DNA from: Chakrabartia godavariana | GTDB taxonomy: Bacteria; Pseudomonadota; Alphaproteobacteria; Sphingomonadales; Sphingomonadaceae | Length of the DNA: 64,000 bases | NCBI GenBank assembly: GCA_005518185.1 | Contig: RKSN01000002.1 | Span: 310,001-374,000, forward strand | Direction of reading: 5' to 3' | Shown: positions 1 to 64,000 of the stretch, in pieces | How the letters are laid out: each line of letters starts with the position of its first letter | Numbering within the stretch: the stretch's first letter is position 1 | Translations under genes and position numbers: made by a program | The notes under the pieces: model-generated | The model's database searches: none | What the model was told of the DNA's origin: nothing | What the model saw: the letters and a program-made list of their open reading frames with translations, nothing else

Positions 1-10
1 TCTTTTTCAT
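1..10 (-). CDS. 5' end of a gene leaving the left edge (probable exported protein)
   Basis: On the minus strand an ATG at 10-8 is followed by two lysine codons and is preceded by GGAG with a 6-base gap, a textbook start site. Only three codons are inside the window. A Met-Lys-Lys start is typical of signal peptides, and the two next genes on this strand are PEP-CTERM proteins with similar starts, so a third exported protein is likely. This is inference from ten bases and a ribosome binding site. Confidence 0.35.
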
Positions 11-171
11 GATTAGCTCCAGTTGCAAACTAGGTTTCGCGCGCCGCAGAAATTTCTGCTGACACAAAGGAGCGACCGAGATTGATGTTAACGATCAGTA
101 ATGAGTCGGGCAACGGACAAAAGCGCCGCAAATTCCCGTTTTGGGACACGAGCCTCCAACGGCCCAATGAC

Positions 172-308
172 GAAAAACCCCGCCGGATCGCTCCGGCGGG
201 GTCCATCGATTCAGACTGATCCTCAGATCAGGCGAAGGTCACCGCAACCTTGGTGCGGCGACGCATGGCCGAGCCGACAAGGCCGAAGCCTGCGAGCATC
301 ATTGCCCA
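172..308. repeat. Direct repeat copy 1: PEP-CTERM C-terminal module plus terminator
   Basis: These 137 bases match 1108-1244 with only two mismatches that I can see, both between the terminator and the stop codon. The repeat covers the terminator, the stop codon and the codons for the C-terminal sorting signal, then similarity stops abruptly inside the gene. Confidence 0.9.
173..204 (-). terminator. Rho-independent terminator of the first PEP-CTERM gene
   Basis: Read on the minus strand, an 11 bp GC-rich stem (arms 177-187 and 192-202) with a TCGC loop is followed by five T. It lies 24 bases after the stop codon of the gene at 228-950. Practically the same hairpin recurs at 1109-1140 and 2117-2156. 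Confidence 0.9.
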
Positions 309-950
309 AGCGGCTGGTTCGGGGACGCCGCGCACCTGCTTGATGTCACCCACCGTCATATCGTCAAAGCCGAAGCGGTCGCCACCTGACTGTGCGAACG
401 TCACCGTCGTGAACGGGTTGGCTTTGTCTGTGACACCCCAGAACAGCAGGCTCGCATTGGGCGCCCCGATGGTGTTCGCAACAGTGAACACCCGCTCGCT
501 TGCCAGGCCCTTGTCCAACGTCACCTGCAGGGCCTGCTGGACGTCGCCAATGTCAGTACCGTAAAAGCCGAAGGCGGCAATCTGGCTGGCAAAGGAGATC
601 GTGAACGCGTTGAACTGATTGTCGTAGAACTGCGTTCCCGATGTGGCGTACGTGCCCGTGACCGGAGAGTTTCGCACGGCACCGCCGCCCGACAATGTGC
701 CATTGATCATGCCGAGCCCGCCCACGAAGGTCAGCGGAACCGACGCCGCACCTACGGTTTCGGATTCGAAATCTTCGGTGCTGACGCCTGCCGTGAGGGC
801 CGCAAGGAAGGCCGTCCGCGCCGTGACCGGATCTCCGGACACACCGCCGGCCGGGTTCAGATTTTCGCCAAAGTAGATCGTCGGCGCCGCCTGTGCGGCT
901 ACCGGAAGGATTGCCACCGCAGCAACTGCGGCGAATAGGGTATTTTTCAT
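228..950 (-). CDS. PEPxxWA-CTERM sorting domain-containing exported protein
   Basis: A 240-residue exported protein. An N-terminal signal peptide (lysine at 2, hydrophobic core to about residue 20, AQA-A cleavage context) is followed by a Gly/Ser/Thr-rich beta-type body with a conserved-looking FGFDDMTVG stretch near residue 195. The C-terminus has the motif VPEPAAWAMM, a hydrophobic helix and an RRR cluster, which is the PEPxxWA-CTERM signal typical of sphingomonads; known family members are thought to be sorted to the cell surface by an exosortase-type system. AGGA lies 7 bases before the ATG. The gene is followed by its own terminator. The function of the body is unknown. Its last 32 residues are identical to those of the next gene, although the bodies differ. 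Confidence 0.85.
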   Translation of the reverse strand: MKNTLFAAVAAVAILPVAAQAAPTIYFGENLNPAGGVSGDPVTARTAFLAALTAGVSTEDFESETVGAASVPLTFVGGLGMINGTLSGGGAVRNSPVTGTYATSGTQFYDNQFNAFTISFASQIAAFGFYGTDIGDVQQALQVTLDKGLASERVFTVANTIGAPNASLLFWGVTDKANPFTTVTFAQSGGDRFGFDDMTVGDIKQVRGVPEPAAWAMMLAGFGLVGSAMRRRTKVAVTFA

Positions 951-1107
951 GAGAATATCCTGTCAGTTGTTTCAAGACAGGACCGGTCTGAATTCAGACT
1001 CAAGTCCGAGATGCGACCTCGGACCTTTATGGTTACCGATCCTCAAGGGTCTGGCAAGGCCAATTCTGAGGCGAGCTATCCCATTGCGGGACCGGTTCGT
1101 CGGCCAC

Positions 1108-1244
1108 GAAAAACCCCGCCGGATCGCTCCGGCGGGGTCCATCGATTCAGGCTGATCCCCAGATCAGGCGAAGGTCACCGCAACCTTGGTGCGGCGACGC
1201 ATGGCCGAGCCGACAAGGCCGAAGCCTGCGAGCATCATTGCCCA
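1108..1244. repeat. Direct repeat copy 2: PEP-CTERM C-terminal module plus terminator
   Basis: Second copy of the 137-base module at 172-308, in the same orientation, 936 bases away. It covers terminator, stop codon and C-terminal sorting signal of the gene at 1164-1949. Confidence 0.9.
1109..1140 (-). terminator. Rho-independent terminator of the second PEP-CTERM gene
   Basis: On the minus strand the same 11 bp stem with TCGC loop as at 173-204, followed by a run of T, 24 bases after the stop codon. Confidence 0.9.
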
Positions 1245-1949
1245 GGCTGCCGGTTCAGGAACGCCACCATTCATGCCCTTGGCAGCGAGCTTGAGCTCGT
1301 TCACGCGCAGCTTGAAGGAGTCGCCCGTCGCGCCTGCGCCACCGGGCTGGTGGAAGTTCACCGTGGTTTCACCACCGATCATGTAGGATCCGGAGCCGAA
1401 TGCGCCCATCGCGAGGATGCCGCCAGCCTGGCCCGTGATGAGCGTGGTGAAGCCCGCACCCGTCACGCTGTTGTGCGAGAAGAAATTGCCCGTGAAGCTG
1501 GTCGTGCCGAGACCCGCATCGAGGCCGGCGGTGATACCGGCGGCCGTGAGCTGGGCCGAGTTGCTGAACGCGGTGTAGGTCGACGTCGCACCAAAGCCGA
1601 GGTTGGTGCTCGAAGCGCCGCCATTATAGGCCGCATTCACGAACAGACGACCACCGCCCGTGACATAGGACTGTGCCGCGGCCGCGCCGGTGCTGTTGAA
1701 ATAGGAGCTGAAGGCGTTGCCGTTGCTGTCGCCGCCATCCATGAAGATGAAGCTGTGACCGGCCGTGAACACGGAGTCACTGAAACCGGTGACCTTGGTC
1801 CAGTTGCCTGCACCAAAGGCCGCGTCCATCGCCGCATCATTGGTCGTGTTGCCCCAAGGATTGTTGCCCGTGACGTAGACGATACCGGCGGCATTCGCAG
1901 AAGCGGTAAGAGCCATCGTGGCGACGGCTGCGAGAAGAAACTTTTTCAT
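1164..1949 (-). CDS. PEPxxWA-CTERM sorting domain-containing exported protein
   Basis: Exported protein of 261 residues. The start at 1949 gives MKKFLLAAVATMALTASANA, a classical signal peptide; a GTG 21 bases upstream would add residues before it and is less likely. The body is Gly/Ala/Ser/Thr-rich with no cysteines. The segments FIFMDGGD and YVTGGGRLFVNAA resemble alternating beta strands and glycine turns of an alpha/beta fold, but I cannot assign a function. The C-terminus carries VPEPAAWAMM, a hydrophobic helix and RRR, identical over 32 residues to the protein at 228-950. A CtrA-like site lies about 75 bases upstream. Confidence 0.85.
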   Translation of the reverse strand: MKKFLLAAVATMALTASANAAGIVYVTGNNPWGNTTNDAAMDAAFGAGNWTKVTGFSDSVFTAGHSFIFMDGGDSNGNAFSSYFNSTGAAAAQSYVTGGGRLFVNAAYNGGASSTNLGFGATSTYTAFSNSAQLTAAGITAGLDAGLGTTSFTGNFFSHNSVTGAGFTTLITGQAGGILAMGAFGSGSYMIGGETTVNFHQPGGAGATGDSFKLRVNELKLAAKGMNGGVPEPAAWAMMLAGFGLVGSAMRRRTKVAVTFA

Positions 1950-2022
1950 CAAGATCACCCTGTTTCCCAAGAAATTGCCTTCGGATGATCCTTCATCTCG
2001 TCGGCCAACGACTGCGACACCG

Positions 2023-2037
2023 TTAACTTGGTGTTAA
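2023..2037 (-). promoter_or_regulatory. Candidate CtrA binding site (TTAA-N7-TTAA)
   Basis: The sequence TTAACTTGGTGTTAA matches the full CtrA consensus TTAA-N7-TTAA. It lies about 74 bases before the start of the PEP-CTERM gene at 1164-1949. CtrA is the cell-cycle and surface-structure regulator of alphaproteobacteria. The site is short and AT-rich in a GC-rich genome, so chance occurrence is less likely but not excluded. Confidence 0.4.
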
Positions 2038-2116
2038 AACATATTCATTTTGGCGACAAGTGATTCCACCGGGTTCCGGGCCACTGTCCCACATCGGCAC
2101 AGGCTTGATCCAAAAG

Positions 2117-2156
2117 TAAAACCCCGCCGGATCGCTCCGACGGGGTCTTATTTTTT
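2117..2156 (-). terminator. Rho-independent terminator of rpoBC
   Basis: On the minus strand a 9-10 bp GC stem, with one G/A difference from the two hairpins upstream, is followed by TTTT about 30 bases after the rpoC stop codon. On the plus strand a T-run also follows, so it could act in both directions. Confidence 0.85.
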
Positions 2157-2179
2157 CCAGCTGGAAATGGAGAGGAAGC

Positions 2180-6433
<4,254 letters not shown>

Positions 6434-6515
6434 TTTTCGCTCCATTTCTCCTTCCTGTTCGGGAAGGAGCAGAGGTGGAATTGGTCATCTCGGACGGGGT
6501 TCCGGCCCGTCACCG

Positions 6516-6539
6516 GCCCCTCCCCCGAAAGGGAGGGGC
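6516..6539. repeat. GC-rich hairpin between rpoB and rpoC
   Basis: Perfect 9 bp inverted repeat GCCCCTCCC / GGGAGGGGC with a 6-base loop and no T-run. It lies just after the rpoB stop codon, so it is more likely an mRNA-processing, stability or repeat-family element than a terminator. A sister hairpin sits between atpD and atpC. Confidence 0.7.
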
Positions 6540-6546
6540 GGATCGG

Positions 6547-10710
<4,164 letters not shown>

Positions 10711-10882
10711 GTGGTGTTTCTCGCCTTTACGTCTCAAATGCCGGGCGCGACAAAACACAAAAAGCCGCGAGTCTTCCATCGGAAAACTGCAGCCTTCAGC
10801 GTCCTGAAACCCCGGCGGACCTATGCGTTCGATGCGCTGCGCGACGGCACATCATGTCCCGATCTGTCGAGGTGTTGGATTT

Positions 10883-10911
10883 TCAATAGGATTATGACCG
10901 TCTGATGTCAA
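10883..10911 (-). promoter_or_regulatory. Sigma-70-type promoter for rpoBC
   Basis: On the minus strand a perfect -35 box TTGACA (10911-10906), a 17-base spacer and a weaker -10 TATTGA (10888-10883) lie about 170 bases before the rpoB start. The orientation and exact 17-base spacing support it; the -10 matches TATAAT in only the first three bases. Confidence 0.6.
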
Positions 10912-10935
10912 ATCGGCCCATCGCAAAAGCGTGCG

Positions 10936-13212
10936 TCAGAACGCAATGCCGTACCGAATGGCCGCCCCGACATCATCAGGCGATGCCGCATAATGGCCGG
11001 GCTCATTGCGCCAGAAGATCGAAGTCGAAAACTGGCCCGCGCCAAGCGGCAAGAAGTAGCGCGCCTCCGCGTCAATCTCCCGCCCCGTGGGGGCCAGATT
11101 CACGCGCTGCATCACCGTTTCGGCCGTGCCGCTCGCATAGTCCCATGCGACCGGCAGCCTGAGATCAAGGCCGCCCGAGGCAACACGCAGGGGCTGGGCG
11201 AGCCGGATGCCAAAGCTGTCGCCGCGCGTCAGCAGGTGCGCGCGGCGGGCGTCGACCGACCAAGCGGTCGAGACCAGATGGTCCGCGCCGGGACGCACGC
11301 CGCCGGACCCGATGCGCGTCCAGCCCTGTTGCCAGGCGGCGTGGACGGTCCAGCCCAAGGGCGCGTCGAGCGCCGCGTCTGCAGTCACAAAGCGGCTGGT
11401 TGCCCCCGGCGCGCCGAACATCGCCCCGAAGCGCGCGCCGAGCACTGTTTCCTTTTCGGAAAGCTGCGTCGCCTTGAGCGTCAGCGCCATAGGGCCGACG
11501 CGGCGATCCACCGAAACCGAAGCCGCCGTATAAGGCAGCCGGTCATAGCGGTGGCGCAGCGCGCCCGACCAGACGAGCGCATCACCCCGGTCCCAGCCGG
11601 CCGAGATGCCCCAGCCTCCCCATTGATGCCGGACCGCGCCCGCATAGCCCTGCGTCGCGCGAAAGCCGAAGCTGCCCCCCGCCTCTTCGGCGATCAGGAA
11701 CTGCGCGGCATCGCGCAGCGCCATCTGATCGATCAGCGCGCCACTCGAACGCGCAAAGCCCATGGCGAAGCTCGTATCGTCGGACAGACGCGAGACAACC
11801 CATCCCGCCAGCGCACGCGCCGCGCGAGCGTCCCGACCATTGAGCGCAAGCGGCCCGACCTGTCCGGTGTGCACGTCGCCGGAGACCGACAGGCCAATCC
11901 CTGTCCCGCCGATCCCGACGCCCGCCGTCTGCCCTTGCGGGTTGAGCGACGACCAGAGCCGACCACCCGAATAGGCGCGGCTGAACGTGCCCGACAGCTC
12001 GGCCCGATAGGCCCGGCCATAGGCATCCTGAAAAACGGTCGACAGACCCGTCAGCGCCGCATCGCCCATCGGGGCGGACAAAGTGCCATTGTCGGTCAGC
12101 GACACAGGCACCATCGTCCCCGCAACCGAGGTCGATCCCCGCGCGGCAAAGGCCGATGCGATGTCGACAAGGCCATAGCCGTACACAGTGTCGACCCCGG
12201 TCGCCCCAAGGTCACGCGCGGATTTGAGCAGGAGATCGACGAGCTGGGCGCTGGTCAGCGACGGAAAGGCCTGGGCCAGCAACGCCACGGCACCGGCAAC
12301 GGCGGGCGCGGCATATGAGGTGCCGGACGCCAGCACGGCGGCGCCCGTCTCGTTGATCGTCCGGACCCGATTGGCGAGCGCGACGACGAAATGGTTCGCC
12401 CCGGACCCCGCACTGTTGCTGCCGCCTGTCGAAAAGACCGACAGGGCATTGGTGTCATCCACGCCGCCCGCCACGATGATGAGATTGCGGGCAAGCGCAT
12501 CATTGGCGATCAGCGCGAAGTCATCCGGATTGGCGAGCCCGTCATTGCCCGAGGAAATGACGATGATCGTCCCAGCTGCGGTCGCCCGGTTCATCGCTGC
12601 GCGCAGCGTGCTGTTGGGCGCCGAGCCGCCAAGCGACAGGTTCACCACCTTCGCGCCGTTCGCCACTGCGATGTCGAGTGCTGTGGCAATGTTCTGATCG
12701 TTGTGGCTGCACCCGCCTTCGGTCCCCGTCGTCGCGCAGCTGCCCGGCGTGTCGGTCCGCAGGGCAAGCAGGGTCGCATTGAAGGCGACGCCATGCGTGT
12801 CGGAATCATTCTTCGCGCCGAGCAGGACGGCGGCAACCGATGTCCCGTGGCCATCCTCATCGCCCATTCCGCGATTGCCAGCCACATCGCGTGAGGCCGT
12901 GCTGATCTTGCCCGAAAACTCCGCAAGCGCGGGATTGACGCCGCTGTCGATGACCGCCGCCGTAATGCCCTGCCCGGTTGCACCAGCATTATAGGCGGTG
13001 ATTGCGCTGATCTTCGTGGCCGCATTGGACCGCTGATATTCAGGCGTGTTGTAATCGATCGGCGGTGGCGGAGGCGGCGGTGGTGGCGGAGGAGGTGCGA
13101 CGGAGCTCGGCGTCTGCGGCACGGCGGACACAGCACCGCTACCGCCACCACAGGCCGTCAGAACCGGCGCGATCACCAGCAATGTGCCAAAAGCCAATAT
13201 GCTCTTCGTCAT
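10936..13212 (-). CDS. Subtilisin-like (S8) autotransporter serine protease, lipoprotein
   Basis: Protein of 758 residues from the ATG at 13212, which has GGTGGGGA just upstream. A lipoprotein signal ends in LTAC (Cys21 would be lipidated), followed by a run of 12 prolines (40-51) and a peptidase S8 domain. The triad is visible: Asp89 in AVIDSG, His122 in DGHGTS, Ser299 in SGTSYAAP, with the oxyanion Asn223 in SSGND. From about residue 480 the protein is Gly/Ala/aromatic-rich with alternating beta strands and ends in phenylalanine, fitting a C-terminal outer-membrane barrel. Bordetella SphB1 and Neisseria NalP are known subtilisin-like autotransporters that are also lipoproteins. A role in maturing surface proteins is inferred. 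Confidence 0.88.
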   Translation of the reverse strand: MTKSILAFGTLLVIAPVLTACGGGSGAVSAVPQTPSSVAPPPPPPPPPPPPIDYNTPEYQRSNAATKISAITAYNAGATGQGITAAVIDSGVNPALAEFSGKISTASRDVAGNRGMGDEDGHGTSVAAVLLGAKNDSDTHGVAFNATLLALRTDTPGSCATTGTEGGCSHNDQNIATALDIAVANGAKVVNLSLGGSAPNSTLRAAMNRATAAGTIIVISSGNDGLANPDDFALIANDALARNLIIVAGGVDDTNALSVFSTGGSNSAGSGANHFVVALANRVRTINETGAAVLASGTSYAAPAVAGAVALLAQAFPSLTSAQLVDLLLKSARDLGATGVDTVYGYGLVDIASAFAARGSTSVAGTMVPVSLTDNGTLSAPMGDAALTGLSTVFQDAYGRAYRAELSGTFSRAYSGGRLWSSLNPQGQTAGVGIGGTGIGLSVSGDVHTGQVGPLALNGRDARAARALAGWVVSRLSDDTSFAMGFARSSGALIDQMALRDAAQFLIAEEAGGSFGFRATQGYAGAVRHQWGGWGISAGWDRGDALVWSGALRHRYDRLPYTAASVSVDRRVGPMALTLKATQLSEKETVLGARFGAMFGAPGATSRFVTADAALDAPLGWTVHAAWQQGWTRIGSGGVRPGADHLVSTAWSVDARRAHLLTRGDSFGIRLAQPLRVASGGLDLRLPVAWDYASGTAETVMQRVNLAPTGREIDAEARYFLPLGAGQFSTSIFWRNEPGHYAASPDDVGAAIRYGIAF

Positions 13213-13364
13213 GTCATTCCCCACCGGATGTCCAGCAGACTAGGCATGTTCACGCCTAAAGCCGCATTAAGAATGCCGCCATTTTGGCGACACTTACAGT
13301 CCATATCTGCGTTAACGGCGGCAGGTGCTTTAAGTTTGCACAGCTTATGATTATGGGGCGCAGC

Positions 13365-14039
13365 ATGCCGCCCGCGCTCGCCCATGTCGACACCTGGATC
13401 TTTGATCTGGACAACACGCTCTACCCAGCGTCGTGTGACCTTTTTGCGCTGATTGACGCGCGGATGAACGCCTATCTGCGGAATCTGTTCGGCGTGGATG
13501 CGTCGGAAGCGCACCGGATCCAAAAGCAGTATTTCCACGAGCATGGGACGACGTTGTCCGGGCTGATGGCGCGTCATGGCACCGACCCGCACCACTTCCT
13601 CGATTTTGTGCACGATATCGACATGGACCGCGTCGCCCCCAATCCGGAACTGAAAGATGCGCTGATGGCACTTCCGGGCCGTCGTCTGGTCTTCACCAAT
13701 GGCGATGTGCCCTATGCCGAACGCGTGCTCGGTGCCTTGGGACTCGAAGGCTGCTTTGAGGCGGTGCACGATATCCACATGATGGACTATCAGCCCAAAC
13801 CGCACCCCAGCGCCTATGAAGGCTTCTGCAAATCCTGGGGCGTGCAGCCCAAAACGGCGCTCTTTGCCGAAGACATGGCCCGCAACCTGAAGCCCGCCAA
13901 GGACATTGGCATGACCACCTTGTGGGTCAATAACGGCTCCGAACAGGCCGATGGCGCGGCTTGCCCCTCTTTCATTGACCACGAAACCCATGAGATCACC
14001 GCCTGGCTTTCCGGGCTTTCACGACAGGACCACGCATGA
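13365..14039 (+). CDS. HAD-superfamily pyrimidine 5'-nucleotidase
   Basis: Cytosolic HAD-family phosphatase of about 224 residues. Motif [10 protein letters not shown] (nucleophile and acid/base aspartates), motif II VFTNGD and a lysine-containing PKPHP segment (motif III) are in order. The closest family is the SDT1/pyrimidine 5'-nucleotidase group, which removes phosphate from UMP and CMP. Three in-frame ATGs occur at 13347, 13353 and 13365; I chose 13365 because GGGG precedes it by about 6 bases. Its stop overlaps the dapD start by four bases (ATGA), so the two are translationally coupled. Confidence 0.85.
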
Positions 14040-14872
14040 CCACGCTTGAACAGACCATCGAAGCCCTTTGGGATGACCGCGACAGCCTGTCGCCTGCCAC
14101 GACCGGTGAGCCCCGTGATGCCGTCAACGCCGCGCTCGACCTGCTCGACAGCGGGGAACGCCGCGTCGCAGAAAAGGTCGATGGCCAGTGGCAGGTCAAC
14201 CAGTGGCTGAAGAAGGCCGTCCTTCTTTCCTTCCGCATCAACGACATGGAAGCGATCCCCGGCGGCCCGGGCGGAGCGCACTGGTGGGACAAGGTGCCGT
14301 CGAAGTTTGAAGGCTGGGGCGAAAACCGCTTCCGTGACGCGGGCTTCCGCGCGGTGCCCGGCTCCATCGTCCGCCGTGGCGCGCACATCGGCAAGAATGT
14401 CGTCCTGATGCCCAGCTTCGTGAACCTCGGCGCCTCGGTCGGCGAAGGCACGATGGTCGACACCTGGGCGACCGTGGGCAGCTGCGCGCAGATCGGCAAG
14501 AACGTCCACCTGTCGGGCGGCGTCGGGATCGGTGGCGTGCTGGAGCCGCTGCAGGCCGGCCCCGTCATCATTGAGGACAATTGCTTCATCGGCGCGCGCT
14601 CCGAAGTCGTCGAAGGCGTTGTCGTGGAAGAAGGCGCCGTCCTCGCCATGGGCGTGTTCCTGTCGTCCACCTCCAAGATCATCGACCGTGCGACCGGTGA
14701 AGTCTTTGTCGGCCGCGTCCCGTCTTACTCGGTCGTCGTCCCCGGTGCGCTGCCCGGCAAGCCGCTCCCCGACGGAACCCCCGGCCCCAGTCTTGCCTGC
14801 GCCGTCATCGTGAAGCGCGTCGACGCCCAGACCCGCGCCAAGACCGCGATCAACGAGCTGCTGCGGGATTGA
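14036..14872 (+). CDS. dapD: 2,3,4,5-tetrahydropyridine-2,6-dicarboxylate N-succinyltransferase
   Basis: DapD catalyses succinylation of tetrahydrodipicolinate in the succinylase branch of lysine and diaminopimelate synthesis. The 278-residue product has the N-terminal helical domain and then the left-handed beta-helix built of hexapeptide repeats (about residues 110-230), with the characteristic segments [20 protein letters not shown] and [12 protein letters not shown]. Length and motifs match the family. It overlaps the HAD gene by four bases. Downstream lie two palindromic repeat elements before the next gene. Confidence 0.97.
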
Positions 14873-14891
14873 CCTTGGCCCCCACCTCCTT

Positions 14892-14980
14892 CGTCACCCT
14901 GAACTTGTTTCAGGGTCCATGCCTCGCAGACAGGGCACGCACTTTGGCGGCATGGATGCTGAAACAAGTTCAGCATGACG
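14892..14980. repeat. Paired palindromic intergenic element (REP-like doublet, family A)
   Basis: Two 31-base arms, 14892-14922 and 14950-14980, are near inverse complements. Each arm is itself a small palindrome around CTGAA-CTTG-TTTCAG. This doublet of hairpins follows dapD and may also end its transcript. Confidence 0.8.
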
Positions 14981-14998
14981 AATTGAGGGGCTAAACTC

Positions 14999-15070
14999 CG
15001 TTCGTGTCGAGCGAAGTCGAGACACGTCAACCTCGGTTCAGCGTCCCTCGACGTCGCTCGGGACGAACGG
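14999..15070. repeat. Paired palindromic intergenic element (family B, copy 1)
   Basis: Two arms of about 27 bases, beginning CGTTCGTGTCGAGCGAAGTC and ending CTCGGGACGAACG, are imperfect inverse complements. The same element recurs at 22171-22240 and 27627-27690. Confidence 0.85.
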
Positions 15071-15086
15071 TGAAAAGGCATCGCGC

Positions 15087-16223
15087 ATGACCAACACAGC
15101 CGACTTCATCGTCATCGGCGGCGGCATCGCGGGACTGTCCGTTGCTGCCCGCCTGGCCGAGCATGGCCAGGTCGTCGTGCTCGAAGCCGAAGATGCGGTC
15201 GGCTATCACAGCTCGGGGCGCAGTGCGGCCTTCTACCACTTCGGCCTCGGCAACCCGCTGGTGCGCGGGCTGACGGCGTGGAGCCGCCCGTTTTTCGATG
15301 CGCCGCCGGAGGGCTTTACCGACGTCCCGCTCGCCACGCCCAAGCCCGCGCTCTTCATCGCAACCGAAGAGATGCGACCGGACCTCGCCGCGCTCGGCGC
15401 CGAGATGCGGCGCTTCACCGACACGGTCGAGGATGCGGACGAGGACCGGATGCGCGCGCTCTGCCCCTTGCTGCGCTTTGGACCGGACGCGATCGTCGCA
15501 GGTCTTGTCGACCATGGAGGACGCAGCCTAGACGCCGACGCGCTGCTACAAGGGTTTGCGCGTAAGGCGCGCAGCCATGGCACCGTCCTTGTCCGCCATC
15601 GCGTCGCCACCCTCACCCGCACCGGCCGCGACTGGACGGCAACAACCGAAGCGGGCGACAGCTACACCGCCCCCATCATCGTCAACGCCGCAGGCTCCTG
15701 GGCGGACCGGATCGCGGGCCTTGCCGGTGTTCAGCCCATTGGCCTGCACCCCAAGCGCCGCACGATCATCGTCTTCGATCCGCCCGAAGGCACCGAGGTG
15801 CGCGACTGGCCGTTCATCAAAACGCCGGGCGACGTCTTCTACATTCTGCCACAGGGCAACCGCCTGCTCGCCTGCCCCAATGACGAGACCGACAGCGAGC
15901 CGTGTGATGCACAGGCCGAGGAATATGATCAGGCGCTCGCTGCCTGGCGCGTCGAACAGTTCACGACGATGCCCGTGCCACGCATCACGGGCCGCTGGGC
16001 GGGCCTGCGCTCCTTCGTGAAGGACCGGATGCCGGTCGCAGGCTTTGCCCCCGAGGCGCCGGGCTTCTTCTGGCTCGCCGGGCAAGGCGGCTTCGGCCTC
16101 CAGACCTCCCCCGCCATGTCCGCGCTGGCCGCCGCGCTGGTGACGGGCAACGACTGGCCAGCGGGCATGTCAGAGCTGGGCGTGACCCCCGAGAGCGTCA
16201 GCGTCGAGCGCCTGCGGGGCTAG
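15087..16223 (+). CDS. FAD-dependent oxidoreductase of the DAO family
   Basis: A 378-residue flavoprotein of the D-amino-acid oxidase/glycine oxidase fold. The FAD-binding dinucleotide fold is at the N-terminus (VIGGGIAGLSVAARL, residues 9-23, then an acidic end at VVLEAE), followed by HSSGRSAAFYH, which is typical of the DAO group near the flavin. The C-terminal block WAGLRSF...FFWLAGQGGFG closes the FAD site. No signal peptide or membrane segment is seen. The substrate cannot be read from sequence; amino acid or 2-hydroxy acid dehydrogenases are plausible. Its stop codon TAG overlaps the stop of the convergent lysR gene within a CTAG palindrome. Confidence 0.85.
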   Translation: MTNTADFIVIGGGIAGLSVAARLAEHGQVVVLEAEDAVGYHSSGRSAAFYHFGLGNPLVRGLTAWSRPFFDAPPEGFTDVPLATPKPALFIATEEMRPDLAALGAEMRRFTDTVEDADEDRMRALCPLLRFGPDAIVAGLVDHGGRSLDADALLQGFARKARSHGTVLVRHRVATLTRTGRDWTATTEAGDSYTAPIIVNAAGSWADRIAGLAGVQPIGLHPKRRTIIVFDPPEGTEVRDWPFIKTPGDVFYILPQGNRLLACPNDETDSEPCDAQAEEYDQALAAWRVEQFTTMPVPRITGRWAGLRSFVKDRMPVAGFAPEAPGFFWLAGQGGFGLQTSPAMSALAAALVTGNDWPAGMSELGVTPESVSVERLRG

Positions 16224-17092
16224 CCCGACGGATTGAGCACCCGCGCCTTGTCGCGCAGCGTGTCGGTGATGGCGTCCATGACCGCCCGGACGCGGGGCAT
16301 GTGCCGCATGTCGACATGCACGCCGAGCCAGATGTCACGGACAAGATCGGGCGCCTCGGGCAGAAAACGCACAAGATCCGGCTCCTCATCGGCGCGATAG
16401 CGGGCGAGAGCGGCGATCCCGGCGCCCGACTTTGCCGCCCAGAGCTGCACCTCGCGGCTGTTTGACCGGAAGCCGACCGCAGCATCGGGAAACATCTGGT
16501 GCAGCCATTTGGCCTCGGGCAAATGCGCCTGATCGTCCAGCACGGTGACAAGCCGCACCGCGCCGTCCTTGAGGCGATCCTGCCAGTCGGGCGTGCCATA
16601 GAGGCCCAACGCCATCTGCCCCACGCGCCGCGCCGCGACCTCATGCCCTTCAAAGCGCGACATGCGCAGCGCGATATCGGCCTCGCGCTTGGACAGGCTG
16701 AGCTGACGTGTGTCAGGCACGAGTTCCACGACGATCCCCGGATGGCGGCATTGCAGCGCGGCGAGCGCGGGGGCTGCGATCCGTGCGGCGAGCGTGTCGA
16801 CGGTCGTCAGGCGCACAACGCCTTCGAGTGCCACGTCGCGCCCGGTGATGGTCCGCTCCGCCGCCAGCGCCTCGGCCTCGATCCGCTCGGCATTGCCCAG
16901 CACGGCTTCGCCCAGCGAGGTCAGCGCATAGCGCCCCGGCAGACGCTGGAGCAGCCGCGCCCCGCTCCGCGCCTCCATTGCCGCCAGCCGCCGGCCCATG
17001 GTCGGCTGCGTCACGCCGAGCGCGCGCGCCGCCCCCGACAAAGTGCCGTGCCGCGCAATCGCCAGAAAGGTTTTGAGATCATCCCAATCCAT
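16220..17092 (-). CDS. LysR-family transcriptional regulator
   Basis: A 290-residue LysR regulator. The N-terminal winged helix-turn-helix (residues 2-60) has the family pattern LKTFLAIARHGTLSGAARAL followed by TQPTMGRRL, and the C-terminal two-lobe effector domain follows. The gene is divergent from the DODA-type dioxygenase gene with 95 bases between, which is the usual arrangement of a LysR regulator and its target. The gap holds a perfect ATGCG-N4-CGCAT palindrome. By this context it probably controls 17188-18615. Confidence 0.93.
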   Translation of the reverse strand: MDWDDLKTFLAIARHGTLSGAARALGVTQPTMGRRLAAMEARSGARLLQRLPGRYALTSLGEAVLGNAERIEAEALAAERTITGRDVALEGVVRLTTVDTLAARIAAPALAALQCRHPGIVVELVPDTRQLSLSKREADIALRMSRFEGHEVAARRVGQMALGLYGTPDWQDRLKDGAVRLVTVLDDQAHLPEAKWLHQMFPDAAVGFRSNSREVQLWAAKSGAGIAALARYRADEEPDLVRFLPEAPDLVRDIWLGVHVDMRHMPRVRAVMDAITDTLRDKARVLNPSG

Positions 17093-17100
17093 ACCGCACT

Positions 17101-17114
17101 ATGCGAAAACGCAT
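17101..17114. promoter_or_regulatory. Candidate LysR operator
   Basis: ATGCGAAAACGCAT is a perfect 5 bp inverted repeat with a 4-base AT spacer, 9 bases before the lysR start and 74 before the dioxygenase start. A related half, ATGCGGAAAC, follows at about 17140. Position and symmetry fit an autoregulatory LysR site. Confidence 0.5.
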
Positions 17115-17187
17115 GGTGACTAGTCAAGTTTCGGGAATTTCATGCGGAAACGGAAATGCCTATCTCTGCTGCATCAGGAGACACACC

Positions 17188-17967
17188 ATGCTACATCCCC
17201 TCTTCCTTTCCCACGGCGCGCCGACCCTGCCCTTTGAGGATGTTGCGGCCCGTGACTTTCTTGCGAGCCTGGCGGACAGCCTGCCGCGCCCCAAGGCGAT
17301 CCTGATGGTCTCTGCCCATTGGGAAACGCGCGATCCGACGGTCAATGCGGTGACGCACAATGACACGATCCACGATTTCCGGGGCTTTCCTGACGCGCTC
17401 TACCGGCTGCACTATCCCGCCCCCGGTCATCCGGAACTGGCCGAGCGCATCGTTGATCTGATCGCGGCGGCCGGGCTTCCCGCAGCCATCGACCATCGGC
17501 GCGGGCTGGACCATGGCGCCTGGGTGCCGCTGATGCTGGCCTGGCCCGATGCGGACATCCCGGTCCTCCAGCTTTCGGTGCAAAGCCACCTTGGACCCGG
17601 CCATCATCTCGAACTCGGCCGCGCACTCGCGCCGCTCCGGGCGGACGGCGTGCTCATCATTGGCAGCGGCAGCTTCACGCATGATCTGTCGAGCTGGCGT
17701 GGGCAGGCCGGGATGGAGGAGCCCGGCTGGGTGACCGACTTTGCCGACTGGATGGTCACGGCGCTGGAGGACCGGCGCACGTGCGATCTGCTCGCGTATC
17801 GCACACTCGCACCCCATGCCGTGCGGAACCATCCGAGCGAGGAGCATCTTCTCCCCCTGTTCGTCGCCCTCGGCGCCGCCGGGCCGGAAGCGACGGCACG
17901 GCACCTCCATGCCAGCAACACTTATGGCGTCCTGCGCATGGATGCCTTCGCCTTTGAAAGTCCCTGA
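17188..17967 (+). CDS. DODA-type extradiol aromatic ring-opening dioxygenase family protein (YgiD-like)
   Basis: Class III extradiol dioxygenase-like protein of 259 residues, related to YgiD and plant DOPA dioxygenase. Conserved metal-ligand candidates are His9 (FLSHGAP), His44 (SAHWE) and a late histidine in HLHASNTYG; GLDHGAW near residue 106-112 is the usual active-site block. Known homologues cleave DOPA or other catechols. AGGAGA lies 7 bases before the ATG at 17188. wrbA follows after 48 bases and a LysR regulator is divergent, which suggests a catechol/quinone response unit. Confidence 0.88.
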   Translation: MLHPLFLSHGAPTLPFEDVAARDFLASLADSLPRPKAILMVSAHWETRDPTVNAVTHNDTIHDFRGFPDALYRLHYPAPGHPELAERIVDLIAAAGLPAAIDHRRGLDHGAWVPLMLAWPDADIPVLQLSVQSHLGPGHHLELGRALAPLRADGVLIIGSGSFTHDLSSWRGQAGMEEPGWVTDFADWMVTALEDRRTCDLLAYRTLAPHAVRNHPSEEHLLPLFVALGAAGPEATARHLHASNTYGVLRMDAFAFESP

Positions 17968-18015
17968 ACCCCAACCCTCCCCTCAACCTCCCCACCCCAA
18001 ATGAAGGACATGAAG

Positions 18016-18615
18016 ATGACCAAAGTTCTCGTTCTCTATTATTCGACCTACGGACACCTCGAAACCATGGCCCATGCGATTGCTGAAGGTGCCCGCGCGG
18101 CAGGCGCCGATGTCGACGTCAAGCGCGTGCCCGAAACGGTGCCCGAAGACATCGCCAAGGCGGGCCATTTCAAGCTCGATCAGGCTGCCCCCGTTGCCAC
18201 GATCGAGGAACTCGAAACCTATGACGCGATCATCGTCGGCACCGGCACGCGGTTCGGGCGGATGTCATCGCAGATGGCGGCCTTCTTTGATCGCGCCGGC
18301 GGCGTCTGGGCGCGGGGCGCGCTCCATGGCAAGGTCGGCGCGGCGTTCACCTCCACCGCCACCCAGCATGGCGGGCAGGAAACCACGCTGTTTTCGATCC
18401 TGACCAACCTGCTGCACTTTGGCATGACGATTGTCGGGCTGGACTATGGCTTTGCCGGTCAGTCCGGCCATGACAAGGTGCGCGGCGGCGCGCCTTATGG
18501 CGCCACGACAATTGCGGGCGGCGATGGCAGCCGCCAGCCCGATGAAGACGAACTGGCCGGTGCCCGCTATCTCGGCCAGCGCGTGGCCCAGACGGCGGCG
18601 AAGCTGTCCGCCTGA
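18016..18615 (+). CDS. wrbA: NAD(P)H:quinone oxidoreductase type IV (flavodoxin-like)
   Basis: WrbA reduces quinones by two electrons with FMN, avoiding semiquinones. The product is 199 residues, the normal length. The phosphate-binding loop [12 protein letters not shown] is at 9-20, [13 protein letters not shown] near 77 and [15 protein letters not shown] near 113 are the FMN-contact segments. I chose the ATG at 18016 because AAGGA ends 7 bases before it; two upstream in-frame ATGs at 18001 and 18010 lack this. It lies 48 bases after the dioxygenase gene on the same strand and probably shares its transcript. Confidence 0.95.
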
Positions 18616-18623
18616 TCGATTGC

Positions 18624-18646
18624 CCCCGGCGGCGGCGCCGTCGGGG
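18624..18646. terminator. GC-rich hairpin between convergent wrbA and tlpA-like genes
   Basis: A 9 bp stem (CCCCGGCGG against CCGTCGGGG, one G-T pair) with a 5-base loop lies between two convergent stop codons. There is no long T-run, so termination is plausible but not certain. Confidence 0.5.
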
Positions 18647-18657
18647 ACTTTCGCGCC

Positions 18658-19251
18658 TCAGGCCTTGAACGCCTCTTCGATCAGCTTTTTGGACGCATCA
18701 TTGTCCCATTCCGCGCCGCCGACCATGCGCCAGATTTCCTTGCCATCCTTGTCATAGAGAATCGTCGTCGGCAGCACCCCGCCGCCGAGCGCGAAGCCAA
18801 GGTCGCCCTTCTTGTCGACATAGGGCTGAAGCGTCTTGAAGCCTTGGGCATTCCACCATTTGTCAACGGCGGGCCGCCCCTTCATATCCTGACTGACGGC
18901 CAGCACCTGAAGCCGCCCCGCCTCGCGGGTCGCCAGCTTCTCGATGGTCGGCATCTCCGCGACGCACGGGCCACACCACGTCGCCCAGACATTGACGAGC
19001 ACGGGCTGCCCCTTGAACGCCGCCAGCTTCACCGTCGCGCCATCGGGCGCTTCAAACGACACATCAGGCATCGCCGCACCCTTTTGGCTGCGGTCCAGCG
19101 TGCCGGTCAGCTCGCCTCCGTTCGAAAGCTCCGCTTGCGGCGCACCAGACGATGATTGCGGCGCTTCGCCTTGCGGCTTGGGGTCGGATTGCTTATCGCA
19201 GCCCGCAACAGACAGGCCGAGCATAAGGACAGGTAAGATTAGCAGCCGCAA
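18658..19251 (-). CDS. TlpA-family thioredoxin-like lipoprotein
   Basis: Membrane-anchored thiol-disulfide protein facing the periplasm. With a TTG start at 19251, preceded by GGAG at 6 bases, the product begins with a clean lipoprotein signal ([17 protein letters not shown]). The ATG at 19269 would add an acidic ELESD stretch unusual before a signal peptide and lacks an SD. After a Ser/Gln/Pro-rich linker comes a thioredoxin fold with the redox motif WATWCGPC and a cis-proline VLPTT, as in TlpA/ResA/CcmG proteins that reduce apocytochromes or other targets. The gene is divergent from argH with overlapping start regions. Confidence 0.88.
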
Positions 19252-19267
19252 GTCAGACTCCAATTCC

Positions 19268-20641
19268 ATGTGGGGCGGGCGTTTTGCCGAGGGTCCGGCC
19301 GCCGTCATGCGGGAGATAAACGCCTCCATCCCCTTCGACAAGCGGCTGTGGCAACAGGACATCCGCGCGTCCAAGGCGCATGTCGCGATGCTCGCCGCCC
19401 AGGGGATCGTCACTCCCGAGGACGCGGCAACCATCTCCAAGGGTCTCGACACCATCGCCGGCGAATATCAAGCCAATGGCGTGCCGGTCGATCTGGCGCT
19501 CGAAGACATTCATATGGCGACCGAGGCGCGGCTGGCCGAACTGATCGGCCCGACCGCCGGCCGCCTGCACACCGCACGCTCGCGCAACGATCAGGTGGCG
19601 ACCGATTTCCGCCTTTGGGTGCGCGATGCCATTGATACGGTCGAGGCAGGACTTGTCGAACTGCAGAAGGCGCTTGTCGCCCGCGCCGAGGAACATGCCG
19701 ACGCCGTCATGCCGGGCTTCACGCACCTGCAGAGCGCGCAGCCCGTCACGCTCGGTCATCATCTGATGGCTTGGTATGAAATGATCCGGCGCGACCGGGA
19801 CCGCTTTGCCGATGCCCGGCGTCGCCTGAATGAATGTCCCTTGGGGGCCGCCGCGCTTGCGGGTACCGGCTTCCCGATTGACCGCCACGCGACGGCCGCC
19901 GCGCTCGACTTTGCAAAGCCGACCGACAACAGCCTCGACAGCGTGTCCGACCGTGACTTCGCGCTCGATTATCTGATGGCGGCGAGCCAATGCTCGCTCC
20001 ACCTCTCCCGCATGTCCGAAGAGATCATCATCTGGGCGTCGCAGCCCTTCGGTTTTGTCGCGCTGCCTGACCAATGGTCGACCGGCAGCTCGATCATGCC
20101 GCAAAAGCGCAACCCCGATGCAGTCGAACTGGTGCGCGGCCATGCCGGCCGGATCACCGGCTGTCTCACCGCGCTGATGATGACGATGAAGGGGCTGCCG
20201 CTCGCTTATTCCAAGGACATGCAGGACGATAAGCCGCCGGTGTTCGAGGCGCATGACCTGCTCGCGCTCTCCGTGGCCGCTGTGTCCGGCATGGTCGAGA
20301 GCGTCACCTTCCGCACTGACCGGATGCGCGCGCTCGCCGAAAGCGGCTTTGCGACCGCGACCGATCTGGCCGACTGGCTGGTGCGGGAAGCGGGCCTTCC
20401 GTTCCGTGAGGCGCACCATGTGACCGGCCGCGCCGTGAAGCTTGCCGAGGAACAGGGCGTGTCACTCGCCGCCCTTCCGCTCGCCGACCTGCAGGCGATC
20501 CACCCGGCGATCAACGACAGCGTCTATTCCGTCCTGACGGTCGATGCCTCGGTCGCCAGCCGGATGAGCCATGGCGGTACCGCACCCGCACAGGTTCGGG
20601 CGCGCATTGCCGACGCAAAGGCGCTATTGGGCATCGCATGA
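19268..20641 (+). CDS. argH: Argininosuccinate lyase
   Basis: ArgH splits argininosuccinate into arginine and fumarate, the last step of arginine synthesis. The 457-residue product starts [10 protein letters not shown] and has the fumarase/aspartase signature [11 protein letters not shown] near residue 275-285, plus [12 protein letters not shown] near 100 that binds substrate. No clear SD precedes the ATG, which overlaps the ATG of the divergent tlpA-like frame in a CATG palindrome; many ArgH proteins have a few residues before MWGGRF, so a rare upstream start cannot be excluded. The stop overlaps the next gene by four bases. Confidence 0.97.
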
Positions 20642-20883
20642 TTCGCGCTGTCGCCCTTGCTCTCACACTTTCGCTGGCCCTGTCGGCCTGTGGCGGGCGC
20701 GTGAAACTCAAACCTGAGGAAGGGGCGAGCATGCCGGTCAAACCGGAGGACGTGCGGACCCAGCCAACCGTGGACCAGCTGATCGCGCCGTCTGCGCAGG
20801 CCAATCCCAAACGCAGCGACGAGCTGTTGAAACGCTCGGAAGAACGCCGCGAAGACAAGTTTGACCTCCCGCCGAAAGGCTAA
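20638..20883 (+). CDS. lptM: Small lipoprotein between argH and lysA (LptM-like)
   Basis: An 81-residue lipoprotein. The signal peptide ends in LSAC (Cys18), followed by GG and a short charged tail rich in Lys, Glu and Pro. The start ATGA overlaps the argH stop, so translation is coupled. In many proteobacteria a tiny LptM/YifL-type lipoprotein sits in front of lysA or dapF; in enterobacteria LptM helps assemble the LPS translocon. The tail here is longer and does not show the full CG.KGPLY.P motif, so the assignment rests mainly on position and the lipobox. Confidence 0.7.
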
Positions 20884-20890
20884 GAATTCC

Positions 20891-22150
20891 ATGGACCATT
20901 TCCAGATCAAGAACGGCATCCTCCACGCCGAGGACGTCCCGCTGACCCGCATTGCCGCCGAAGTCGGCACGCCGGTCTACGTCTACTCCCGCGCCACGCT
21001 GGAGCGACACGCACAGGTCTTCCGCGAAGGCATTGCGCCGGTCGGCCGGTCGCACATCGCCTTTGCGATCAAGGCGAACCCGAACCGCGCCGTCCTGCGC
21101 GTCCTCGCCAAGCAGGGCTATGGCGCCGACGTTGTGTCAGGGGGGGAGATTTCCCGCGCAATTTCGGCGGGCATGAAGCCCGAAGACGTCGTATTCTCGG
21201 GCGTCGGCAAGACCCGCGCCGAGCTGGAACAGGCGCTCGACGTCGGCATCGGGCAGTTCAATATCGAACTGGAAGAAGAAGGCGTCGTCCTCGCCCAGAT
21301 CGCGGCCTCCAAGGGCAAGACCGCCATTGCCACGCTGCGCGTCAACCCAGACGTGGATGCCGGCACGCACGCCAAGATCTCGACCGGCAAGAAGGAAAAC
21401 AAGTTCGGCGTCGCGATCGACCTTGCGCCTGCCATCTTTGACCGGCTGGCCAAGCTCCCCGGCCTTTCCATGAAGGGCGTGGCGCTCCACATCGGCAGCC
21501 AGTTGTTCGATCTCGATCCGCTCGAAGCCGCTTATGGCCGCATCGGGCAGCTGGTCGCGGAGCTGCGCGCCATGGGCCACAGCATCGAACGCGTCGATCT
21601 CGGCGGCGGCCTCGGCGTACCCTATAAGGCGGAGGAAAACCCGCCATCGCCCGCCGATTACGGCCAGATGGTCGCCCGCGCGACCAAGGGCTGGGACGTC
21701 ACGCTGATGTTTGAACCCGGCCGCGTCATCGTCGGCAATGCAGGCATTCTCCTGACCAGGGTCATCTGGGTAAAGCCGGGCGTCATCCGCCCCTATGTCA
21801 TTGTCGATGCCGCGATGAACGACCTTGCGCGGCCTGCCATGTACGATGCGTGGCACGACTTTGCAGCGGTTCAGCCGACGGGCGCGCGGATGAACGCGAA
21901 CATTGCGGGCCCGGTCTGCGAAAGCGGCGACACCTTCGCGATGGGCCGCGACATTGACGCCGTTCAGTCGGGCGACCTCGCGATCTTCCGCACCGCAGGC
22001 GCCTATGGCGCGACGATGGCGAGCACGTACAACAGCCGCCCGCTCGTCCCCGAAGTCATGGTCGATGGCGATCAATATGCCGTCGTCGCCGACCGGATCC
22101 CCGCCGAGACAATCTTGGAAGCCGAGCGCATCCCCGACTGGCTGAAATAG
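20891..22150 (+). CDS. lysA: Diaminopimelate decarboxylase
   Basis: LysA converts meso-diaminopimelate to lysine with PLP. The 419-residue product has the PLP-binding lysine at K61 (FAIKANPN), the glycine loop DLGGGLGVPY near residue 238 and CESGDTFA near 345, all in the alanine-racemase-like barrel and C-terminal domain order expected. I chose the ATG at 20891, 8 bases after the lptM stop; an upstream frame to 20861 would overlap lptM and adds residues not typical of the family. It is the last gene of argH-lptM-lysA. Confidence 0.97.
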   Translation: MDHFQIKNGILHAEDVPLTRIAAEVGTPVYVYSRATLERHAQVFREGIAPVGRSHIAFAIKANPNRAVLRVLAKQGYGADVVSGGEISRAISAGMKPEDVVFSGVGKTRAELEQALDVGIGQFNIELEEEGVVLAQIAASKGKTAIATLRVNPDVDAGTHAKISTGKKENKFGVAIDLAPAIFDRLAKLPGLSMKGVALHIGSQLFDLDPLEAAYGRIGQLVAELRAMGHSIERVDLGGGLGVPYKAEENPPSPADYGQMVARATKGWDVTLMFEPGRVIVGNAGILLTRVIWVKPGVIRPYVIVDAAMNDLARPAMYDAWHDFAAVQPTGARMNANIAGPVCESGDTFAMGRDIDAVQSGDLAIFRTAGAYGATMASTYNSRPLVPEVMVDGDQYAVVADRIPAETILEAERIPDWLK

Positions 22151-22170
22151 ACCTCCAGTCCGACCCTCCC

Positions 22171-22240
22171 CGTTCGTCCCGAGCGCAGTCGAGGGACATC
22201 AGGGCGGCGCCACGTGTCTCGACTTCGCTCGACACGAACG
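22171..22240. repeat. Paired palindromic intergenic element (family B, copy 2)
   Basis: Inverse-orientation copy of the element at 14999-15070: arms begin CGTTCGTCCCGAGCGCAGTC and end CTCGACACGAACG. It fills the gap between the convergent lysA and dehydrogenase genes. Confidence 0.85.
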
Positions 22241-22267
22241 GGATTTGGAGCACCGAAATCGGCGGGG

Positions 22268-23317
22268 TCAGCCCCGCCCGATCAGCTTTTGCGCCATGCG
22301 GTCGGCGACCTTCGCCGGATTGTCGCCTGTCGCCGCGCTTTCGTCCCAGATGGCGTTCAGTCGGTCCGGAATACCTGCGATCTTGGCATCTACCGCCGCC
22401 CGGTCGGCACCGTCCAGATATTCGAGCGCGACATTGATGATGCCGCCCGCATTGATGACGTAATCAGGCGCATAGAGGATGCCACGCGCCTGCACCGCGT
22501 CCCCATGTTCGGGGCGGGCGAGCTGATTGTTCGCGCCACCCGCGATCACCGGGGCATTGATCTGCGGGATCGACGCGCTGTCGAGGATCGCCCCCAGCGC
22601 GCAGGGGCTCAGCACATCGGCTTCGACCGTCAGGATCGCGTCCGCGTCCACGGCTGTGCCGCCCAATTCAGCGGCGAGCGCTGCCGCCCTGGCCGCATCC
22701 CGATCCGCCAGCGTCAGCTTTGCGCCTGCCGCCGCCAGATGCCGCGCCAGGCCACCGCCCACACTGCCGACGCCCTGAATGGCGACATGCACGCCCGACA
22801 GATCATCCTTGCCAAGAGCACGCTTGACCGCTGCCTTGACGCCCAGAAATACGCCAAGTGCGGTCGACGGCCCCGGATCGCCCCCGGCACCGCCGTCCTT
22901 GGGCGGCAGACCCGAAACGAACTTGGTCCCCTTGGAGATATCGAGAATGTCCTGTGCGCTGATGCCGACATCCTGCGCGGTCACATAGCGTCCACCGAGG
23001 CTGTCGACGGCCTTGGCGAAGGCCGCGATCAGTTCGGGAGATTTGGTCTTGTCCGCATCGGCGAGAATGACGGCCTTGCCACCGCCCATGGCGAGGCCCG
23101 CCATCGCGTTCTTGTAGCTCATGCCCCGTGACAGGCGCAGCGCGTCGGTAAGTGCGGCTGGCGGCTCGGCATAGTGCCAGAAGCGCGTGCCGCCGCCAGC
23201 CGCGCCGAGGTGCGTTGAGTGGATGGCGATGATCGCGGTCAGCCCCGCCTTGGCATCGCGGAAGATGTGAACGCCCTCATGATCGTCATAATCGGGCAGC
23301 ATCCAGGGGGCAGTCAT
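22268..23317 (-). CDS. Leucine/valine/phenylalanine-type amino acid dehydrogenase
   Basis: NAD-dependent oxidative deaminase of the Glu/Leu/Phe/Val dehydrogenase family, 349 residues. The catalytic lysine pair is K69 (YKNAMAG) and K81 (GGGKAVI), the dinucleotide fold GVGSVGGGLARHL lies near 180-190, and the catalytic aspartate is in AQDVGIS. Size and the short N-terminus fit LeuDH/ValDH rather than glutamate dehydrogenase. The ATG at 23317 has GGAG 6 bases upstream; the ATG at 23329 is less well placed. It likely feeds branched-chain or aromatic 2-oxo acids to catabolism. The tRNA-His gene lies just upstream on the same strand. Confidence 0.92.
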   Translation of the reverse strand: MTAPWMLPDYDDHEGVHIFRDAKAGLTAIIAIHSTHLGAAGGGTRFWHYAEPPAALTDALRLSRGMSYKNAMAGLAMGGGKAVILADADKTKSPELIAAFAKAVDSLGGRYVTAQDVGISAQDILDISKGTKFVSGLPPKDGGAGGDPGPSTALGVFLGVKAAVKRALGKDDLSGVHVAIQGVGSVGGGLARHLAAAGAKLTLADRDAARAAALAAELGGTAVDADAILTVEADVLSPCALGAILDSASIPQINAPVIAGGANNQLARPEHGDAVQARGILYAPDYVINAGGIINVALEYLDGADRAAVDAKIAGIPDRLNAIWDESAATGDNPAKVADRMAQKLIGRG

Positions 23318-23395
23318 CGCAGGCTCCATCGGCAACAAAATTACAAGCCTGCGCAATAGTCTTATTGCGCGCGATTCGCCAGCGATGGAGGAAAA

Positions 23396-23473
23396 TGGGG
23401 CGACCGACGGGATCCGAACCCGCGACCTCCGGTACCACAAACCGGCGCTCTAACCAACTGAGCTACGGTCGCC
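23396..23473 (-). tRNA. tRNA-His (anticodon GTG)
   Basis: On the minus strand the full cloverleaf can be drawn: acceptor GCGACCG pairing with CGGTCGC, D-arm GCTC...GAGC, anticodon loop TTGTGGT (anticodon GTG), T-loop TTCGAAT, and an encoded CCA. The extra G at position -1 opposite C73, the hallmark of tRNA-His, is present in the genomic sequence. Confidence 0.97.
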
Positions 23474-23559
23474 ACAATTTGAGAGCGCGCCTCTAAGCGA
23501 GTCCTCAACTCAACGCAAGTGCGTTGCGGCGGGTTTCACCCCGCTTTATTGCGCCGCCG

Positions 23560-23802
23560 ATGCGTATTCTTCCCGTTCTCGCGCTTCCGCTCGCCTTGTG
23601 CGGGTGCGTCGCCCAGATGGCCGCCAATGTCGTGACCGCCCCGTTCAAGGTGGCCGGTGCCGTCATCGATGCCACCACCACGAGGGAGTCCGAAGCCGAT
23701 GAGAAGCGCGGCCGCGAGATGCGAAAGGCCGAGGAACGCCAGCGCAAGGCGGACAAGAAGGCCGCCAAGGCGACGCGCGAACGAGCCGAAGAGGGCGAAT
23801 GA
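23560..23802 (+). CDS. Small putative lipoprotein
   Basis: An 80-residue product starting at 23560 with a lipoprotein signal (MRILPVLALPLALCGC, Cys16). A short hydrophobic AANVVTAPFKVAGAVIDA stretch follows, then a highly charged Lys/Arg/Glu/Ala-rich C-terminal half likely to form a long helix. An upstream frame start at 23524 would put 12 residues in front of the signal. Its function is not known; the domain order (lipobox, glycine-type amphipathic stretch, coiled tail) suggests an envelope protein. No strong SD is visible. Confidence 0.7.
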   Translation: MRILPVLALPLALCGCVAQMAANVVTAPFKVAGAVIDATTTRESEADEKRGREMRKAEERQRKADKKAAKATRERAEEGE

Positions 23803-23854
23803 TTGCCGCCTATCGATTGCCTTCTCTGGACGATCGGGCGCTAAAAGAGTGTCC

Positions 23855-24011
23855 GTCGCCCCGTGCTTGACACGGGGCTTGGCTTTTCCAGCTCTTTCCT
23901 GTCTGGCCTGATGTCCGAATTGCGGGACCTGTGTCCGCCGTGAAAGCGGGCGACCAACGGGATCAAGACCCGATGAAGGTTAGCCCAGCCCCGTGTCAAG
24001 CACGGGGCGAC
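23855..24011. repeat. Paired inverted repeat (family C)
   Basis: Arms 23855-23883 and 23983-24011 are inverse complements at 28 of 29 positions. Each arm is itself a hairpin, CCCCGTG-CTTGA-CACGGGG. The 306-base gap between the small lipoprotein and the quinone oxidoreductase holds this pair and no ORF that I would call. Confidence 0.85.
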
Positions 24012-24108
24012 GCGGGTGTAACAGCGAATTTGCCTACGCTGCCTCGTCCTTCTTGCCTCTGAACGCTGACTTCTGCGAAAGAGTGGCGAAGCATCTGGAG
24101 GATTACAC

Positions 24109-25089
24109 ATGACCATGGAACGCGCCGTCCGCATCACCGAACAAGGCGGCCCTGAGGTGATTCAGTGGGTCGATGTCAGCCTGCCCGCACCCGGCCCCGG
24201 CGAAGTGCGGATGCGCAACACCGCGGTTGGCCTCAATTTCATCGACACCTACCACCGCGGCGGCATTTACAAGATGACGATGCCGAGCGGCCTTGGCGTC
24301 GAGGCAGCGGGCGTTGTCGTAGCGGTCGGCGATGGCGTGACGGACTATAAGATTGGCGACCGCGTCTGCACCTTCGGACTGGCGGTCGGGGCCTATGCAA
24401 CCGCGCGCAACATTCCGGCTGCGATGCTCTTCCATGTGCCCGACGACATTTCCGACGAGGTCGCAGCAGCCGCGATCCTGAAAGGCTGCACGACCGAGTT
24501 CCTCGTCGAACGCTGCGCCACGCTGCTCGCGGGCGACGTTGTGCTCGTCCACGCAGCAGCAGGCGGCGTGGGGCTACTGCTCATCCAATGGCTCAAGCAT
24601 CTTGGCGTGGAGGTCATCGGGACGGTCAGCACGGAAGAAAAGGCCGCCATTGCCCGTGCGGCCGGGGCGGACCACATTATCAACTATGCGCGCGAGGACA
24701 CCGCCGCGCGATGCCGGGAACTGACGGGCGGCAAAGGCGTGCACGTCGTGTTCGATGGCGTTGGCAAGGACACGTGGGAGGCGTCGCTCAAGGCGTGCCA
24801 GCGGCGCGGTCTCGTCATCAGCTATGGCAATGCCAGCGGCCCGGTGACGGGCGTTGACCTGCGCGCCGTCGCCAATGCGGGCTCGCTGTTCGTGACCCGC
24901 CCGACGCTCTACGACTATTATGTCGATCCGGCCGAACGGGCGGCGGGCGCGGATCTGCTGTTCGACATGATCCGGCGCGGCGTGGTGTCAGTCGACATCC
25001 GGCAGCGTTACCCCCTCTCCGATGTCGCGCAGGCGCACCGCGATCTCGAGGCGCGGCGGACCACGGGATCGACGATCCTCCTCCCATAA
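24109..25089 (+). CDS. Zinc-independent quinone oxidoreductase (MDR superfamily)
   Basis: NADPH:quinone reductase-like protein of 326 residues, medium-chain dehydrogenase fold. The N-terminal GroES-like part carries GLNFIDTYHRGGIY, typical of QOR, and the cofactor loop is HAAAGGVGLLLIQW near residue 146-159. The zinc ligands of alcohol dehydrogenases are absent. GGAGG precedes the ATG at 24109 by 7 bases. The family reduces quinones or 2-enals by one or two electrons. It stands alone between a repeat region and an exporter gene. Confidence 0.92.
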   Translation: MTMERAVRITEQGGPEVIQWVDVSLPAPGPGEVRMRNTAVGLNFIDTYHRGGIYKMTMPSGLGVEAAGVVVAVGDGVTDYKIGDRVCTFGLAVGAYATARNIPAAMLFHVPDDISDEVAAAAILKGCTTEFLVERCATLLAGDVVLVHAAAGGVGLLLIQWLKHLGVEVIGTVSTEEKAAIARAAGADHIINYAREDTAARCRELTGGKGVHVVFDGVGKDTWEASLKACQRRGLVISYGNASGPVTGVDLRAVANAGSLFVTRPTLYDYYVDPAERAAGADLLFDMIRRGVVSVDIRQRYPLSDVAQAHRDLEARRTTGSTILLP

Positions 25090-25149
25090 GTGAAACCGGG
25101 CGCGTCTCGCCCCTTTCGCAAGGCGTTCCGCTCCTCTAGGTCGTCGCCC

Positions 25150-26376
25150 ATGCCAAATTCGCACCCGACGCAGAACGGCCCCGGCCGCGTGGAATTCATC
25201 GTCCTCATTTCGGGGATCATGATGATCGTCGCCTTTGCGATCGATTCCATGCTCCCGGCCCTGCCCGCCATCGGCCATGGGCTGGGCGTGGGCGATGTGA
25301 CACGGTGGCCGTTGGTCATTTCGTCCTTCCTGTTCGGCTTTGCGATCGGGCAGCTCTTTGTCGGGACCCTGTCCGATGCGCATGGCCGCCGCGGCCTGAT
25401 GCTCTGGTCGCTGTTCGGCTTTGCCGTCGCCAGCCTCGCTGCCGCGCTGGCACCGACCTTTGATCACTTGCTGATCGCCCGCGTGGTGCAGGGCGTCTTT
25501 GCGGCCGGTGCGCGCGTCATCGTCACCTCAACGGTGCGCGACCGCTTTGAAGGGCGCGACATGGCCCAGGTGATGAGCCTGTCGAGCATGATCTTCATGG
25601 CCGCCCCCATCCTTGCGCCGACCATGGGGCAGGCCATTCTGCTGATCGGCCCGTGGCGCTGGGTCTTCGGCGCGCTGGCGGCCATTGGCCTCGCCGTCTG
25701 GGCGTGGGTACTGTGGCGCCTCCCCGAAACGCTGCGCGATGACAATCGCACGCCGATCGAGCGCGCGTCCGTCCTCGCGGCGGCCAGAACCGTTCTGACG
25801 GACCGGATCTCGGTCGGCTACAGCATCGCCAACGCCATGCTGTCCTGTGCGATCTTCGGCTTCCTGATGTCGATCCAGCAGATCTTTGAAGTCACCTTCA
25901 AGCGCCCCGACTTCCTGCCGACGGGCTTTGCCATCATGGCAACGGGCATGGCGGTCGGCTCGCTGCTGAATGCAGCGGTGGTGAAGCGCTTCGGGATGCG
26001 GCTGATTGGCCATGGGGCATTGTTCCTGATGACCTTCGTTGCTGCCGCGCACGCCACCCTGTCGCTGACAGGGCAGGAAACGCTGGTGAGCTTCATCGTC
26101 CTCCAGATGCTGATGATGATGTCCTTCTCCTTCGTTGCGGGAAATTTCGGCGCGATGGCGATGGAGAATATGGGCCGCGTCGCAGGCATGGCGAGTTCGC
26201 TTCAGGGCTCGCTCGGCAATCTGCTCGGCACCGTCCTTGGCACGATCATCGGGCAGTCGTTCAACGGGACGACCGCACCGCTCTACATCGGCTTCACCGG
26301 TGCAGGACTGGTTGCACTTCTGGCCGTTTACGTGACAGAGGGTGGACGATTCTTCGTCGCGCGCCACAAGGGGTAG
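25150..26376 (+). CDS. Bcr/CflA-family MFS multidrug exporter
   Basis: Inner-membrane drug/proton antiporter of 408 residues. About twelve hydrophobic segments can be traced. The MFS motif A is GTLSDAHGRRG after TM2, and an acidic residue in TM1 (IDSMLPALP) is the hallmark of Bcr/CflA proteins. An ORF start at 25090 would add 20 basic residues; I chose the ATG at 25150, from which the first helix follows. The gene comes 60 bases after the quinone oxidoreductase on the same strand. The substrate is not readable. Confidence 0.88.
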   Translation: MPNSHPTQNGPGRVEFIVLISGIMMIVAFAIDSMLPALPAIGHGLGVGDVTRWPLVISSFLFGFAIGQLFVGTLSDAHGRRGLMLWSLFGFAVASLAAALAPTFDHLLIARVVQGVFAAGARVIVTSTVRDRFEGRDMAQVMSLSSMIFMAAPILAPTMGQAILLIGPWRWVFGALAAIGLAVWAWVLWRLPETLRDDNRTPIERASVLAAARTVLTDRISVGYSIANAMLSCAIFGFLMSIQQIFEVTFKRPDFLPTGFAIMATGMAVGSLLNAAVVKRFGMRLIGHGALFLMTFVAAAHATLSLTGQETLVSFIVLQMLMMMSFSFVAGNFGAMAMENMGRVAGMASSLQGSLGNLLGTVLGTIIGQSFNGTTAPLYIGFTGAGLVALLAVYVTEGGRFFVARHKG

Positions 26377-26408
26377 CGCGACGGCACAACAGGCTTGGGG
26401 AGCAAGGA

Positions 26409-26822
26409 ATGGCCTATTGGCTGGTGAAGTCCGAACCGCACAAATATAGCTGGGACATGATGGTGAAGGACGGCCGCACCCATTGGGACGGCGTGCGCAA
26501 CCATCAGGCGGCCATCAACCTGAAGGCGATGCAGGTCGGCGACAAGGCGTTCTTCTACCACAGCAATGAGGGCAAGGAGATCGTCGGCATCGTCGAGATC
26601 GTCCGCACCGCCTATCCCGACCCGAGCGACCCCGCGGGGCGCTTCGTCATGGTCGATGTGGCGCCCGTCCGCCCGGTGAACCGCGCCGTGACCCTTGCCG
26701 GAATGAAGGCCGAACCCAGCCTCGCCGATCTTGCGCTGATCCGGCAGTCCCGCCTTTCGGTCGTGCCGGTGAGCGACACGCATTGGAAGATCATCTGCGA
26801 CATGGCGGGAGAAAAGGCATGA
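26409..26822 (+). CDS. EVE domain-containing protein
   Basis: A 137-residue single-domain protein that starts YWLVKSEP, the conserved opening of the EVE/thymocyte nuclear protein 1 family, followed by WDGVRNHQA and FFYHS.EGKEIVG, the strands that line its PUA-like pocket. EVE domains bind modified cytosine or other modified nucleotides and share ancestry with YTH and PUA folds. SD AAGGA is adjacent to the ATG. The stop overlaps the crotonase start by four bases (ATGA), so both are translated together, without an obvious functional link. Confidence 0.92.
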   Translation: MAYWLVKSEPHKYSWDMMVKDGRTHWDGVRNHQAAINLKAMQVGDKAFFYHSNEGKEIVGIVEIVRTAYPDPSDPAGRFVMVDVAPVRPVNRAVTLAGMKAEPSLADLALIRQSRLSVVPVSDTHWKIICDMAGEKA

Positions 26823-27613
26823 GCGACGCCATCCGCATTGAGGCGCGCGACGGGCTGGAAATCCTGACGCTCAACCGCCCGCAATCGCTGAACGCCCTGT
26901 CGGAAGAGATGACGGTGGCCTTGGTCGATTATTTCGATGCGCTGCACCACCGCACCGATGTGCGCATCGTGATCCTGAGAGCGAAAGGCAAGAACTTCTG
27001 CGCAGGCCTCGATTTCAATGGCTGGACGCGCGATTCAGACGCGACGCCCGTGCTCGCCACGCTGCGCACGCAGACGATGATCGGCAATATCTATCGGCGG
27101 ATGCGCAGTTGCCCGCAACCGATCATCGCGCTGGCGCAGGGCGCGGCCTGCGGCGGCGGCCTGTCGCTGCTGTGCGCGTCCGACGTCCGCTTCGGCACGC
27201 CCGATTTCCGCATGAACGCGGCCTATATCCGTATCGGGCTGGGCGGCTGCGACATGGCGTCGAGCTATTTCCTGCCGCGTCTTGTCGGCGCGTCACTCGC
27301 CTCGGAGATGATCCTGACCGGCCGCTTCATCAAGGCAGAGCGCGCGGTCTCGTCAGGCTTCCTGAGCGAGATCGTCGATCCCGACGCGCTGCTCGACACC
27401 GGCCTTGCCCTCGCCGGGGAGATGCTGGCGACCTCACCCTATGGCCTGCGACTGTCCAAGCAGGCGCTCAACCTTAACATCGATGCGCAGGGCCTTGAGG
27501 CCGCGATGGCGATTGAAGACCGCCAGCAGGTCATCCTCGGCCAGACCGAGGATTATCGGGAAGCGTTTACGGCCTTCCTCGAAAAGCGGGCACCGGAATT
27601 TAAGAACCGTTAG
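26819..27613 (+). CDS. Enoyl-CoA hydratase/isomerase (crotonase) family protein
   Basis: A 264-residue crotonase fold protein. The first oxyanion-hole segment is KNFCAGLDF near residue 60, the second is AQGAACGGGLSLLCASDVRF near 110-130, with the family turn following. The catalytic glutamates of enoyl-CoA hydratase 1 are not clear, so hydratase, isomerase or hydrolase activity are all open. It starts within the EVE stop codon and ends before a family B repeat. Its start is fixed by the ATGA overlap; an upstream ORF start would overlap the EVE gene widely. Confidence 0.9.
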   Translation: MSDAIRIEARDGLEILTLNRPQSLNALSEEMTVALVDYFDALHHRTDVRIVILRAKGKNFCAGLDFNGWTRDSDATPVLATLRTQTMIGNIYRRMRSCPQPIIALAQGAACGGGLSLLCASDVRFGTPDFRMNAAYIRIGLGGCDMASSYFLPRLVGASLASEMILTGRFIKAERAVSSGFLSEIVDPDALLDTGLALAGEMLATSPYGLRLSKQALNLNIDAQGLEAAMAIEDRQQVILGQTEDYREAFTAFLEKRAPEFKNR

Positions 27614-27626
27614 AAATCTCACTCTC

Positions 27627-27690
27627 CGTTCGTGTCGAGTGAAGTCGAGACACCTCGTTCGATGTCCCTCGACTTCGCTCGGGACGAACG
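27627..27690. repeat. Paired palindromic intergenic element (family B, copy 3)
   Basis: Third copy of the CGTTCGTGTCGAG / CTCGGGACGAACG element, here with a shorter middle, between the convergent crotonase and ferritin-like genes. Confidence 0.85.
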
Positions 27691-27709
27691 GGGGTGGGAG
27701 GCTAAAACC

Positions 27710-28207
27710 CTACCCCTCCAGGATCGCCGCCGCCTCAAGCAGGCGGTTGCCATGGTCGGTCTCTTCCCGTCCATTGGCGCGCAGCAGTTCGGCGGCGCCT
27801 TCATGGCCGATGCTCGACGCCCAGGCCTCATACAGCTTCTCGCCGTTGAACTCGCTCTCGGCAGTCTTGCGCAGCCCTTCGGGCGTGATCGCAGCCACGG
27901 GGATAGGACCGGTCAGATAGGGATTGTCCGCAGCCGACGGGGCCGGGAAGTCTTCACCGGTCAACAGCTTCACGACTTCCGCCGCGCGGCGGGCGTGCTT
28001 CATTTCTTCCTGCCCGTTGTGGATCAGCAGTTCCTTGACGCGCGGATGCTCGGCACCTTCGGCGCTCTTTTCATAAAGCGTCTGGCCGGCCGCCTCGACG
28101 AGGACCATGACCTTGATGTCGGTGACGGTCGGCGCCGTCACGGAATTGATGCGGGCAAAGGCCTCGCCAAGCGTGGCGGGCGCGCCTTCGGGCAGGGTCA
28201 CAGGCAT
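27710..28207 (-). CDS. Ferritin-like diiron-domain protein
   Basis: A 165-residue four-helix protein. Metal-ligand patterns of the ferritin/rubrerythrin group appear twice: E38 with EEMKH (67-71) in the first helix pair and ESEFNGEKLYE with EETDH in the second. There is no rubredoxin tail. Such proteins store iron or act as peroxidases. The start at 28207 has AGGAG 6 bases upstream. It lies 10 bases downstream of ada on the same strand and is probably cotranscribed with it. Confidence 0.85.
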   Translation of the reverse strand: MPVTLPEGAPATLGEAFARINSVTAPTVTDIKVMVLVEAAGQTLYEKSAEGAEHPRVKELLIHNGQEEMKHARRAAEVVKLLTGEDFPAPSAADNPYLTGPIPVAAITPEGLRKTAESEFNGEKLYEAWASSIGHEGAAELLRANGREETDHGNRLLEAAAILEG

Positions 28208-28217
28208 ATCGGGCTCC

Positions 28218-29246
28218 TCAATCTCTTTTATGTGCCGCTTCCTTGTCCAGCAGTGCCCGTTTGCGGTCAAGGCCGTAAGCATAGCCGCCAAGGCTGCCGT
28301 CGGTCCGGACGACACGGTGGCAGGGGATGAGGACAGCCACATTGTTCGCGCCATTGGCCGTCCCCGCTGCCCGCACGGCCGCCGGCTTCCCAACCGCCGC
28401 CGCGATCTGAGCGTAGCTGCGCGTCTCACCGGGCGGAATGCGGCGCAGTTCGGCCCACACGGCCTGCTGGAACGCGGTGCCCGCCACGTCGAGCGGCAGG
28501 TCCGGCATCCGCGACGGGTTCTCGACAGCCGCGATGGCACCCGCCACCAGTTCCGCCAGCACATCGCCGCCCGCCTCGATCCGCGCTTGTGGGAACCGTC
28601 GCCGAAGCGCGCCCTCATCCTCCTCAAACGACAGGCGGCAAATCCCTCGCGCGGTTGCGGCAACCAGCATGGCACCCAAGGACGTCTCGGCCACGGTCCA
28701 CCATATGGTGACGCACGCGCCACCCCGGCGCCACGCCGATGGCGTCATGCCCAGACGCTGGCCGGTCTCATCATAAAACCGGCTCGGCGCCGAATAGCCG
28801 GCATCATAGATGGCATCGGTCACCCGCGCCTCGGTTGAAAGCGCCGCCTCCGCCCGCTTTGCGCGCAGGCCGCGCGCATATTGGGCCGGAGACACGCCGG
28901 TCGCCCGCTTGAACACGCGCTGGAAATGGTGGGGCGCATAGCCGACAGCCTCCGCGAGCGCGGTGAGTTTGGGCGCGTCTTCGGTCAACAGCCCGATCGC
29001 CGTCCGCACTGCCACCTCGTCGCGCGCGAGATCATCCGGCCTGCACCGCAGACACGCACGAAGTCCTGCGGCCGCTGCCATAGTGCCGTCCCCAAAGAAT
29101 CGCACATTCTGACGCGCGGGGTGCCGTGCGGCGCAGCTTGGGCGGCAATAGATGCCCGTGGTCAGGACACCCGTCACGAAACGCCCGTCAAAGGCGCGAT
29201 CCCGGCGCAGGACGGCCGCCCAGGCGGTCGCATCATCGATTGTCAT
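28218..29246 (-). CDS. ada: Bifunctional Ada: methylphosphotriester sensor/activator and O6-methylguanine methyltransferase
   Basis: A 342-residue protein with all three Ada parts. The N-terminal zinc domain has the four cysteines in YCRPSC and CLRC with the usual NVRFF between; one cysteine takes the methyl group from DNA phosphotriesters. An AraC-type helix-turn-helix follows (about 90-165, HHFQRVFKRATGVSP). The C-terminal methyltransferase has the acceptor in IPCHRV (Cys near 309) and the GTANGANN segment. As in E. coli, the methylated form should activate its own gene and neighbours. It heads a two-gene unit with the ferritin-like protein. Confidence 0.95.
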   Translation of the reverse strand: MTIDDATAWAAVLRRDRAFDGRFVTGVLTTGIYCRPSCAARHPARQNVRFFGDGTMAAAAGLRACLRCRPDDLARDEVAVRTAIGLLTEDAPKLTALAEAVGYAPHHFQRVFKRATGVSPAQYARGLRAKRAEAALSTEARVTDAIYDAGYSAPSRFYDETGQRLGMTPSAWRRGGACVTIWWTVAETSLGAMLVAATARGICRLSFEEDEGALRRRFPQARIEAGGDVLAELVAGAIAAVENPSRMPDLPLDVAGTAFQQAVWAELRRIPPGETRSYAQIAAAVGKPAAVRAAGTANGANNVAVLIPCHRVVRTDGSLGGYAYGLDRKRALLDKEAAHKRD

Positions 29247-29339
29247 CTCAATTCTCCTTGCGTGACGGGCCTAGAACGAACGGCCCAAGCCATGCGTCCC
29301 GCAAGTTGCGTTCAAATCAGAACGGCCTCTGCCCCCGGA

Positions 29340-30017
29340 TCACCCGCCGCACGCCTTGAACAGCGCCAGCGTCCGTTCCCGTGCAAGGTCTGCGCTTTCC
29401 TCATGGTAATCCTTGCGCCGGTCCGAGTTGAAACCGTGATTGGCCTCATAGACAAAGATCTGCGCCGTCGGGTGCGCGGTTTCGATCAGCTTTTCGACGC
29501 CCTCCATCGGGATGCCCTGATCGAACCGCCCGAAATGCGCGATGGTGGCGCAGCGCGGGGCCTCATCGGCGAAGATCGTCGGCACCATCGATCCATAATA
29601 AGAGGACGACGCGGCGAGGTCGGGGCTGATCTGCGCCATCCGCCAGGCGACCGAGCCGCCATAGCAATAGCCGGTGATGAAAACGGGCCCCTTGTCCTTC
29701 AGCGCATCGATGCAGGTCTGCGCATCGGCAAGGCTCAGGTCAAAGGGATGGAGCTTGCGTGCAAGTTCAACGGCACGCTCGAAAGCCGGGCCGGAATAAT
29801 CCGCCTCAAAACCAGGGTGTTCGCGGTCATAGAGGCTAGGAGCGAGAACCTCATAGCCGTCGGCGGCATATTCGTCGCAAAGTTCCCGGATATGATCGGT
29901 GACCCCGAAAATCTCCTGAATGAGGACAAGGCCGCCGCGGCGCGCGCCCTCTGGCTCTGCGTGATAGACGGCGATTTCTGCGCCGTCGGACATCGTCATG
30001 CGAATCATGTCGCCCAT
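29340..30017 (-). CDS. Dienelactone hydrolase family protein
   Basis: An alpha/beta hydrolase of 225 residues. The nucleophile is Cys118 in GYCYGG, with Asp166 (GRFDQG) and His194 (ANHGFNSD) completing the Cys-Asp-His triad of dienelactone hydrolases; the upstream glutamate in LIQEIFGV is also typical. The family opens the lactone in chlorocatechol breakdown, but many members act on other small esters. No ring-cleavage genes are adjacent, so the substrate is open. Confidence 0.93.
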   Translation of the reverse strand: MGDMIRMTMSDGAEIAVYHAEPEGARRGGLVLIQEIFGVTDHIRELCDEYAADGYEVLAPSLYDREHPGFEADYSGPAFERAVELARKLHPFDLSLADAQTCIDALKDKGPVFITGYCYGGSVAWRMAQISPDLAASSSYYGSMVPTIFADEAPRCATIAHFGRFDQGIPMEGVEKLIETAHPTAQIFVYEANHGFNSDRRKDYHEESADLARERTLALFKACGG

Positions 30018-30074
30018 GCGTCTCTCCCTGATCTGGAGAAAACCATAAGCGGCACGCCCGGCGGCGCAAGCGGC

Positions 30075-31271
30075 TCAGCGGGTGTGCGAAAAGCGGACCG
30101 TGAAACGCAGATTGAAGATCAGCGCATCTTTCGCGCGGGCATCGCCCCCGGGATGGATGACATACAGGATGTCGGGCTGCACGGTCAGGAACGACGCGAT
30201 CCGGTCCGAATAGGTGGCCTCGATCATCGACTCCGCCTTGGCGGGCTTTGTGCCCCCGGCATTCAGGATATTGCGAAAACCACCGGCCAGCGCACCCTGG
30301 GCGACACCCAGGGACGCCTGGCTGTCGGGCCGCGCACGGAAGACGCCCGTCGCCAGCACCCCGGCCTGCCAGCCGCCCTTGAACAGCGAGGTCTTGCCAT
30401 CGGATATGCCGAAGCGGGCAAAGGCGGTCAGGCTGCGGTCGTCCCTGGCAAGGAGCGGCTGTTCCACCATCATATAGGCGCCCTGGCTGCGCTTCGTCGC
30501 TTCGGGAAAGCCCAGCATGGTAAGCCAGATATTGTCGGCCTTCTGCGAATAGGTCCAGACGCCGATCGAGATGTTCTGCGCATCGCCCACGCCGGCCTGG
30601 GCCGTGGCGAGGACGCCCTTGTCAAAGGAGAGTGCAGACCCGGGCCCGCCCCCGCGCAGCCCGGGCCGCGCATTATAGACGGCGGCGCGGACATAGCCGG
30701 TCTTGCCGACCTTGGTTTCCAGCCGCGCGCCCAGGGCCGTGATCGGAAAAATCGAGGGGCCGGCCGGACCAGTCGCGGCAAGCTCCGACCCGATGCCGAA
30801 GGGCGGCGCAACGAGCAGCCCGGCCGACGGCGTGCTGTAAAAGTCCGAATTGAGATCGAGCAGACCGGCGCGCAGGGCCGCGCGCCCGCCCAGATCCTTT
30901 TCGACCCAGGCTTCGAACACGCGCAGCTTGGGGTCCCACACTTCGATATTGTCGATGCACTGCAGCGTTCCGACCCCGTTGTTCGCGAACGCGCCTGCAT
31001 TATGGAGCAGATCGATATGCAGGGTGGTCCCAGAGATGTTCGCCGCCCGGTCGAGATCGACATCCGCCACCAGATCAATGTTCTGAAGATAGCGCGTCCG
31101 GTGATCGAACCCGCCTGCGACCACGGTCGAGACATCGCTGGTCAGCTCTGCCGACAGCGACAGCGTTGGGGCCGCCGCATCCTCCGCAAGCGCGCGCTGC
31201 GGCAGCGCCGCGGCAATGGCGGTGGCCACCCCCATGACAGACATCAATAGGGACGAGGCGGTGCGACGCAT
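30075..31271 (-). CDS. OprB-like carbohydrate-selective porin
   Basis: Outer-membrane protein of 398 residues. A signal peptide of about 28 residues ends in ALA-E. The rest shows the alternating pattern and aromatic residues of a porin barrel, with blocks such as FEAWVEKDLGGRAALRAGLLDLNSDFY split by the family-typical NADF-like turn, and a GVARGALAGG-like region near the C-terminus resembling OprB. I chose the ATG at 31271 because AGGA lies 6 bases upstream. It is convergent with the dienelactone hydrolase region on the same strand and divergent from atpH. The substrate is not readable. Confidence 0.8.
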   Translation of the reverse strand: MRRTASSLLMSVMGVATAIAAALPQRALAEDAAAPTLSLSAELTSDVSTVVAGGFDHRTRYLQNIDLVADVDLDRAANISGTTLHIDLLHNAGAFANNGVGTLQCIDNIEVWDPKLRVFEAWVEKDLGGRAALRAGLLDLNSDFYSTPSAGLLVAPPFGIGSELAATGPAGPSIFPITALGARLETKVGKTGYVRAAVYNARPGLRGGGPGSALSFDKGVLATAQAGVGDAQNISIGVWTYSQKADNIWLTMLGFPEATKRSQGAYMMVEQPLLARDDRSLTAFARFGISDGKTSLFKGGWQAGVLATGVFRARPDSQASLGVAQGALAGGFRNILNAGGTKPAKAESMIEATYSDRIASFLTVQPDILYVIHPGGDARAKDALIFNLRFTVRFSHTR

Positions 31272-31502
31272 GAACATTCCTGAAATTGGGGGCCTGAACC
31301 CAATAGGACGTCCCGGGGCGTCCATGCTTTAGGTCTGTGTCCGCACATCGACATAATTATCCTCGGACGTGCGTGCATTTCACGCCCACCCGGGTTGCAT
31401 TGCCCGCCAATCATTGCTAGCCGCGCGGCGACTTTGCAGGGGGCATACGTTTCCATCGCGAGGTCAGCAGGCTCAATTCCTGACTTTGAGGATTTTACGC
31501 GC

Positions 31503-33589
<2,087 letters not shown>

Positions 33590-33598
33590 GCTGACTGT

Positions 33599-33661
33599 GC
33601 TCCGGCGCAGGCCGGAGCCCAGACCTCAACAAAGGGACTGGGTCCCGGCCTTCGTCGGGAC
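33599..33661. repeat. Paired hairpins between atpA and atpG (family D)
   Basis: CTCCGG-CGCAGG-CCGGAG and GTCCCGG-CCTTCG-TCGGGAC form two hairpins in the only long gap (89 bases) of the ATP synthase operon. Such pieces resemble the short palindromes common in sphingomonad intergenic DNA. Confidence 0.7.
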
Positions 33662-33678
33662 ACATTAAGGGAAACAAG

Positions 33679-34560
33679 ATGGCCAGCCTCAAGGCGCTCA
33701 AAATCCGGATCAACTCGGTCAAATCGACCCAGAAGATCACCAAGGCGATGAAGATGGTCGCCGCTGCCAAACTGCGCCGCGCGCAGGAAGCAGCGGAAGC
33801 CGCGCGCCCCTATGCCGAACGTCTGGAAGCAGTCGTCTCGTCGATCGCGTCCAAGGTCGAAAAGGGCCCGCAGGCGCCGAAGCTGCTCGCGGGCACCGGC
33901 AAGGACGACGTCCACCTGTTCGTCGTCGCTACGTCGGACAAGGGTCTGGCAGGCGCCTTCAACACGAACATCGTCCGCCTCGCCCGCCGCCGTGCCGAAG
34001 AACTTCGCGCGGCTGGCAAGACCGTGAAGTTCTACACGATCGGCAAGAAGGGCCGCGACCAGCTCGCCCGCACCTATCGCGGCGACATCGTCCACAGCAT
34101 TGAGCCGGGCGATCTGGGCAAACTGGGCTTTGACAGCGTCCAGGAATGGGCCAGCGACCTGACTGCGCGCTTTGAAGCGGGCGAATTTGATGTGGCGCAC
34201 CTCTTCTTCTCCAAGTTCGTGAGCGTCCTCACGCAGGAGCCGACCGAAATCCAGCTGATGCCGGTGGCGGTTGCCGAAACCGGCGCAGTTGCGGCCACCG
34301 CTGGCGCGTCGGTCGAATATGAACCCGACGAGGAAGAAATCCTCGCCGACCTGCTGCCGCGCAACGTCTCGGTCCAGCTGCTCCGTGCCCAGCGTGAAAA
34401 CGCGGCATCGGAACAGGGGTCCAAGATGACCGCGATGGACAACGCCACCCGCAACGCCGGTGACATGATCAACAAGCTGACGATCCAGTATAACCGGACC
34501 CGTCAGGCCGCGATCACCACCGAACTCGTCGAAATCATCTCGGGCGCCGAAGCGCTCTAA
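33679..34560 (+). CDS. atpG: F1F0 ATP synthase subunit gamma
   Basis: Central rotor shaft of F1, 293 residues. The N-terminal helix reads [28 protein letters not shown], split here by normal family spacing, and the C-terminal helix has [26 protein letters not shown], the signature of gamma. Both ends form the coiled coil inside the alpha/beta ring. It stands between atpA and atpD in the standard order. Confidence 0.97.
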
Positions 34561-36177
<1,617 letters not shown>

Positions 36178-36189
36178 TTGATGGGCTCG

Positions 36190-36211
36190 CCCCTCCCGGC
36201 AACGGGAGGGG
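36190..36211. repeat. GC-rich hairpin between atpD and atpC
   Basis: Perfect 8 bp inverted repeat CCCCTCCC / GGGAGGGG with a 6-base loop and no T-run, in the same position and nearly the same sequence as the hairpin between rpoB and rpoC. Confidence 0.75.
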
Positions 36212-36224
36212 ATAAGGATTGAAA

Positions 36225-36482
36225 ATGGCTTTGCACTTCGAACTCGTCACACCTGAACGCCTCGTCCGGTCGGAAGACGTCCACATGGTCGTCGTCCCCG
36301 GCACCGAAGGCGATTTCGGCGTTCTGGAAGGCCATATGCCGGTCATGTCGACGATCCGCAGCGATGCGGACGTGGAAATCTATGCGACGGCCGGCAGCCA
36401 GCCGGAACGCATCAAGATCACCGGCGGCTTCGCTGAGGTGAACGACAAGGGCCTGACGATCCTCGCCGAACACGCCGGCTGA
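36225..36482 (+). CDS. atpC: F1F0 ATP synthase subunit epsilon
   Basis: Epsilon subunit of F1, 85 residues, shorter than E. coli AtpC because the C-terminal helical domain is missing, as usual in alphaproteobacteria. The N-terminal beta sandwich has [10 protein letters not shown] and [17 protein letters not shown]. The ATG at 36225 has AAGGA 6 bases upstream; an in-frame TTG at 36219 is less likely. Last gene of the operon, followed by a strong terminator. Confidence 0.96.
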
Positions 36483-36506
36483 TCTTCCCGACATGCGGTA
36501 AGCAGA

Positions 36507-36539
36507 AAGCGCCCTGGCCCAAAAGGCCGGGGCGTTTTG
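36507..36539 (+). terminator. Rho-independent terminator of the atp operon
   Basis: A 10 bp stem (36510-36519 with 36525-36534, one T-G pair), a CAAAA loop and TTTT follow 25 bases after the atpC stop. The convergent transporter gene ends immediately beyond, so the hairpin may serve both. Confidence 0.9.
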
Positions 36540-37445
36540 CTATGCGCGCTTGGGCGCCGCGCTGCGCCAGAGGAAGAGGCCCGCCCCGACGATAAGTGCC
36601 GACCCGACCAGCGACGTGGCATCCGGGACATCGCCAAAGACGAGCGCGCCAATCGTCATCGCGACGATCAGCTGGACATAGGTCATCGGCGCAATGGTCG
36701 CCGCCGACGCCCGCGTCGTTGCAAGGAAGATGAGCGCATGGGCACAGCTCGCGGAGACGGCGACAATCGCGCAGCGCAGGATGACCGACCAATGCGGCCA
36801 ATGGACGTCAAAACCGCGCAGCCCCGACAGATCTCCACCAATCGCGGCCGCGATCAGCAGCGGTGTTGCCAAGGCGGCGATGCTGAACTGCAGCGCAAGC
36901 ACGGACGCGGTCCCAGCCGCCTTGCGGTTGAGAAGGATCAGGATCGACATCCCGAGCGCCGACCCCAGCGGGAACAGCGCGGCCCAGCCCGCTTCGGCGA
37001 CATTGGGACGCAGGACGATCAGGACGCCCGCAAAGGCGACGACCGAGGCCAACAGCGTCGCCCGGGTCGCACGTTCTCCAAGAAAGAGCGCTGACAGCAA
37101 CGCCGTCAGCATCGGCCCGATGAAGGTGATGGCCGTGGCATCGCCCAGCGGCATCAGCTTGACCCCGATAAAGAAGCAGACTGACGAGACCGCGACGGCC
37201 GCCGCCCTCCCCCAATGGAGCCAGGGATTGGCGATGGCGAACCCGCCCCTCCCTTCCCGGACCCACAGCAGAACGCCAAGCCCGGCGGCCCCCAAGAGGT
37301 AGCGCAACGCGGCGATGGCGGGGGCGGGCCAGAGTGGCACCATCGATTTCACGACGGCATCGCCCATCGACAGCAGCATATAGCCGCCCAGCGCGAACAG
37401 GAGCCCTTGGGCATGATGCGCGTGCTGGTCTCCGTGTCCGGGCAT
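36540..37445 (-). CDS. DMT-superfamily (EamA-type) transporter
   Basis: Inner-membrane exporter of about 301 residues with ten predicted helices arranged as two EamA repeats; the first begins GLLFALGGYMLLSMGDAVVKS and the second near residue 150 after RPNVAEAGW. PMTYVQLIVAMTIGALVFGD is typical of the second repeat. The N-terminal HGDQHAHHAQ stretch could bind metal but is short. The ATG at 37445 is chosen over 37481 because it directly precedes this stretch; neither has a strong SD. Substrate unknown. Convergent with atpC. Confidence 0.87.
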   Translation of the reverse strand: MPGHGDQHAHHAQGLLFALGGYMLLSMGDAVVKSMVPLWPAPAIAALRYLLGAAGLGVLLWVREGRGGFAIANPWLHWGRAAAVAVSSVCFFIGVKLMPLGDATAITFIGPMLTALLSALFLGERATRATLLASVVAFAGVLIVLRPNVAEAGWAALFPLGSALGMSILILLNRKAAGTASVLALQFSIAALATPLLIAAAIGGDLSGLRGFDVHWPHWSVILRCAIVAVSASCAHALIFLATTRASAATIAPMTYVQLIVAMTIGALVFGDVPDATSLVGSALIVGAGLFLWRSAAPKRA

Positions 37446-37578
37446 GGCTTTGCGCTTTCCCGAATTCCCGACGGGCTGCAACCCAAATCGTGGAGATTAG
37501 GATATTGTCAAAGTTTCCATCCTATTCACCCTCTCTCACTGCACGGGTTTAACCGTGGTGCATGATGATGGGTGGAGC

Positions 37579-39120
37579 ATGAGCGCATTCGGAAAAAGAG
37601 GCGGTCCCGGGGGCTTTGGGGTAAATCGCCCGGCCTTTGGCGTTGCCAAGCCGATGAGCGGCCCTTCCCCGGCGGCACCGGCCCTGCCCGTCTCTCCGTC
37701 CGATCCGGCCGGTGGCGCGCAGTTCCCGCCCATTGAGGCAGCCCCCCTTCCCGGCGCTGGCGCCGCATCGGCCGTCGCACCGCCGCCAATGGACGCCATG
37801 GCGCGCCTCGCCGAGCGCGAAGCCGCAGTCCATGATTCCAGCTCCAAGGTCGAAGGCTTTGAGGCCTCGGTCCACCGCATCAAGGAACAGGTGCTGCCGC
37901 GCCTGCTCGAACGTATCGATCCCGAAGCCGCCGCCTCGCTGACCAAGGATGAACTGGCCGAAGAATTCCGCCCGATCATCGGCGAAGTGCTTGCCGAACT
38001 GAAACTCACGCTCAACCGGCGCGAACAGTTCGCGCTGGAAAAGGTGCTGGTCGACGAACTGCTCGGCCTCGGGCCGCTCGAAGAGCTTCTCGCCGATCCC
38101 GAAGTCAGCGACATCATGGTCAATGGTCCCAACCAGACCTACATTGAACGTCGGGGCAAGCTTGAGATCGCGCCGATCCAGTTCCGCGACGAGGCGCATC
38201 TGTTCCAGATCGCGCAGCGAATCTGCAACTCGGTCGGCCGTCGCGTTGACCAGACCACGCCGCTCGCCGACGCCCGCCTGAAGGACGGCAGCCGCGTCAA
38301 CGTCATTGTTCCGCCGCTGTCGCTGCGTGGCACCGCCATCTCCATTCGTAAGTTCTCCGCAAAGCCGATCACGCTCGACATGATGGGCAAGCACGGCTCC
38401 ATGTCGGAAAAGATGGCGACCGCGCTCAAGATCGCGGGCGCCTGCCGCTTCAATATCGTCATTTCGGGCGGTACCGGTTCGGGTAAGACGACGATGCTCA
38501 ACGCCCTGTCGAAGATGATCGACCCGGGCGAGCGCGTGCTGACCATCGAAGACGCGGCCGAACTCCGGCTGCAGCAGCCGCACTGGCTGCCGCTGGAAAC
38601 GCGCCCGGCCAACCTTGAAGGCCAGGGCGCGATCACCATCCGCGATCTCGTCATCAACGCGCTGCGTATGCGTCCGGACCGCATCATCCTCGGCGAAATT
38701 CGTGGACCTGAGTGTTTCGACATGCTCGCGGCCATGAACACGGGCCACGACGGCTCCATGTGTACGCTCCACGCCAACTCCCCGCGTGAGTGTCTGGCGC
38801 GTATGGAAAACATGGTCATGATGTCGGACATCAAGGTGCCGAAGGAAGCCATTTCCCGCCAGATCGCCGACTCGGTGGACCTTATCGTCCAGGTGAAGCG
38901 CCTGCGCGATGGTTCACGCCGCACGACCAACATCACCGAGGTCATCGGGATGGAGGGCAACGTCATCGTGACGCAGGAACTGTTCAAGTTCGAATATCTG
39001 GACGAAACGCCCGACGGGAAGATCATCGGCGAATATCGGTCGCAGGGTCTGCGCCCCTATACGCTCGACAAGGCAAAGCAGTTCGGCTTCGATCAGGCTT
39101 TCCTGGAAGCCTGCCTCTGA
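37579..39120 (+). CDS. cpaF: CpaF-family type II/IV secretion ATPase
   Basis: Cytosolic hexameric ATPase of the Tad/Flp pilus group, 513 residues. A Pro/Ala-rich low-complexity N-terminus (to about 90) leads to the N-terminal helical domain and the RecA core: Walker A GGTGSGKTT near 306, the Asp box near ERVLTIEDAAEL, Walker B RIILGEIRG, and the His box near TGHDGSMCTLHANS. KFEYL and the C-terminal block match CpaF. The ATG at 37579 is chosen because GGTGG precedes it. No cpaA, B, C, E or tadB/C genes lie beside it, which is unusual because cpaF is normally inside the tad operon. Confidence 0.92.
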   Translation: MSAFGKRGGPGGFGVNRPAFGVAKPMSGPSPAAPALPVSPSDPAGGAQFPPIEAAPLPGAGAASAVAPPPMDAMARLAEREAAVHDSSSKVEGFEASVHRIKEQVLPRLLERIDPEAAASLTKDELAEEFRPIIGEVLAELKLTLNRREQFALEKVLVDELLGLGPLEELLADPEVSDIMVNGPNQTYIERRGKLEIAPIQFRDEAHLFQIAQRICNSVGRRVDQTTPLADARLKDGSRVNVIVPPLSLRGTAISIRKFSAKPITLDMMGKHGSMSEKMATALKIAGACRFNIVISGGTGSGKTTMLNALSKMIDPGERVLTIEDAAELRLQQPHWLPLETRPANLEGQGAITIRDLVINALRMRPDRIILGEIRGPECFDMLAAMNTGHDGSMCTLHANSPRECLARMENMVMMSDIKVPKEAISRQIADSVDLIVQVKRLRDGSRRTTNITEVIGMEGNVIVTQELFKFEYLDETPDGKIIGEYRSQGLRPYTLDKAKQFGFDQAFLEACL

Positions 39121-39124
39121 CGCC

Positions 39125-39307
39125 CTAGCGCGCGTGGAGCGCAACCGCCGCGCATACGGCCGCGGCAATCATCGACAGGATCAGGATCAACGCCCAGGGC
39201 ATGAAGCCTACGGCGTCGAGATTGCGGCGGCGGGCCCGGCGCCGGTCGGCCCAGGCGGACAGCCCTGCAAGCCCGAGCGCCATTGCGCATCCTGTCCAAA
39301 GCGTCAC
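39125..39307 (-). CDS. Small two-helix membrane protein
   Basis: A small protein with two hydrophobic segments separated by an RRRARRRNLD stretch and ending in a hydrophobic helix (ILILSMIAAAVCAAVALHA). From a GTG at 39307 it has 60 residues and a complete first helix (TLWTGCAMALGLAGLSAWA); from the ATG at 39283, which has AGGA 6 bases upstream, it has 52 residues and half of that helix. The arginine-rich loop suggests a cytosolic turn. Function unknown. It converges on cpaF (4 bases between stop codons). Confidence 0.6.
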   Translation of the reverse strand: MTLWTGCAMALGLAGLSAWADRRRARRRNLDAVGFMPWALILILSMIAAAVCAAVALHAR

Positions 39308-39366
39308 TTGCAATGGTCGGTTTCCATTCCCATCATGACGGCAACGACCCGATGAGAGGAACCCCC

Positions 39367-40194
39367 ATGCGCGTCCAAGCCCTGATACCCGTTGCCGCCG
39401 TAGCAGCGATTGCCGTTCTCGCCAGCCCGATTGTGGCGGCCCCTGCCAAGCCATCGAAAGAAATTCAGGCCGCAGTCAGTGCGCCGAGCCGGACCGAGAC
39501 CAACGTCCTGCGCGACAAGTACCGTCATCCGGCGGAAACGCTTGCCTTTTTCGGGCTGAAGCCGACCCACACCATCGTTGAGGTCTGGCCGGGCGGTGGC
39601 TGGTACACCGAAATCCTCGCGCCCTTCGCCAAGGAAAAGGGGCGCCTGATCGTCGTCTCGCCACAGGGACGCGCGTCCGAAAGCATCGCCAAATTCCTCG
39701 ACAGCAACCCCGATGTCTATGGCAAGGTCGAGCGCGCAAACTTCCCCGTGCTGCTCGGCGGAACGGGCGTAGCGCCCGGCACGGCGGATGCCGTCCTGAC
39801 GTTCCGCAACGTCCACAACTGGCGGATGGGCAGCTTCAAGCCCGACAATGCGGACTATAGCGTGGAGGCGTTCAAGGAACTGTACGCCATGCTGAAGCCC
39901 GGCGGCGTTCTCGGCATCGAGGATCACCGCCTGCCCGAAGGCGCGAGCGACGAACGCGAACGCCAGAGCGGCTACATGAAAGTCTCAACCGTCCGCAAAC
40001 TGGCGGAACAGGCGGGCTTCAAGTTCGCTGGCGCGTCGGAAGTGAACGCCAATCCGAAAGACACCAAGGACTATCCCAAGGGCGTGTGGACCCTGCCGCC
40101 GCGCCTTGCCGAAGGTGACAAGGACCGTGAGAAGTATCTGGCGATCGGCGAATCCGATCGCATGACCCTCAAGTTCGTGAAGCCGCTGAAGTAG
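39367..40194 (+). CDS. Exported SAM-dependent methyltransferase-like protein
   Basis: A 275-residue protein with an N-terminal signal peptide (AALIP..AVLASPIVAA, cleavage near residue 26) followed by a class I methyltransferase fold: motif I EVWPGGGWYTE near 72, an acidic turn, and motif post-I VLTFRNVHNW. It matches the COG4798 type of secreted predicted methyltransferases. GAGGA precedes the ATG at 39367. Being exported, SAM binding in the periplasm is puzzling and the real activity is not established. It lies between cpaF and an amidohydrolase gene, all unrelated. Confidence 0.85.
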   Translation: MRVQALIPVAAVAAIAVLASPIVAAPAKPSKEIQAAVSAPSRTETNVLRDKYRHPAETLAFFGLKPTHTIVEVWPGGGWYTEILAPFAKEKGRLIVVSPQGRASESIAKFLDSNPDVYGKVERANFPVLLGGTGVAPGTADAVLTFRNVHNWRMGSFKPDNADYSVEAFKELYAMLKPGGVLGIEDHRLPEGASDERERQSGYMKVSTVRKLAEQAGFKFAGASEVNANPKDTKDYPKGVWTLPPRLAEGDKDREKYLAIGESDRMTLKFVKPLK

Positions 40195-40243
40195 GGCGGG
40201 ATCGGCCGGGGAACGTCAGAACGGTCTCCCGGCCTCACGTCCT

Positions 40244-41545
40244 CTAGCGCTCGTCCTTGGCGATCTGTCCGCCCTTCATGACGAAACGGACGGACTTCAG
40301 CACCGTCACATCGCTCAACGGATCGCCCGACACCGCAATGATGTCCGCAGCCTTGCCGGGTTCGAGCGTGCCGACGTCCTGCGCCACGCCCAGCAGGTCG
40401 GCCGCGTTCACCGTTGCCGCCTGGATCGCCGCCATCGGCGACATGCCGTGCTTGACCAGAAGCTCAAACTCATCGGCGTTGCGGCCATGCTTGGAGACGC
40501 CGGCATCCGTGCCAAAGGCGATCTTCACGCCCGCAGGATAGGCCTTTTCAAGGCTCTTGCCCGTCACGCCGATGCGCCATTTGACCTTGGCGAGCACGCC
40601 GGGCGGATAGGCGTTGGGATCAGCCTTCAGGCGCTCGATATAGCCGTTCACCGTGGACAGCGTCGGCACATAATAGGCACCCGCCTTTTTGAAGAGCTTG
40701 ATGCTTTCATCATCGAGCATCGTGCCATGCTCGATCGAGTCCGCACCGGCGGCGAGCGCGGCGTTGATGCCATCCTCGCCATGCGCGTGGACGGCGACCT
40801 TCTTCTTGTAGAGGTGCGCGGTGTCGACCAGCGCCTTGACCTCATCGTCAAAGATCTGGCGGCCCAGACCTGCGCCAATGCGGCTGTTGACGCCACCCGT
40901 CGTCGCAATCTTGATCACGTCCACGCCCCGGCGGATCTGCATCCGGATGGCATGGCGGCAGCTTTCTACGCCGTCGCACAGATTCTCCTGATTGATCGCA
41001 CTGTGCAGGTCTTCGGTGATGCTGAGCGTGCCATCCATATGGCCGCTCGTCGTCGAGATGGAGCGTCCGGCATCGACGATGCGCGGAGCAAGGATTTCGC
41101 CCGAGGCGGCAAAGTCACGCAGCGCGAGCGTGGCGCCAGTGCTGTCACCAAGGTTGCGCACTGTCGTGAAGCCCGCCAGCAGCGTCTTCTTCGCATTGCC
41201 CAGCGTGCGATAGGCAACCGTCGACTGGCTGTCGGTCACGTCCTCAAGCAGGGCGGCATTGCCCCCGGCATCCGACGCAAGATGGACGTGGCTGTCGATC
41301 AGGCCGGGCAGCACGAACTTGTCGGACAGATCGATGATCTTGGCGCCTGCGGGGCCATCGACCTTGCCGGCAAGGATACTGACAATGCGGCCGTCCTGGA
41401 CGACAATCGTGGACGGGCCACGCGGCGCCTGTCCGGGCTTGTCGAGCAGGCGACCGGCCTGGATTACGATGACGGGACCGCCCGTCTGGGCGAGGGCGGG
41501 CGCGCTCGCAAGGAGCGCTGCGGATAGGAAAAGGGCGTACTTCAT
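40244..41545 (-). CDS. Exported metal-dependent amidohydrolase
   Basis: Amidohydrolase-superfamily enzyme of 433 residues with a signal peptide (AQ cleavage near 20). Metal ligands are visible: H86 and H88 (DSHVH), a bridging lysine in VDVIKIATTGG, histidines in VAVHAHGED and DSIEHGT, and an aspartate in FGTDAG. This is the subgroup of secreted imidazolonepropionase-like/Xaa-Pro dipeptidase-like hydrolases; sphingomonads have many, cutting amide bonds in peptides or xenobiotics. Substrate not predictable. Start at 41545 fits the signal peptide. Confidence 0.9.
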   Translation of the reverse strand: MKYALFLSAALLASAPALAQTGGPVIVIQAGRLLDKPGQAPRGPSTIVVQDGRIVSILAGKVDGPAGAKIIDLSDKFVLPGLIDSHVHLASDAGGNAALLEDVTDSQSTVAYRTLGNAKKTLLAGFTTVRNLGDSTGATLALRDFAASGEILAPRIVDAGRSISTTSGHMDGTLSITEDLHSAINQENLCDGVESCRHAIRMQIRRGVDVIKIATTGGVNSRIGAGLGRQIFDDEVKALVDTAHLYKKKVAVHAHGEDGINAALAAGADSIEHGTMLDDESIKLFKKAGAYYVPTLSTVNGYIERLKADPNAYPPGVLAKVKWRIGVTGKSLEKAYPAGVKIAFGTDAGVSKHGRNADEFELLVKHGMSPMAAIQAATVNAADLLGVAQDVGTLEPGKAADIIAVSGDPLSDVTVLKSVRFVMKGGQIAKDER

Positions 41546-41563
41546 GCCGCCCTTGTTACCGGC

Positions 41564-42130
41564 TCAGCCGAGCTTGTCCACCTTGGCCTGAAGGGTCGCC
41601 AGCTGCGCCTTCAGCGCGGCAATCTCGTCATCCTTCTGCGCGCTCGTCTGCTTGCCGACAGGCTCGGGCGCATCGGCCTTTTTCGCACCAGGCGTGAGGA
41701 TGCCCGTCGCCGCCTCGAACATCGCCATGTTGCGCTTGTGCAGCTCTTCGAACGGGCCGCCGGAAAAGGCGCCTTCCAGCATCTGCCGGAACTGCGACTG
41801 GTTGCGCTGGAACGCCTCCATCGACGCTTCGAGATATTGCGGCACCATCGCCTGCATGGAATCGCCGTACAGCGAGATGAGCTGGCGCAGGAAACCGGCG
41901 GGCAGCATCGCCTTGCCGCGGCCTTCCTCTTCCATGATGATCTGGGTCAGCACCGTGTGCGTGATATCCTCGTCGGTCTTCGCATCGACAACACGAAAAT
42001 CGCGGCCATCGCGAACCATCTGCGACAGATTGTCCAGCGTGATGTAGCTTGATGTTTCGGTGTTGTAGAGCCGACGGTTAGCGTATTTCTTGATCGTTAC
42101 CGGGCCTTCGCCCGCTTTTGCCTTGGCCAT
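41564..42130 (-). CDS. phaR: Polyhydroxyalkanoate synthesis regulator PhaR
   Basis: Transcriptional repressor of PHA granule genes, 188 residues from the ATG at 42130. The N-terminal PHB/PHA accumulation regulator domain reads IKKYANRRLYNTETSSYITL; a Gln/Met-rich middle and a C-terminal coiled coil (LKAQLATLQAKVDKL) follow. A longer frame from 42226 is not used because MAKAK starts like known PhaR. PhaR binds granules and DNA and releases phasin genes when polymer is made. The polymerase gene phaC is 7.8 kb away in the same window; alr is just upstream on the same strand. Confidence 0.93.
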   Translation of the reverse strand: MAKAKAGEGPVTIKKYANRRLYNTETSSYITLDNLSQMVRDGRDFRVVDAKTDEDITHTVLTQIIMEEEGRGKAMLPAGFLRQLISLYGDSMQAMVPQYLEASMEAFQRNQSQFRQMLEGAFSGGPFEELHKRNMAMFEAATGILTPGAKKADAPEPVGKQTSAQKDDEIAALKAQLATLQAKVDKLG

Positions 42131-42227
42131 GCGAATCCATTCCAGTCCGAATGAGATTTGCTGCATAGCACCACAGTCTATTGCGCTGCAACATTTGGAG
42201 AATATTGCGCAATATGCGCGCAGCAAT

Positions 42228-43244
42228 TCAGCGCCAGATGCGCTCGAAGCGGCGGCCCAGCAATGTCAGGAGTTCGTACTGCGACAGGCCCGACAGCGCG
42301 GCAGCGGTCGGAAGGTCGTAATCAATGGGAAGCCAGTCCCCTTCGCCCACATCCGGCGCGCTGCTGACATCGACCGCAATGAGATCCATCGACACCCGCC
42401 CGATAACGGGAAAGCGCCCGCCGCCGGCACTGCCCTTGCCCGAAAAGGCGCGCAGATAGCCATCGGCGTAGCCGATGTTCAGGATGGCGAGATCCATCGT
42501 CCGCTCGGCGGTGAAGGTCGCATTGTAACCAACGCTCTCCCCCGGCGCGATCCGGCGTCGCTGGAGCACTTCGGCCTCGATCGCGGCGACGGGCCGGATC
42601 TGTCCCTCAGCCTCGGCGCGCGGAATGCCGCCATAGAGCGCAAGGCCGGGCCGCGTGAGGCCGAAATGATAGTCGGCGCCCAGACAGATGCCGGCCGAAT
42701 TGGCGAAGCTGTAGCGGCGCGCCGATATGGTCGCTGCCGCAGCCCGGAAGCGCGACAGCTGCGCGTCATTCTGCGCCACATCCTCATCGGCGGAGGCAAG
42801 ATGGCTGAGCAGCGTCTCGATCTGCAGACCGGACAGGTCATCGGTCGCTGCGAGCCCCAGACGGTTCATCCCCGTGTCGATCATGACATCGCACGGGCGG
42901 CCCGTCGGGCGCCAGCGCGCAACCTGTTCGGGCGTGTTCAGGACAGGCCGGGCGCGCGAGGCGCGCGCCGCCGCTATGTCGGCCTCGCGTATACCATGGA
43001 AGACCGAAAGGTGCGCATCCGGCGGGAGAAGCGCCTCAACCTCGGCCGCCTCATCCCAGGTCGCGACGAAGAAGTCCCGGCATCCGGCGGCCAGAAGGTG
43101 CTTGGTCACCTCAACCGCGCCGAGCCCGTATCCGTTGGCCTTAACGGCCGCGCCGCAATCGGCAGCGCCCCCGGCCGCTTTCAACCAGCGCCAGTTATGG
43201 GTCAGGGCATCGCCGTCAAGGCGCAGACGCAGCGGAGAAGACAT
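42228..43244 (-). CDS. alr: Alanine racemase
   Basis: PLP-dependent racemase that makes D-alanine for peptidoglycan, 338 residues. The PLP lysine is K35 in VKANGYGLG and the second catalytic tyrosine is in ESVGYNATF; RVSMDLIAVDVS is the usual C-terminal block. The start at 43244 (MSSPLRLRLDGDAL) is typical of the family; a GTG at 43268 would add eight residues. It follows the MHS transporter by 28 bases on the same strand. Confidence 0.93.
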   Translation of the reverse strand: MSSPLRLRLDGDALTHNWRWLKAAGGAADCGAAVKANGYGLGAVEVTKHLLAAGCRDFFVATWDEAAEVEALLPPDAHLSVFHGIREADIAAARASRARPVLNTPEQVARWRPTGRPCDVMIDTGMNRLGLAATDDLSGLQIETLLSHLASADEDVAQNDAQLSRFRAAAATISARRYSFANSAGICLGADYHFGLTRPGLALYGGIPRAEAEGQIRPVAAIEAEVLQRRRIAPGESVGYNATFTAERTMDLAILNIGYADGYLRAFSGKGSAGGGRFPVIGRVSMDLIAVDVSSAPDVGEGDWLPIDYDLPTAAALSGLSQYELLTLLGRRFERIWR

Positions 43245-43272
43245 CAGGCGGCCAATAGCCGTGCGCACGCGA

Positions 43273-44856
43273 TCAGTGCAAATCTTCCTTGCCCGACGTT
43301 TCCGGCAGCCAGATCAGCGAGACGAGGAACGCCATCGCGACCACGCCGATCGTGTACCACAGCCCCATGAAGGTCCCGCCCGTCTTCACCACGATATATT
43401 GCGAGATGAAGGGCAGGAAACCGCCGAAATAGCCGGTGCCGATGTGATAGGGAATCGACATGGAGGTGTAGCGGATGCGCGCCGGGAACATCTCGACGAG
43501 GATCGCCGCCACCTGCCCATAGGTCATTGCCGACAGCGCGACGAGGATTGCGACCGCCAGGATGATGACCAGCGGCTGACGCAGTTCGGGGTCCGACTTG
43601 TCGGGATAGCCCGCTGCCTCAAGTGCTGCGACATAGGCCCTTTCATCAAAGCCCTGCACCGCGGCAGACCCGACGCGCAGTTCGACGGCCTCGCCTGCGG
43701 TCTTCTTGTAGCTGATGCCACGCTTTGAGAGGAAGGCAAGCGCCTTTCCGCATTCGGTCGTCTGCTTGCTGGCAAAGACGCTGAACTCACATTCGGGCGA
43801 CACGAAGGTCACGGGCGACGCCTGTGTTGCGCGCGCCAGCGCCGGGTTTGCCGCGTCCGCCATCATATGGAACAGCGGGAAGGTCAGCCCCATCGTCAGC
43901 GCATAGCCGATGAGGAGAATGCGCTTGCGGCCATAATGATCGGACAGCCACCCCGCCGCGACATAGAGCGGCGCGGCCAGAAGCGCGCCCACCGCCATAT
44001 AGCCGAGCGCGTCGGTCTCCGGCACGCGGGCGGTTCCGGTGAGGAAGTAGAGCGTCCCGAACTGCGAGGTGTAGTAGATGACCGTCAGCCCCGCCGCGAC
44101 GCCGAACAGCGCGACAAAGATGCGCTTTACATTGCCGGGATATTGGAAGCTCTCGACGAACGGATTGTGCGACGTCGTTCCCGCTTCCTTCATCGCCTTG
44201 AACACCGGGCTCTCCGACAGCATCATGCGGATGTAGAGCGAGATGCCGAGCAGAAGCAGCGAGATGATGAAGGGCACGCGCCAGCCCCACGCCTCAAACG
44301 CCTCGGTCGGCATCGCGGAGCGCGTGGCCAGCACGACCGTGACCGCGAGCAGGAAGCCACCGGCGACAGACGCCTGAATCCAGCTCGTATACTGCCCGCG
44401 CTTCCCCTTGGGCGCGTGTTCCGCGACATAGATCGCCGCACCGCCATATTCGCCGCCAAGCGCCAGCCCCTGAAGACAGCGCAGGATCAGCAGACAGACC
44501 GCCGCCCAGATGCCGATGCTCTCAAATGTCGGGAGGAAGCCGATCGCCGCCGTGGCCCCGCCCATCAGCGAGATGGTAATGAGAAAGGTGTATTTCCGGC
44601 CGATCTTGTCGCCGAGATAGCCGAAGACAATCGCCCCCAGCGGCCGCACGCCAAAGCCTGCGCCGAACACCGCCAGCGACGCCAGTGTCGCCGCTGTCGG
44701 GTTGTCCGACGGAAAGAACAGCTTCCCGATCAGCGCGCCCAGAATGCCGTAGACGAAGAAATCATACCATTCGAACACCGTGCCCAGCGACGAGGCGGTG
44801 ATGACCAGCCTGTCGCGCTTGGCGTCGATTACGATGTCGTCCTGTCCTGCGGCCAT
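43273..44856 (-). CDS. MHS-family MFS transporter with a large soluble insertion
   Basis: Proton-coupled metabolite symporter-like MFS protein of 527 residues, longer than the usual 430-450. The first six helices have the MHS pattern EWYDFFVYG near 29-37, motif A GYLGDKIGRKY and the glycine-rich ALGGEYGGAAIYVAEHAP. The central loop repeats motif A (LSDHYGRKR). Residues 336-427 form an insertion of about 90 residues with Cys356 and Cys369 before the last helices, probably on the periplasmic or cytosolic side. GGGGAG lies 4 bases before the ATG at 44856. It might be cotranscribed with alr. Confidence 0.88.
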   Translation of the reverse strand: MAAGQDDIVIDAKRDRLVITASSLGTVFEWYDFFVYGILGALIGKLFFPSDNPTAATLASLAVFGAGFGVRPLGAIVFGYLGDKIGRKYTFLITISLMGGATAAIGFLPTFESIGIWAAVCLLILRCLQGLALGGEYGGAAIYVAEHAPKGKRGQYTSWIQASVAGGFLLAVTVVLATRSAMPTEAFEAWGWRVPFIISLLLLGISLYIRMMLSESPVFKAMKEAGTTSHNPFVESFQYPGNVKRIFVALFGVAAGLTVIYYTSQFGTLYFLTGTARVPETDALGYMAVGALLAAPLYVAAGWLSDHYGRKRILLIGYALTMGLTFPLFHMMADAANPALARATQASPVTFVSPECEFSVFASKQTTECGKALAFLSKRGISYKKTAGEAVELRVGSAAVQGFDERAYVAALEAAGYPDKSDPELRQPLVIILAVAILVALSAMTYGQVAAILVEMFPARIRYTSMSIPYHIGTGYFGGFLPFISQYIVVKTGGTFMGLWYTIGVVAMAFLVSLIWLPETSGKEDLH

Positions 44857-44934
44857 GTAGCTCCCCCGGGGATGTCCTTGTGCTCCCGTCTTAGGGGCAA
44901 GGAGCACCTTGGGGCAAGCAGGGTGCGCGCCCTA

Positions 44935-44957
44935 ATCCTCCCCCGTCGGGGGAGGAT
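44935..44957. terminator. Palindromic hairpin after the M13 peptidase gene
   Basis: A perfect 10 bp stem (ATCCTCCCCC with GGGGGAGGAT) and a 3-base loop, 19 bases after the M13 stop codon. There is no T-run on the gene's strand, so it may be a factor-aided terminator or a repeat element of the CCTCCC/GGGAGG group. Confidence 0.55.
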
Positions 44958-44975
44958 CAAGAGAATGCCGACTGA

Positions 44976-47045
44976 TTACCAGACCCGCGCGCGGTCTTCC
45001 GGCTTCAGGTAGAACTTGTCGCCCGGCTTCACGTCGAAGGCCGAATACCAAGCGTCGAGGTTGCGCACGACATAGGGGCGGAACTGGCCCGGCGTGTGCG
45101 GGTCGGTGGTCAGCTGCTGGAGCAGAACCGCCTCGCGCTGCTTGTTCTGCCAGATCTGCCCAAAGCCGAGGAAGAAGCGCTGGTCGTCATTATAGCCGTT
45201 GATGACCTTGGGCGCCTTGCCCTGAAGCGACAGCTTGTAGGCGTCATAGGCGATGGTCACACCGGCAAGGTCCGCCATGTTTTCGCCCAGCGTCAGTTCG
45301 CCGTTCACCTTTTTGCCGGCGAGCGGTTCATATTGGCCGTACTGATCGACGACGCGCTTGGTCAGCGCCTCGAACTTGGCGACGTCTTCCTTCGTCCACC
45401 AGTCGACCATGTTGCCCTTCATGTCGAACTTGCTGCCCTGGTCGTCGAAATGGTGGCTGATTTCGTGGCCGATGACCGCGCCGATGCCGCCATAGTTGAC
45501 CGCATCATCGGCATTGGGATCAAAGAAGGGCGGCTGCAGAATGGCCGCCGGGAAGACGATCTCGTTCATCAGCGGGTTGGCATAGGCATTCACCGTCTGC
45601 GGCGTCATGAACCATTCGTCGCGGTCAACGGGCTTGCCGATCTTGCCGATCTGTCGGTCATATTCGAATTCGGTCGCAGCTACGACATTGCCCCACAGGT
45701 CATTCCGGTCGACCTTGAGTGCGGAATAGTCGCGCCACTTGTCGGGATAGCCGATCTTGGGGCGGAAGGCGGCGAGCTTCACGCGCGCCTTTTCCTTGGT
45801 TTCGGGTGCCATCCAGTCGAGCTTGGCGAGGCGTGCGTCCATCGCCTTGATCAGGTTCTTGACCAGTTCATCGGCCTTGGCCTTGGCTTCGGGCGGGAAA
45901 TAGCGTGCGACATAGATTTCGCCGACCGCTTCGCCGAGCGATGCATTGACGAGGTCGACGCCACGCTTCCACCGGTCCTTGAGCTGCGGCGTACCCGTCA
46001 GCGTCTTGGTCCACTGGAACCGCTCCTCGACGAAGGCCTTGGACAGATAGGGCGCGGCATCCGCGATCATGTGGAACTTCAGGTAGTCCTTCCAGACCGA
46101 CAGCGGCTCCTTGGCGATCAGCTGGGTCGCGCCCTTGATGGCGCTCTGCTGCGTGATGATCAGCGTCTGCTGGCCACCCAGCTTAGTCTCGGCGATGTAG
46201 CGCGTCCAGGCAAAGCCCGGATAGGCCTTGGCGAGATCCGTCACCGCCGCCGGATTATACATCTTGTCGATCTGGCGCGATTCCGCCGACGTCCAGTGGG
46301 TCTTGGCGATCTTTTCTTCCAGCGCATAGATCGCATCGGCCTTTGCCTTGGCGTCGGCCTCCGACACGCCGGTCAGGCGGAACAGGTTGGCGATGTGCGC
46401 CTTGTACTTGGCGCGGATGTCCTTGAACCGCTCATTGTCGACCAGATAATAGTCGCGGTCGGGCATGCCGAGGCCGCCCTGGCTGACATAGGCCGAATAT
46501 TTGGTGTTGTCCTTCAGGTCCTGCTCGACGCCGATTTCAACGGGCGATCCGATGCCGAGGCGGACCGCTTCGCCAAAGGCGCGGGCAAGGTCATCCCGCG
46601 TCTTGATGGCATCGATCTTCGCCAGTTCGGGCTTCAGCGGGGCAGCCCCACGGGCCTCGACGGCGGCCTCATCCATGAAGCTTGCGTAGAAATCGCCGAC
46701 CTTCTGCGCGGCGCTGCCGGCGGCATTGGTCTGCTTCGACACATCATCAATGATCGTGCGCGTGCGCGTATCCGAGAGGTCGCGCAGGATACCGAAGCCG
46801 CCCCAGCTGGATTTGTCGGCCGGAATCTCGGTGCGCTTGGCCCAGGCACCGTTGACGAACGCATAGAAATCATCACCCGGCTTCACGCTGGTGTCCATGC
46901 CCGTCAGATCCACGCCCCAATCGCCGAGCTTCGGCTTGGCGGCAGGGACCGGCGCGGCCGTGGTCTGCGCAGCGACAGGCGAAAAAGCGGTAAAGCCGGC
47001 AACAAGAGCCAGCGCGGCAACGCTACCAAACAAACGATGAGACAT
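44976..47045 (-). CDS. M13-family (neprilysin-like) zinc metalloendopeptidase
   Basis: Exported peptidase of 689 residues. Signal peptide ends in VAAQ near residue 27. The zinc motif is HEISHHFDDQG, the third ligand is in ENMADLAG and the substrate-binding NAYANPLMNEIVFPAAILQ-type block precedes the zinc motif, split here at its family positions. The C-terminal VRNLDAWYSAFDVKPG is typical of M13 peptidases. GGGAG precedes the ATG by 6 bases. Such enzymes cut small extracellular or periplasmic peptides; the target is unknown. Confidence 0.95.
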   Translation of the reverse strand: MSHRLFGSVAALALVAGFTAFSPVAAQTTAAPVPAAKPKLGDWGVDLTGMDTSVKPGDDFYAFVNGAWAKRTEIPADKSSWGGFGILRDLSDTRTRTIIDDVSKQTNAAGSAAQKVGDFYASFMDEAAVEARGAAPLKPELAKIDAIKTRDDLARAFGEAVRLGIGSPVEIGVEQDLKDNTKYSAYVSQGGLGMPDRDYYLVDNERFKDIRAKYKAHIANLFRLTGVSEADAKAKADAIYALEEKIAKTHWTSAESRQIDKMYNPAAVTDLAKAYPGFAWTRYIAETKLGGQQTLIITQQSAIKGATQLIAKEPLSVWKDYLKFHMIADAAPYLSKAFVEERFQWTKTLTGTPQLKDRWKRGVDLVNASLGEAVGEIYVARYFPPEAKAKADELVKNLIKAMDARLAKLDWMAPETKEKARVKLAAFRPKIGYPDKWRDYSALKVDRNDLWGNVVAATEFEYDRQIGKIGKPVDRDEWFMTPQTVNAYANPLMNEIVFPAAILQPPFFDPNADDAVNYGGIGAVIGHEISHHFDDQGSKFDMKGNMVDWWTKEDVAKFEALTKRVVDQYGQYEPLAGKKVNGELTLGENMADLAGVTIAYDAYKLSLQGKAPKVINGYNDDQRFFLGFGQIWQNKQREAVLLQQLTTDPHTPGQFRPYVVRNLDAWYSAFDVKPGDKFYLKPEDRARVW

Positions 47046-47193
47046 GGACTACTCCCGATACTAAGTTGGGCACGTCCTAGACCGCATCGCCGGAGAGGTG
47101 AAGCGGCGGCGCTGCACTCGTCGAAATATGGAGGGTGTCGGTCGAAGGGGGCTAGGCTTGCGGAAACGGCGAACCCGATCTCCGCCCCTACTT

Positions 47194-47272
47194 GTGATCC
47201 GGGCTTGACCCGGAGCCCAGGGTCGAAGCGCTCACGGGCGGGAAGATGGGCTCCGGATCAAGTCCGGAGCAC
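47194..47272. repeat. Paired palindromic intergenic element (family E)
   Basis: Two hairpins, ATCCGGG-CTTGA-CCCGGA (from 47196) and CTCCGGAT-CAAG-TCCGGAG (to 47269), lie in inverted order between the M13 peptidase and the thiolase-like gene. The rest of this 249-base gap holds no gene that I can see. Confidence 0.75.
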
Positions 47273-47294
47273 AGCGAGTTGAGAGATCTCCGCC

Positions 47295-48779
47295 CTACGC
47301 CGCCCGCCAGTGGATGAGGCCATCCTCGCCCCGCTCGGTGCGTCCTTTCGCGCCGACAGGCTCAATGGCTCCGTCCGTCAGGAACGCGATCATGCCCTCG
47401 TCCACCGCATCGACGCGCGCCAGCACGCGGGCATCTGCAGCAGTCCGCGCGATGATCGTGCCGAACTTCACCGAACCGTCGCGGTTGTAGAAGACGGTGT
47501 AGCTTTCGATCGTCGCTGCGCCCTCATAGCCATCGTCCGCCTCGGGCACGGCACCGCGCATTGCGTCGGCCAGAGGGTTCACATCATAATCGTGCGGGAA
47601 GATCGCGTCGGGGAGCGGGTCTGCCGACAGGACGATGCCGTGGAAATGGGTCGCATAGCCGCCATTGGCGAAGAGCATCGCCGTGCCACGCTCGGCGCGC
47701 AGCTTATCGACCATCGAGGCGATGGCGTGGCTCATGTAATTGCCGATGGGGCCGCCACCGAAGGTCAGGCCGCCAAAGGCCGTGATCGGCCTGTCGACGG
47801 GCCAGCCGAGAATGCGCCGCGCCATCTTGGGCACGCAGGGGAAGCAGGAATAAAGCTCGACATGGTCGAGATCGGCCGTCGTCAGTCTGTTGCGCTTGAG
47901 CGTCTCTTCGATGGTCACGACCATGCCCGCAGGCTGCTCATATTGGTCGCGCTTGAGCATGTTGTGCGTCTCATGCGCAGCCGCGCCCATGCCGACATGG
48001 ATGATGTTCGCCGCAGGCACGCCAGCGGCCTGTGCGACCGCCAGCGAGGTGACGATGAACCCTGCGCCCTGATTGACGCTGGAATTGGCGACCATCCGCT
48101 TCTGGTAGGGGAAGGCGATCGGGCGGTTGTCCGCTTCCACGCTGATGATCGCGTCGGCGGTCTGCGGCTTCCTGATCCAGGCATTTTCATTGGCAGCGGC
48201 GACTGCCGACATGCCTGCCCAGATCATGCCCGATTCCGCCTGCGCCTCGGCGAGCGTCTGCCCCCAGGCCGCGCGAGTCGCGTTCTCGTAAAGCGGATAG
48301 AGATCGGTCGGCGCGACCAGGCCATGCTGCTGCATCAGCGACTTTGTGCCGCCTGAGGCCACGTCGCGCAGGGCGTCCTTCTTCTCGCCGGTCGCCGCGC
48401 GCGCGCGTTCTGCTGCCGTGCGCAGTGCCTCGGCCCCGACGATCGCCGCGACCGAAATCTCGCCTGCGCCAATGCGGTTCGCCGCTTCATTGAGCAGCTG
48501 CACCGGGCTTTCACCCGTCGGGTAGGGCGTCTGTTCAACGATCTTGGGCGCGATGCCGAAATGCTGCGCCAGATGCTCCGCACAATTGCCAAGCCGGGGG
48601 AAGCTGATCTGGTTGACGACGGCAATGCTGTCGAGCTTGCCAATCCACCCGCCGCCCGCGTCCGCATCCGCCTTTTCCAAGGCCGCGACCATCAGGCCGA
48701 GCGAGTCGTGGACGCAGTCCCGGTCATTGAACTGGCCGACGCCGATGATGACGGGAATGCGGGCGGGATCGGTGTTCAT
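47295..48779 (-). CDS. Thiolase-like protein with extra C-terminal domain (TLP1-type, SCP2 thiolase-like)
   Basis: A 494-residue thiolase-fold protein. The N-terminal half reads VIIGVGQF and IVGAEAL at family positions, and the C-terminal half has FGGLTFGGGPIGNYMSHAI. Where real thiolases carry the nucleophilic cysteine, the sequence is PTGESPVQLL, with no cysteine; a later CFPC is not at the usual place. About 100 residues extend past the thiolase core, the mark of type 1 thiolase-like proteins described in mycobacteria. It starts 4 bases after the AMACR-type gene and is probably cotranscribed. Degradative thiolase activity is doubtful. Confidence 0.85.
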   Translation of the reverse strand: MNTDPARIPVIIGVGQFNDRDCVHDSLGLMVAALEKADADAGGGWIGKLDSIAVVNQISFPRLGNCAEHLAQHFGIAPKIVEQTPYPTGESPVQLLNEAANRIGAGEISVAAIVGAEALRTAAERARAATGEKKDALRDVASGGTKSLMQQHGLVAPTDLYPLYENATRAAWGQTLAEAQAESGMIWAGMSAVAAANENAWIRKPQTADAIISVEADNRPIAFPYQKRMVANSSVNQGAGFIVTSLAVAQAAGVPAANIIHVGMGAAAHETHNMLKRDQYEQPAGMVVTIEETLKRNRLTTADLDHVELYSCFPCVPKMARRILGWPVDRPITAFGGLTFGGGPIGNYMSHAIASMVDKLRAERGTAMLFANGGYATHFHGIVLSADPLPDAIFPHDYDVNPLADAMRGAVPEADDGYEGAATIESYTVFYNRDGSVKFGTIIARTAADARVLARVDAVDEGMIAFLTDGAIEPVGAKGRTERGEDGLIHWRAA

Positions 48780-48783
48780 GAGA

Positions 48784-49830
48784 TCAGCCCTTCCGTCCCA
48801 CAGGTTCCGCCGCCGGTGTGCCGAGGAAGCGCGGCGCAGGCGCCGGCTGGTCGACGCCGTTCACCTTCACGAAGGTGCCGCGCGCGACATTGTGCGGATG
48901 GCTGAGTGCCTCGCCCATCGACTGGATCGACCCGAAGCAGATGTCCGTCCCCTCCATGATCGCTGCCCATTCATCACGGGTCTTGGTCTTGAAGATGTCG
49001 GTGAGCTTTGCCTTGAGGACCGGCCACTGGCTCTTGTCCATCTGCGCGTCAAAGGCGGGGTCCGCATCGAGGCCGAGCGTCTTGCGCAGCAGCGCGTAGA
49101 ATTGCGGCTCGATCGACCCGATCGAAATCCACTTGCCGTCGGCGCATTCATAGGTGTCGTAGAAGTGGGCGGCGGTATCGAGCATGTTCACGCCGCGCGC
49201 GTCTTCCCACATGCCCATCCCGCGGAAGCCCCACTGCATCGCATGGATGATGGAGGCGCCATCGGTCATGGCGACGTCAATCACCTGCCCCTTGCCGCCG
49301 CGCGCGACATTGAGGAGGGCCGCAACCATCCCGAACGCGAGCATCATACCGCCGCCGGCAAAGTCGCCAATGGCGTTGGTCGGCGGCGTCGGCTTGCCAT
49401 CCGGGCGGCCATAACCGTGGAGGTTACCCGTGATCGAGATGTAGTTGATGTCATGCCCGGCAGCCATCGCGAGGGGCCCTGTCTGGCCCCAGCCGGTCAT
49501 GCGGCCGTAGACGAGCTTTGGATTGTCGGCGAGCAGCACGTCCGGGCCAAGGCCCATGCGCTCCATCACGCCCGGGCGGAAACCTTCGAAGATGCCGTCA
49601 GCGGCCTTCACGAGGTCGCGCACTTGCGCCACGCCCTCGGGCGACTTGGTGTCGATCTGGACGATCTCGCGGTTGCGGGTGAGGACGTCGCGACCCTGCA
49701 TGTCATGCGCGCCGACGCGCTCCACGCGGATGACGCGCGCGCCGTGATCGGCCAGCATCATCCCGGCAAACGGCCCCGGCCCGATGCCTGCCATTTCGAT
49801 GATCGTGATGCCGTCCAATACGCCTGCCAT
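48784..49830 (-). CDS. Alpha-methylacyl-CoA racemase / CaiB-BaiF family CoA transferase
   Basis: A 348-residue CoA-binding protein of CoA-transferase family III. The segment NAIGDFAGGGMMLAFGM (aspartate near 152) and DGASIIHAMQWGF match 2-methylacyl-CoA racemase more than CaiB-type transferases, which have a catalytic aspartate earlier in another context. The start at 49830 has GGAG 6 bases upstream; an ATG 12 bases earlier is worse placed. It leads a two-gene unit with the thiolase-like gene and is divergent from phaC. A role in inverting methyl-branched acyl-CoA before oxidation is inferred. Confidence 0.88.
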   Translation of the reverse strand: MAGVLDGITIIEMAGIGPGPFAGMMLADHGARVIRVERVGAHDMQGRDVLTRNREIVQIDTKSPEGVAQVRDLVKAADGIFEGFRPGVMERMGLGPDVLLADNPKLVYGRMTGWGQTGPLAMAAGHDINYISITGNLHGYGRPDGKPTPPTNAIGDFAGGGMMLAFGMVAALLNVARGGKGQVIDVAMTDGASIIHAMQWGFRGMGMWEDARGVNMLDTAAHFYDTYECADGKWISIGSIEPQFYALLRKTLGLDADPAFDAQMDKSQWPVLKAKLTDIFKTKTRDEWAAIMEGTDICFGSIQSMGEALSHPHNVARGTFVKVNGVDQPAPAPRFLGTPAAEPVGRKG

Positions 49831-49880
49831 GTCTCTCTCCATTTCGCTCTGTCTGCGCTTTGAACCAAGCGTTGGAACGC

Positions 49881-49898
49881 CTTGACGTTTGCGTCAAG
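49881..49898. promoter_or_regulatory. Palindromic operator between the racemase and phaC genes
   Basis: CTTGACG-TTTG-CGTCAAG is a perfect 7 bp inverted repeat with a 4-base spacer. A related half, CTTGACCTTTG, follows 35 bases later. It lies in the middle of the 147-base divergent region. The pattern is reminiscent of TTGACGT-type sites of MerR-family regulators of branched-chain acyl-CoA breakdown, but no such regulator is in the window. Confidence 0.5.
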
Positions 49899-49977
49899 TA
49901 GCAGATGTGGCAGTGCTTGACCTTTGCCGAAAAGACGCTGATCTTCGCATCAAAGAAAATGCGACGTAGGAGGGGAA

Positions 49978-51660
49978 ATGGCAAAGATGCCGAAGGGCCT
50001 CGAAGAGGCTGCGGATGCGGGTGTGGCACTCAATCCTTTGGTCGGTCTGGCGCGCGAGGATCTGGTCGGCGCGGTCGGCGTGATGCTGAAGGCAACGGCG
50101 AGCCAGCCGGGCAAGGTCATTGAACACACCAAGTCCTTCGCCGACGATGTCATCAAGATCATCACGATGAAATCGGACATCGCGCCCAACCCCAAGGATC
50201 GGCGCTTTGCTGACCCGACCTGGAGCCAGAACCCTTTCTTCAAGGCGGGGATGCAATATTACCTCGCCGCCGAAAAAGGCGTGAAGAACTTCATCGGCGA
50301 TCTCGAGCTGGATGAGCTGGAGCGCACGCGCGCACATTTCGTGGCGGGCATGGTGATCGACTCGCTCGCGCCGACCAACACGCTGGCGGGCAACCCGGCC
50401 GCGCTCAAGAAAGCGGCGGAAACCGGCGGCGCCTCGCTGATCCGTGGCCTCAAGAACGCCTATGACGACATCGTCAACAACGACATGCTCGTGTCGCAAG
50501 TCGACAAGCGGCCCTTCAAGATCGGCGAGAACATCGCCTGCACGCCAGGCGCGGTCATCTACCGCACCGAGCTGATGGAGCTGATCCACTATAAGCCGAC
50601 GACCGAGAAGGTGCATGAGACGCCGCTGCTCATCATCCCGCCGCAGATCAACAAGGCCTATGTCAACGATCTGAGCCCCGACAAGAGCATCGTCCGCTTC
50701 CTCCTCGCCAACGGACAGCAGACCTTCCTCATCAGCTGGCGCAACCCGACCAAGGAACACGCGCATTGGGGCCTTGCCGATTATATCGACGGAATCATCG
50801 AAGCGATTGGTGTCATCTGCGAGGTGACGGGCGCGAAGCAGGTCAATGTCTCCGGCGCCTGTTCGGGCGGCATCACCATGTCGGCCATGCTCTCCAAGCT
50901 GGCCGCCAAGGGCGACAAGCGCGTCAACGCGGTCTCGCTCATGGTGTGCGTCCTGAAGCCCGAGATCACCGACAGCGAGGTCGGCTCGCTTGTCTCCGAA
51001 CATGGCATTGAACTCGCCCGGCAGAGGTCGCGCAAGGCGGGTGTCTTGGATGGCGCATCGCTCTCGCGCATGTTCGCGTGGCTCCGGCCGAATGATCTCG
51101 TGTGGAACTATGTGGTCAACAACTACCTTCTAGGAGAAGACCCGCCCGCCTTTGATATCCTCTTCTGGAACAACGATGCCACCAACCTGCCCGCCCAGCT
51201 CCATTCGGACTATCTGGACCTTTACGGGAACCAGCCCTTTGCCGAGCCGGGCACGGCGGAGATCGCCGGGCATCTGGTGGATCTGACCAAGGTGACGAGT
51301 GACCTCTACATCGTGGCGGGGGTGACGGACCACATCACGCCGTGGAAGGCGTGCTATCGCTCGACGCAGTTGTTCGGCTCCAAGAACATCGAGTTTGTGC
51401 TGTCGCATTCCGGGCATATCCAGGCGATGCTCAACCCGCCAGGCAATCCAAAGGCCAAATTCTACCGCGCCGATGGCAAGGCGCCGCCGACGCCCGAAAA
51501 GTGGATGGCAAAAGCGGAAGAACATGCCGGAAGCTGGTGGCCGCATTGGGCGGAATGGCTCAAGGCACGGTCCGGCGCCGAGGTCACGCCGCCCGCCGAG
51601 CTGGGCAGCAAGGCCCATCCTCCGGTCGGGCCCGCGCCCGGCCAATATGTATTTGACTGA
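49978..51660 (+). CDS. phaC: Polyhydroxyalkanoate synthase
   Basis: PhaC polymerises 3-hydroxyacyl-CoA to storage polyester at the granule surface. The 560-residue protein has the lipase-like box SGACSGG with nucleophile Cys295, Asp451 (GVTDHITPW) and His480 (SHSGH), the full triad of PHA synthases. The middle sequence (FWNNDATNLPAQLHSDYLD) resembles the synthases associated with medium-chain substrates as much as class I enzymes. A strong SD (TAGGAGGGGAA) precedes the ATG. phaZ follows after 14 bases. The repressor gene phaR is elsewhere in the window. Confidence 0.93.
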   Translation: MAKMPKGLEEAADAGVALNPLVGLAREDLVGAVGVMLKATASQPGKVIEHTKSFADDVIKIITMKSDIAPNPKDRRFADPTWSQNPFFKAGMQYYLAAEKGVKNFIGDLELDELERTRAHFVAGMVIDSLAPTNTLAGNPAALKKAAETGGASLIRGLKNAYDDIVNNDMLVSQVDKRPFKIGENIACTPGAVIYRTELMELIHYKPTTEKVHETPLLIIPPQINKAYVNDLSPDKSIVRFLLANGQQTFLISWRNPTKEHAHWGLADYIDGIIEAIGVICEVTGAKQVNVSGACSGGITMSAMLSKLAAKGDKRVNAVSLMVCVLKPEITDSEVGSLVSEHGIELARQRSRKAGVLDGASLSRMFAWLRPNDLVWNYVVNNYLLGEDPPAFDILFWNNDATNLPAQLHSDYLDLYGNQPFAEPGTAEIAGHLVDLTKVTSDLYIVAGVTDHITPWKACYRSTQLFGSKNIEFVLSHSGHIQAMLNPPGNPKAKFYRADGKAPPTPEKWMAKAEEHAGSWWPHWAEWLKARSGAEVTPPAELGSKAHPPVGPAPGQYVFD

Positions 51661-51674
51661 AGAAAGTGATCGAT

Positions 51675-52517
51675 ATGGGACGCGCGAAACCTGACACTCG
51701 GCCCGAAATCCGGATGGTATCCGTCGAAGGACGCGAGGTCCGCATGGCGCACTGGGATGCCGGTGAGGCGGGTCAGGACGCCCTGCCCGTCCTGTTCTTC
51801 AACGGGATTGGCGCGAACATGGAACTCATCGCGCCATTTGCCGAACGCCTTGGCCGCAATGTCATTACCTTCGACATGCCGGGTATTGGCGGCTCGCCCG
51901 ACCCGGTCTGGCCCTACCGTCCGTGGATGATGGCCCGCGTGGCGGACAAGATCCTTGATGAGCTCGGCTATGCCGAAGTCGACGTGATGGGCATCAGTTG
52001 GGGCGGCGCGATGGCGCAGCAATATGCGATCCAATATGCCAAGCGCACCAACCGGCTCGTCCTCATCGCAACCACCGCCGGCATGCTGATGGTGCCCGGA
52101 AAATGGTCCGCGCTGAGCAAGATGGCCAACCCGCGCCGATATGTTGAACCGGACTATATGCTCAAGAATTTCAATGAGTTGTATGGCGGTGTGAGCAATG
52201 GATCTGACGGGCATGTCAGCCGCATCAAGGCGCCCTCGATGCTCGGCTATTTCAACCAGCTGTTCGCGATGGCAGGCTGGACAAGCGCGCCGTTCCTCCC
52301 CTTCCTCCGCCATGAAACGCTCGTCCTGATGGGCGAGGAGGATGCAATCGTCCGCCCGATCAACGGGCGCATTCTGGAGACGCTGATCCCCAATGCGCGC
52401 ATGGTGACGATCAAGGATGGCGGCCACCTCTTCCTGATGAGCCATGCCGACCAATGCGTGCCCATCATCGAGGGCTTCCTCGACGCAGGGCATCGGGCCG
52501 AGGCCAAGGCCGCCTAA
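51675..52517 (+). CDS. phaZ: Intracellular medium-chain-type PHA depolymerase (alpha/beta hydrolase)
   Basis: Alpha/beta hydrolase of 280 residues that looks like pseudomonad PhaZ, which breaks stored medium-chain PHA: FFNGIGANMELIAPF, TFDMPGIGGSPDPVWPYRP and MGISWGGAMAQQ (nucleophile Ser108) are in order, followed by the family stretch VPGKWSALSKMANPRRY, an acidic site in MGEEDAIVRP and the catalytic histidine in DGGHLFLM. There is no signal peptide, so it acts inside the cell. I chose the ATG at 51675; a GTG at 51666 is also possible. It lies directly behind phaC in one unit. Confidence 0.88.
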   Translation: MGRAKPDTRPEIRMVSVEGREVRMAHWDAGEAGQDALPVLFFNGIGANMELIAPFAERLGRNVITFDMPGIGGSPDPVWPYRPWMMARVADKILDELGYAEVDVMGISWGGAMAQQYAIQYAKRTNRLVLIATTAGMLMVPGKWSALSKMANPRRYVEPDYMLKNFNELYGGVSNGSDGHVSRIKAPSMLGYFNQLFAMAGWTSAPFLPFLRHETLVLMGEEDAIVRPINGRILETLIPNARMVTIKDGGHLFLMSHADQCVPIIEGFLDAGHRAEAKAA

Positions 52518-52562
52518 AGGCCGCGTCTTGCCAATCACGCCAGAGCGGCGTAATCGCCGCTG

Positions 52563-52722
52563 CGTGACAGGTGCTCCGTAACAGGAGCTGAAAAGGGAAG
52601 TCGGTTCAAATCCGGCGCTGTTCCCGCAACTGTAACCGGCGAGTTCCTCTCCGACGCACCACTGGGCAACCGGGAAGGTGGAGAGGCGCAATGACCCGGA
52701 AGCCAGGAGACCTGCCCGTCAC
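52563..52722 (+). ncRNA. Cobalamin riboswitch
   Basis: The conserved elements appear in order: the start of P1/P2 (GACAGGTGCTCC), a GAAAAGGGAA block, the CCGGCGCTG/GCAACTGTAA core, and the B12 box AGCCAGGAGACCTGCC at 52701-52716. The first bases (CGTGAC) pair with GTCAC at the end to close P1. A further hairpin (CAGCC-AGTCCTTC-GGCTG) and a TTTCCTC stretch lie between the aptamer and the btuB SD, and could form the switching part. It should turn off btuBFCD when B12 is plentiful. Confidence 0.95.
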
Positions 52723-52812
52723 AGCCAGTCCTTCGGCTGTGCGGGAAGACGCAGGCGAACGGGGGTTTCCTCGCGTGACGGCAATTGGAGTCGTTATGCG
52801 AAGGAGATTGAA

Positions 52813-54687
52813 TTGAAATCCGTCATCCATTGTTCGGCCGCGCTTCTGGCGCTGGCCTCTACGTCTGCGCTTGCCCAAGAGGCAGGCGACACAGACACGA
52901 TCATCGTCACCGCGACCGGCGCACCATCGCGCAGCGCCGATACAGGCCAAGCCGTCTCGACGCTCGGGCAAAGCGAGATTGACGTTCGTCAGACCGTCGG
53001 CGTTGCAGAGCTGCTGGCGTCCCAACCCGGTGTCACGGTTTCGCGCAATGGCGGGCTGGGTGGCTTTTCCGCCGTCCGCATTCGCGGCGCGGAGGGCGAA
53101 CAGACGCTGGCGCTCATTGACGGCGTGAAGGTCAACGACCCCTCCTCCCCCGGCGGCGGGTTCGACTTCGGCAGCCTGCTCATCGGCAATATCCGACAGA
53201 TCGAAGTGCTGCGTGGCCCCAACTCGGTCCCTTGGGGCAGCGAGGCGATTGGCGGCGTCGTCAACGTCGTGACCGCAACGCCAACCGCGCAACCCAGCGC
53301 GAAACTGCGCGGCGAATATGGGTCGAACGATGCGAGCAATATCGTCGGCAACCTGTCCGGGACCCTCGGCCCGGTGCGCGCGTCGATCGGTGCGGGATGG
53401 TTCAACGAAGGCGGCATTTCCGCCTATAAGAACGGCACCGAGGCTGATGGCCTGCGGCAATATGGCGCCAATGGCCGTGTCGAGATCGACCTCGCCGACG
53501 GCATCAGCCTCGACCTGCGCGGCTATTATGCGAAGAGCCGGATCGAGCAGGATGGCTTTCCGCCGCCCTTTTACAGCTTTGCCGACACGCGCGAATTCAG
53601 CCGGTCCGAACAGACGGTCGGCTATGCCGGTCTGCACGCCAATCTCGGCGATCTGCGCAACCAGCTGGGCGTGACCCTGTCCGACATGAACCGCGACAGC
53701 TTCGCCCAGCCCGGCGATGCAACCCCGCAATATCTGAACCGCGGACGGATTGAGCGGATCGAATATCGCGGCGACTGGCGCGCGAGTAATGCGCTACGCG
53801 CCGTGTTCGGCGCCGAGCACGAGCGGTCGCGCATCAGCGACGGATTTTCCGAAAACAGAACGCACGTGAGCGGCGGCTATCTCCAGCTGATCGCCAGCCC
53901 CCTTTCGCGCGTCACGCTCACCGGCGGCATCCGTGTGGATGATCACGCGACCTTCGGCACGCGGACCACGCTGTCGGCCAATATGGTGTGGCGCGCAGGC
54001 GCCGGCACGACGATCCGCGCAGCCTATGGCGAAGGGTTCAAGGCCCCCACCCTGTTCCAGCTTTACAGCTTTTACGGCAATGTGACGCTGAAGCCCGAAA
54101 GCGCGCGCAGCTATGATCTGGGCGTCGAGCATAAGCTGCTGGACGGCGCGCTGGTCGTCTCCGCCACGCTGTTCCAGCGCGACACGCGTAACCAGATCGA
54201 CTTCATCTCCTGCTTTGCGCGGACGACGGGCATTTGCGCCAACCGGCCGGATGGCACTTATGATAATGTCGACAGGACGCGCGCCAAGGGCCTTGAAACT
54301 TCGATAGAAATCCGCCCAACCGATACGTTCGGCGTGACCGTCAACTATACGTTGCTCGACACCGAAGACCGGGCGACCGGCCGCGTTCTTGTTCGCCGCC
54401 CGCGCCATAATCTGGCCGCGGACGTGGACTGGACGACGCCCTTTGGTGCCCGCGTGGGCGCCACGCTGCGTCTGGCCAGCGACAGCGCGGACACCGATTT
54501 TGAGACGTTCGCCCGCACATCGCTCGACGGCTATGCGCTGGTGGGCCTGCGCGCCTCTCTGCCCATCGGCAAGGCGCTCGAGCTCTATGGCCGTGTCGAG
54601 AACCTGTTCGATGCGCGCTACGAAACGGTGAGCGGCTACGGCACCTATGGCCGTACCGCTCATGTCGGCATGCGGGCCGCCTTCTGA
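52813..54687 (+). CDS. btuB: TonB-dependent cobalamin receptor
   Basis: Outer-membrane B12 receptor of 624 residues. A TTG start at 52813 is preceded by a perfect AAGGAG 6 bases upstream and gives a clean signal peptide (cut near AQ at 22). The mature N-terminus has the TonB box DTIIVTATG near 28. The plug domain follows (VRIRGAEGEQTLALIDGVKV, GPNSVPWGSEAIGGVVNVVT), then the barrel, ending in ETVSGYGTYGRTAHVGMRAAF. An ATG frame from 52678 would run through the riboswitch and is not used. First gene of a B12 uptake operon. Confidence 0.95.
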   Translation: MKSVIHCSAALLALASTSALAQEAGDTDTIIVTATGAPSRSADTGQAVSTLGQSEIDVRQTVGVAELLASQPGVTVSRNGGLGGFSAVRIRGAEGEQTLALIDGVKVNDPSSPGGGFDFGSLLIGNIRQIEVLRGPNSVPWGSEAIGGVVNVVTATPTAQPSAKLRGEYGSNDASNIVGNLSGTLGPVRASIGAGWFNEGGISAYKNGTEADGLRQYGANGRVEIDLADGISLDLRGYYAKSRIEQDGFPPPFYSFADTREFSRSEQTVGYAGLHANLGDLRNQLGVTLSDMNRDSFAQPGDATPQYLNRGRIERIEYRGDWRASNALRAVFGAEHERSRISDGFSENRTHVSGGYLQLIASPLSRVTLTGGIRVDDHATFGTRTTLSANMVWRAGAGTTIRAAYGEGFKAPTLFQLYSFYGNVTLKPESARSYDLGVEHKLLDGALVVSATLFQRDTRNQIDFISCFARTTGICANRPDGTYDNVDRTRAKGLETSIEIRPTDTFGVTVNYTLLDTEDRATGRVLVRRPRHNLAADVDWTTPFGARVGATLRLASDSADTDFETFARTSLDGYALVGLRASLPIGKALELYGRVENLFDARYETVSGYGTYGRTAHVGMRAAF

Positions 54688-55487
54688 TGCGCGCGCTCTG
54701 GCCCGCTTTGTTGCTCCTTGCCGGGTGCAGCGGCGGGCCGGAGGTTGCCCCCGGCGGCATCGTTTCGAACAACCCATGCATCGACGCGATCCTCGCGCAG
54801 GTGGCCCCCGACGAAATCGCAGCCGTCAGCAGCTGGTCGCATGATGCCGACAGCGCCTCGGCGCCGTTGGGCTGGGCGCGCGCGCACCCGGCTTTGGGCG
54901 TGACAGCGGAAGAAATCATCGCGGCCAAGCCCCGCCTGCTTCTGACCGGCAATCTGGCGAGCAGCGGCACCAATGCCGCGCTTGCGAAGGCGGGAGTGCC
55001 GATGAAGACCTTTGGCGTGCCCGCCACGGTTGCGGACAGCATCGCCCAGGTGAAAGCCGTTGCCGCCGCCGTGGGCCAGCCGCGCGCAGGCGATCGGCTG
55101 GCCGCGCAGATCGACGCCGCCGCGCGACCGACATCCGCTCTGCCCAAACGCAGCGCAATCATCTGGCAGACGGGCGGGTTCGTTGCGGGCAAAGGCACGC
55201 TGCAGGACGAACTTCTCGCCCGAGCCGGTTTTGAGAATGCGAGCGGGCGATACGGCCTCCAGCAATGGGATGTCCTCCCGCTCGAAACGCTGGTGCGCCG
55301 CCCGCCTGATATCATCTTCATGCCAACAACGGCCAAAGGCGAAGACGCGCGCGCATTGGTGGCGCGGCAGCGCATCCTGCGCCATCTGGAAGGCCGGACA
55401 CGCATCGTCGCCTTCCCGGACAAGCTGCTCTTTTGCGGCGGCCCCACGATCATTGAGGCGATGCGCGTGCTGAGGTCGGCTGCATGA
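54687..55487 (+). CDS. btuF: Periplasmic B12-binding lipoprotein of an ABC importer
   Basis: Substrate-binding protein of the FecB/BtuF type, 266 residues. The signal ends in LLLAGC (Cys14 lipidated). The body has the two lobes of cobalamin-binding proteins, with ILAQVAPDEIAAVSSWSHDA near residue 37 and PDIIFMPTT in the second lobe. The start codon overlaps the btuB stop by one base. Lipid anchoring instead of a soluble form is common in other phyla. Function is inferred from position under a B12 riboswitch. Confidence 0.85.
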   Translation: MRALWPALLLLAGCSGGPEVAPGGIVSNNPCIDAILAQVAPDEIAAVSSWSHDADSASAPLGWARAHPALGVTAEEIIAAKPRLLLTGNLASSGTNAALAKAGVPMKTFGVPATVADSIAQVKAVAAAVGQPRAGDRLAAQIDAAARPTSALPKRSAIIWQTGGFVAGKGTLQDELLARAGFENASGRYGLQQWDVLPLETLVRRPPDIIFMPTTAKGEDARALVARQRILRHLEGRTRIVAFPDKLLFCGGPTIIEAMRVLRSAA

Positions 55488-56440
55488 CGCGATGGATGGT
55501 CCCCCTTCTGACGATCCTCGCCCTCGCCTTTTTGGGCGCCCTTATGGCGGGCAAGGTCTGGATCGGACCGGCAGACTGGTTGGCCGATACCGCCAATGGC
55601 TGGATCATGGCCGAACTGCGCCTGCCCCGCGCGATCCTCGGGGCCTGTATCGGCGCGGTGCTGGGCCTCTCGGGCGCCGTCCTGCAGGGCTATTTGCGCA
55701 ATCCCCTGGCGGACCCCACCGTGGTCGGCGTGTCGTCGAGCGCGGCTTTGGGCGGCGTCATCGCGATCCTGCTCGGCGCGACAGGCCTCGCCATGTTCGG
55801 CTTTGCGATGGCGGGCGCCGCGATCAGCGTCGCACTTCTGGTGGCTCTGGCCGGGCGCAGCGGCGGACCGCTCGGCTTCATCCTTGCGGGCATGGTGCTG
55901 GCGACGCTTTCGGGCTCGCTCACCGCGCTCCTCATCTCCATGGCGCCCAACCCCTTTGCGACGAGCGAGATCATTGCTTGGCTGATGGGCGCGTTGACCG
56001 ATCGCACCATGGACGACGTCCTCCGCGCTTTGCCGTTCATGGCGCTCGGCAGCGTGATCCTGCTGCTGACCGGCCGGTCGCTCGATGCCCTGACGTTGGG
56101 GGAAGACGCCGCCCGGTCCATGGGGATCGATCCGGACCGCCTGCGCTGGCGGATCGCGCTCGGCACCGGACTCGCCGTCGGGGCCTCGGTCGCGGTCACA
56201 GGTGTCGTCGGCTTTGTCGGCCTGATCGTGCCGCACTTCATGCGGCGGATCGTGGGCGAGCGTCCGTCGGCGACGCTGATCCCCTCCGCCATCGGGGGGG
56301 CAATTCTGACGCTGGTCGCCGACAGCGCGGTGCGGCTCGTGCCCGGCCCGGGCGAAGTCCGGCTGGGCATTGCGATGGCGGCGATTGGCGCGCCGTTCTT
56401 CTTCCTGCTGCTCGCCCGCATCCGGAGCACGCCCGCATGA
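55484..56440 (+). CDS. btuC: FecCD-family ABC permease for cobalamin
   Basis: Inner-membrane permease of 318 residues with about ten helices. The family pattern LRLPRAILGACIGAVLGLSGAVLQG-like (split near residue 40-65) and NPLADPTVVGVSSSAALG are clear, as is GFVGLIVPHFMRRI near 245. It overlaps btuF by four bases (ATGA) and btuD by four bases, so the three are coupled. Confidence 0.93.
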   Translation: MTRWMVPLLTILALAFLGALMAGKVWIGPADWLADTANGWIMAELRLPRAILGACIGAVLGLSGAVLQGYLRNPLADPTVVGVSSSAALGGVIAILLGATGLAMFGFAMAGAAISVALLVALAGRSGGPLGFILAGMVLATLSGSLTALLISMAPNPFATSEIIAWLMGALTDRTMDDVLRALPFMALGSVILLLTGRSLDALTLGEDAARSMGIDPDRLRWRIALGTGLAVGASVAVTGVVGFVGLIVPHFMRRIVGERPSATLIPSAIGGAILTLVADSAVRLVPGPGEVRLGIAMAAIGAPFFFLLLARIRSTPA

Positions 56441-57195
56441 TCCGGATTGCAGACCTAGCGGTCGACCTCGGCCGCCGTCGCGCCTTGGAGGACGTCACGC
56501 TCGACCTTCACCGGGGCCGGGTGACGGCCATTCTTGGCCCCAATGGCGCAGGCAAAACCAGCCTGCTGCGCGCGATCGCCGGGCTCGTCGCATTATCCGC
56601 CGGACAGGTCATGCTCGATGGCAGCGCTCTGGCCGCGCTGACCTTGCAGGCGCGCGCGCGCCGCATCGGCTATCTACCCCAAAATGGCCAGCCCGCTTGG
56701 GCACTCACCGTGCGGGAACTGGTCGCGCTGGGGCGCCTGCCGCATCGCTCCCCCTTCGCCGCCCTGTCGCCCGCAGATGCCGATGCGATCGACACGGCGA
56801 TGGCCGCAACCGACATCGCGCATCTCGCGGACCGCACCGTCGACACGCTGTCGGGCGGCGAAAAGGCGCGCGCCAAATTTGCCCGCGTGCTGGCAGCGGA
56901 GACCGACTGGATCCTGGCGGACGAACCACTCGCCAATCTTGACCCGCCGCACCAGCAGGACGTGCTGCGCCTGATGCGCGCCGCAGCCAATGCGGGAAAA
57001 GGCGTCATCGTTGTGCTGCACCAGCTGGATGCCGCAGCCCGCGTGGCGGACGATGTGCTGGTCCTGCGCGATGGGCGCACCCTCGCTTTCGGCCCAAGCC
57101 CCACGGTGCTGACCCCAGAGACGCTGGAAGCGGCCTTCGACATGCCGATGGATGTCTTCGACCATCAGGGCCGCACCGCCATCCTGCCGCGCTGA
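56437..57195 (+). CDS. btuD: ABC transporter ATP-binding protein for cobalamin
   Basis: ATPase subunit of 252 residues. Walker A is GPNGAGKTS near 33-41, the Q-loop is YLPQNGQ, the signature is LSGGEKAR near 138, Walker B is ILADEPLANLDP and the switch histidine is in VVLHQLD. The start overlaps the btuC stop. Together with BtuF and BtuC it forms a complete BtuFCD importer. Confidence 0.93.
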   Translation: MIRIADLAVDLGRRRALEDVTLDLHRGRVTAILGPNGAGKTSLLRAIAGLVALSAGQVMLDGSALAALTLQARARRIGYLPQNGQPAWALTVRELVALGRLPHRSPFAALSPADADAIDTAMAATDIAHLADRTVDTLSGGEKARAKFARVLAAETDWILADEPLANLDPPHQQDVLRLMRAAANAGKGVIVVLHQLDAAARVADDVLVLRDGRTLAFGPSPTVLTPETLEAAFDMPMDVFDHQGRTAILPR

Positions 57196-57244
57196 CACGG
57201 CCGCCATCTTGCCCCGAAAGGCCCCGCCGCTTAGGAGGCTGGCC

Positions 57245-58687
57245 ATGACTGATGCCGTGCCCCTGAAGCTGTTCAACAGCCTGACCCGCCAGCTGGAAGA
57301 CTTCCAGCCCATCCACCCCGGCGAGGCGCGCGTCTATACCTGTGGTCCAACGGTCTATAACTATCCGCACATCGGCAACATGCGCGCCTATGTGTTTGCG
57401 GATACGCTGGGCCGCGTGCTCTCTTACAAGGGCTACAAGCTCACCCACGTCATCAACATCACCGATGTCGGCCATCTGACCGACGATGCGGACGCGGGCG
57501 AGGACAAGATGGAGAAGATGGCCGCCGAAAAGGCACAGTCCATCTGGGATATCGCCCGCCATTATACCGAAGCCTATTGGGCGGACATCAAGGCGCTCAA
57601 CATCCGCCAGCCTGCCAAATGGTCGATCGCGACCGACTATGTCCCGCAGATGATCGAGTTTGCAAAAAGCATCGCGGACAAGCACTGCTATGAGCTGGAG
57701 AGCGGGCTCTATTTCGACACCTCGACCGTCGCCAATTACGGCGCGCTCGCCCGCGCCCAGACCGATGAGGGCGAAGGCCGCATCGAAGCGGTCGAAGGCA
57801 AGCGCCACGCCGCCGACTTTGCTATCTGGCGCAAGACCCCGCCGGGCGAGAAGCGCCAGATGGAATGGGACAGCCCTTGGGGCAAAGGTGCACCGGGCTG
57901 GCATCTGGAATGCTCGGTCATGTCGGGCGATCTGCTCGGCTTCCCGTTCGACATCCACACCGGCGGCATCGACCACCGCGAGATCCACCACCCGAACGAA
58001 ATCGCGCAGAACCAGGCCTTCTGCCACAGCGATCATTCGGGCGCGCGCTTCTGGATGCACAACAACTTCCTCGTCGATCGCACGGGAAAGATGTCGAAAT
58101 CATCGGGAGAGTTCCTGCGCGTTCCGCTGCTGATCGACAAGGGTTTCCACCCGCTCGCCTATCGCCTGATGTGCCTGCAGGCGCACTACCGCAGCGAGCT
58201 GGAGTTCAGCTGGGAAAACCTTGCCGCAGCCTTCACCCGGTTGAAGCGGATGGTGATGGGGGTGGCCAATGTTCGGGCCAATGCCGCGCCGGCAGCTGCG
58301 GTGGATCACCCCAAGCTGACGGAGCTGCTTACGCGCTTTGACGCCGCTGTGTCCGAAGACCTGAACACGTCGGTCGCGCTGACCTGCCTTGATGAGGCCA
58401 TCGCCGTGAAAAAGGTCGACGCCGGACAGAAGCTCGCCGCCATTGCGCGGATGGATGATGTGCTCGGTTTCGGACTGATGACGCTGGAACGCGCCGACCT
58501 CCGCGTGCGACCAAAATCCGCAGACGTCACAGAAACCGAGATCGATGGTGCCCTCGCCCGCCGCAAGGAGGCGCGTGCCAACAAGGACTTCGCCGCATCC
58601 GACGCCCTACGGGATGATCTCATCAGCAAGGGTGTAGAAGTGATGGACGGCGACCCCTTGGGATGGGATTGGAAACTGGAAGTCTAA
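57245..58687 (+). CDS. cysS: Cysteinyl-tRNA synthetase
   Basis: Class I synthetase of 480 residues. Zinc/catalytic cysteine C33 lies in YTCGPTVYN, followed by the HIGN signature (42-45) and the second motif KMSKSSGEFL near 285. The zinc ligands near LECSVMSGD and HHPNEIAQ are present. AGGAGG lies 6 bases before the ATG at 57245. It follows btuD by 49 bases but has its own SD. Confidence 0.97.
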   Translation: MTDAVPLKLFNSLTRQLEDFQPIHPGEARVYTCGPTVYNYPHIGNMRAYVFADTLGRVLSYKGYKLTHVINITDVGHLTDDADAGEDKMEKMAAEKAQSIWDIARHYTEAYWADIKALNIRQPAKWSIATDYVPQMIEFAKSIADKHCYELESGLYFDTSTVANYGALARAQTDEGEGRIEAVEGKRHAADFAIWRKTPPGEKRQMEWDSPWGKGAPGWHLECSVMSGDLLGFPFDIHTGGIDHREIHHPNEIAQNQAFCHSDHSGARFWMHNNFLVDRTGKMSKSSGEFLRVPLLIDKGFHPLAYRLMCLQAHYRSELEFSWENLAAAFTRLKRMVMGVANVRANAAPAAAVDHPKLTELLTRFDAAVSEDLNTSVALTCLDEAIAVKKVDAGQKLAAIARMDDVLGFGLMTLERADLRVRPKSADVTETEIDGALARRKEARANKDFAASDALRDDLISKGVEVMDGDPLGWDWKLEV

Positions 58688-58721
58688 CCCGTCGAATCAA
58701 CGGCGGTACCGGAGAGATGCA

Positions 58722-59660
58722 TTGACCACCGTCGTTCTGACATCGCTGTTGAAGCCCATGATCACGCCGCATCTGCCCGATTGGGTGGATGCCCGCTTTT
58801 ATGCCTCGGTGGAGGAGATGCACGCGCTCGCACCCGAGGCGGAGATCGGCTGGTTCGACATGGAGTTCAAGCTGCCGATGGTCGAGGCGATCCGGCTGGC
58901 CGACAAAATGAAGTGGCTCAACTCGATCTATGCCGGGCTGGATCACCTGCCGCTCGATCTGCTCAAGGCACGCGGCGTGCAGATCACCAACGGCGCGGGC
59001 ATCAATGCGATCACCATTGCCGAATATGTCGTCATGGGGATGCTCACCATGGCCAAGGGCTATCGGCAGGTCGTGCGCGCGCAGGAGCGGCACGAATGGC
59101 TGCTCGAAAGCCCCGGCAAGGTCGAACTCTTCGGATCAAAGGCGCTGCTGCTTGGCTATGGCGCCATCGGCAAGCTCGTGGAGGAGCGGCTGAAGGCGTT
59201 CAACGTCGACGTCACTGTCGTCCGCCGTTCGCCCGGTGCGAACACCCTCGGCCCAGATGAATGGCGCGCGCGGCTGAGCGAGTTTGACTGGATTCTCCTC
59301 GCCGTGCCTGCGACGCCCGAGACCGAGGGGATGATTGGCGCGGCCGAACTCGCCGCCATGAAACCGTCTGCCCGGATCGTGAATGTCGCACGCGGATCAG
59401 TCATCGATCAGCAGGCGCTGATGGCAGCCCTCAATGAACAGAAGATCGCCGAGGCCTTTCTCGACGTGACCGAGCCGGAGCCGCTGCCCGCCGATGATCC
59501 GCTCTGGACGCTCGACAATGCGCATGTCACCATGCACCTGTCCGGCCGCGCGCAGGACAAGATGTTTGCACGTTCGGTGGAACGCTTCCTTCAGAACCTG
59601 CACCGTTACCACGCCGGCCAGCCGCTCGAGCCGCTGGTCGATCTCGACCGGGGATATTGA
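58722..59660 (+). CDS. D-2-hydroxyacid dehydrogenase family protein
   Basis: NAD-dependent dehydrogenase of 312 residues. The dinucleotide loop GYGAIGKLVEERL is near 145, the catalytic arginine is in VNVARGSVID, the glutamate in VTEPEPLP and the histidine in TMHLSG, the D-isomer-specific pattern. A TTG start at 58722 has GGAG 7 bases upstream; the nearby ATG at 58717 is out of frame and stops at once. The product starts TTVVLTSLLKP. Substrate unknown. It is followed 2 bases later by an NTF2-like gene. Confidence 0.9.
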   Translation: MTTVVLTSLLKPMITPHLPDWVDARFYASVEEMHALAPEAEIGWFDMEFKLPMVEAIRLADKMKWLNSIYAGLDHLPLDLLKARGVQITNGAGINAITIAEYVVMGMLTMAKGYRQVVRAQERHEWLLESPGKVELFGSKALLLGYGAIGKLVEERLKAFNVDVTVVRRSPGANTLGPDEWRARLSEFDWILLAVPATPETEGMIGAAELAAMKPSARIVNVARGSVIDQQALMAALNEQKIAEAFLDVTEPEPLPADDPLWTLDNAHVTMHLSGRAQDKMFARSVERFLQNLHRYHAGQPLEPLVDLDRGY

Positions 59661-59662
59661 GA

Positions 59663-60064
59663 ATGACGCCAGCCGAAATGTCGAAGAAATGGCACGCGGT
59701 TGCCCTGTCCAGCGATGAGGGCGCGCTGGGCGCGCTGCTCCATGACGACGCCGTCTTTGAAAGTCCGGTCGTTCACACGCCGCAGCGGGGCAAGCCGATC
59801 ACGCTCAAATACCTCGCCAGCGCGGGCAAGGTCTTTGGCGACACCGGCTTTCACTATGTCGGTGAATGGGAAGGCAAGAACAGCCTGATCCTTGAATTCA
59901 ACGCCGAGATTGATGGCATCAAGGTGGACGGGATCGACATGATCACCTGGAACGATGAGGGCCTCATCACGAACTTCAAGGTGATGGTCCGCCCGCTCAA
60001 GGCGGTGAACATGCTGCACCAGAAGATGGGCGAAATGCTGCAAAAGGCGCAAGCCGCCGCCTGA
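59663..60064 (+). CDS. NTF2-like (SnoaL-type) small protein
   Basis: A 133-residue protein of the NTF2-like cone fold: N-terminal helix with SKKWHAVALSSDEGALGALLHDDAVFESP, then strands FHYVGEWEGKNSLILEF, VDGIDMITWNDEGLITNFKV and MVRPLKAVN, all split at family distances. The family includes isomerases and many proteins of unknown role. The start at 59663 lies right after the dehydrogenase stop, GGGGA upstream, so both are likely cotranscribed. Confidence 0.85.
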   Translation: MTPAEMSKKWHAVALSSDEGALGALLHDDAVFESPVVHTPQRGKPITLKYLASAGKVFGDTGFHYVGEWEGKNSLILEFNAEIDGIKVDGIDMITWNDEGLITNFKVMVRPLKAVNMLHQKMGEMLQKAQAAA

Positions 60065-60105
60065 CGGCTGACAGCCTCCTCCGCTTCGGTTAATGAACAC
60101 GAACC

Positions 60106-61101
60106 ATGCGTGACGCCCCCCTTCCCGCCGCCGCGATCGAACTGCTCGATCTGCTGGACACCCCTTCGCTTTTGCTCCGCGAAAGCCGGATTGTTCACGC
60201 CAACCCACCCGCCGTCGCGCTTTTTGGGGGCCATGTGCAGGGGCAGGATGTCCGTCTGGCGCTGCGCCATCCCGATGTGCTCGCGCTGATTACCTCGGGT
60301 CGCAACGGTTCGGTCCGGGTCACGGGCCTGTCGACATCGGGCAGCCTCTGGGAAGTGCAGTGCAATGGCCTGTCCGACGGCGAGCGGTTTCTGACGCTGA
60401 CCGATCTGTCGGTACAGGCGAGCGTCGCGCGCGCCCATGCGGACTTCGTCGCCAATGCCAGCCATGAGCTGCGGACGCCGCTGGCCGCGATCCTCGGCTA
60501 TGTCGAAACGCTCAGCGACCCCAAGGCCGGCAATGACCCGGCGACGCGCAACCGCTTTCTCGGGATCATCGGCAAGGAAGCCCAGCGGATGCAGGGTCTG
60601 GTCGAAGACCTTATGTCGCTGTCCCGCATCGAGGCCGTCAAGCACCAGCAACCGACCGAGACCGTCGATCTGCTGGCGGTCGCCCATCAGTGCATGGGCG
60701 AAGTCGCGGATCGGGACCGAATTAGCCTGACGACCAATGTCGACCGGGCGACAATCATGGGGGATCAGGGACAATTGGCGCAGGTGCTGCGCAACCTGAT
60801 TGAAAATGCCTTCAAATATGGCGCCCCGGACGGGCAGGTCCGCATCTCGCTGGAACAGGGGCAGACAGGCTGGATCAGCCTGTCCGTGGCCGATCAGGGC
60901 GAAGGGATCGCGCCGGAACACATGCCGCGTCTCACCGAACGCTTCTACCGCGCCGATCCGGCCCGCTCGCGGCAGGTGGGCGGGACGGGGCTCGGACTGT
61001 CGATCGTCAAGCACATTGTGGAGCGCCATCGCGGCCGCTTCGACATCGTCAGCCGGGTCGGCCATGGGACGACGGCGACATGCATATTTCCGCCGACCTA
61101 G
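60106..61101 (+). CDS. phoR: PhoR-like phosphate-sensor histidine kinase without membrane segment
   Basis: A 331-residue sensor kinase. A PAS-type domain (about 10-105) is followed by the H-box ASHELRTPL, the N-box NLIENAFKYG, G1 DQGEGI and G2 GGTGLGLSIVKH. No transmembrane helix is visible; TAA and TGA stop codons lie in frame just before the ATG at 60106, so the reading frame cannot extend upstream. PhoR normally has an N-terminal helix that holds it at the Pst transporter. It is followed by pstS at the Pho box, which fits control of the phosphate regulon; the phoB gene is not in the window. Confidence 0.85.
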   Translation: MRDAPLPAAAIELLDLLDTPSLLLRESRIVHANPPAVALFGGHVQGQDVRLALRHPDVLALITSGRNGSVRVTGLSTSGSLWEVQCNGLSDGERFLTLTDLSVQASVARAHADFVANASHELRTPLAAILGYVETLSDPKAGNDPATRNRFLGIIGKEAQRMQGLVEDLMSLSRIEAVKHQQPTETVDLLAVAHQCMGEVADRDRISLTTNVDRATIMGDQGQLAQVLRNLIENAFKYGAPDGQVRISLEQGQTGWISLSVADQGEGIAPEHMPRLTERFYRADPARSRQVGGTGLGLSIVKHIVERHRGRFDIVSRVGHGTTATCIFPPT

Positions 61102-61104
61102 GTC

Positions 61105-61122
61105 CTGTCACAGACCCGTCAC
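61105..61122 (+). promoter_or_regulatory. Pho box (PhoB binding site)
   Basis: CTGTCAC-AGAC-CCGTCAC is a good match to the PhoB consensus of two 7-base repeats with a 4-base spacer, an 11-base period. It lies 47 bases before the pstS start, 4 bases after phoR ends, and a TAAT-rich stretch follows for the -10 region. Confidence 0.85.
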
Positions 61123-61168
61123 CCAACTGAAATAATGGGCGGAAGAATCGAACAGGAGACCAGTTTCG

Positions 61169-62206
61169 ATGCGTTTTGTTGCCCAGTGTGCGGTTCTGGC
61201 CGCTTCGGCGGCCATGCTCGCGGCATGCGGCAGTGGCGGGAACACGGAAAGCCGTGATTTCGTGCGCATCGTGGGCTCCTCGACGGTCTATCCGTTCGCG
61301 ACGGCGGTGGCCGAGGCCGTCACCAAGACGGGAATCAAGTCCCCAGTGATCGAAGCGACCGGCACGGGTTCGGGCATCAAGCTGTTCTGCGCCGGGCTGG
61401 GCGCGTCGCATCCCGATATCGTCAATGCCTCGCGCCGGATGAAGGCCTCGGAATATCAGAGCTGCGCCAAGAATGGCGTGAAGGATATTGTCGAAATCCA
61501 GATCGGGCTCGACGGAATCGCCTTTGCCGAATCGACGGGCGGCCCGAACCTGAAACTGACGCCGGTCGATGTTTACAGGGCACTCGCTGCCACGCCGTTT
61601 GGCAAGCCCAACACGGCGAAGACCTGGGCTGACGTGAACCCGACCCTCCCCGCCATCCCGATCAGCGTCTATGGACCGCCCTCCACATCGGGCACGCGCG
61701 ATGCGCTGGCCGAACTCATTCTCGCCAGAGGCTGCGATACCGATCCGGCGATGAAGGTGCTGAAGGACCGCAATCCCGACAAGCACAAGGAAATCTGCAC
61801 CCGCGTGCGTGAGGACGGTGCCTATGTCGAAGGCGGAGAGAACGACAATCTGATCGTTCAGAAGATCTCCGCCAACCCGCGCGCCATCGGCGTGTTCGGC
61901 TTCAGCTTCCTCGAAGAGAATATGGACCGGCTCAAAGGCGTGCCGATGGAAGGCGTTGCGCCGACCTATCAGACCGTGTCCGATTTCAGCTACCCTGGCG
62001 CCCGGCCACTCTATATTTATCTGAAGTCGGCGCACCTGAAGGCGGTCCGGGGGATGCGCGACTTCGCCGTCGAATTCTCCAAGGCCTGGGGCCCTGACGG
62101 CTATCTGAAGAAGAGGGGAATGGTCATCGCACCAGATGCGGTGCGCGCCGCGAACGCGCAGATCGCTATGACGATGGCGCCCCTTGATCCTGCGGCGTTG
62201 AAGTAG
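61169..62206 (+). CDS. pstS: Phosphate ABC transporter substrate-binding lipoprotein
   Basis: PstS captures phosphate in the periplasm. Here it is a lipoprotein of 345 residues (LAAC, Cys20). The phosphate-binding segments VGSSTVYPFA, GTGSGIKLFC, PDIVNASRRM and GPPSTSGTRDALAE are present, the last two being the usual serine-rich sites. AGGAG lies about 10 bases before the ATG. Phosphate-regulated by the Pho box in front. Confidence 0.92.
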   Translation: MRFVAQCAVLAASAAMLAACGSGGNTESRDFVRIVGSSTVYPFATAVAEAVTKTGIKSPVIEATGTGSGIKLFCAGLGASHPDIVNASRRMKASEYQSCAKNGVKDIVEIQIGLDGIAFAESTGGPNLKLTPVDVYRALAATPFGKPNTAKTWADVNPTLPAIPISVYGPPSTSGTRDALAELILARGCDTDPAMKVLKDRNPDKHKEICTRVREDGAYVEGGENDNLIVQKISANPRAIGVFGFSFLEENMDRLKGVPMEGVAPTYQTVSDFSYPGARPLYIYLKSAHLKAVRGMRDFAVEFSKAWGPDGYLKKRGMVIAPDAVRAANAQIAMTMAPLDPAALK

Positions 62207-62218
62207 GTCGGGCGGGAC

Positions 62219-63571
62219 ATGACACCTTCTGCTCTACTGGTCCTGATTGCGGGGCTGGGCGTCATCGGTTGGCTGGTGGCAAAAGCCAGAGCCCAGCGGC
62301 TCAACACGCGCAGGGATGCGCTGCATTCGCTGCCCGGCCATCATGGCTGGTATCTCGCTTTGTGGATCATCCTGCCCGCGCTGTTGGGCTTCGCCGTCTG
62401 GGGCTCGGTGTCGCCGGGCATGATCCATTCGGCCGTGCTGGCCGATCCGGCCGCAGCCCGCCTGCCCAGCTTTGAATTTGAACGCAACGCGATCATCTCC
62501 GAAGCGTTCACGCTCGCCGAATATCCGGGCACACCGGTCTTCAACCCCGAAGCCGAAGCCCTCGTCCCGGCCGTGGTTGCGGCCAAGTCCAAGTTCGGCG
62601 CCATCGGGGCCGCGATCATCCTTATCCTCGCCTTTGCGGGCGGCGGCTTTGGCTATACGCGGCTGACGGCCCAGTTCCCGGCCCGCACGCGGGTGGAACG
62701 GGCCGTCCTGCTTTCACTGCTTTCGGCCTCGCTCCTCGCCATTCTGACGACGATCGGGATCATCGCATCGCTCCTGTTCGAATCCGGCCTGTTCTTCAGC
62801 AAGGTCAGTCCGCTGGAATTCCTCTTCGGAACACATTGGAGCCCCGCCAATGGCAGCTTCGGGGCTGTCCCGCTTTATTGGGGCACGCTGTTCATCGGCG
62901 CGGTTATCGCGATGGTCGTGGCCATCCCGCTCGGGCTGATGAGCGCGATCTATCTGACGCAATATGCCCCCGCCGACGTGCGGCGGTGGATGAAACCGAT
63001 GCTGGAGATCCTCGCGGGTATCCCAACGGTCGTCTATGGCTATTTCGCGGCACTTACGGTGGCCCCGATGGTGCGTGATCTGGCCGCCGCCATCGGCGTG
63101 GCCAACCCGTCGACCGAAAGTGCGCTTGCTGCCGGTCTGGTCATGGGCATCATGATCATTCCGTTCGTCTCCTCCATGGCCGATGACAGCATTGCCGCCG
63201 TGCCCCAGGCGATGCGCGACGGCTCGCTCGCCATGGGTGCCACGCGTTCCGAGACGATCAAGAAGGTCCTGATCCCCGCCGCGTTGCCGGGCATTGTCGC
63301 TGGCATCATGCTTGCGGTGAGCCGCGCCATTGGCGAAACGATGATCGTGGTCATGGCCGCAGGGGCCACGGCCAATCTTTCGGCCAATCCCTTTGCCAGC
63401 ATGACGACGGTGACCTTCCAGATCGTCCAGCTGCTGACTGGCGATCAGGAGTTTGACAGTGCCAAGACGCTGTCGGCCTTTGCGCTGGGTCTGGTGCTGT
63501 TCATCGTCACGCTCATTCTCAACATCATTGCGCTTCGTGTGGTGAAGCGCTTCCGGGAGGCTTATGAGTAA
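62219..63571 (+). CDS. pstC: Phosphate ABC transporter permease, long form
   Basis: Permease of 450 residues, about 130 more than E. coli PstC. An N-terminal region with one helix and a charged loop (to about residue 130) precedes the conserved core. The core has PLYWGTLFIGAVIAMVVAIPLG and the binding-protein-dependent transport loop APADVRRWMKPMLEILAGIP, split here. It starts 12 bases after pstS and overlaps pstA by 8 bases. Confidence 0.9.
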   Translation: MTPSALLVLIAGLGVIGWLVAKARAQRLNTRRDALHSLPGHHGWYLALWIILPALLGFAVWGSVSPGMIHSAVLADPAAARLPSFEFERNAIISEAFTLAEYPGTPVFNPEAEALVPAVVAAKSKFGAIGAAIILILAFAGGGFGYTRLTAQFPARTRVERAVLLSLLSASLLAILTTIGIIASLLFESGLFFSKVSPLEFLFGTHWSPANGSFGAVPLYWGTLFIGAVIAMVVAIPLGLMSAIYLTQYAPADVRRWMKPMLEILAGIPTVVYGYFAALTVAPMVRDLAAAIGVANPSTESALAAGLVMGIMIIPFVSSMADDSIAAVPQAMRDGSLAMGATRSETIKKVLIPAALPGIVAGIMLAVSRAIGETMIVVMAAGATANLSANPFASMTTVTFQIVQLLTGDQEFDSAKTLSAFALGLVLFIVTLILNIIALRVVKRFREAYE

Positions 63572-64000
63572 TCCCGCGATCGATTGGGGGTCCCCCGAGG
63601 CCGCAAAACGCCTTGCCCGCCGCTATGCGGCGGAGCGGCGCTTCAAGCTGCTCGGCCTGTCCGCCGTTGCCCTGTCCATGGCTTTCCTTGTCTTCCTGCT
63701 CGGCACGATGCTGATCGGCGGCATTGGCGGCATCGACGCGGCCTTCCTGTCAGGCTCCGACGCCACCGAGGCGGATGCCGCCGGGGTCTGGGGCGCGGTC
63801 AAGGGGTCGTTCCTGACGATGGTCGTGACGATCGTTCTGGCGCTGCCCATGGGCGTGTTTGCGGCGATCTATCTGGAAGAATTCGCGCCGCGCAACCGGT
63901 GGATCGACATCGTCGAAGTCTCGATCAACAATCTGGCGGCGGTTCCCTCCATCATCTTCGGCCTGCTCGGGCTTGCGGTGTTCATCAACTTCTTCGGGCT
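63564..64000 (+). CDS. pstA: Phosphate ABC transporter permease PstA, partial at right edge
   Basis: The first 145 residues of the second permease subunit lie inside the window. The product starts MSNPAIDWGSP, has a long N-terminal basic region and a hydrophobic helix (LSMAFLVFLLGTMLIGGIGG), then the conserved SFLTMVVTIVLALPMGVFAA and YLEEFAPRNRW, a match to PstA. The ATG overlaps the pstC stop region by 8 bases; the frame is open to base 64000. Confidence 0.9.
   Translation, partial: MSNPAIDWGSPEAAKRLARRYAAERRFKLLGLSAVALSMAFLVFLLGTMLIGGIGGIDAAFLSGSDATEADAAGVWGAVKGSFLTMVVTIVLALPMGVFAAIYLEEFAPRNRWIDIVEVSINNLAAVPSIIFGLLGLAVFINFFG

Follow-up and report, generated by a model that had tools for sequence, protein, structure and literature searches.

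In the window (the whole stretch of 64,000 nucleotides analysed here), phaC, coding for a class II-type PHA synthase, is directly followed by phaZ, coding for a putative depolymerase (Table 1). Only 5 nt separate the phaC stop codon from the GTG start codon of phaZ, besides which an in-frame ATG is present at position 51675. A family III CoA-transferase gene is oriented divergently from phaC and has the promoter region (135 nt) in common with it, and a thiolase-like gene adjoins the CoA-transferase gene on its far side from phaC; the link of the thiolase-like gene to the phaC-phaZ pair is uncertain. For comparison, we collected 80 related loci with two peptide patterns, which were the best 80 of at least 590 confirmed candidates and thus biased towards near relatives. 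Since the CoA-transferase and thiolase-like genes stood beside the pair in only one of these 80 loci (L061), they were rejected as members of the general module. Downstream of phaZ, a cobalamin riboswitch opens the next unit, whose ORFs were named by reading as a TonB-type receptor and a transporter; the pha unit therefore consists of phaC and phaZ alone.

Table 1. Features of the phaC-phaZ locus (positions refer to the window)
Feature	Position	Strand	Remarks
Thiolase-like (acetyl-CoA acetyltransferase-like) gene	47295..48779	-	NF006106 606.6 bits (cut-off 684)
Family III CoA-transferase/racemase-like gene	48784..49842	-	Pfam CoA_transf_3 280 bits
Palindrome CTTGACGTTTGCGTCAAG	49881..49898	.	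Inside the 135-nt divergent promoter region; predicted operator
phaC, class II-type PHA synthase	49978..51660	+	560 aa, ATG start, ORF intact
phaZ, alpha/beta-hydrolase depolymerase, pseudomonad mcl-PHA type	51666..52517	+	283 aa, GTG start, ORF intact
Cobalamin riboswitch	52552-52733		Downstream of phaZ; 124.7 bits

The initial annotation had described a PhaZ of the pseudomonad type directly behind phaC, and this was borne out. The best NCBIfam model for the window PhaZ was TIGR02240, poly(3-hydroxyalkanoate) depolymerase, with 232.7 bits (233.1 in the genome scan), which is below the curated cut-off of 250.6 bits; the next families reached at most 85.1 bits, and the short-chain model NF050089 scored 47.5 bits. 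In the genome scan with TIGR02240, the window PhaZ was the one serious match (next, 34.6 bits). It was 42 to 44% identical to PhaZ of four genomes with a phaC1-phaZ-phaC2-phaD arrangement, and its Ser111, Asp226, and His254 were found in 38, 37, and 37 of 38 aligned rows, respectively. Relatives of solved structure, found by sequence in the PDB, were for the most part general hydrolases such as esterases. A PHB depolymerase of the TIGR01849 kind was considered for PhaZ and rejected: no match to this model was present among the best 25 of 31 NCBIfam families, and the single match in the genome is another gene (C2:619928-621133; 562.6 bits versus a cut-off of 300.75).

The window PhaC (Pfam PhaC_N, 209 bits) scored 686.7 bits with the class II model TIGR01839, 154 bits ahead of the class I model TIGR01838 (532.7 bits), and 119.1 bits with the class III model. 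Both leading scores were under the curated cut-offs (855.4 bits for class II and 622.65 bits for class I); the pseudomonad-type PhaC1 of L145 exceeded the former with 1037.6 bits. Because a Cupriavidus homologue with Ile at position 484 (L060) outscored the window PhaC on the class II model (730 bits), this score says nothing on the substrate. The window PhaC was 47 to 50% identical to PhaC1 of the four pseudomonad-type loci compared and 93% identical to the copy in L061. Sequence searches of the PDB matched five PHA synthase chains as well as general hydrolases. Filing the enzyme under class I was rejected on both the model scores and the phylogeny described below.

Residues were compared with the 559-residue PhaC1 of L145, in which Cys296, Asp451, His479, Glu130, Ser325, Ser477, Gln481, and Leu484 match the positions given in the literature. 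Positions relevant to class II were taken from PMC3815930, PMC6403647, and PMC4636328. The window PhaC has the nucleophile Cys295 together with Asp451 and His480. At the equivalents of positions 130, 325, 477, 481, and 484 it carries Asp, Cys, Ser, Gln, and Leu, with Asp128, Cys324, Gln482, and Leu485 corresponding to positions 130, 325, 481, and 484 of Pseudomonas PhaC1. Hence, Gln and Leu are as in class II, and Cys replaces Ser at position 325. Gln481 was found in all of the best 80 loci, in 11/11 other rows, and in 8/8 Pseudomonas-type rows, but in 0/6 class I rows; all 100 class II-type rows have it. Leu484 was present in 74 of the best 80 loci, 8/8 Pseudomonas-type rows, and 0/6 class I rows. 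Cys occupied position 325 in 69 of the best 80 loci, where all eight Pseudomonas-type rows have Ser and class I enzymes have Thr or Ala. Since substitutions at positions 130, 325, 477, and 481 reportedly shift which substrates Pseudomonas class II enzymes accept (PMC3815930, PMC6403647), the natural Cys at position 325 may, by analogy, widen the range. Asp at position 130 was dropped as a sign of short-chain specificity because the four Pseudomonas-type PhaC2 rows share it. Pseudomonas-type rows are those of family f52 genomes recognised by the order phaC1-phaZ-phaC2-phaD (L145 also by its over-cut-off scores); a plasmid search for a Pseudomonas anchor sequence returned only a 100-residue fragment (H56).

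A maximum-likelihood tree of PhaC was calculated from 54 rows, comprising 28 of the 80 loci picked for spread and 26 others; two rows (L045 and L151) stem from one genome, and two other pairs are near-identical. In this tree, whose root is not fixed and which has several long end branches, the six class I rows were split from the 48 class II-type rows with full support (100/100). On the class II-type side, the window PhaC and 34 further rows formed one clade (97/97) spanning Sphingomonadales, Caulobacterales, Hyphomonadaceae, Parvibaculaceae, and others, in which two Acidobacteriota MAGs adjoined Hyphomonas. Its sister clade (96/85) comprised the Pseudomonas-type PhaC1 and PhaC2, Bradyrhizobium, an alphaproteobacterial row of family f16 (twice), a row of family f19 (L152), and Cupriavidus. 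The window clade is thus sister to the Pseudomonas group and not inside it. The PhaZ tree (38 rows) had the same deep split (99/98), and this shared division indicates that both genes have long travelled together. Phylogeny, which had been proposed at the outset as a check, therefore places both proteins on the class II side; judged by sequence, the synthase itself is pseudomonad-like, not PhaZ alone. We saw no sign of a recent transfer of the pair: GC contents were 0.617 and 0.615 versus 0.637 for the window, and both genes branch with sphingomonads.

PhaZ was found behind PhaC in 78 of the best 80 of at least 590 candidate loci (neighbour rule: at least 150 bits, within 6 kb behind PhaC), and the two exceptions run off their contigs, with PhaZ cut by the contig end in L063 and the contig stopping inside phaC in L089. 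The pairing suspected initially is therefore not due to chance. An insert separated the two genes in L074 (2.4 kb) and L086 (1.6 kb). The near-identical relative L061 keeps the pair at 89 to 93% identity. Among the same best 80 loci, a gene for a TetR protein (PhaD-like) was near the pair in 29, a gene for a PF05597/TIGR01837-type phasin (PhaI/F-type) in 26, and both in 25, with no sphingomonad among these loci going by record titles; both were also present in L163 and L164, two loci of the window's order outside the 80. In four pseudomonad-type clusters, phaC2 is followed by a TetR gene; the TetR proteins of the relatives were 33 to 36% identical to its product. Their phasin matched both phasins adjoining that TetR in three of these clusters, the remaining one (L146) being truncated by the end of its contig. 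We read the two proteins as probable PhaD and PhaI/F. A scan of the window's genome gave no match to the PF05597 phasin, and the best match to the PhaD-like TetR reached only 20 bits.

PhaC matches were present in 222 of the 246 genomes of the window's order, and 81 of the 246 had a class II-like PhaC (at least 460 bits, tallied by eye): 68 genomes of the window's family (f1) and 13 of family f5. These 81 proteins were 52 to 100% identical to the window PhaC, and all other matches listed were at most 42% identical. The pair is therefore not peculiar to a single strain, which corrects the initial reading. In family f5, the class II-like PhaC was the sole PhaC match in 12 of 13 genomes. In the window's own family, all 68 such genomes hold at least one further PhaC match, which argues for a second system and not a replacement. 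In the window's genome, the second phaC lies on another contig than the pair (L002, contig C3) and is class I, with 629.7 bits for TIGR01838, over the cut-off, versus 393.5 bits for TIGR01839. Given this class I PhaC, the TIGR01849-type PHB depolymerase, and two Phasin_2 proteins, the phaC-phaZ pair constitutes a second PHA system of the genome. In addition, four MaoC-type proteins are possible suppliers of (R)-3-hydroxyacyl-CoA.

The palindrome upstream of phaC recurs elsewhere. The pattern TTGACGTNNNCGTCAA had five exact sites in the 3.17-Mb genome, and the reversed pattern had none. Apart from the divergent phaC/CoA-transferase region, exact sites precede an acyl-CoA dehydrogenase gene (L181) and an amidohydrolase gene with a CoA-transferase gene behind it (L180); one separates a pair of acyl-CoA dehydrogenase genes from an MFS gene (L182), and one stands in front of a small ORF whose cluster also includes a P450 gene and an ORF that by reading is MarR-like (L179). 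Allowing up to one mismatch, 27 places were found (the 5 exact ones and 22 with one mismatch); the one-mismatch searches returned 23 and 18 rows versus 0 and 2 for the backward control. Ten of the 22 one-mismatch sites were chosen by their palindromic centre before their genes were seen, and the other 12 were inspected afterwards. The ten lie before genes for a carboxyl transferase, an aldehyde dehydrogenase, GTP cyclohydrolase I, an ETF subunit, an enoyl-CoA hydratase, a thiolase, an acyl-CoA dehydrogenase with a divergent SDR, a nitronate monooxygenase, and an acyl-CoA ligase, and before an ATPase-like ORF without a family match; six of these are plainly acyl-CoA related, two possibly, and two not. 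Speaking against a regulon, 10 of the other 12 sites are inside ORFs, and 1 precedes an ORF read as flavin-monooxygenase-like. The class I phaC and the PHB depolymerase gene had none of the 27 places in their vicinity.

A further variant, TTTACGTGAACGTAAA, two mismatches off, is located 13 nt before a MerR gene (region of C1:1060733), which is followed by an acyl-CoA dehydrogenase gene. The genome has six MerR_1 matches, this gene included, and no such site was seen at four of the other five. Presumably, the MerR protein is LiuR-like, an assumption that we base on its family and its context. For LiuR, a MerR-type repressor, control of branched-chain amino acid utilisation is described (PMC3223726, PMC5343134), in the former paper for diverse proteobacteria. 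We infer that the palindrome before phaC is an operator of an acyl-CoA-catabolism regulon, and its occurrence mainly before acyl-CoA degradation genes suggests that the pair is supplied from acyl-CoA catabolism. In L061, the copy before phaC differs by one mismatch and stands equally far from the gene (-96). The site before phaC was kept in L061 and perhaps in L088, and was absent from most of 151 loci (duplicates included); among relatives, only the closest one and one Altererythrobacter MAG had it. This regulatory wiring is therefore local to the window's lineage.

Taken with a little better than even confidence, the phaC-phaZ pair is a second, class II-type module for PHA synthesis and mobilisation whose monomers include units of C6 or longer. 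PhaC, via Cys295-Asp451-His480, would polymerise (R)-3-hydroxyacyl-CoA into intracellular granules, and PhaZ, via Ser111-Asp226-His254 and predicted to be translated from the same transcript, would hydrolyse the polymer back to 3-hydroxy acids, alongside the class I PhaC, PHB depolymerase, and phasin set. The pair would be switched on together with acyl-CoA catabolism, probably under the LiuR-like MerR regulator, and since such coexpression is probable, the monomers would most likely derive from acyl-CoA of the beta-oxidation type. An R-specific hydratase, e.g., one of the four MaoC proteins, would divert enoyl-CoA to (R)-3-hydroxyacyl-CoA. The synthase is probably a class II-type variant accepting C4 to medium-chain units, so that units of C6 or longer would probably be mixed with C4. 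Above all, the chain length is a prediction: coinduction with acyl-CoA degradation would fit medium-chain or mixed units but also a short-chain polymer made from fatty acids. The initial hint at longer or unusual side chains hence stands in part. PhaZ, PhaC, the Gln and Leu residues, all pseudomonad-like, and the acyl-CoA-linked palindrome favour it, but sequence class does not fix chain length, as PMC4636328 illustrates.

That report concerns PhaC2 of C. pinatubonensis JMP134, which falls into class II in a tree and polymerises 3HB-CoA, but not 3HO-CoA. This enzyme demonstrates that class II grouping and the presence of phaZ in the cluster can accompany activity on short chains only. It is a direct precedent for the foremost alternative, which we consider unlikely: that the pair is class II by descent and short-chain by function, forming a second PHB/PHBV system for other carbon sources than those of the class I enzyme, with fatty acids and branched amino acids as the proposed sources. 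The acyl-CoA regulon would suit this alternative too. The JMP134 gene is a single copy, is clustered with phaZ, and is highly transcribed on octanoate (PMC4636328). As in the window, one class II-like phaC thus lies with phaZ, with a class I phaC elsewhere in the genome. Moreover, the polymer reported for a sphingomonad was PHBV, although its synthases were called class I there (PMC9027588); Cys at position 325 in the window departs from the Ser of all eight Pseudomonas-type rows. The JMP134 PhaC2, however, has Ile at position 484, to which the authors pointed (PMC4636328), and so does the C. campinensis homologue L060, which stood in for JMP134's own sequence in our comparison, whereas the window PhaC and 74 of the best 80 relatives have the mcl-type Leu. 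Also present in the JMP134 cluster are fadE, phaJ, and phaP, none of which adjoins the pair in the window. A second PHB polymerase with a pseudomonad-type depolymerase would be redundant beside the full PHB set, and the PhaZ scores (232.7 bits for TIGR02240 versus 47.5 for NF050089) likewise argue against this alternative.

It is improbable that branched or otherwise unusual 3-hydroxyacyl-CoA is the substrate of the synthase, in connection with a LiuR-like regulator and the racemase-like CoA-transferase. The MerR gene with its related palindrome would suit this, LiuR governing branched-chain amino acid use (PMC3223726), as would the divergent CoA-transferase and thiolase-like genes and the Cys at position 325 in 69 of the best 80 relatives; those neighbouring genes, however, accompany the pair in 1 of the 80 loci, and the regulon also takes in general acyl-CoA genes. 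That the pair has no storage role in this strain, PhaZ being a general esterase or thioesterase and PhaC a little-used paralogue, would agree with the PhaZ score under the TIGR02240 cut-off and with its mostly esterase-like solved relatives, but is very improbable in view of the intact catalytic residues of both proteins, the concordant trees, and the retention of the pair over many families and in L061.

Like the window, the Pseudomonas cluster for mcl-PHA (phaC1-phaZ-phaC2-phaD-phaF/phaI) has a synthase gene followed by the depolymerase gene and shares Gln481 and Leu484, and alphaproteobacterial relatives of the window also carry PhaD and PhaI/F homologues. In contrast, the window has a single phaC, then phaZ, instead of the phaC1-phaZ-phaC2 arrangement; its PhaC has Cys and not Ser at position 325 and belongs to a separate, well-supported clade; its genome lacked PhaD and the PF05597 phasin in our scan; and its proteins score under the TIGR01839 and TIGR02240 cut-offs. 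Two polymers within one genome are described for Pseudomonas sp. 61-3, in which phbC encodes a short-chain synthase and phaC1/phaC2 encode class II synthases for C4 to C12 units (PMC5615314). This strain was compared by description; it has another operon and belongs to another lineage, and its two-polymer behaviour is experimental, whereas a corresponding behaviour here would be a prediction.

More generally, and only tentatively, at somewhat less than even confidence, we propose that a widespread alphaproteobacterial class II branch draws on acyl-CoA catabolism to make polyesters of C6-or-longer or mixed C4-C12 units, with the PHB system running in parallel, and is wired in the present case into a MerR/LiuR-like acyl-CoA regulon. 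The branch, phaC-phaZ, often with phaD and phaI/F, extends from Sphingomonadaceae and Erythrobacteraceae to Caulobacterales and Parvibaculaceae and is hardly described: in searches of the open-licence literature (most subscription journals lie outside it), no paper on it was listed. Class II-like enzymes outside Pseudomonas are already known (PMC4636328), and medium-chain PHA has been called almost exclusively a Pseudomonas product (PMC8357295). Should the module make mcl polymer, elastic polyesters could be sourced from a large, often marine group, and synthases with another residue at an engineering position would be obtainable; if the proposal is true, Cys at position 325 would make the branch a ready source of synthases with a mixed chain-length range. 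If the polymer is short-chain only, the branch would be large-scale proof, after the single JMP134 case, that sequence class fails to predict the polymer. Either way, the substrate of the pair bears on a general annotation problem.

The common phaC-phaZ-phaD-phaI set also bears on the origin of the Pseudomonas cluster, whose class II enzymes may derive from alphaproteobacterial ones, according to a remark made without further analysis in PMC5944434. In a plasmid locus of Bradyrhizobium sp. CB82 (L059; MaoC-phaC-phaZ), phaC is immediately followed by an annotated phaZ, comparable to the order in the window. Its PhaC is 48% identical to that of the window, and both have Cys at position 325 together with Gln and Leu. 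Unlike the window, the run includes genes for a MaoC dehydratase and a fatty-acid-CoA ligase, PhaZ exceeds the TIGR02240 cut-off (300.1 bits), and PhaC branches with Pseudomonas, outside the window clade.

In 12 of the 13 genomes of another Sphingomonadales family (f5) that carried a class II-like (Pseudomonas-type) PhaC, no other PhaC match was found. Genes for PhaD-like and PhaI-like proteins were present at both loci examined in this family (L163 in genome G073 and L164 in G093). Family f5 is a natural test case for the polymer made by the class II-like PhaC.

Within the alignment of 106 PhaC rows, asparagine at the position equivalent to residue 325 of Pseudomonas PhaC1 was found in five proteins (L065 to L068 and L070), originating from Phycosocius, a Maricaulis MAG, Aquidulcibacter and a Hyphomonadaceae MAG, and was absent from all other rows. 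Two MAGs labelled Acidobacteriota (L112 and L113) contained phaC-phaZ together with PhaD-like and PhaI-like genes, which were near those of Hyphomonas in likeness, and both adjoined Hyphomonas in the PhaC tree as well as in the PhaZ tree. These Hyphomonas-like genes may reflect transfer, or else wrongly binned contigs.

In the window's own genome (G000), a MerR gene preceded by a palindrome was followed by an acyl-CoA dehydrogenase gene, and its product is a candidate regulator of an acyl-CoA regulon. In the ordinary PHA system, some 3.5 kb separated the PHB depolymerase gene from a gene of MaoC type. Directly 3' of phaZ, a cobalamin riboswitch was detected 5' of an ORF for a putative TonB-type receptor. 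The ORFs after the riboswitch resembled a B12 binding protein, a permease and an ATPase (putative and, like the receptor, named by reading).

Coordinates of features in the genome of C. godavariana (G000; C1 and C2, contigs)
Feature	Position	Strand	Detail
MerR gene (L223)	C1:1060733 region		palindrome TTTACGTGAACGTAAA 13 nt 5' of start
MaoC-type gene (L171)	C2:616120-616440		
PHB depolymerase, ordinary PHA system (L144)	C2:619928-621133		
Cobalamin riboswitch (RF00174)	window 52552-52733	+	124.7 bits
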